A DNA stretch of 35,664 nucleotides from Saccoglossus kowalevskii (lineage: Eukaryota; Hemichordata; Enteropneusta; Harrimaniidae). The DNA is taken from NCBI RefSeq assembly GCF_000003605.2, contig NW_003120933.1, positions 203,295 to 238,958 of the forward strand, in the 5' to 3' direction. The position numbers and the translations under genes were made by a program. The notes beneath the pieces were generated by a model that was not told the origin of the DNA, made no database searches, and worked only from the letters and a program-made list of their open reading frames with translations. Shown here piece by piece: positions 1 through 35,664 of the stretch. Every line of letters begins with the position of its first letter. The stretch's first letter is position 1.

Positions 1-1025
1 CCAGTCCTACCTAGAACAATCTGAGTTCATACCATTCCTACCTAGAACAATCTCTGTGCATACCAGTCCTATCTAGAACATTCTCAGTGCATCCCGGTCC
101 TACCTAGAACAATCTGAGTGCATACCAGACCTACCTCGAACAATCTGAGTACATACCAGTCCAACCTATAATCATCAGAGTCCATACCAGTCATAACTAT
201 AACCATCTATGTGCATACCAGTCCTACCTAGAACCATCTGAGTGCATACCAGTCCTACCTAGAACAATCTGAGTACATGCCAGTCCAACCTAGAACAATC
301 TGAGGGCATACCAGTCTTACCTAGAACAATCTGAGTGCATACCAGTCCTACCTAGAACAATCTGAGTTCATACCATTCCTACCTAGAACAATCTCTGTGC
401 ATACCAGTCCTATCTAGAACATTCTCAGTGCATCCCGGTCCTACCTAGAACAATCTGAGTGCATACCAGTCCTACCTCGAACAATCTGAGTACATACCAG
501 TCCTACCTAGAACCATCTTAGTGCATACCAGTCATATCTAGAACCATCTGAGTGCATACCAGTCGTACCTAGATCAATCTGAGTGCATACCAGTCCTAAC
601 TAGAACCATCTGAGTGCATACCAGTCTTACCTAGAACCATCTGAGTGCATACCAGTCTTACCTAGAACCATCTGAGTGCATACCAGTCCTACCTAGAACC
701 ATCTTATAGAATACCAGTCGTACTTAGAGCAATCTGAGTGTGTACCAGTTCTACCTGATCAATCAGAGTGCATACCGGTCCTACCTAGAACAACCTGAGT
801 GCATACCAGTCATACCAATAACAATCTGTGTGCATACCAGTCCTACCTAGAACCATTTGAGTACATACTAGTCACACTTAGAACAATCTTAGAACAATCC
901 AATCATATCTAGAACCATCTGAGTGCATACTAGTCCTACCTAGAACAATCTGAGTACATACTAGTCCTACCTAGAACCATAGTAGTGCATACTAGTTCTA
1001 CCTAGAACCATCTGAGTACATAGCA
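1..1025. repeat. 31-bp minisatellite with an 11-unit higher-order period
   Basis: About 33 head-to-tail copies of a unit containing CCAGTCCTACCTAGAAC then AATCTGAGTGCATA, 31 bp in total. Copies differ by scattered substitutions and degrade toward 840-1025. Positions 1 to about 155 reappear almost unchanged from position 342, including the variants CATTCC, ATCTCTGTGC and CATCCCGGTCC. This gives a higher-order period of 341 bp, which is 11 units. The array is cut by the window start, so its full length is unknown. No coding frame is preserved through it. Confidence 0.95.
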
Positions 1026-1183
1026 GCTCATTTAAGAACCTTCCCTGTGTTTACTCAAATGAGCAATTTCAGCTTTAACTAAGACCTTAAAGTCGTATCT
1101 GTCACCGATTAAGACACGTGTTCTCTATAATATTATGTACTAGATTAAGATAGCTGTTCTATGTAGAGTAATATTAACATTAC

Positions 1184-1467
1184 AGGGGGGTGGTCGTCGC
1201 GCCGCGCATGTGCGACATTTGTGTTGATAAACATTAATTTTCCCAGAATCTAATGCTCTCTCATCACAGGAATTCACAAGTATGAATTTTGACCTGAGGC
1301 GAGCCTTGCACTAATTACCACCAGTGACTGCCAACCATCTAAAATACCTAATTAAAGCTTGGTAACATCTCAGTTTGTACTCGCAGATTTGTGCAACAAT
1401 CATAGTCGCCATCTTTATTTATATGAGACCATATCTCGCGCATGCGTGACGCGACGACTACCGCTCT
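1184..1467 (-). mobile_element. TTAA-flanked inverted-repeat element, family A, copy 1
   Basis: An element of about 284 bp with imperfect terminal inverted repeats: the right end has ACGACTACCGCTCT and the left end AGGGGGGTGGTCGTCGCG. It is flanked by TTAC on the left and TTAA on the right. Its interior is the reverse complement of the copies at 3435 and 4507; for example, the segment with GTTGATAAACATTAATTTTC lies at the left here and at the right end there. It has no coding capacity, so it is a MITE-type non-autonomous DNA transposon. The TTAA flanks suggest a Kolobok- or piggyBac-type transposase. Confidence 0.8.
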
Positions 1468-1741
1468 TTAATAACTCGCACCTTCACGATAGAGTATTGG
1501 ATTATTTGCCAGTCATTTTTTTGCAGGTGTGGGTTACTGTGACAGATGAAACAACATTCATCATTTTATCAGAAGTCAGTCACACATATATGATGAGACA
1601 GAACTAAACTAGAATATGATTGAAAGTTTTCTTTCAAGCTCGATCACTCGATCAATTACACAAACGTATTGACACTTACTACATCACATGAAGCATGGAT
1701 GTTTTTTTAATCAAAACAGTTAGTTTGTGAACAAGTTAATT

Positions 1742-1915
1742 TATCTTGAGGAGAGCCACGAGACTTGTTTCTTTTCCTTCAAATAAGATTCGATCTCTCT
1801 AGCCATTGCCCCCATTGTTGCCTCCATCTATGTAACCATGGTATTCAGCACAGATGGGAAAGAATAGAGTGGCAATGACAAGTCTTGTATTTGCTACTGT
1901 CATCAAGTTTCTCGC
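1742..1915. repeat. Diverged dispersed repeat, family F copy 1
   Basis: Shares an ordered series of words with 33180-33360: CACGAGA(C)TTGTTT or similar, CCTTCAAATAA, a GCCCATTGTT block, a TATGTAACC/TATATAACC block, then CAAGT(T)TTGT. Divergence is high, so the borders are approximate. A third, weaker relative of the first part lies near 2450-2520. The type of element is unknown. Confidence 0.4.
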
Positions 1916-2583
1916 TCTAACGAAATATGATGAAAATCATATTATTGAAGGTGGTATTTTGCTTAATTTTCTCTGATTTGTTTTGAGGTATAATCTTACT
2001 CAAGCGCGTTTGACATTGTTATTGCGTATAACAGTGACAATATTTCCTGTCAACGTCTTCTATTAATTGGTGGATTGAAGATGAAATATGGATACCCCAT
2101 ACTGTGAATCGTAGTCGTCAATGGATTACGATTTATTATAAACTAAAATTGCTGCGTTTGCAGGACACAGCAATAGATGAAATATAAACAAGAATACGCA
2201 TGTACATCGATTATTAATGTACGTACCAACACGACCAGTGTGCGTGTCACAAGAACGTGTTCAGCTCACGATGTATTTATCATTGCACAGTATCAAACAA
2301 CACTATCAAAATTACATATTCTCATCCATAATACATCAACATGATGATAACTCTTTTTTCTTCGCTGTAAATCTGTTCATTGCTAAAGTTTCTATGACAA
2401 TGAAATTACGTCAGCAAATCATGCAAATAGTCCTTATAGAAAGATCTCGTTGGGAGCGAGAAGGGCGCGAGACTTGTTTTTTGCCTCTCGAACAGTGTTC
2501 CCATTCTCCTTCCCAGAGTTCCTTGCGGCTAGAACGCCGAAAGTACATATTCGTAGAAATAGAACTCTGCCTGGGAGTTAGAG

Positions 2584-2860
2584 TGCCGCAAAAAATGAAC
2601 GATTTGATTTTGAACTCGAATTTCTTTATTTCGTAGCTCACATCGAAAGGCCGATTTTTGACAGTGGATTACTGCGTTTGAATACCCTTACTTTAACAAA
2701 ATTGACCATCATCAAATGTGTACAGCACATTATTAAGTATGGAAATATCCCCCAAATACTTTCGCGTTTGTCGAATCCCACGCGATATTTGTTGCCACTA
2801 CGACGCTATGACCTCTGTTTGTCCTGTTTTTACGTTCGATTTCACGCATAACGCAGGATT
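2584..2860. repeat. Dispersed repeat, family G copy 1 (277 bp)
   Basis: Aligns almost without gaps to 16822-17098, about 14 kb away. Both copies start at TGCCGCAAAAA and run through ACAGCACATTATTAAG, TACTTTCGCGTTTGTCGAAT and TACGACGCTATGACC. Similarity may continue past the right border with small indels. Neither strand gives an uninterrupted recognisable protein. It could be a SINE or a fragment of a larger transposon; no poly(A) tail or inverted termini were seen. Confidence 0.75.
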
Positions 2861-3434
2861 TCGGAAAATAATCCATCTGCTTAGTGACTTAGCAACCAAG
2901 AAACTCGCGGTCAAAGTCGAAACTCGTCTATTTTATTGCCGTGTTAGCCACCTCGGTTCAACTCTCTTTTTATTCTTTCATTGTACTTCTTAAATTTGTA
3001 ATTAATATACACAATTAAAAAATGAGCTCTGGTGCTCCTCCAAATCTACTAAATTCACTCACCAAACATTTTCGCTAAAGGCACTTAAGAATAAGATCCT
3101 TTTTGAACAGTTTCCCACAAATGTAAAGAAACTTTTTTTTTCTAATATTAAAATTGACGCAACAACAAGACCCTCTTGTTTATACTTTCAATATTCTCGT
3201 TTGTTAGTAACTGTTTTTTTCTTTACGAAAGTATAAATGTACTGAAATTACGTTTGTGGATCGGGTTACCACCATCAGCTAAATACGTTGAGAGGGGTGG
3301 ACAATAATGTTTATGTGAAATGTAAATATTAGTACTGTATACACTTCTTGTGGTACATGTACGCTATCGCCTTATATATAGATATGCTACGCACGTCCTT
3401 CTTTCTGGATAGTAGGATGTTTTTTTTAGTTTGA

Positions 3435-3733
3435 AGGGCGGTAGTCGTCGCGCCACGCATGCGCGAGATATATGGGTCTCATATAAACAAAGATGGCGAC
3501 TTCGACTGTTGCGCAGATCAACGAATACAAACTAAGATGTTACTAAGCTCTAATTAGGTATTTTTTAGGTGATTGGAAGGTATCGAAGGAGTCACTGGCG
3601 GTAATTAGTGCAAGTTGCGCCCAGGTCAAACCTCATACTTGTAATTTTCATTAGATGAGCGCATTGGATTGTGGGAAAATCAATGTTTATCAACACAAAT
3701 GTCGCACATGCGCAGAGCGACGACTGTCGCCCT
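3435..3733 (+). mobile_element. TTAA-flanked inverted-repeat element, family A, copy 2
   Basis: A 299-bp element with ends AGGGCGGTAGTCGTCGCG and CGACGACTGTCGCCCT, flanked by TTGA on the left (one change from TTAA) and TTAA on the right. The interior matches copy 3 at 4507 along its length, including ATGGCGACTT, TGTTGCGCAGATCAACGA, CCCAGGTCAAACCTCATACT and TGTGGGAAAATCAATGTTTA. Non-coding MITE. Confidence 0.88.
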
Positions 3734-4506
3734 TTAAAACTATGGTGGCTGTTATCGACAAATAACCGTTGTGATACGCGCTAAAATTTATTTTCATTAA
3801 CCCATACGATATTCATATTTAGTGATTATGTAATAATGGTTTAATTAGTAGATTTTACCTCATCATTTACGTTTGTTAGCTATTATTACTTAAATATGAT
3901 AAATTTATTGGATATTGTTGTTTTTGATAATGAAATTAATGATATGTACTAGACCACGTCAAATTAGGTCAAATTATATTACACGCGTGTGGAACTCGAA
4001 CATGAATTATGAATATCGAACACGACGAGGTGCGGCGACTGTGGCGTTTCATCTTCATTTGTCGCTCTGTATATCGAGAGGGTTGCCTGATTTTTCTCAC
4101 TTTAACCAAATTCCAATAACGAGAATTATACAACTTTCGGTCATGTGACCATTTATACCACTCTTGGTCACGTTCAGGTTTATTTTTTAGTAAATCCTCA
4201 CATATGTATAGTGTTATATCTACAGTCACAAGCATATGCTAAGTGTAACTGCTACAGATACCTGTGGCATAACAACCACACTTTGGAGCTATTGAATTTC
4301 CAATGGAGGTTTCAGAGAAGAAACGGGTATTTGAAAGGTCATGCAAATGTCAAGTGTTATATATTGAATTATTCATGAGCAAATGACAAAGCAAACAATA
4401 CGTCGTTTTTATTTATGTAAATTAAACAAAATGTACATTCCTTAGTTGACATCAATGTAAAACTAAAGTCAGCTGCGCGTTAGTTTATACATTGTCGTGC
4501 GTTTAA

Positions 4507-4804
4507 AGCGCGTTAGTCGTCGCGCTGCGCATGTGCGAGATATATGGGTCTCATATAAACAAATATGGCGACTTTGACTGTTGCGCAGATCAACGAGTAT
4601 GAACTGAGACGTTTCCAAGATTTAATTAGATAATTTTCAAGTTATTCGAAGGTATCAAGGAGTCACCGGCGGTAATCAGTGCATATCTCGCCCAGGTCAA
4701 ACCTCATACTTGTGATTTCCATTTGAAGAGCGCATTGGATTGTGGGAAAATCAATGTTTATCAACACAAATGTCACACATGCGCAGCGCGACGACTACCG
4801 CGCT
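4507..4804 (+). mobile_element. TTAA-flanked inverted-repeat element, family A, copy 3
   Basis: A 298-bp element. It starts AGCGCGTTAGTCGTCGCG and ends GCGACGACTACCGCGCT, with intact TTAA at 4503-4506 and 4805-4808. It is the best preserved of the three family A copies and is useful as a reference for the terminal repeat. No coding frame. Confidence 0.9.
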
Positions 4805-4808
4805 TTAA

Positions 4809-5954
4809 GTAACAAAGAGTAGGCATTTACTACTTGCAGTAGACAATATCTGTTGCTTAGTAACGCGTGCTACCAATTGACTTAGACACGTAATCGCAAA
4901 TAAAAATTGACTCCACGTATTGAAATTTATTATTAAATTATTAAACACCATGTATCATCAACGGCAATCGCATTATGGATTGACTTAAGCAATCATTGAT
5001 AAATACCAAAAACACCTACTTAGAGGCAAGTATGTTTGTTTTCGAAAAAGGCAAAATGATACACGCAAATAATTTACAATGTAGTACACACGGTAGGCAA
5101 CAAGCCGAGAGCTTCAAGTCATAAATTCGAAAATCTAAGGCATACTTGTTTGAGAGAGTAAATGATGACCAAACTACCATCTTGAATGAACCGGCTTATG
5201 TCATGTGGTCTAATTTAACCAATTAGAATGTACTTGTCAGGAAAACAGCATGTTACTTTCAGAGCCGCAACGGAAAAGTTACGAAAATGATTATAAAAAA
5301 TTACGATTTTTGACGTACAGTGCATAGAAACGAGTGCCTCCCCCGCAAACGTAACGATTCTAAATCCAACCATTAAGAACGATAATGCGCTCCGATTGGC
5401 AACAAAAAACGTTAAAATTATCCCACTTCCACGAAAAGACGAAGTTAAATAAGACACAAAGTATCGATTTGATTAACAATGGGCAATCTTAGTTCTTAGT
5501 AGTATGAAAAATGAGATGACCTTTACTGTCTAATTGCAACAAAGAAACATACACTTCCGTGACGTAGTTCCGAAATTCCTATTTTGAAATATAAAGATTA
5601 ACATGGACAGCGAAAAAGTAGCTCTCGCCTACGCTGCCCACCTTGTTCCATTTGTTTGTGTGTTTTCCCATTAACGCCTGTTGAGTGCACGATTGAATTT
5701 TATTCAATTCAACTGAAATGGACATGTGTCTGACTGTAATAACGTGTTCGTACACTGGCACGCTTCATCAGTTTGGTGATACAAATGTTTGTCTGTCTGT
5801 CTCGATTATTGCCCAGTTTTGGTTTTCCATAAACAATTGTTGTTTCAGGGGTGTTGTTTCCTAATCAGCGATTTCATAACACCCACGTTATTTTTTCAGC
5901 GAAAGCTCGATCGACTTTTTTGTGTTGGAAAAATTATGATATTTTACCTGAATT
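4809..5954. other. Intergenic, nothing recognised
   Basis: AT-rich sequence without a supported gene. The small reverse frames at 5215-5457 and 5579-5761 lack splice or protein-family support. Confidence 0.5.
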
Positions 5955-5958
5955 TTAA

Positions 5959-6065
5959 ATGGCGGCAGTCGTCGCGCCGCGTCCTGTTCGATATGGGACT
6001 CATAGCGACGTATACAACGCGTGTAAAATACATTCGAACACGCGCCATGCGACGACCACCGCGCT
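5959..6065 (-). mobile_element. TTAA-flanked inverted-repeat element, family B, copy 1
   Basis: A 107-bp element between TTAA tetranucleotides at 5955-5958 and 6066-6069. Its ends are ATGGCGGCAGTCGTCGCG and GCGACGACCACCGCGCT, the same terminal repeat as family A. The interior is different and matches, in reverse orientation, the copy at 21723 (GGGACTCATAGCGACGTATA, ACGCGTGTAAAATACATT). Confidence 0.87.
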
Positions 6066-6069
6066 TTAA

Positions 6070-9000
6070 GTTTGAAATGTGGCAAAAGAGAAAGAATGTT
6101 TAACAGCGCCTATGGGATGTTTTCCCCGGCCAACATGGGATGGGCAATCAACGCATGAATTGAAACAGTACTTACTGATTGTAGGGTCATATGAAAATTA
6201 TGTTTGGGTTAGTCACTGTGAATGTTTTTTTCTTCTTTGTCTTTTTATTGCAAGTGCACCTATTTAATGTTAAACCAAATTCCACGCATGAGAATATACG
6301 CGACATCTTTCAATCAAAATGTAACATGACACACACTGGTTTCATCAAATCTAGTCTGACCAGGATATTGGTGACTTTGTTCCAAAGTTTAACACCCCGT
6401 GTTGAATTGAACACCGAGGTCAGATCCTATCAGAGCTACCGAACGCTATCGGAAGTTACCGAAACGTACCGATCATAGGTTAGCGCAGTTGTCATCACGA
6501 TTCCAAATATCGGTTAAAACATGTATACAAATTTATTGATTTTTTACACTTGCTGGTCGGATTTATTCGAACTCGATATAGATCGATGAATTTCAATAGA
6601 TATACTCTTATGCTCAAAGTCGGATTCGTCACTGTGGTTGTGTGCATGCCTTAATATTTCTCTTGATCCTGAGTCTCGTGCATCATGTAAGTCGTTGCAT
6701 ACGGGAAAAGGGCTCGGGCGAAACCTGACTGCGATCGAAGGTAATGCACGCAGCGCTCCGGTCAACTCGAGTAAAGCGACACACTCGAAAGCGATGGTAG
6801 CGAATATTTGTGTATTTTTTTTTTTTACATTTTTCAGGAACAAGATTTTGATAAACGTTAATAGTTAGGAACAAGCAGAAAGGACGATGTTTGGCAATGG
6901 CGGAATGATACTGGGTAACCCAGTGCGGCTGTGACACTAAGACAGACAGTTCACCACCTGTGGAATCTTTTCAACTTTCTGTAGTTTCATGTTTATATCC
7001 GCTAACAATGATATTAGCACTGATTGCAAACACTTCGCAGGGGATAAATTTGAAAACAAAAAATATGCACAGAGAAATAATCTTACATGGAATATGTCAG
7101 AAAATAGATTTATAAACAAATATGTCTAACCCCAATAGTTATAACAATCAAACCCAAAGTCATTGAACTCATATGCGCAGCGTTTGGTTTATTGTAGGTT
7201 GTAGATTAAAATCATAGACTTATTAGTGGACACAATTCCCCCGGATCACGTCTATGATCATCTAGTGCCCTGCTTTGGTGTCCAAAAACTCAGATCACGA
7301 TTAGATGTTTGTAAGAACAGTTGTTTTAGTGAGACATGGTATATGATTCGGAATAGAACTGCGGCATCGTAGAAACAACGCAGGATGTGATTTGCATAAT
7401 TTGGTTGCGCAGCAACGTCATCAAGGATCTAGAGGACAATTAATAAATAACCTTTTCTTCAGACGTCATCCGGCTAATATTGAGCATTTACAGAATTACC
7501 GAAATGTGATGACATTTTAGATTGACCCCAGGAAGGTGGGTGTTGCGGGAAAGACCAACAACTGTGTTGACAAGGGAAATTAACGCGCTGTCATTTACAC
7601 AACGAGTCCGTCTAATCCGTCTCTCAAAACGTCAAACGAAAATAAGCAACGTTCTCATTCCAATCACGTGACCAGAGCTAATATTCGTTATAGGACGCGG
7701 TAGCTATCAAACTAATAGCAAGAACAAAATAACGCCCCGGGCACCCACCGTCCAGGCCTCAGTTCCCAATGGCGGATTAAAAAGGAGACAGAATTTCCCC
7801 CGCAACCAATTTATAGGAGTACTGTTACGATGTCACGAAAATGCTTTCTGAACTAGTTAGTAAAAAAAACGATGCGCAAGATACCGTGATGTGGCCTAGT
7901 ACGTAACCATGGAAACCATCTTCGAAACGATATATATATATACGTATTGATTAAAGAGAGGTGAGCACCGACAGATGCACAGTATAACAGAGTAATGTAA
8001 AACACGTATATTTCGTTTTCAAATCCATATATCACACGTAACACACTCAGTTTAATTACCCGGATGTCGCAATATGGGACACTCATTGTTATTAGTCATA
8101 GTAACCACACTACTTTGAAGGAGAAAGATAGAGATTTCGTTCTCATGTAGAATGTAACCGTAGACGCACATTAATGTTAAGAGGTTACACTTCGAAATTA
8201 CCAGTTTTTGTTGGTAATTGGAAGGTCGACGACGTTAGAAAAGCGCAAAATGCGTACTGACTGAAACAAGCCCGTTTGAAAGCAGAAGTGGGTTGGTGGA
8301 AACGTAACAATATAGAGGCATGACCGATGTATGTGTCCGTGTTTCCTAATGATGGGTTGTATTGTTAATGTTGCGAAGGATTGTTATTAACCCGACGCTA
8401 AAAGGGTACAACTTGGCGAGGTCCACGTAGTGTGCAATAAGATGGCGATAATGGTCTCACGTCCTAATTAGCCGCCAGTGTACCATTCGCTGTACTTCAC
8501 CACCAATCATTGTACCACTCGTCATCTGTTTGAAACCCAGAAACCGTCATTTTGGAGAGACCTATATACATGCGAACCGGCGTTTAGGGACATTTCTCTG
8601 TTGCTAGGCACCGAGAGAGTACTCAGGTCAAAGTTTCTGTGAAGTTTACGCGAGAACGGCAACGGTCGATGTGCGTGTGCCGGGAAGCACGTTGCTACTA
8701 TCTCCACTTCCTGTCAATCTGTGATCTTTGCTACAGTTGTACCGCTGTAAACCGCTTTACGTAGAGTTCGCGAGTCAGTCAAAATCGCGAGATTTTATTG
8801 CAGTGATTTTTCTGCTGCTGTTTACGGCATGGAGTGCCATTGACTTTTTGTTGTTTTTTACGAACCATGCGAAAAAATAATCAAATCATGAAAATAACTA
8901 GCAGTGAAAAGTAAACGATTTCCACAGCACAGAAACACGGTGAAAAAAATTGTACTTGTGTTTGGTCCTTTGAGGTATGAGCTGTGCGCTTCCCGAATTC

Positions 9001-10072
9001 GGTAATGATTGATTATTAAATTCTGAAATTCGGTTAAATTAGCGAATAGAATAAGAAAAAAAAAACGTTCCATAAAGAATACCTGCAAAGATACTGATGA
9101 AAATGGAAAGTGAAAATCAGAAGCCAAATGGTGCTCTTCGATAGAAAACGCGAACAGTTATTTCCTATTATTTTGTCGTTTTACGCAAAAAAACACGCGA
9201 GATATGTGCTTAGCATAGTTGCGGGTGAGTGCACTGACGAAAAGTCACGGTCACGCTATTGGTGTAGCGTGAATGCAAACACAAAGAAGACTAGTAATTA
9301 GCGAATCCGTTCGCACCTCCTATTGGAAGGACCCCCTATTCAATTCACGTAGCCAGTAAAAAACAAACCGTATTCGTAGACACTGAGTGTTTTACGTTGA
9401 AGCACCTTGAAGCCAGATTTTAAAACCCGAGTGTTAAAATGTAAAACGCGGAAATCCTTGACAAGTACATGGGAGAATGTGTGAGCTCTCCCGAATGGCT
9501 TCGTTATATGTCTTCAAATTGATTGTAAGCATGCCACTAGTGCGAACCTGTGGACCCTACAGTTGGCCCTTTCTCCAATAACTGCACTTTTCTTTTTTTA
9601 ACGAGTACCTTTCGACACCATCTACTTGCCAAAGAAACAATATATTTCGGACAAGTTCGTAACTCGACGAAGAACCGAATTGAATACATACGGGTCTTCC
9701 TTTGTTGAGCTATTAAAATGTTTGCAGAAGCTCCAATAAAAATGGGTGAGTGTATTTGTTCAAGGGGGAAGTCAGTTATGAGTAAAGTTGATGCGCTTTT
9801 GGGATATTATCATGAAGCATTGAGATGACCAACTTGTCGTGGACTGGTTGCTACACCCCGTTTACGACAGTATGCATAGCCTCAGTTTGAGTAGTCGAGC
9901 CGACAGACAAGTATCTTAAGCGCGTCTTTGTATGCGCCCTTCCCATTAGCCGCACTTAGGGCGTTCCTTTTCATAGCCAGCCTTTTTGTTTTACTTACAC
10001 GCTCGCCTTATTGGTTGAGGGCTGCTTGCATTTTTCCACTTCAACTCCAAGCATTATATACATAGAGCGGAG
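6070..10072. other. Intergenic, upstream of the C1q gene
   Basis: About 4 kb with no recognised gene on either strand. It contains a small AT dinucleotide run near 7931-7944 and a cluster of short ACCGA/TATCGG words near 6437-6472. All open frames here are under 105 codons and show no family motifs. Confidence 0.5.
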
Positions 10073-10079
10073 TATAAAA
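10073..10079 (+). promoter_or_regulatory. TATA box of the C1q-domain gene
   Basis: TATAAAA in a local GC-containing context, 97 bp upstream of the start codon at 10170. With the usual spacing of about 30 bp, transcription would begin near 10100-10110 and leave a 5' untranslated leader of about 60-70 nt. That fits an uninterrupted first exon. The start site itself is inferred. Confidence 0.6.
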
Positions 10080-10169
10080 GCATTATCGTCGTAACAGCCA
10101 GCGTGCTTGCTTGCTTGATTGTGACGTACATGTTCGGCCAGTGACCGATCAGTTACCGTGTTGTTAATC

Positions 10170-10343
10170 ATGAGAATTGGTGTACTCGTTTTAGCGTTAG
10201 TTGTCTTTTTAACCGACTCACACACTGTGTCCCCTCTCGCCTATGACAGGGATTATTTGGACCGAAACGGCTACCCAGAGGACGATGAGAACGACTACAG
10301 AGCCCTGCCGTACTCTCTGGCTACGCGGACCAACGACGAACGG
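10170..10343 (+). CDS. C1QTNF12/ERFE-like: Exon 1: signal peptide and acidic N-terminus
   Basis: 58 codons starting [19 protein letters not shown], a short n-region followed by a hydrophobic core, typical of a secretory signal peptide. An acidic stretch follows with PEDDENDY, and the exon ends TNDER. The ATG has A at -3 and follows a TATA box by 97 bp. The exon ends in phase 0 before GTAAGT, a strong donor. A GTG-initiated extension of four codons exists but would put extra residues ahead of the signal peptide, so the ATG was chosen. Confidence 0.8.
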
Positions 10344-13300
10344 GTAAGTACTGTGCCATATCAGATACAGAGTCGGTTTAACGCCGTATGTACGAAACCA
10401 TACAAGTGCATGGGATGACCGTGTACTATCGTTTATATATGCAGTTACCCGTGCGCTCGACAAGTACACTGCATATTGTTGACATAGTTCATGATTTAGT
10501 TGACTTGATCTTCACCCAAATCTTCGGCCTCTTGTACACAACATTGAGAGCACCCCGTAAAAATTGCAGTTCAGTTTAATCTCGGGCGCTTTCCGTGTTC
10601 TACGTGGTTGGAAAACGGGGGATGTGTCATTTAAACTATACACACATATACTGCCGACTCGATATAGGCTGACAAGATCGTGGTATAGACCACGATACTT
10701 GCAACGATCTGTTTAGATTATAAGTGTGTCAATGATACATTGCGCCGTACAACTGGCCATAACACAACGCAGCGAGCAAAGTTCAACCGTCATATGAACG
10801 AGCAGTTAAGCAAAGAGCTTACTAAACTACTACAGCAATCTACACGTAGCAGTTCACGGTGTTTTGGTGAACAGAGCCAAAGTTAAAAAACAAAACAAAA
10901 ATACGTTTCGCTGATTACAACTCAATATACCATGCGCTTATTCATTTCGTTCACTATCGCTGTGGCCTTAGCTTTAGGCCAAACCGTACGAACTCAAAGG
11001 ACTGGGGCGTAATTGACAGTTCAAATATCGACTCGTTAAGCCATTTTCGCGTATGAATGAAAGTCGCACAAAGTTGCCAACGAACAAATACAGTTGTTCA
11101 AAAATTAGTGAAAGTTCTATGACTTGACACATCGACTGAATTGTTGATACCGGGAAAGTCGTCGTACCAAGTTAGTGTCGGAGAGTCTGTTTCTCACGAG
11201 CAAGTTGCGGAGAATTGTTACAAAACGCTTGATAACATTACTCGTTGATATACAACATAATGTAATACTCATTGGATTTTGCGTGACCTGTTTTATTCAT
11301 AAATTAATCAAAATTGACGATGTGTTGCGAAAGATGGGTTATACTCTTCGCCTGCCAATCAATACACGGTATGTGTACGTTGTTTCTTTTCTCGTGATTT
11401 AGCGTGATTGCCGTAGAGCATAATAGCAATTTGCTCTGGTTAATGTATTGGTAGTGTTTTTAACTATGCCCCCGCTGTTGCCACACACATAACTACGGCG
11501 CTGTCTAAACTCACTTGTGTCTGCATACGCCACGGCGTCTGCCAATGTCTCGACATCTCCTGGTTGTTCTGTCGTACTAAACCAACTTGCACAACTCCAA
11601 CTGCTCACTTTCAATGCAAAATATTGAATCCTAAAGTCACGTGCCAGTCGAGTGGCGCCTTCCATATTGCCGTCCGATAATGTTCCTATTTTTCCACAGA
11701 TAAACCAATATTTTGTAGTTTAAATAAAATAATACAATATGCCAATTCTCCAAATACAGTTATTCGCAGTCTCGACCAGTAACTGTGTCACATCTAGAGG
11801 AAGTTTCCCCGCGCAAAATACGTCACCAATTAGCTCGCCGTAGCACGTCTGTATTCTGTCTTCAATACCTCGTAGTATTCACGTTTCCTCTGTTTTCTGT
11901 GATGAAACCAGAAAACGGACAAGCTTATTTATTATAGCCCCAATATGATATTTCACAGAAAAAAGGACCATCTCGCGTGGTTAAAGTTTCGTGGAAAAAC
12001 ACATGAACCATGCAAGTGAAAGCGGCCTTAGAAATACTAGTATATAGAATTGTTTTTTTTACCACTTTTCGGTTAATCACTGTGTCCGTGTTTTACGTAA
12101 GAACTACATGAATACAACAAGTGCTTGTTTACATGTTTTTTTCTACCGAGTGGCATTGTAAGCAGCCGTACCTGGTTAGATTTTACAATTTGCGCGAAGC
12201 TTAATTTACAATTAGTTTGTTCCTATGTAATTAACTTATTATACGTTTGCAATAATATTGCTTGTCGGAGAGTTAAAACTTGTTATTGATGCAGTGTTCA
12301 GTGGCGGCGGTAGAGGTTTGAGAAGATGTCCGACGTTTTGAGACTCAGAGCGTTGACATCAACAAAAAGCAGTCTGGGAAGCGGGAAACCGACGTAATCG
12401 CAGCATGAAATTCACTTTCTCGTTAATTTGGATGTTCTAAGAATCTATTCTTCTCCGCCCCCTTTGGAATATCCTGTTTTTATTTTCACATCACCGTCAT
12501 TGTTTTTTATTGGACCGTGCTGTCGGTCTCACAATGACGGGCGTGAGAACGCCATGACGTCACATAATGGAGCGAAATTCACAGCAACATGTTGTCCGAT
12601 AAACAACATTCACGTCTTGTGAATTTCAATAATTTTTTCAGTTGAAAGCGTTTGCAAGTCTGGTCGGCGCCACGTAAAACCCTGGAAAGGGTGGAAAACA
12701 GTTGGATACAAGTCGCAGTGGAAAACAGAATGTCGTCCTTCGATGTTATGTCATTGTTTGTTGACCAATAGTGTTGTTCCTGTTATCTGCCAATGCGGCT
12801 AATTCAATCAACTCGGGACCATCATTAACAGGTGTACACGAAAAATAACACAACAAAACACGTGAATGGGATTGCTATGTTTACAAACGAAGAATTGTTC
12901 GTGCTTGCAGGATGCGGTAAACGAAAAACACAATATATATTAAACAATTTACAAGAAATGAATCACTGAGCACTGCGCATGCTTCCCATTCGCTAGAAAA
13001 TATTCTGATTATAGCATATGGCCAAGTTTAACCCTCGAGATTGTTGAGAATTAGCACAAAGATATCTTTATGACACATTTTACATTTTCTTCAAATCTGC
13101 CATATATTGGCCACTTTGCGTGCTAATACACATATTTACGCTTGCGCACTATTTAAAGAGTACGTACCTCCGAAATCATGCTAGTGTGCGACAAAAAAAA
13201 ACACCTTACACGCGGCGAATAAAACCAGAATGCGACTTCTCCCTTCCAATCCAAATCCAAACGAAACACATACCTAGTAACATCTTTTTTACAATCATAC

Positions 13301-16300
13301 TTTGATAGCTGGAGGTGTAATGGCAATATCATTTTTATAATTGTGCTTATCCGCCCTGCTACCCAGTGCCTCGCAGAGCACGCATTCAGTGAACTGCTTA
13401 TGTTGCTATGACAACCACTTGGTTTTTACACGTACTAGTGATCTCGAACTAGTCAGATACGCCATCGTGTAAAATGTTCAGTGAATAATTATTGAAAGAC
13501 GAACGTCTCAGTGTGCATGCATTGTACATAACAGCATGACATTTAACGTAACGTAACATAATAACACAATATAACATTAAATATATCACGATGCAACGTC
13601 AACTATATGTGGCCAAGCATGAGGGGTGGGGGTGAGGGATTTGGGTGGTCGGCGGTGCTCAGAACACAAAGTACGAGTATTAGTACTTCGGAATACCTTG
13701 TATACAGCGCCCAGACACCTGTTGAAGTTCATGAATCGACGATTACGTAACCGTCACGCGATTATCTTGCCCAATTAGCGTGTTATGTAACGTATCTTTG
13801 TACGTGGTGTGAATTAAAGGAGGACTCCGGTAACAACCACTCAATGTAAGAATAGTAAATGCAAATAATGTGTTCGTCATATCGATTCACACCGTTTTCA
13901 AGTGCTTCATTGGACCACAGTCCCTGTGATTGGACGTAGGCACGAACACACCAACTGCCACGTAACCGAACAATCAGAATTAATATTACAAAATATATTC
14001 GATAATTAATATTACGAAATATATTCGATAATTAATATTATGAAACATATTCGATAAGAAAAGAAACACTTGGATCTGCACGAAAGAAAAGCCTTTGCAT
14101 TTTTTCTGGCGATGTTCGGTTACCTGGTGGTGTACCATTTCCGAGTCCGTTTCTCAAAGATCGGCCGCCATCTTAAATTTCTCGCTATAGCCGACACAAC
14201 CGAATGAAAAGCAGCCGACTATAATCATTTCACGATAACTACCATCGAAATAAAATTGCGTCTCAATCATGATTGTACAATAAATTTCTCAAAAAGCACC
14301 TATCATATATTCGCTTAGACAATTCTTCATTGTGCAAGAGATCTTCCATCCGAGAACGTTTAGCACACCTGCGTATAACTTTAGAACAATGGTAAATTAT
14401 TAGTTATCTCTAAACTAAATATGGGATGTTGTTTTAATAGCCTCCCAGGATGGAAAATATGGAATATTGTTAGACTAGCCCCCTGGATGGACAAACTATT
14501 TCGACTCAATATCAAGCATAATGTTCCGTTGCGGAAGGCCTTGGTAGACTGTGTAAATAGTGTTGCCGGGGCGACAAACTGGATGTTGTAGCTCGCCAAT
14601 ACAGTTGATGAGTGGCATAGACGTTTATTATTTGCTGATGTATGTATAACTTTGGTTACATGTCCACTCAAACGCCTCCTCCAAATATTAGATACTGTTG
14701 TACGTGTACGGGAGGCGTCATCCAATCAAATCATTACGACGTTTTATTAGCTACGCTGTCGGTTAACGCTGAACGTATTTCATGACTGATTGCTCTACAT
14801 CGTCCGTCTTTAGCCCGGGGTCAAACTTTCATAATGTCACTTCTTGTAAATTGCAGTTCGAATGTTTCATCCATGACCTCATTCTGATTTATTTATTTGG
14901 TGTTTATATCTATAGTTTTTTATTTTTTATTATGAATATGTTTGTGATTGTTACTTGTAGTTTCGACTTGTTTTTTTTTTCTGAATGGTCAGCCCGATTG
15001 TTTTGATACGTAATATGTACCTTGGGTGGGCTGATATCGGATTTATTAATTTTGTGACGATAATTTCAATTTTATAATTTTAGCGAAGATTTTTGTCATT
15101 TTTGGTAAAAAAACACACGATATTATCGACTTACTATTGAGAACTACCAGCCCAAATGCATGAAACTTCATATGTAGACACATTAGGTAGGCTTCATTTG
15201 GTTTGTTTATTTTGTGACAATAATTCCAATTCTCTAATTTTGCCATTTTAGAAGAAATTTGCAATGATTTCAAACGCTGGAAAATTGAGCTATTAATTAA
15301 ATGGAAATCGAATATTAACATCACAAATTTATTTTCCAATGAACTGTACCCCCGATTAACGATAACGATATTAACTTTAAAAAACCACTAGCATAATGTT
15401 TGAGAAAATGATGGTTGTATTTTATTATTTTTTGTTTGTTTATAACGTTTATACAATTGGTTGCAATGGCGGAGATCATATACCATGTCTCAAATTGTAG
15501 TCTGTTGATATAGGATGAAAAAAATATATATCTATATATTATATATATATCTATATTTTTTTCTTTAACAATATTAAATATGAAACCAATTCTTTATCTT
15601 GGGACATGCATACGTGTTCCTGCTATATTATCATCACAATACTACATTATCACACATTTCGTGCATAAATGAAATAAACATGGACAAAGTAATTCCATTA
15701 AAAAAATAAAGTGTTTATTGTAACACACACAAGAAATGCTGTTTTATGATAGCGTTGTTGTACATGATAAAATAATGATTATCATTGTCATGCGATTTAT
15801 GACTTGAAGTTTCTCAGAAATTATGAGTAGTCTACCTTAAGTGATGTGTTTTAATGTAGCGAGCGGCCTTCCACCCGAATCAAATGACACATTATTGTCC
15901 CTTGTAATCAAAATCATACCTTTAATTTATTTAGCGGCATCATATAAGCACATGAAGATATAATTACCAATTTCTATCGATTGAAATTGCCAGGTGTATC
16001 GCCCGTCATTATTACCTAATTTTATCGCCATTTTTCATGAAAAGTGTGGACGTTTTATTCCAGGCTCGGTCACGTGACACTCAGATGATTCGACTGATGG
16101 CTACCAGTAGCAGAGTTTCTCGTCGGATGTTGAGACATTGTTACAAGTGACATCTTTAACTGCCTACTTTATTTTACGGTTCTTATTTCAATCTGAGCGT
16201 GTTTTACTGCCTTTTGTGCTCGTCACTTTGGCTCGTTATCTAGCCTATTAGAAAACAATCCACCAGGTCACAGAGAAGCCAGGTGAACTGCTCAGGCAAA

Positions 16301-16563
16301 ATAAAGGTTTTCGAACGTATTCCAACATAAACCGAGCATAACAGATCCCTGCTCGTACCTTCTGGGAAATCAGCCATTTTGTGCAATCAAGGTTTCACAA
16401 CTTAAGGCATTCTTTTGTTCAAAATTGTCCAAAATCGCAGGAAAACGAAACTACGGAAATATTGAAGCTCAAAAACAATGTTTTCATGTTTATTGCTGGC
16501 GGTCGACCATTACGTATTTTTTTTTAAGTTCGAGAACCATCCTCATAACTCACACAGATATGC

Positions 16564-16614
<51 letters not shown>

Positions 16615-19600
16615 NNNNNNNNNNNNNNNNNNNNNNNNNNNNNNNNNNNNNNNNNNNNNNNNNNNNNNNNNNNNNNNNNNNNNNNNNNNNNNNNNNNNNN
16701 NATACAGAGTTTGATTGGCTGTGGATGTTTCGTGTATTCGTCCTCGCTGCATATGGGATAGATGATTTTCCGTACAATTGCGAGATCTCGCGAGATGCAT
16801 GAAAGACGCGCGTCGAACGTCTGCCGCAAAAATCGAACGATTTGATTTTGAACTAGAATTTCTTTATTTCGTAGCTTACATTGACCGGCCGATCTTCGAC
16901 AGAGGAATATTGCTTCCGAATACCCTTACTTAATCGAAATTGCCTATCATCAAATGTGGACAGCACATTATTAAGCATGGAAATGTCCCCGAAATACTTT
17001 CGCGTTTGTCGAATCCCTCGCGATGTTTGACGCGACTACGACGCTATGACCTTTGTTTGTCCTGTTTTTACGTTCGATTTCACGCACAACGCGTGATTCT
17101 CGCAGTGAACGGAAAATGGTCTATTTTCGAGGTAGTTTTATTGTGAGACGTAGCTGTACTAGGCTAGGGAAAAATATACGAGTCAACTTATCTACAGGGA
17201 AAAAATATGTTCATAAAAAAACTCGCACTCAAAATGATTTTGATAGAGAAAAAGAGAGAAAAAAGACAAGTGACAGCAGCGTTATCCTAAAAAACTTCAA
17301 AGCACAAAACTAAACTGTTTTGTTTTCATTTCCTCGCCTAGGTTTCTAATGGCCAATCCTTTACAAAATGAATGTGACGTTTTTGAAATATACATCATGC
17401 ACCCAATTTCAATTCGGGGAATCACTTCATAATGTGGATTTCACCGAAATTGACGCATTGACTGGCTGGTCGTCACGTTAAAATTCCATCACGTGGGGTC
17501 ACAGATCGTTCAAGTCCATCTTAAAATTTACGAGATCACAAAGTCATCATCATATTCTGCGCGTGACATGTGACGTCACTTTTACGAGCGTGACCTATGA
17601 CCCACTTTTCCTCCTCTGAGGTTTCCACATCTCAAGGTCAATCTACAAAATTTGAAAATCTATTAAACAACTGATGAGTATCTCTGTGCAATGGCGCTGT
17701 TCTGGCGCCAGGAATTGACCGATATCACCATGGGGAATCGTAGTAAGTAGTCCTTCGAGATTTGCTTCGATACTTGATAGTTTGTCCCAGTGCGCATATT
17801 TCAGCACAATACTAACACTAAACATTACCTTTCATCCGGCACGGTTAATAAACTAGATGGCATGTTTGCGCTCTAGGCACACCGTGCATCTTCCGTACAC
17901 GCCATCCACCTTCCCATTATCCCCCTTCTCTTGTACGTATTCCAGACTACAGCTCAGTAGCAGTCCCTCTCCCATCTAATCTGTTGCCTAGAACCGGGGG
18001 TTAGGAGCCCCATGTACGTACTCTCTACCACCACAGTCAGGAGCCCCTCCTATTTACGTATTCCACACTATAGATGGAGGTTCCTTCTCACGTACGTATT
18101 TACTACGAATAGGGGCCATCCTTCTTGTACGTATTCCATTCCATGAATAAGAGCCCCTCCCATTGTATTGTATTCCACAAATCAGATATATACTAGTATT
18201 TTTGTTTATTTGCGATAGATTCCTTCTCGTTCCCAATGGTGAAACGGATTGACACTGCAGATGACAGTGGCTAGAACGAACTGTTTTTTTTTAAAGAAAA
18301 ATAAAACTAGTAAAACCCATTTAAGTTCATTCGCTCGACATGAAAAGAAATTATGAAAATATCAAATGGGTTTTTAAGTTACTACGAAATTAGATAGCCA
18401 GCCAAAGACAATGATTTTCTGATCTTTATATTTCGGCAGTGGTAATGAGATTAATTTTCAACATTTCAGCCAAAATACTTGATGGAAAAAACGTATATAT
18501 ATATTTTTTTTTTCTGTAACCGCGTTCCGTGATACCGGTAATTAGAGGACGTTATTGACTGAAAGTCACGTGAACACCATGACGTCGACAGATGGAAGAC
18601 TTACAAATAACCCGATAATCGCAGGCTAATCCATTCCTCATCAACGGATTCTTGCGGCGCCATTTTTAACAAAACGCGACAGGACAGTTACGTTGTTTGA
18701 ATAGTAGTTCGCTGTCTCCTCCATTGACAGGCGTCCCCAGGGAGCGCCGCTCTCAGAAAACATAAATTCAAGTCATTTTCCTTGACATACAGTAATTACC
18801 TTTAGTATATCTGCTGGGATTTTTTAATAGGTCTTCACCGCTCGCATTATTTAACCTGAACAATAGCACACTAACCCGGTCACTGAGTGGGGGAATTCTA
18901 TTATTTTCCGATACTATTTGGCCTGTCACGTTATTGCGCTGTTGCTGAAGCACTCCGTTAAACTGACGATAGACAATACCCAGTTTTAAGTTGTATTTTA
19001 GTTATCATGGGTGGTTTAGTCACCACTTTACGAATCAACAAAGTCGAAGAGATTCAGAATTGTGAATAATCTGTACGTGCGAAAGATGCGAAAATATGAT
19101 CGGAAGTTATCGTCGCGCGGCGCGTGTTCGAATTTTGTGCAAACAAACAAACGCATTTTATGCGCGTTATACGTTAATTAGGACACGTATTACACTCGAC
19201 GCGTCGCAAAACCACCTTCCTTTATACGCTAGAACAAAAGAAAGCACAAGAAACATGATATATTGAAGATAATATTTGGTAATCGTAGTCCTAAATAACT
19301 ATTAAAAATAGCTAGACGTTTCGAGCAATGGCTCTTTATCGATAGCATAGAAGCAAGTGTGAAACAAGAAACATAACGCGTTTATGTAAAAGACCATCAC
19401 CATTAAAGCAAAGACTGATGCCACCCATGACTTTTCATGATCGACGTAAACCTCCATTTCGCCTTGCTGAATGTTTAGGATATACTAAGTACGACTTTCC
19501 AAACGTATTTTTGAGTTTAAATAATCGCCTGTGTATTTTTACAAAGCTGCTCAGTGGCAATCACTTCTGATATACATCGGGATAAATTAACTTGCACCGA

Positions 19601-21405
19601 ACGTGCTGTAGTCAAATAGGACGTGGTGCATGTTTCACGCATTCCGCAGTCGAAATTAATCTGTATTGATTAGTGGGGGTTTACAATTAATTTATATCGG
19701 AGTCGATCACTTTGTATCAGCGAAACAATGGAGTCTCGCTACAATACAACTTGAACTTGCAGATAAGCACGAACGTGGTGTTGGTATGACAACACAACCT
19801 GTAACAAGCCACGTGGGCGAGAGGAAATGTATCTACTATTCAACCGAAGTGGAATATAAGATCGAAAGACAGTGATATAGAGCTCCAGAGCCCCTCAAGT
19901 GAATAGTGATGTTTCTGAATTCACGCACGTTTACTGACTTGGACACATATGCACACGCCTCACAGTATACACAGACGACAATGTAAACACTCAAACCTCA
20001 TAGCTCGTTTTACACACACGGCCAATGGGTCCTAATATCAAAATTGTTGAAAGCTAGTATAGCTTTTCAAAAATTAAATAAACGGTGTTTTTAAAGCGGG
20101 GGAGTCGTCACCTGCGCATGCGTCAAATGGCCATAGAGTATCACTGTTTACAAACAAGCGTCTACCCATAAGCCCATGGGACTAAATTCCCGCGCGTGCG
20201 TAGGTGACGACCCTGCCGCTTTAATTGTTCCAGCGATGAAACAGAATCAGTCACGTAAATGCTGGACATTGATAGTTTCCCAATGTATTACTCACCGTAC
20301 TCTCATTCACATATCTGAACGACTTGGTTATTCTGGTATCTCATTAAGCGCGATCCTTTGCAAAAAGTTACTTTGAAAATAAAGGGAATCACATAACTGG
20401 GTGCTCATGAACTCACGTTATAACTATTGACACGTGAGTCGCATTTAGAGTTCATTACATATATTTGAAACATCACTCCCAGAACAAAATTTGTCAAAAT
20501 GATGCTGCAGAACAGATAACATGTTCCCACATTCCCGTTGCTTTCATTTCGAGAGTAATGGAGGGTATTATCCTCTAGACAAACCAGCCTGCAACGTATC
20601 TAACATTCACGGCGGACAGACAGTGAGTGTCCATTGTTTACAAACCTAGCTTTAATAATCAAGGAGGCTTGCATAAATTCGAATTCTGCAGTTATTTTCT
20701 CATTACCGATCAACAATCTCAACATTTGGTGGTGTGTATATATTGGTCAGACGATGGTACCTCACAAAGCGAAAATGCAACTTTAAAGCGGATGGGTCGT
20801 CACCTGCGCACGCGCAAGAATTGAGTTCCAAGCGACGGTGACAACGCCCACTAAAACGCAAAGGCTCATGGGTAGACGCTTGCTTGTAAACAACGACACG
20901 CTATGGCCGTTTGCCGCATGCGCAGGTGTCGACTCCCCCTGCTTTAATATTGTATGATTTCATTTTGAGGTAGCCGCGTTAGATTAAAATTCTAAGAAAC
21001 ATTTAATCACTGAACTCTCGAACAAGGGATAACTAATTCACCACAATGAAAAAAATGGAGGATAATATTTATGACAAACACCTAATACACTTCAATAGAT
21101 ACCAGATATACCACAATGAGCACCCGATATACCACCCCGGACGTATACATAAACAATGAACACATAATTACCACCGGATACACCACAATGGACAGTACAG
21201 GACAATACAATGAACACAAGTTACATCACAACAAACTCCCGATGTACCACAATTGACAACAAAAACACTGCGTCGAACACATGCATACCTACATATATCA
21301 CACTAAACAGAGGCGAACGTGACATCCAACTGTGTTCACACGATGAAACTGACATTTTGCAATAGACGTGGTACACCCAATTTCAATGTTGAGAACCACA
21401 CCACG

Positions 21406-21438
<33 letters not shown>

Positions 21439-24400
21439 GCAGCGAAATGGACAAATTGACTCGCTTGTTACTAAATATAAACATCACACAATGAACAATC
21501 AACCATTTTTCTTCTTGTATTTTATTTTATTTATTCAAAAAATCTGTACCACAATAGATCAAAATTTGGCGAATATCCTGGTACTTTCTGGAGCAGGGCT
21601 ACTTTTTTTTTAATTTACGTGCATTTCAAAGTTTGTTTCTTTCATTTTTTTAATTTTTACGGAGAAACCAGAAAAGGGCTGTGCGCCCTTTGAAATAGCA
21701 ATAATCAAACCAGCGCAATTAAAGCGCGGTGGTCGTCGCGCAGCGCGTGTTCGAATTTCATGTAAATAAACAATGTATTTTACACGCGTTGTATACGTCG
21801 CTATGAGTCCCATGTCGAACAGGACGCGGTACGACGACTGCCGCCGTTTAAGTATGGTGATTTTATATTTCTCTTGCGGTTTTCTTATTAATAATATGTG
21901 TAGTGACACCTGTTCGCATAACTTAAAATTTGATTAAAAAAAACACTTGCTAATTTTCTTATTTTGTTTTAAACATATTATATAATTACACAAATCATTT
22001 CAACGTGATGTTATAAATACCATCTTAATTAGCTTTCAGCTTATTTAAAAAGTGCGCTTTAACAGGTCCATCTCATTCTACAGCAATTTCATTCTTCTAT
22101 AATAATATAATCTATGCACAGTTCGTATTTACATGCATGACTGTGTTCCGCTATCGACGATTCAATCCATCGCTATCGACGATTTGCATACCGCATTTAA
22201 GTATAAAGTTCGAGCTTCTGCTCTGTAATAGATGGCGTCATCGGTATCTTTTGTTAACATGGCTTTCCCACGCTTCCCTGTTTATGTCGAGGCGGTCAAT
22301 TTCCCGTGACGAAAAGTTTTGATAAGCTGTAAAAAATAACCACGCAAAAATGGTGAAATGTCACGCGCGAATCCCACGCTATCACACAGTCGACGGTGTG
22401 TGGCATTTGCCAAACATCGGCCATTTTGATTTTCATTCTATCGTTGGTTAAGGTAGAAGCCTACTCATAAATTAAAAAACCCAGAATTTATTCATTTTGC
22501 AATAAATTGTACTCCAATCCAATAAAAGGATATTGACCTAAAAGAATATTGGGGTTCACCTGACCAGCCTTTTTTTGAGAAATTGATGGTTGTATTTTAG
22601 TGGAAATTCGCCATTTTGACACTATTACCACAGGTTCTTATGGCAATATCTCAAAATCTAGCCTGATGACATAGAGTGAAAAAATCCTATATTGTTAATG
22701 ACGGAGTACTTTTTGTTGTTCTGAATTATTTATAAAATCTGGGTTTTAAAAAGCGTCAAAAAAAAGCAATTTTTTTTAACATTGTGTTTTATGGAATCGT
22801 TCTAAAAATAGCAATTTTCAGGAAATATTAGAACGCGTTTCTCAAAAAGCATAACTGTAATACACAAAATAAATGCTATTTCATTGTACATTAGACAATA
22901 GATTCATGATTATATGAATATGAATTTTCTTCAGTACAATGGCCTCAGGCCTATTGTACAATAAATCAAAAAAAAAAAAAAATACACAAAGAAGTGTAGA
23001 AAAATACATACAGAGGGATTCCTTTAAATAATTGTTGAATCTACTAGTCACAACTGGTTAAGTAGACTCTGTGTTTAGAAGCGTAGAATACAAATTTTGA
23101 AATTTGAAGTACAGATAAGTTGTCAAACTGCATTAAACAAAGAAATTCATGATTATACATAATAAACTAATGAACATTGTTATGTGATTTATGACCAATT
23201 TTGTCGAAAATTGTGACTAGGCTTCTACCTTAAATATTTTTTTTCGCGGATGGATATTATTATTTCAGTTTGTGGCTTTATACACGTGAATCCACGTGCG
23301 AGGTTATTTTTCAAAAACACGCTTGTAAAGTTAAAGTGTTGTTGATTTTCAAACATTTAAAACACTTCTCATGGGCTTGCAGTTGTTTTCTTCGATCAAT
23401 GGACTTGCGTCTAGCAGTACTTCTGCGGTTCTTCTGACATTCATTAGATTTATCTGCCCATACTTTAAATACTTGATGGAAGTTCTGTCCATTTCTCTCA
23501 AAAGATGTTAAAAGGTCGATGACATCACTCCGTGCCAGTTGTAGCTTTTTTATCATTCTAGTTATTTGTGGAATAGCTTTCTTTTTACTTTCACATCTTA
23601 CTTAACGTGTGTCTGCTAAAGCTAGTGTCGACAACACCTTAGGTCACCAGGCCCAGAAAGTCACCTTCATATACATCATACCCATGTTTCCGAAATAAAA
23701 GAACACACGCCACTCCGATATCCAAAGGGTTGACTAGCTTCTCTTGACTTCAGTATGAATTCAGTGTCTCGTAATATCATACTGAAATAGTCTGTATGTG
23801 TCCGATAAATTCATTTGTTAGGATTCTTTTTTTTCGGGACGAGTTACTAGTACATTCTGTGGGATTATAAATTTACCCATAACTCGTTTGTGCACCTTGT
23901 GAACACTTTCCACTGATGCCCCTCCCGATATGTCGATGTCGTCGACCTTAGCATCGTTTGTTATCATATTTATAGAGCTTCCATTGGTCTTACAGCCTTT
24001 GCACTTGACGGCACGTCACCGTGAGTTGATGTTCTCGACCACCAGCAACGTGGCTCCTTAACATCTGCTCGAAGACTGTCTTTTAGAACAAAGGTCACGT
24101 CTTATTGCCCTTGCAGCTGTTACGGATCAATTCATGCCGACCAAGTGTCTTGAATCATTATGCAACCTTCTCTGGAATAAAACAAAAACAAAACAAAAAT
24201 ACGTACGTATTCACCCAAATTTACAATTTTTTCCCCCGCTGTTTTGTTGTTATATCTAGTAATACAGTCCAGATTAATAAGATAAGCAGAACGCAGAAAA
24301 AACAATTCTTGAATATTTTGTTAGAACGCTACTACCCTCCATGATAACAGAACATTATAAAAGACATCCCTTTTTTTACATTTTTAAAGTGAACCACGTG

Positions 24401-27400
24401 ACCATAGGTTAATGACCTGATGGAATAGCTGATCGTCGTATTGACAATCCTGAGGTCAATTGGATGGCCCGCTGCTTAAAAGCACGCTGTTAGGGGGTCA
24501 AGCACTTCATTGGCGCTCTCCAAATCACCTGCCCGTGGAATTGAGTCGAGTGATACGTGCAAACAGCGGTGCCTTTGATGCATGACCTTGTTTGGTGCTA
24601 CAGCAGAAAAACTCAAGTACTTTCTGATTTTAGGCAGTTAGTCGGTGTGAAAATTGATCCTCGCATGCGGTCGGGCGACTCAACAGCTAGCTGACGATAA
24701 TGTTGAATGGCGGAAAATATAAAATGAACACTGTAATAGAACTTTAAGTTAAAAAAAGAATTGCACGTTCGTCTGAATTGATATAACATTTACCCAATAA
24801 AGCATCTTAGATATTCGAATATAAAGGTATTTTAAAGTAAACATTTCCGCAATAGCTCCGTGTGGCACGCTGCTTAAATGTATCGCCCACACAGTTAAAT
24901 TTATGGTTCGAAATTTATTTTCAGAGGAATGAAAAAATCTGTTCGAAGCACTTGTTTTAAAATATTTATTTATGAATAAATTAAAAACAAACAAAAACAC
25001 CGTGTTTCTTAACGAGACGCATACACAGGTTTTCCAGATGTGTGATGATCGGTATTTTTTAAAACACACTTCACGCTGGAATGCATATATTAAAACGCGA
25101 ACGAAATCAATGATCTCAGATGTACATGAAGTCTTTATTTGAACTCGATAACTTCACGGGGATATACACCTCTTATCGTAAGATACAAAAATTACAAAAC
25201 ATTACGATCAAATGTAATTTTAATATGATGTTCCAGAAGCATGGAGAAGTGCAAACGATTTCTATTCTGTGCCAGTCTCGTTAGATTGGTATAGAAATGG
25301 GTCATCGCAATCTGGGACATAGGCCTGTAAAATACTGGTACGGGAATATGAATATGTCGTGATTGGTGGAACGCAGATACCTTGGTGAAATAGATGTATG
25401 GAATATGTCACTTCCGAGGAAAACTTTGTTTGTTGATTTTTGGAGATATTTTATTATGATTTCGCCAGGTATCAAGTTGCACTTTTGATACATATGTTCT
25501 AACGCTCATCCTACAACAAAAACACAAACGTGTTTGGTAGAGCACCAAAATGTCGGGTGAAATATTGCTAAAACACGAATATTGCGATAATACCGAATCT
25601 GTGAGGATACCGACATTGGAAAAATCGAAGTGTTACAAAGTACATCAATGCTTGGAGAAAACTATATTGCAAGAACACCAGTTTGGAAATAAAGATTGGG
25701 TATTGCACAGACACTAATGTTGACACCAATTACGAAGGGCATGTCAGGAATACTTAACACTTAGCCGGAGAATAACGTAGAAAGGGGGAGGTATGATATA
25801 CGTGTTGTCAATGTGCTTCCAACGCTCGGTAGTGTTCCTCTGACGCATGCAAGGAGATTGACCACAAGCATCGAGTACAATAAATACGGACAGGATAATA
25901 ACTATGTAAGCGTAATTGGAACGCCTCGTCTGACGTGAGTAGTTGAACGCCTAAATGGTAGGGGGTGGGGTGAGCTAATGAGTAATGTAGGTAACTATGC
26001 CTACTAACTGGTGTAACTCAGAATGGCGTGAACCGTGAACTTCTGGACCGGCTAGTGCTTGCGGGCACGGTGCGGTATGGGAATTTGCCTTGGGATCGAC
26101 ACACTTGCAGATCTTTCCGGGAGAATGATGTGTAGAGGCGATGAGAAATCATTAAGCCACGCGGAGATAACCATCAAATAAATTCAAATCGTTATAAAGT
26201 GATTCCCGTGTATGGTGTCGACTGGCCAGAATAGATAATGAACTACGACACCCTTACTTAATTTAGACTATACGACACGCGCGCCTGTCAACGCTGATTG
26301 CTCATTCAAGTTCTTGCAACTTCTCTTTATCGATGCGAATATTAATGAAATAACACTAAATTACGTGGTTATCTACGTCGTATCATCTCTGAACCCAGCA
26401 CTGCGAATGTCAAATATAATAAATGAGATAGCTGTGAGTGATATGACCGAGGTTAAAGTTGATGGGCGCAACAACGGCCCCTTTGTTCAGCTTGATCGAG
26501 TGCATTCGAAAAAATCTATAAGTGTTGCTGAGAAATTCCACAAAAGCTGGTGTCGTTTATTGACTAGTCAGAGAACAGTGCGTCAAACGATAAAAAATAT
26601 AACTGGAGACGTTTTATATACACAGGGCTATTATTCACCACATCCACGTGATGCACGTGATACCCGTTGCTTAATCACTCTGAGGCAGAACAGAGAGTCT
26701 CAAAGTTGCTACAGCCTGATGGACGAACATCAAAGTGGGGTTAAAAATTGAACATAATACCATTAATGGAACGTTGCCATCATCGTAAAGTTTACTTTGC
26801 CTCAAGTGTTTCTTGAAAGAATGTGAAACAAATCCACACACACACAGGATGATTATCCTACTGGCTTGGGTGAAATGTACACTAAACACACTTCAGTTTT
26901 ATCCACCATTCTTTCATTTTTTCGATTAAAGTTTTATAATCGCATGTGCAACAATTTTACATTTTAATTAGTTCGATGTCAGATAATTTATTACTTTTAG
27001 TGTTTCATGATAATGGCACGATGGCACATTATTGTCTAAATCTTATATGCGCGGCGTATGCCGTTCCGATTCATGCGACTGCACAATCTGCATTTAAAAA
27101 AATAATTCAGGATGACGTTATTTTTTGAAAGTCTGTTAAATTATGAGTTTACTTCAATTAAGAACCCATCTACTAGATTTTCTGCTTCAAGAACATAAGC
27201 TGCGCCCGGTCTTTGTCAACTTTTTTTTGAAGCCAAAATGACCATTCAAATATTGAATGCGTAAACACATGGCTTTATTTCCTGTGAAATGGCGTATATC
27301 TATGATAACTGGAAAACCCTTTATATACCCCTTAACATTCAACTCAAATACCGGATGTGATTATACCCGGATGATAAAATACCCGGATGAAAGATACCTC

Positions 27401-30400
27401 GTTTACCGTAAACTGTTATTTAATTTTACAGTCTATGGACGAGAATGTGAGGTTTGTCAATCCATTGTTGAGCTGGCAACAATTCCTTAACCATCCACAT
27501 AACAACGGAAGAAAATCGAACAAACGGCAACGGGACCGCAGTATGCTGGTAAACCCCGTGACGAGTATTAACAGCGCCCTCATACGACAATAACGAGTCT
27601 GTCCCACTAGTTCTCGTCGTACGTTGGCGCTGTCCAAATTTGTTTCGTTTTCATTTTATTTTCAGTCCACAAGTGTAGACTCAAGGCGAACGTGGATCGA
27701 CTTTGTACGCCACCATGACAGAACGAATGGAAAGAAAGAGAAAAAGAAAGGAAGAGATCGCAGTAGTGTGGTAATTCTGATAATATAAATACATCATTTC
27801 GTTATGACCTGGGTTCTGTTTAAAACTTACAAAGTCGATAATGTGACGTCACCTTTTTTTTAGTTTCTAAATTATTTTAGACAGGGAAATTACTAAACAC
27901 TCACGTTTTCAAAATCTGAACACAAATATCGGGGTCCTCGAATTACGTGCAAGCAAACAATGTATTTTACACGGGTTCGGTACGTTGCTATGGGACCCAC
28001 ATCGAGCACGAGGTGTCGAGCAGATCACCGCACTTTAATTTTAAAGAGCATCATTTACCCTTCATAGCGTGACGACTGTAGCGCTCCAGAAGCGCCTCTA
28101 CCTTATTATCCTTAGCACGGATACCCTCATTTTTATTTGCATACTGTCACTCACTTTGTGTAACGTTTTGTCCAGAAGTAATATTCAATCACGCCCAGCT
28201 AGTAGTATACCTTCCGAAAGTATTCACTATCTCTCTTATTTACGCCTTGACTACGTGTTCGCATACAGCCCCGTGATTCAAACTCACGCCCAAAAATGCA
28301 ATGCCACATTTTACCACCTCACAATCAAAACATGACGTCGCTAATTATATATTATTAGAATGGTCCCCCAGGTCCAGCAGGTCCAGTCGGCCCTAGGGGT
28401 CCGCCGGGTCCACGTGGTGCAGAGATTACAAAAGAAGACATGATGATAGAGTTCAAGAAAATGGTAAAAGGTGAGATATATTGTATTTCGTATCTATACC
28501 AAAAAATAACACAATGTTTTATCTGTGATATATTGTATTTGTTGAAATACTATAACGCATCACCGGTCCCATGAGACTTTGTTAAACTAAACTTGCTACA
28601 ATGTCGTGCTACGAATTCATTGTTTTCGTACATAGTGGCTAACCGCACTGTAATATTTGTTTATGTGTATAGAGGCAGCAGAGAAGCGAGCTGAACGAAT
28701 CATTGCATCGCAGGTACGTCACATCCGGCTCAGCTATTTTTTTTCCATATTCAGTCTGAACGACGCACCTTCATTTGCATATTTTTAAACGTGGCGTTTC
28801 CATTGACGACATAACATTTTGCAACATAATCTACATCAATCAATGCTAAAGCTATGTGAACCACATATGTAGTTGATTGGAGACTGTCCCTAGCAGTGCA
28901 ACTGTCTAAAGTTAATGGCTTGTAAATTAAAAAGGGGTATTCAATCGTTGTGAATTTAATTAGGAAACATTGTCACAACAGGGCTGATGAATAACAACGT
29001 ACGGTAAAAACACAAATGCTCATGGGTAAACGCTTATTTGTATACAACGACACGCTACGACCGTCTGGCGCATGCGTAGGTGACGAATCCTCCGCTTTAA
29101 CTATATACTTCGGAATTTGTTGTTATTTTAACAAATATAGGCATGACTCATTTGCAATCAGTTTTTCTTACTGGATGCCTCCAATGAAGTGCTGATATTT
29201 CCGTCGATATTTGTGATTCGCTGTCACAGTCGCGGTTGTTTGTGACGAGAGTTGGGCCAAAATAAAAACAAAACAAAACAATTATATATATAAATATGCA
29301 AATGTAGGTATCAGACTGCATATTCAGCTTATGGACAATATTTTTTCTAGATCTAAAACACAGATAAAATAATATTCAATACTGTTCGGATCGAATAGTA
29401 GTACATTTCTTCCTTGAACAACATATTCTCACTAAATATTGCCATCCATAATTAAAAAGTAAATATTTATTTTGTAGTGTCCCGGATGCTTGAACCCAGT
29501 TGGAACCCAGAATGGAACACAAGTCAGCGCCCACTACGACTGGGATGACATCGAGGTCATACCACGTATTCCTGCAGCCTTTCATTGCAAACTTCAATCA
29601 AATGTCGACATTGCTCAGAAAAGTCTCCAAGAGGTTACTAACTTTCAAATTGTGAGTAAATGATTCACACACGGCTAAATAAACGAACAAATTACACACA
29701 CAATCAATGAATGGTCGGATTTTGTCACGTGATATGCAAATTTGTCTTTGCCGTAGCACTAATGATATCATGTGAATATGGTCGCACACTGAATAAGCAA
29801 TCACGCACAGAAAGCTAAAGAAGCTATACAGTAAAAGCGACCTTTGTTTTTTTTCTCTACAGCCATTCGCTGGTGGTGCGTTCAAGCGGGGTCAAGGGTT
29901 AGATATTAAATCAGGGCGATTTGTGGCGCCGAGGACGGCGATATACCAGTTTTCTGCCAATATGCATATTTTCCATCGTGTTCCCAAGAAAAACAAAGAG
30001 GGCAGGAAACTACGGAGTCGAGACAATGTTCGGGTGCTGATTTGCATAAACTCTCTCTGCCATAGGCACACGTAAGTACCAAAGGGGCCATATATAACAC
30101 ATGGTTTCATTTTATTCAAAATGTCCGATTGGCGGTCATTTCTCGCATTACTTGAATCATAGACCCTAAAAATCATGATTTTTAGCGTCTATGCTTGATT
30201 CCCTGTTGTTTTTTCTAATGAATGTAAATACATGCACAATAAAGAGTTCCCGTTTTCGAGATTACAGAGTTCCTTTTTTTATAAAGAAAACTGCAATATT
30301 TTTACCAAGTAAAATTATATTTATTTAAAGTTGTTATTCATTCATTTATTCAATAAATATAAATGAAATGCAGAAATATAGAGAATAGAGTATACTATGT

Positions 30401-32111
30401 TTTGCTAATTATTAAAATTAGTAATGATGTAAATACGAAATAACACGTTCTAGACAACTTGGTACATTACTAAATTTGCTTGTAGAAATCTGTTGTTTAT
30501 ATTTTTCCCCAAAAACGTAAGAATCTTACAATGTCGTAAACGGAAAGTTCTCGTCGTTGATTGATTGCAAAAGTATTCTTCTGCTTATGTGAACCATATC
30601 TTTGTCGTTGGGTAAAACCCATGGAGCGACACGTATGACGTCATATCTGCATTGCACACACCAATGTTTCTTTCCACTTTGTATCTGAAGTAAAACTTCA
30701 TATGGCCCAGAAACCACAGTATAAATCAATGATTGAATCGCATTAAACGGATTTAGAAAGACTGCAGATGTAAAGCTTAGATAGATGTTTTACAAACTTC
30801 AGTATACATTGCCTTATGAATTATTGGTGAACCTCTTTTTTCAGATCGCTAGAGTTTATCTCAGGACTGGAGAGCAACAGTCGGGTTTTTACGGTCAACG
30901 TAAATGGGCTTCTGCAATTAGAGGTATGCCGAACCTATCTTTGTATATCTTTGTATTATGCTATCCTATATTTGACGATGGGCGTTCTAGAATTTCCGTA
31001 GTCATATGCCGTAATCTGGTTGTTGCATGGTACACAAGTATATAATATAAGGTTATTACATAGGAAGCCCATGAACTATGATCAACTGCACGCAGTTGAG
31101 CGGGGGATGTGTGTATCGACAGACGAAAAGAATCAAAAATAAAATCTATAAAAAATACTAGCTTAAACAATATTAGTTGCTGTTTAAAATTTTGCCAAAG
31201 ACTTACTTTTATATTACCGGTATCACTAGAATAAATAAAAAAAAACTGCAAAAATTGACCCCATTTACGAATATTTAACGGTTGCCCGAAAGCACGGCAC
31301 AGTTAGAGGCGTGGCCTATTTAGAATGTGTCAACAACCAATCACAAGACTGGTTACGATCCAGTCAGTGAGCGAGGCTAACCGAGTCGTAAACTCGGTGC
31401 GATTCTTAACCAGTCGTAATATAGTCTCGCGTGAGTTGCGCGTCACAGAGCGCAGTGGGTGATTAAAGATGATAGATTACAGACACAGAAATTAGCAAGA
31501 ATGCCACTGTATTCAAAGCACAAAACGAACGCAATGCACGCTCTATGAATAAACAAGAACACTAGCAAAACAACACAAGACAACACTAAGCATTCATTTG
31601 ACAGACTTACCGATGGCTTATATTCTTAGAAATGTAAGCATGTATGACGATGAGAAGCTGCATTGTTCGAGTTATGAACATTAAATTATGTAAACATCGA
31701 GTTACCATAATGACCACGCCCATTTTGCGAAACCACATCGAAACTGTAACTTGATGTTCAATTAACAGTGAACAGAACTTCGAGTTACGGGCAACACACA
31801 TTTTTGTTTTTGTTGCACGTCCAGCTTTGGTAACTCTAACTTTAATTAATTGTTACCCGAACTTCGAGTTATGCCTAGCAATAAAGACCACACCCTTAGC
31901 AACCACGCTTATGTTGAAACCTCTGAAACCTCAGGACTCTAACTTGAAGTCCAACCCTACCGCATAACGATGTATTTTGTTTAAAATGTTCTTATTTTCG
32001 TATTTGTTTCAGGCTGAACAATATGCGTCGGTGTATATTGACAACAGCTGCAGCAGAGCAGTTTCGATACAAAGCGGTTCAGACTTCACAGGAATCATGA
32101 TCGGTGTCTGA
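10170..32111 (+). CDS. C1QTNF12/ERFE-like: Adipolin/erythroferrone-like secreted C1q-domain protein, nine exons
   Basis: Join 10170-10343, 27432-27548, 27666-27770, 28359-28470, 28673-28713, 29478-29651, 29863-30071, 30845-30923, 32013-32111. All introns are GT-AG, and the frame is continuous for 369 residues plus TGA. Order of parts: signal peptide (about 1-19), acidic segment, two related basic segments (about 59-132), Gly-X-Y stretch (133-152), helical linker (153-183), Cys-Pro-Gly-Cys and acidic segment, then C1q head from AAFHCKL to [10 protein letters not shown]. Family hallmarks include [43 protein letters not shown] and [10 protein letters not shown]. The C1QTNF12 (adipolin) and ERFE (erythroferrone) family consists of secreted oligomeric regulators of metabolism or iron in vertebrates. 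An invertebrate copy may precede that split, so I do not assign it to either. Vertebrate members are about 300-355 residues; the extra length comes mainly from the doubled basic exon. Transcript structure is inferred from sequence. Confidence 0.85.
11399..11719 (-). CDS. Uncertain reverse-strand open frame with a cysteine-containing domain-like pattern
   Basis: Open for 106 codons from the codon after a TAA (+ strand TTA 11720-11722) to the stop at 11399; the first ATG is at 11665. The frame contains [15 protein letters not shown], then [16 protein letters not shown], a WSC pair of aromatic and cysteine residues, and VCGNSGG near the end. This spacing of A..A....FAL, C and C-x-x-GG resembles small extracellular cysteine-containing domains that are common in marine invertebrates, but I cannot name the family. 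No strong splice acceptor was found just upstream. It may be an exon of a nested gene, a decayed fragment, or chance. Confidence 0.25.
   Translation of the reverse strand, partial: TTKYWFICGKIGTLSDGNMEGATRLARDFRIQYFALKVSSWSCASWFSTTEQPGDVETLADAVAYADTSEFRQRRSYVCGNSGGIVKNTTNTLTRANCYYALRQSR
13978..14055. repeat. 26-bp tandem repeat, three units
   Basis: Three exact-length units of AATTAATATTAC.AAATATATTCGAT, at 13978-14003, 14004-14029 and 14030-14055, with one to three substitutions between them. Very AT-rich; no function suggested. Confidence 0.9.
15300..15836. mobile_element. Diverged relative of the 778-bp TTAA element
   Basis: The right end reads GTAGTCTACC followed by TTAA at 15837-15840, like the end of the element at 22452-23229. 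Matching internal words in the same order include GATGGTTGTATTTTA, ATGGC..AGATC..TACCA..TCTCAAA and a GTTATG/GTCATG..GATTTATGAC block close to the right end. The left border is uncertain. An AT-palindromic stretch (about 15527-15560) lies inside. Confidence 0.5.
16566..16614. repeat. TA dinucleotide microsatellite at an assembly gap
   Basis: About 24 TA repeats that run directly into unknown bases, so the true length cannot be read. The gap is probably caused by this repeat. Confidence 0.95.
16615..16701. other. Assembly gap, 87 unknown bases
   Basis: A run of N. Frames drawn across it are artefacts. Its length may be only nominal. Confidence 0.99.
16822..17098. repeat. Dispersed repeat, family G copy 2 (277 bp)
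   Basis: Same length as the copy at 2584-2860, with scattered substitutions and the same ends (TGCCGCAAAAA to a GATT). It lies 120 bp after the N gap, inside intron 1, in the same orientation as the first copy. Confidence 0.75.
17925..18185. repeat. Degenerate minisatellite around GTACGTATTCCA
   Basis: The word TACGTATT or GTACGTATTCCA recurs near 17933, 18053, 18094, 18126 and, decayed, 18165. It alternates with AGGAGCCCC or GAGCCCCTCCCAT blocks. Spacing is irregular (about 30-60 bp), so this is an old, decayed tandem array. Confidence 0.6.
19096..19218 (+). mobile_element. Decayed TTAA-type element, family B, copy 2
   Basis: Contains TCGTCGCGCGGCGCGTGTTC, AATTTTGTGCAAACAAACAA and GCATTTTATGCGCGTTATAC, in the order of the copy at 21723. 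Both TTAA flanks and the outermost terminal bases are lost, so the borders are approximate. Confidence 0.55.
20095..20220 (-). mobile_element. TTAA-flanked inverted-repeat element, family C, copy 1
   Basis: A 126-bp element between TTAA at 20091-20094 and 20221-20224. The ends are AGCGGGGGAGTCGTCACC and GGTGACGACCCTGCCGCT. The interior has TGTTTACAAACAAGCGTCTA followed by CCCATAAGCCCATGG, the reverse of family C copy 2. The terminal repeat resembles families A and B except that the GTCGTCGCG core is GTCGTCACC. Confidence 0.87.
20787..20943 (+). mobile_element. TTAA-flanked inverted-repeat element, family C, copy 2
   Basis: A 157-bp element between TTAA at 20783-20786 and 20944-20947. The ends are AGCGGATGGGTCGTCACC and GGTGTCGACTCCCCCTGCT. 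The interior has GGCTCATGGGTAGACGCTTG, TTGTAAACAACGACACGCTA and CGCATGCGCAGG. It lies only 563 bp from copy 1 and in the opposite orientation. Confidence 0.87.
21090..21275. repeat. Degenerate ACCACAATG-type short tandem repeat
   Basis: Irregular copies of a unit of about 20-25 bp built from GATATACCACAATGAGCACC variants (near 21105, 21128, 21176, 21240). Divergence is high and borders are approximate. Confidence 0.5.
21405..21437. repeat. (GTT)11 microsatellite
   Basis: Eleven perfect GTT units within intron 1. The polycysteine frame it creates on the + strand is an artefact. Confidence 0.95.
21723..21847 (+). mobile_element. TTAA-flanked inverted-repeat element, family B, copy 3
   Basis: A 125-bp element between TTAA at 21719-21722 and 21848-21851. 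The ends are AGCGCGGTGGTCGTCGCG and TACGACGACTGCCGCCGT. The interior has ATGTATTTTACACGCGTTG and ATACGTCGCTATGAGTCCCA. It is the best preserved family B copy. Confidence 0.88.
22452..23229. mobile_element. 778-bp TTAA-flanked inverted-repeat element (family D)
   Basis: The left end GGTAGAAGCCTA and the right end TAGGCTTCTACC are perfect 12-bp inverted copies, flanked by TTAA at 22448-22451 and 23230-23233. The terminal repeat is unrelated to that of families A-C. The interior is AT-rich, with a 14-base A run near 22968, and has no frame of useful length, so it is non-autonomous. A diverged relative ends at 15836. Confidence 0.88.
27432..27548 (+). CDS. C1QTNF12/ERFE-like: Exon 2a: basic linker segment, first of two related exons
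   Basis: 39 codons, phase 0 at both ends, between a TTTTACAG acceptor and a GTAAAC donor. It encodes [13 protein letters not shown], then [20 protein letters not shown] and RDRSML. The pattern W..F followed by a cluster of K and R corresponds to the segment just before the collagen-like stretch in vertebrate ERFE/adipolin, where prohormone-type cleavage is known. The basic cluster here is dense, but no perfect R-x-K/R-R furin site is present. It shares W..F, H, NG[RK]K, K and RDRS with exon 2b. Confidence 0.8.
27571..27633. promoter_or_regulatory. Hairpin inside the 117-bp intron between exons 2a and 2b
   Basis: ACAGCGCC (27571-27578) pairs with GGCGCTGT (27626-27633), and TACGAC (27583-27588) pairs with GTCGTA (27616-27621). 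A symmetric 4-by-4 internal loop separates the two stems, and the apical loop is 27 nt. In the transcript this would bring the donor of exon 2a close to the acceptor of exon 2b. A role in splice choice is inference only; it could also be a decayed inverted-repeat element. Confidence 0.55.
27666..27770 (+). CDS. C1QTNF12/ERFE-like: Exon 2b: basic linker segment, second of two related exons
   Basis: 35 codons, phase 0 at both ends, between a pyrimidine-rich TTTTATTTTCAG acceptor and a GTAATT donor. It encodes STSVDSRR, then [16 protein letters not shown] and [11 protein letters not shown]. It is the closer of the two exons to the vertebrate family pattern (a tryptophan, F-V-R, then NGKK). Similarity to exon 2a covers its C-terminal 26 residues, and the identical RDRS near the end fixes the alignment. 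Either exon can be joined to exon 1 and exon 3 in frame. Confidence 0.82.
27905..28034 (+). mobile_element. Decayed TTAA-type element, family B, copy 4
   Basis: The right end reads TCACCGCACT followed by TTAA (28035-28038). The interior has TGCAAGCAAACAATGTATTT, TACACGGGTTCGGTACGTTG and CTATGGGACCCACATCGA, parallel to the copy at 21723. The left terminus has decayed, so its border is approximate. The element sits in the intron between exons 2b and 3. Confidence 0.65.
28359..28470 (+). CDS. C1QTNF12/ERFE-like: Exon 3: collagen-like stretch and helical linker
   Basis: Starts in phase 0 after ATTATTAG with N, then [19 protein letters not shown], six Gly-X-Y triplets plus a final G, followed by [17 protein letters not shown]. 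The short Gly-X-Y run is typical of the family, which relies on the C1q head for trimer formation. The exon ends after the first base of a codon, before GTGAGA. The amphipathic tail likely continues as a short helix or coiled coil into exon 4. Confidence 0.92.
28673..28713 (+). CDS. C1QTNF12/ERFE-like: Exon 4: short helical linker
   Basis: 41 bp, starting two bases into a codon (completing Glu) and encoding [13 protein letters not shown] before GTACGT. The composition is strongly helical. It is too short to be found as an open frame. The acceptor TGTGTATAG is modest, but phase agreement on both sides supports the exon. Confidence 0.85.
28931..29096 (+). mobile_element. TTAA-type element, family C, copy 3
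   Basis: The right part matches family C copy 2: GCTCATGGGTAAACGCTTAT, TACAACGACACGCTACGACC, GGCGCATGCGTAGGTGACGA and an end CCTCCGCT before TTAA (29097-29100). The left half is diverged. A TTAA at 28927-28930 is a possible left flank. It lies in the intron between exons 4 and 5. Confidence 0.65.
29478..29651 (+). CDS. C1QTNF12/ERFE-like: Exon 5: CPGC segment and start of the C1q domain
   Basis: 58 codons, phase 0 to phase 0, between TATTTTGTAG and GTGAGT. It begins CPGC, a likely disulfide or inter-subunit cysteine pair, followed by an N-G-T glycosylation sequon and an acidic segment DWDDIE. It then enters the C1q domain at AAFHCKL and ends LQEVTNFQI. Confidence 0.9.
29863..30071 (+). CDS. 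C1QTNF12/ERFE-like: Exon 6: C1q domain, central strands
   Basis: Starts after a pyrimidine tract ending CTCTACAG. It encodes [37 protein letters not shown], a basic loop ([12 protein letters not shown]), and [15 protein letters not shown]. These are conserved strands of the C1q fold, and the LICI.S.C motif is diagnostic of the adipolin/erythroferrone branch. It ends after two bases of a Thr codon, before GTAAGT. Confidence 0.93.
30845..30923 (+). CDS. C1QTNF12/ERFE-like: Exon 7: C1q domain, 79-bp exon
   Basis: One base completes Thr, then [20 protein letters not shown] and GLLQLE, between TTTTTTCAG and GTATGC. The correct frame differs from the long open frame covering this position, so the exon is visible only by splice phase. 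SLE.I.GLESNSR.FT..VNG.L.L matches the family closely. Confidence 0.9.
31347..31415. other. Nested inverted repeat in intron 7
   Basis: GACTGGTTA (31347-31355) pairs with TAACCAGTC (31407-31415). Inside it, ACCGAG (31380-31385) pairs with CTCGGT (31393-31398). It could be a decayed inverted-repeat element. No other copy was noticed in the window. Confidence 0.5.
31697..31907. repeat. Two diverged copies of a repeat about 166 bp apart in intron 7
   Basis: TCGAGTTACCATAATGACCA plus CGCCC near 31698 corresponds to TCGAGTTATGCC..AATAAAGACCACACCC near 31864. Each is followed by a TAACTTGA.GT.CAA block. GAACTTCGAGTTA also recurs at 31775 and 31859. It appears to be an old tandem duplication. Confidence 0.5.
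32013..32111 (+). CDS. C1QTNF12/ERFE-like: Exon 8 (last): C1q C-terminus and stop
   Basis: Starts in phase 0 after TTTGTTTCAG and encodes [18 protein letters not shown], then [14 protein letters not shown] and TGA at 32109-32111. S.F.G...G at the very end is the standard C1q terminal strand, so the protein ends at the expected place. No canonical AATAAA was seen in the first several hundred bases after the stop; the poly(A) site is unknown. Confidence 0.93.
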   Translation, partial: AEQYASVYIDNSCSRAVSIQSGSDFTGIMIGV

Positions 32112-33179
32112 ATCAGCCAACACATGAGGGCGCTGTTACTCACCTACCTTCCAGTGGACTTGAACCAGTCCGGCGACAATTTTGTTTGTTTGTTCGCCGC
32201 TAAATATACTCTTGCACACTCTGAAGATCATATGTTAGTTATTTGGAGCAGTTAAATACCATCCAAAAAAAACCCAGCAGTGTGAAGACAGTAACTGTAC
32301 TTGTCGAAATCATCATGACATCATGTCTGACGTCACCAATGACTGTTCGTCATGAATATTTATGTAAAACCTATTATTTTCAGGTTGATATCGGTATTAG
32401 TATAGTCAATCAAAATAACGTTACCTCGTGAAACGCTCGTCACCCGCATGTTTACAGTTGTTAAGTTTGAACTCAGGATCATATTTTTGTGACTATTAAG
32501 TTTTTGAATTTTTTTTTACTATTTTAATTATATCCAGTCTTAATTATATTGTATATAAATTATAAACCTCTTGAAAGTTGAAATAACATTTAAAAGATAA
32601 TTGTTGTTATTTTAGATACATATTCGATGTTTTTCTATAGTTCATATAATATACGTAGGACATAAGTTATTCACATTTAGCGTCTTTACTTTTAAGAAAT
32701 ATTTGACGTTTTGTATATATTATGTTCCTATATTGCCCATAATACATTGCGACTGGGTGTTATTTTAGATACTTCCGGAAAGGAGAATGACATTTCATGA
32801 TGAATGGGGACAGCAAACAAAGGATCCTCGTTTTGGTGTCAAGAAATCATGCTCGTGACACAAAGTCACGTCACGTGAAAACTGAGTTTAAACGTTAAAA
32901 CCAATCATTGCCGTTCAAAGTCTTGGTTCTCGTCCATATGTTTAGTAAATTCAATCCGGAACGAGGTAACCACACCCACCCTCCCCTTGATGATTTATGC
33001 TCAATTAGGTGACGTTATTTTCAAATGTATGAAAAGTGGTTAATTTGGAGAAAGGTCGATTCCCGGACGAGAAGATGACAACTGTCTTACCTGTATATAA
33101 ATGAGCAAGTCTCAATGGGAATAGAGATTCATTGAATGGTTTCATAGATCGTACACGCAAATGTTCACTGAAATCTCGT

Positions 33180-33360
33180 TAAGAACGGGGAAGTCACGAG
33201 AGTTGTGTTTGCCCTTCAAATAATGATCCGACCTTTCCCGTCACAGTGCCCATTGTTTCAATGACCTATATAACCTTAGTATGACGCAATGACGGGAGCA
33301 AATGGAAATTATATGAGGAAAACTCAAGTTTTGTGGCTTTCAACAAAATCCCAGCAGTCG
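33180..33360. repeat. Diverged dispersed repeat, family F copy 2
   Basis: Counterpart of 1742-1915, with CACGAGAGTTGTGTTTG, CCCTTCAAATAAT, GCCCATTGTTTC and CTATATAACCTTAGTAT in the same order. Borders are approximate. Confidence 0.4.
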
Positions 33361-33687
33361 TTGCATCTACTGTCTATCGTATTAAACGTTGTCTGAGTAG
33401 ATTGCTTAATTAATGACAATCTATATAACTGTTTTCTAGTTTAGCAAACATGACAACATATAGCAATATATGCAGTACTATCATGTTATTAAAATTGCCT
33501 GTCATTATATCACCAGACCCATTTAAAGATCAGCTACAGGTAGTGTGACGTTAGACAGTGTATTTTATTTCTAAAAAATCGATCAATGTGGATTTAAATG
33601 TAGTGGCGAAATTAAAATCTTGTTAAACATTTGGATTTCAAGACGTTCGAAGCTAAATAACAAGCGGCAAATGAATCTGTACCATTG

Positions 33688-33820
33688 GTAAACGAGGCTA
33701 TATCAATGTGAACGAGGCTGAACTAAAGGCGAACGAGGATATAACAATGGCGAACGATGCTGTACCAATGGTGAACTAGACTGTATCAATTGCGAACGAG
33801 GTTATACCAATGACGAACTA
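33688..33820. repeat. 21-bp tandem repeat, about six units
   Basis: Successive units of the form GCGAACGAGGCTATACCAATG, with substitutions (for example GTGAAC, GATGCTGTACC) and one 20-bp unit. The unit length is a multiple of three, but stop codons occur and no gene frame is supported. Confidence 0.85.
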
Positions 33821-35153
33821 TTTTAACCATACTGTAATAGAACTATACTACACGGAAAGGTTGGACACTGGTCATTATCGACAACGACACTCGGATGAAA
33901 ACATTGCACACCAAAATAATACTAGTGGGATTCTCGAATGTTCATAGTTTATAAAACAATCCCAATTTAAAAAACAAAAACAAAAAAACAAAACAAAACG
34001 GGTATAATGGCTACTCTGTGCATTTGCATGGTTTAAAACTACTCGCTGTTAAACTCAGAAAGTGGGCGTTACACAAGGGTCAACGGGCACTAAAATGTAA
34101 CTTTTCAGGTTTTCAGAACTCAATTACTGAATCAAGCGACTCTGACCGAATTGAAAGTTCAGACTTGTATCCTGTCACGAGCATGCACAAGATTTGCAAG
34201 TGATCGTGGAACTACACAGTAACGTTTTTTCTGTAAAAAAATATATTAAAACGGGAATTATTGATTCGAGTTAAGTACTCATTAACATGAGATTTATTCA
34301 AGCGATTCGAATATTCTATATCGTTGTAAATATAAGCAGAAAGATTGCATGTGTGTTCGGCAAAGAAGTTATGTGTAAAGGGACATCAGCTTATCATGAC
34401 AATAGACACCTTATTTGCGAATGGTAAGGCCCACTCACTGTCTAATTCGATTCACCAGTCTGTTATTCGTACCTTTAAGACGGCGTCTAGTCAGGGGAAC
34501 AGTAGATGCAACGACGTTAGAGAAAACTCTCGCTTCAAACTAAATCTCGGCGGTCAAATATGAATAGAATTAATATTGTACGAAGGTTTGACTGATCCCA
34601 AATAAGTTAGTGCTTATAGGATCAGATCATGGCTTCATCTATGGAATTTAACGTGCATTGTAGAATTTACCGAATATGAATGCAGCTTATACAAGTCAAT
34701 TCCCCAACGTGTACAATCAACAAATTAAATGACATCATAAACGAATTTGATCGGTGCCCAAACGAACATATTATCCTGTCAACGTCTGTGTAAGACGCCT
34801 CAAGTGTTGACAGTTGTTCGTACCTTTGTTTGAATGTAAGCCGTTACAGGGAATATAAATCAACATTTTCAATTTATTATTTACATAAAGTGTGTCGCAT
34901 TTGTATAGTTCAGTTGACCTCAAAATAAATATAGTTGTTGAAAGGCAATCATGAAAGTTTCATTAAATACATACATTGACGTCGATCGCGTTGAGTCAAG
35001 TAATTACATATGTCACCAACACGATATCTTGTACATATTCTATCTTGTACATTTCAGTACGATCTATATTCGTTAACGATTTAAAAAAATATATTTGACC
35101 CTGAAGCAATTCTGGCAATATCCCGGATCGACCTTGAGCGTTATGGAGACTGA

Positions 35154-35664
35154 ATCGTTCTAATCACCGATGATGATAATGTTGTCAATGCGCATCATTA
35201 CCCCCAGTTTAAGGTTTCGTGCACTTTGAGCTATTTTCATATACAAGAAATTTATTATCATAATCGTAATATTCCTAGATACTATGTGTATGACGACGAA
35301 ACTGATGAAATTAAGCAAATTAAGAACACATAGAGGTATGGCCAAGGCCAGTATATGTACCCAAATAATGTTACTAATAATTATATTCAATCATCTACTT
35401 TGTCATGTATTGTGTGGAATGTGAACGGTCTGAAAACTAAATGGACCAATCCTGACTTTCTGTTATTCTTATCTAAATTTGACATTATTTTCCTTACTGA
35501 AACATGGAGCACACCTGAAAGCAAATTTGAAATTAATGGTTATGAAAGCTATCACAATTCACGTATCAAGCGCATGCGCTATGGTCGTACTTCTGGTGGC
35601 ATTAGTATCTTATATAAAACAGGGTATTTTAATGAGGTGAAATTTTTAAACAGTGAAGCGACTG
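35154..35664 (+). mobile_element. LINE-type non-LTR retrotransposon, 5' part with endonuclease domain, cut by window end
   Basis: The frame from 35334 to the window end encodes CIVWNVNGLKTKW, then FLSKFDIIFLTETWS and a GRTSGGISILYK segment. These are the start of an apurinic endonuclease (EEP) domain of non-LTR retrotransposons: the W/N-x-N-G-L motif and the TETW motif with the catalytic Glu. The first ATG in this frame is at 35355. The same frame is open upstream from 35154 to a TAG at 35331-35333 and encodes a tyrosine- and acid-rich stretch (PRYYVYDDETDEIKQIK). The TAG is either a point mutation or a boundary between two frames. The reverse transcriptase would lie beyond the window. The clade is not assigned. 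Confidence 0.82.

Follow-up and report, generated by a model that had tools for sequence, protein, structure and literature searches.

The adipolin-like gene of the acorn worm Saccoglossus kowalevskii contains two adjacent, diverged and frame-neutral exons, here called 2a and 2b, each of which is, by alignment, the equivalent of one whole BMP-binding module of erythroferrone (ERFE), comprising a helix, a spacer and a cationic tail. In our judgement it is about an even chance that the pair represents a duplicated BMP-binding cassette whose copies are alternatively included, with 2b giving the usual form, and that the gene would thereby encode two versions of a secreted BMP trap. The gene lies on the + strand of the analysed DNA, a stretch of 35,664 nucleotides referred to below as the window, to which all positions refer.

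Gene layout and relationship to adipolin and erythroferrone

As spliced from the window, the gene consists of nine exons and eight introns, all with GT/AG ends, and its frame is open throughout. Exon 1 (10170..10343) carries the start codon, a signal-peptide-like N terminus and an acidic spacer, ends in phase 0 and is followed by the donor GTAAGT; its hydrophobic start, judged by eye, is a putative signal peptide, and the exon can be aligned over its length with the N terminus of the Glandiceps talaboti protein. Exon 2a (27432..27548; 117 nt, 39 codons, phase 0-0), which is missing from the public protein model, is the upstream copy of the module of W..F helix and cationic tail, with W73 and F76 in the 369-aa model, and ends in KRQR-DRSML. 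It is separated from 2b by the shortest of the gene's eight introns (27549..27665; 117 nt, donor GTAAAC). Exon 2b (27666..27770; 105 nt, 35 codons, phase 0-0), the downstream copy, has W107 and F110 and ends in KKGR-DRSSV; it is present in the public S. kowalevskii protein and is the copy that Glandiceps matches. The remaining exons encode a short collagen Gly-X-Y repeat and the start of a second helix (exon 3, 28359..28470), part of this second helix (exon 4, 28673..28713), a cysteine-containing linker and the start of the globular head (exon 5, 29478..29651), the globular C1q/TNF-like head (exon 6, 29863..30071, continued in exon 7, 30845..30923), and the end of the head with the stop codon (exon 8, 32013..32110). 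The predicted proteins, all open, have 369 residues with both exons, 334 with 2a, 330 with 2b and 295 with neither. On re-splicing, the coordinates, AG/GT ends, 0-0 phases, adjacency, frame neutrality and protein lengths that a previous sequence-only reading had assigned to the two exons were reproduced exactly.

The 2b form is identical at 303/303 shared residues, from DYLDRN to the end, to the public predicted protein P0004 ('adipolin-like [Saccoglossus kowalevskii]'), which has 2b without 2a, exon 1 being joined directly to 2b. The next relative is P0005 of Glandiceps talaboti (72% identity), an annotated protein that also has no 2a. At its N terminus P0004 differs, with 29 residues before the shared DYLDRN, and would join inside exon 1 at the AG ending at 10249 (window 10248-10250); none of the six-residue words of this N terminus occurs in the six frames of the window. 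A start of the P0004 type would be without the signal-like start of exon 1; it may stem from an alternative first exon beyond the window, or else be a prediction error. In the first intron, which is 17 kb long, a (TA)24 run and, immediately after it, an assembly gap of 87 N occupy window positions 16567-16701.

At E<=0.001, 96 homologues were found, which include proteins of echinoderms, amphioxus and molluscs, the adipolin and ERFE of vertebrates, and one spider protein; those with names were mostly called adipolin, ADIPL, C1QTNF12 or erythroferrone, and several were hypothetical or unnamed. A tree was built from 46 proteins picked from these homologues, 23 of them from vertebrates. The 23 vertebrate proteins, adipolin and ERFE together, formed one group (support 86), with the acorn worms and echinoderms outside. 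The acorn-worm gene, falling outside this group, is therefore equally related to adipolin and to ERFE. It shares with ERFE (C1QTNF15, FAM132B) a W and an F three residues apart, a cationic stretch, a short collagen repeat and a C1q/TNF-like head, and its exon 2b has D at W+8, as in human D90. With adipolin (C1QTNF12, FAM132A) it shares the same layout and a convertase-like basic site in the segment, and the acorn-worm protein is annotated as adipolin-like. However, the segment is single-copy in the ERFE and adipolin proteins found, in contrast to the two exon copies of the acorn worm, and adipolin sits with ERFE in the vertebrate-only group. In addition, BMP binding, demonstrated for mammalian ERFE, is a putative property of the acorn-worm protein.

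In the predicted structure of P0004 (332 aa), the head extends from residue 181 on, with ten-residue block mean pLDDT values of 79-97, and matches C1QL1/2/3, cerebellin, the Caprin-2 C1q domain and TNF-family chains (TM by target about 0.6-0.75); the matches also include unrelated phage and spore-protein jelly rolls, a phage portal-tail chain being first by E-value. A helix at residues 66-79, modelled with moderate confidence (block mean pLDDT about 65), covers the W..F segment, and the second helix spans residues 120-146. By sequence, Pfam C1q matched 18 of the 46 family members and had no match in P0004, and the collagen repeat that follows the basic segment, read in exon 3, gave a Pfam collagen E of 0.02, below the curated cut-off. 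A search by sequence for solved structures at E<=0.001 returned none, and no RNA family was detected in the window at gathering thresholds.

Homology, age and conservation of the exon pair

The kinship of 2a and 2b proposed by the sequence-only reading was borne out both by their pairwise score, which exceeds that of shuffled sequences, and by an independent orthologue profile. Their local BLOSUM62 protein score is 57, whereas 5000 shuffles that preserve composition averaged 19.4 and peaked at 39. The profile was made from 66 distinct orthologue segments, with both hemichordates and duplicates removed and hence independent of 2b; a motif rule had extracted the segments from 80 homologues out of the 96, and the 16 that it missed were left out. 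When 1270 six-frame ORFs of at least 20 aa were compared with this profile, 2b was found with an E of 6e-10 and 2a with 1.1e-4, the next ORF having 1.2; there was no third copy of the module among these ORFs in the six frames of the window. In the 96 homologues, 86 proteins had one profile match, 10 had none and 0 had two (the profile being built largely from the same proteins), so that, as far as the proteins found are concerned, the earlier claim of a single-copy segment elsewhere is correct. A wallaby ERFE (P0070) in which three W..F motifs precede the collagen repeat was considered and rejected as a multiple-copy protein: by sequence only the last motif is the true segment, and there is one profile match.

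In 31 aligned codons of 2a and 2b, positions 1, 2 and 3 match 16, 19 and 12 times, respectively (shuffled means 8.0, 9.5 and 8.0), and the fractions of 10000 shuffles that reach these values are 0.0007, 0.0002 and 0.078. The positions that set the amino acid are thus held and the silent ones are nearly random, which makes the split look old and the protein kept. Neutral decay was simulated with 2b, rather than the ancestor, as the start and with indels ignored, a model whose outcome is compatible with a recent loss of use: in 20000 trials of decay to 50.5% DNA identity, 2983 exons stayed open, 60 of them with W and F, and 0 reached the profile score of 2a. Under milder decay, this score was reached in 0, 22, 310 and 3091 trials per 10000 at 60%, 70%, 80% and 90% identity, respectively. 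Given that the first two codon positions agree between the copies and the third hardly does, and that decay to the same divergence gave no 2a-like exon, 2a appears both old and selected, and its sequence has likely been kept by selection. In a codon-usage score, 15 of 4000 intron segments reached 2a, a test made weak by the fact that the accepted exon 2b itself scores like intron.

Individual residues and trees bear on the age of the duplication. Two sites that are S and T in 2b and Glandiceps are P and S in exon 2a, as they are in 37/46 (P) and 28/46 (S) homologues, and 2a pairs slightly better with amphioxus (score 60) than with 2b (57); these sequence comparisons lean towards an old split. 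The T before W, as in 2b, is also found in 12/46 homologues, and this site therefore dates the duplication little. In a likelihood test on 28 rows of a short alignment with a long 2a branch, a duplication confined to Saccoglossus scored 5.0 log units below the tree with 2a outside the 2b pair (p-AU 0.057, not significant at 5%), and a duplication in the hemichordate stem was 2.1 log units below the best tree. The tree dating leans towards an old duplication and is not decisive. Were the duplication to date back to the divergence of the two acorn worms, Glandiceps would be expected to have possessed 2a at one time.

Correspondence to the BMP-binding segment of erythroferrone

Human ERFE is described as having a hydrophobic helical segment at residues 81-86, with an essential W82, and a cationic segment at 96-107 that is required for activity, heparin binding and multimerisation (PMC10692919). 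Its helix H1 is given as the ligand-binding domain and occupies, in a model, the type I receptor site of BMP6; the W82A and F85A substitutions each abolish almost all BMP inhibition, D90A and N94A weaken it 2.5- and 4-fold, respectively, and dimer/trimer formation matters for potency, a fully monomeric form being >50-fold less active than the wild type (PMC10772735). Alignments place the W..F of both 2a and 2b at the equivalents of W82 and F85. This W is among 11 invariant columns in the 46 homologues, and the F is found in 44/46.

The two copies differ around these residues. After W, exon 2a has Q at a site that is hydrophobic (L, M, I, F or V) in 43/46 homologues, and it has no D at W+8, the equivalent of human D90, where 2b has D. 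The tail after NG is arginine-rich in 2a (4 R, 2 K) and lysine-rich in 2b (5 K, 2 R), with a net charge of +5 in both.

In the cassette reading that we prefer, i) exon duplication would have doubled the module of helix and cationic tail, ii) the cell would include 2a or 2b, 2a being spliced into some mRNAs, iii) the acorn-worm protein would bind BMP-type ligands, and iv) the 2a version would have a weaker or different grip. The versions may differ in affinity because 2a has Q after W and no D at W+8. Retention by heparan sulphate may differ as well, since one tail is R-rich and the other K-rich and a K/R-switched human ERFE kept its activity and bound heparin more strongly (PMC10692919); the 2a form would stay nearer the cells making it. 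If both exons were included, one chain would carry two grips 34 residues apart. Binding of BMPs by the acorn-worm protein is extrapolated in this scheme, since ERFE is stated to be the sole CTRP known to antagonise BMPs (PMC10772735). We put forward, tentatively and as something rather less than probable, the wider proposal that, outside the vertebrates, in which ERFE and adipolin later separated, an acorn-worm lineage diversified a BMP trap within one gene by doubling its ligand-binding exon, that using 2a, 2b or the two together adjusts the ligand preference, the valency and the retention by heparan sulphate of a secreted BMP antagonist, and that the form with both exons is a single-chain bivalent clamp on dimeric BMP.

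Use of exon 2a and alternative readings

No protein in the protein databases shared three 5-residue words with the 2a region of the 334-residue query, and a shorter 2a query against partial proteins gave one candidate, which failed to score. This search needs shared 5-residue words, and the databases are clustered at 90%, so that an isoform with both exons could hide in the P0004 cluster; as their entries are gene predictions, an exon that the predictor overlooked would not appear there either. Among the gene's eight donors, those of 2a and 2b pair most weakly with U1 (-5.3 and -5.1, the others ranging from -5.8 to -12.8), and they are the only two without G at +5. Regulated exons and cassettes often have weak donors. 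Nothing in the frame or in the 117-nt intron forbids the inclusion of both exons. A sterically blocked 117-nt intron was considered as an exclusion mechanism and rejected: about 53 nt before the acceptor are AG-free, so that the branch point could lie at a good distance from the donor, and steric exclusion is unsupported. A 16-bp tandem repeat of 3.4 copies (unit AAATACCCGGATGAGA; window 27346-27398) ends 33 bp upstream of exon 2a.

Variation at the same segment was found in other animals. Predicted isoforms of three vertebrates, Microcaecilia X2 (P0049), Acipenser X4 (P0053) and Polyodon X4 (P0054), are without the same cassette, in frame, and predicted variants of amphioxus (Branchiostoma; P0018 and P0023, 20 residues) and abalone (Haliotis; P0020, 18 residues) carry an insert precisely where the basic segment meets the collagen repeat. 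Taken together, the cassette-less isoforms of caecilian, sturgeon and paddlefish and the inserts of amphioxus and abalone suggest that variation at this exon may be of long standing. Like the acorn-worm pair, the variants of these five animals are in-frame changes at the boundaries of the same segment; however, in them the module is missing or an unrelated piece is added, and the W..F module is duplicated in none.

It is possible, though we doubt it, that 2a is a silent relic, an old duplicate formerly used and now never spliced in. The public S. kowalevskii and Glandiceps proteins contain 2b only, no protein with 2a was found in the databases searched, the GTAAAC donor is weak, and in 2a the residue after W is not of the usual hydrophobic kind and D is missing at W+8. 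However, the donor of the accepted exon 2b is just as weak, and 2a retains an open frame, a clean acceptor, phase 0-0, W and F; moreover, neutral decay from 2b gave a 2a-like exon in 0/20000 trials at the present divergence, in 0/10000 at 60% identity and in 22/10000 at 70%. Since decay never yields such an exon at the present divergence, any loss of use would be recent.

Constitutive inclusion of the two exons, producing a 369-residue chain in which two BMP-binding helices 34 residues apart would act as a bivalent trap, is unlikely. Using both keeps the frame, an intron of 117 nt is not plainly too small, and since multimerisation matters for the potency of human ERFE (PMC10772735), a second helix could help; against this, the public model joins exon 1 straight to 2b, and 0/96 homologues are two-copy proteins.

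The sequence-only reading had placed the segment where the proprotein is processed and suggested that choosing between the copies could alter cleavage or receptor binding; as a processing switch, the pair would act mainly on convertase cleavage ahead of the collagen stalk. The description of a duplicated, frame-neutral exon of ERFE/adipolin type in that reading stands, but the meaning given to it was incomplete, the stronger known role of the segment being BMP binding. A processing site fits adipolin, whose furin cleavage is placed by a review at Lys-91 in a KKXR motif (PMC12913486), but not human ERFE, where the site predicted for furin, RARR just ahead of Glu43, is found further upstream than the W..F/cationic segment (PMC10692919). 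The convertase-like KKGR-D of 2b and KRQR-D of 2a are aligned, and [KR][KR]xR occurs somewhere in 50/80 extracted orthologue segments. However, 30/80 segments are without the motif, the most conserved feature is W..F and not the basic site, and because both copies have a convertase-like site, the choice between them would not remove it; a processing switch is thus very improbable. Finally, chance similarity between two short K- and R-rich peptides is rejected, since the composition-keeping shuffles and the independent profile place 2a far above chance.

Alternatively used tandem duplicated exons are a known kind (PMC9741552, PMC9013439), and 236 mutually exclusive events, most of them called ancient, are reported for the human gene set (PMC9741552). 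Exons 2a and 2b resemble these in being adjacent and homologous, with equal phases, and in keeping key functional residues while others change; they differ in that no exclusion mechanism is visible at 2a/2b, a pair seen here as genomic sequence. Among the matches listed in a search of titles and abstract starts of open-licence literature, there was no report of such an exon pair in an ERFE or adipolin gene. Within these matches, what is new is therefore the location of the exon duplication in the active element of a BMP trap, the tandem exon kind being already known. Two diverged copies of helix and tail, both with W and F, would reveal which positions may vary, and make it testable whether BMP trapping is older than the vertebrate ERFE/adipolin split and whether exon choice is able to retune a ligand trap. 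The public acorn-worm gene model is likely to be missing one exon, 2a.

Repeats were also noted elsewhere in the window. Three ORFs at 5780-6103 (+), 21610-21933 (-) and 27893-28024 (-), the last in the intron between exons 2b and 3, read alike and are probably copies of a dispersed repeat. At the left end, window positions 1-1026 consist of an array of about 33 copies of a 31-bp unit.
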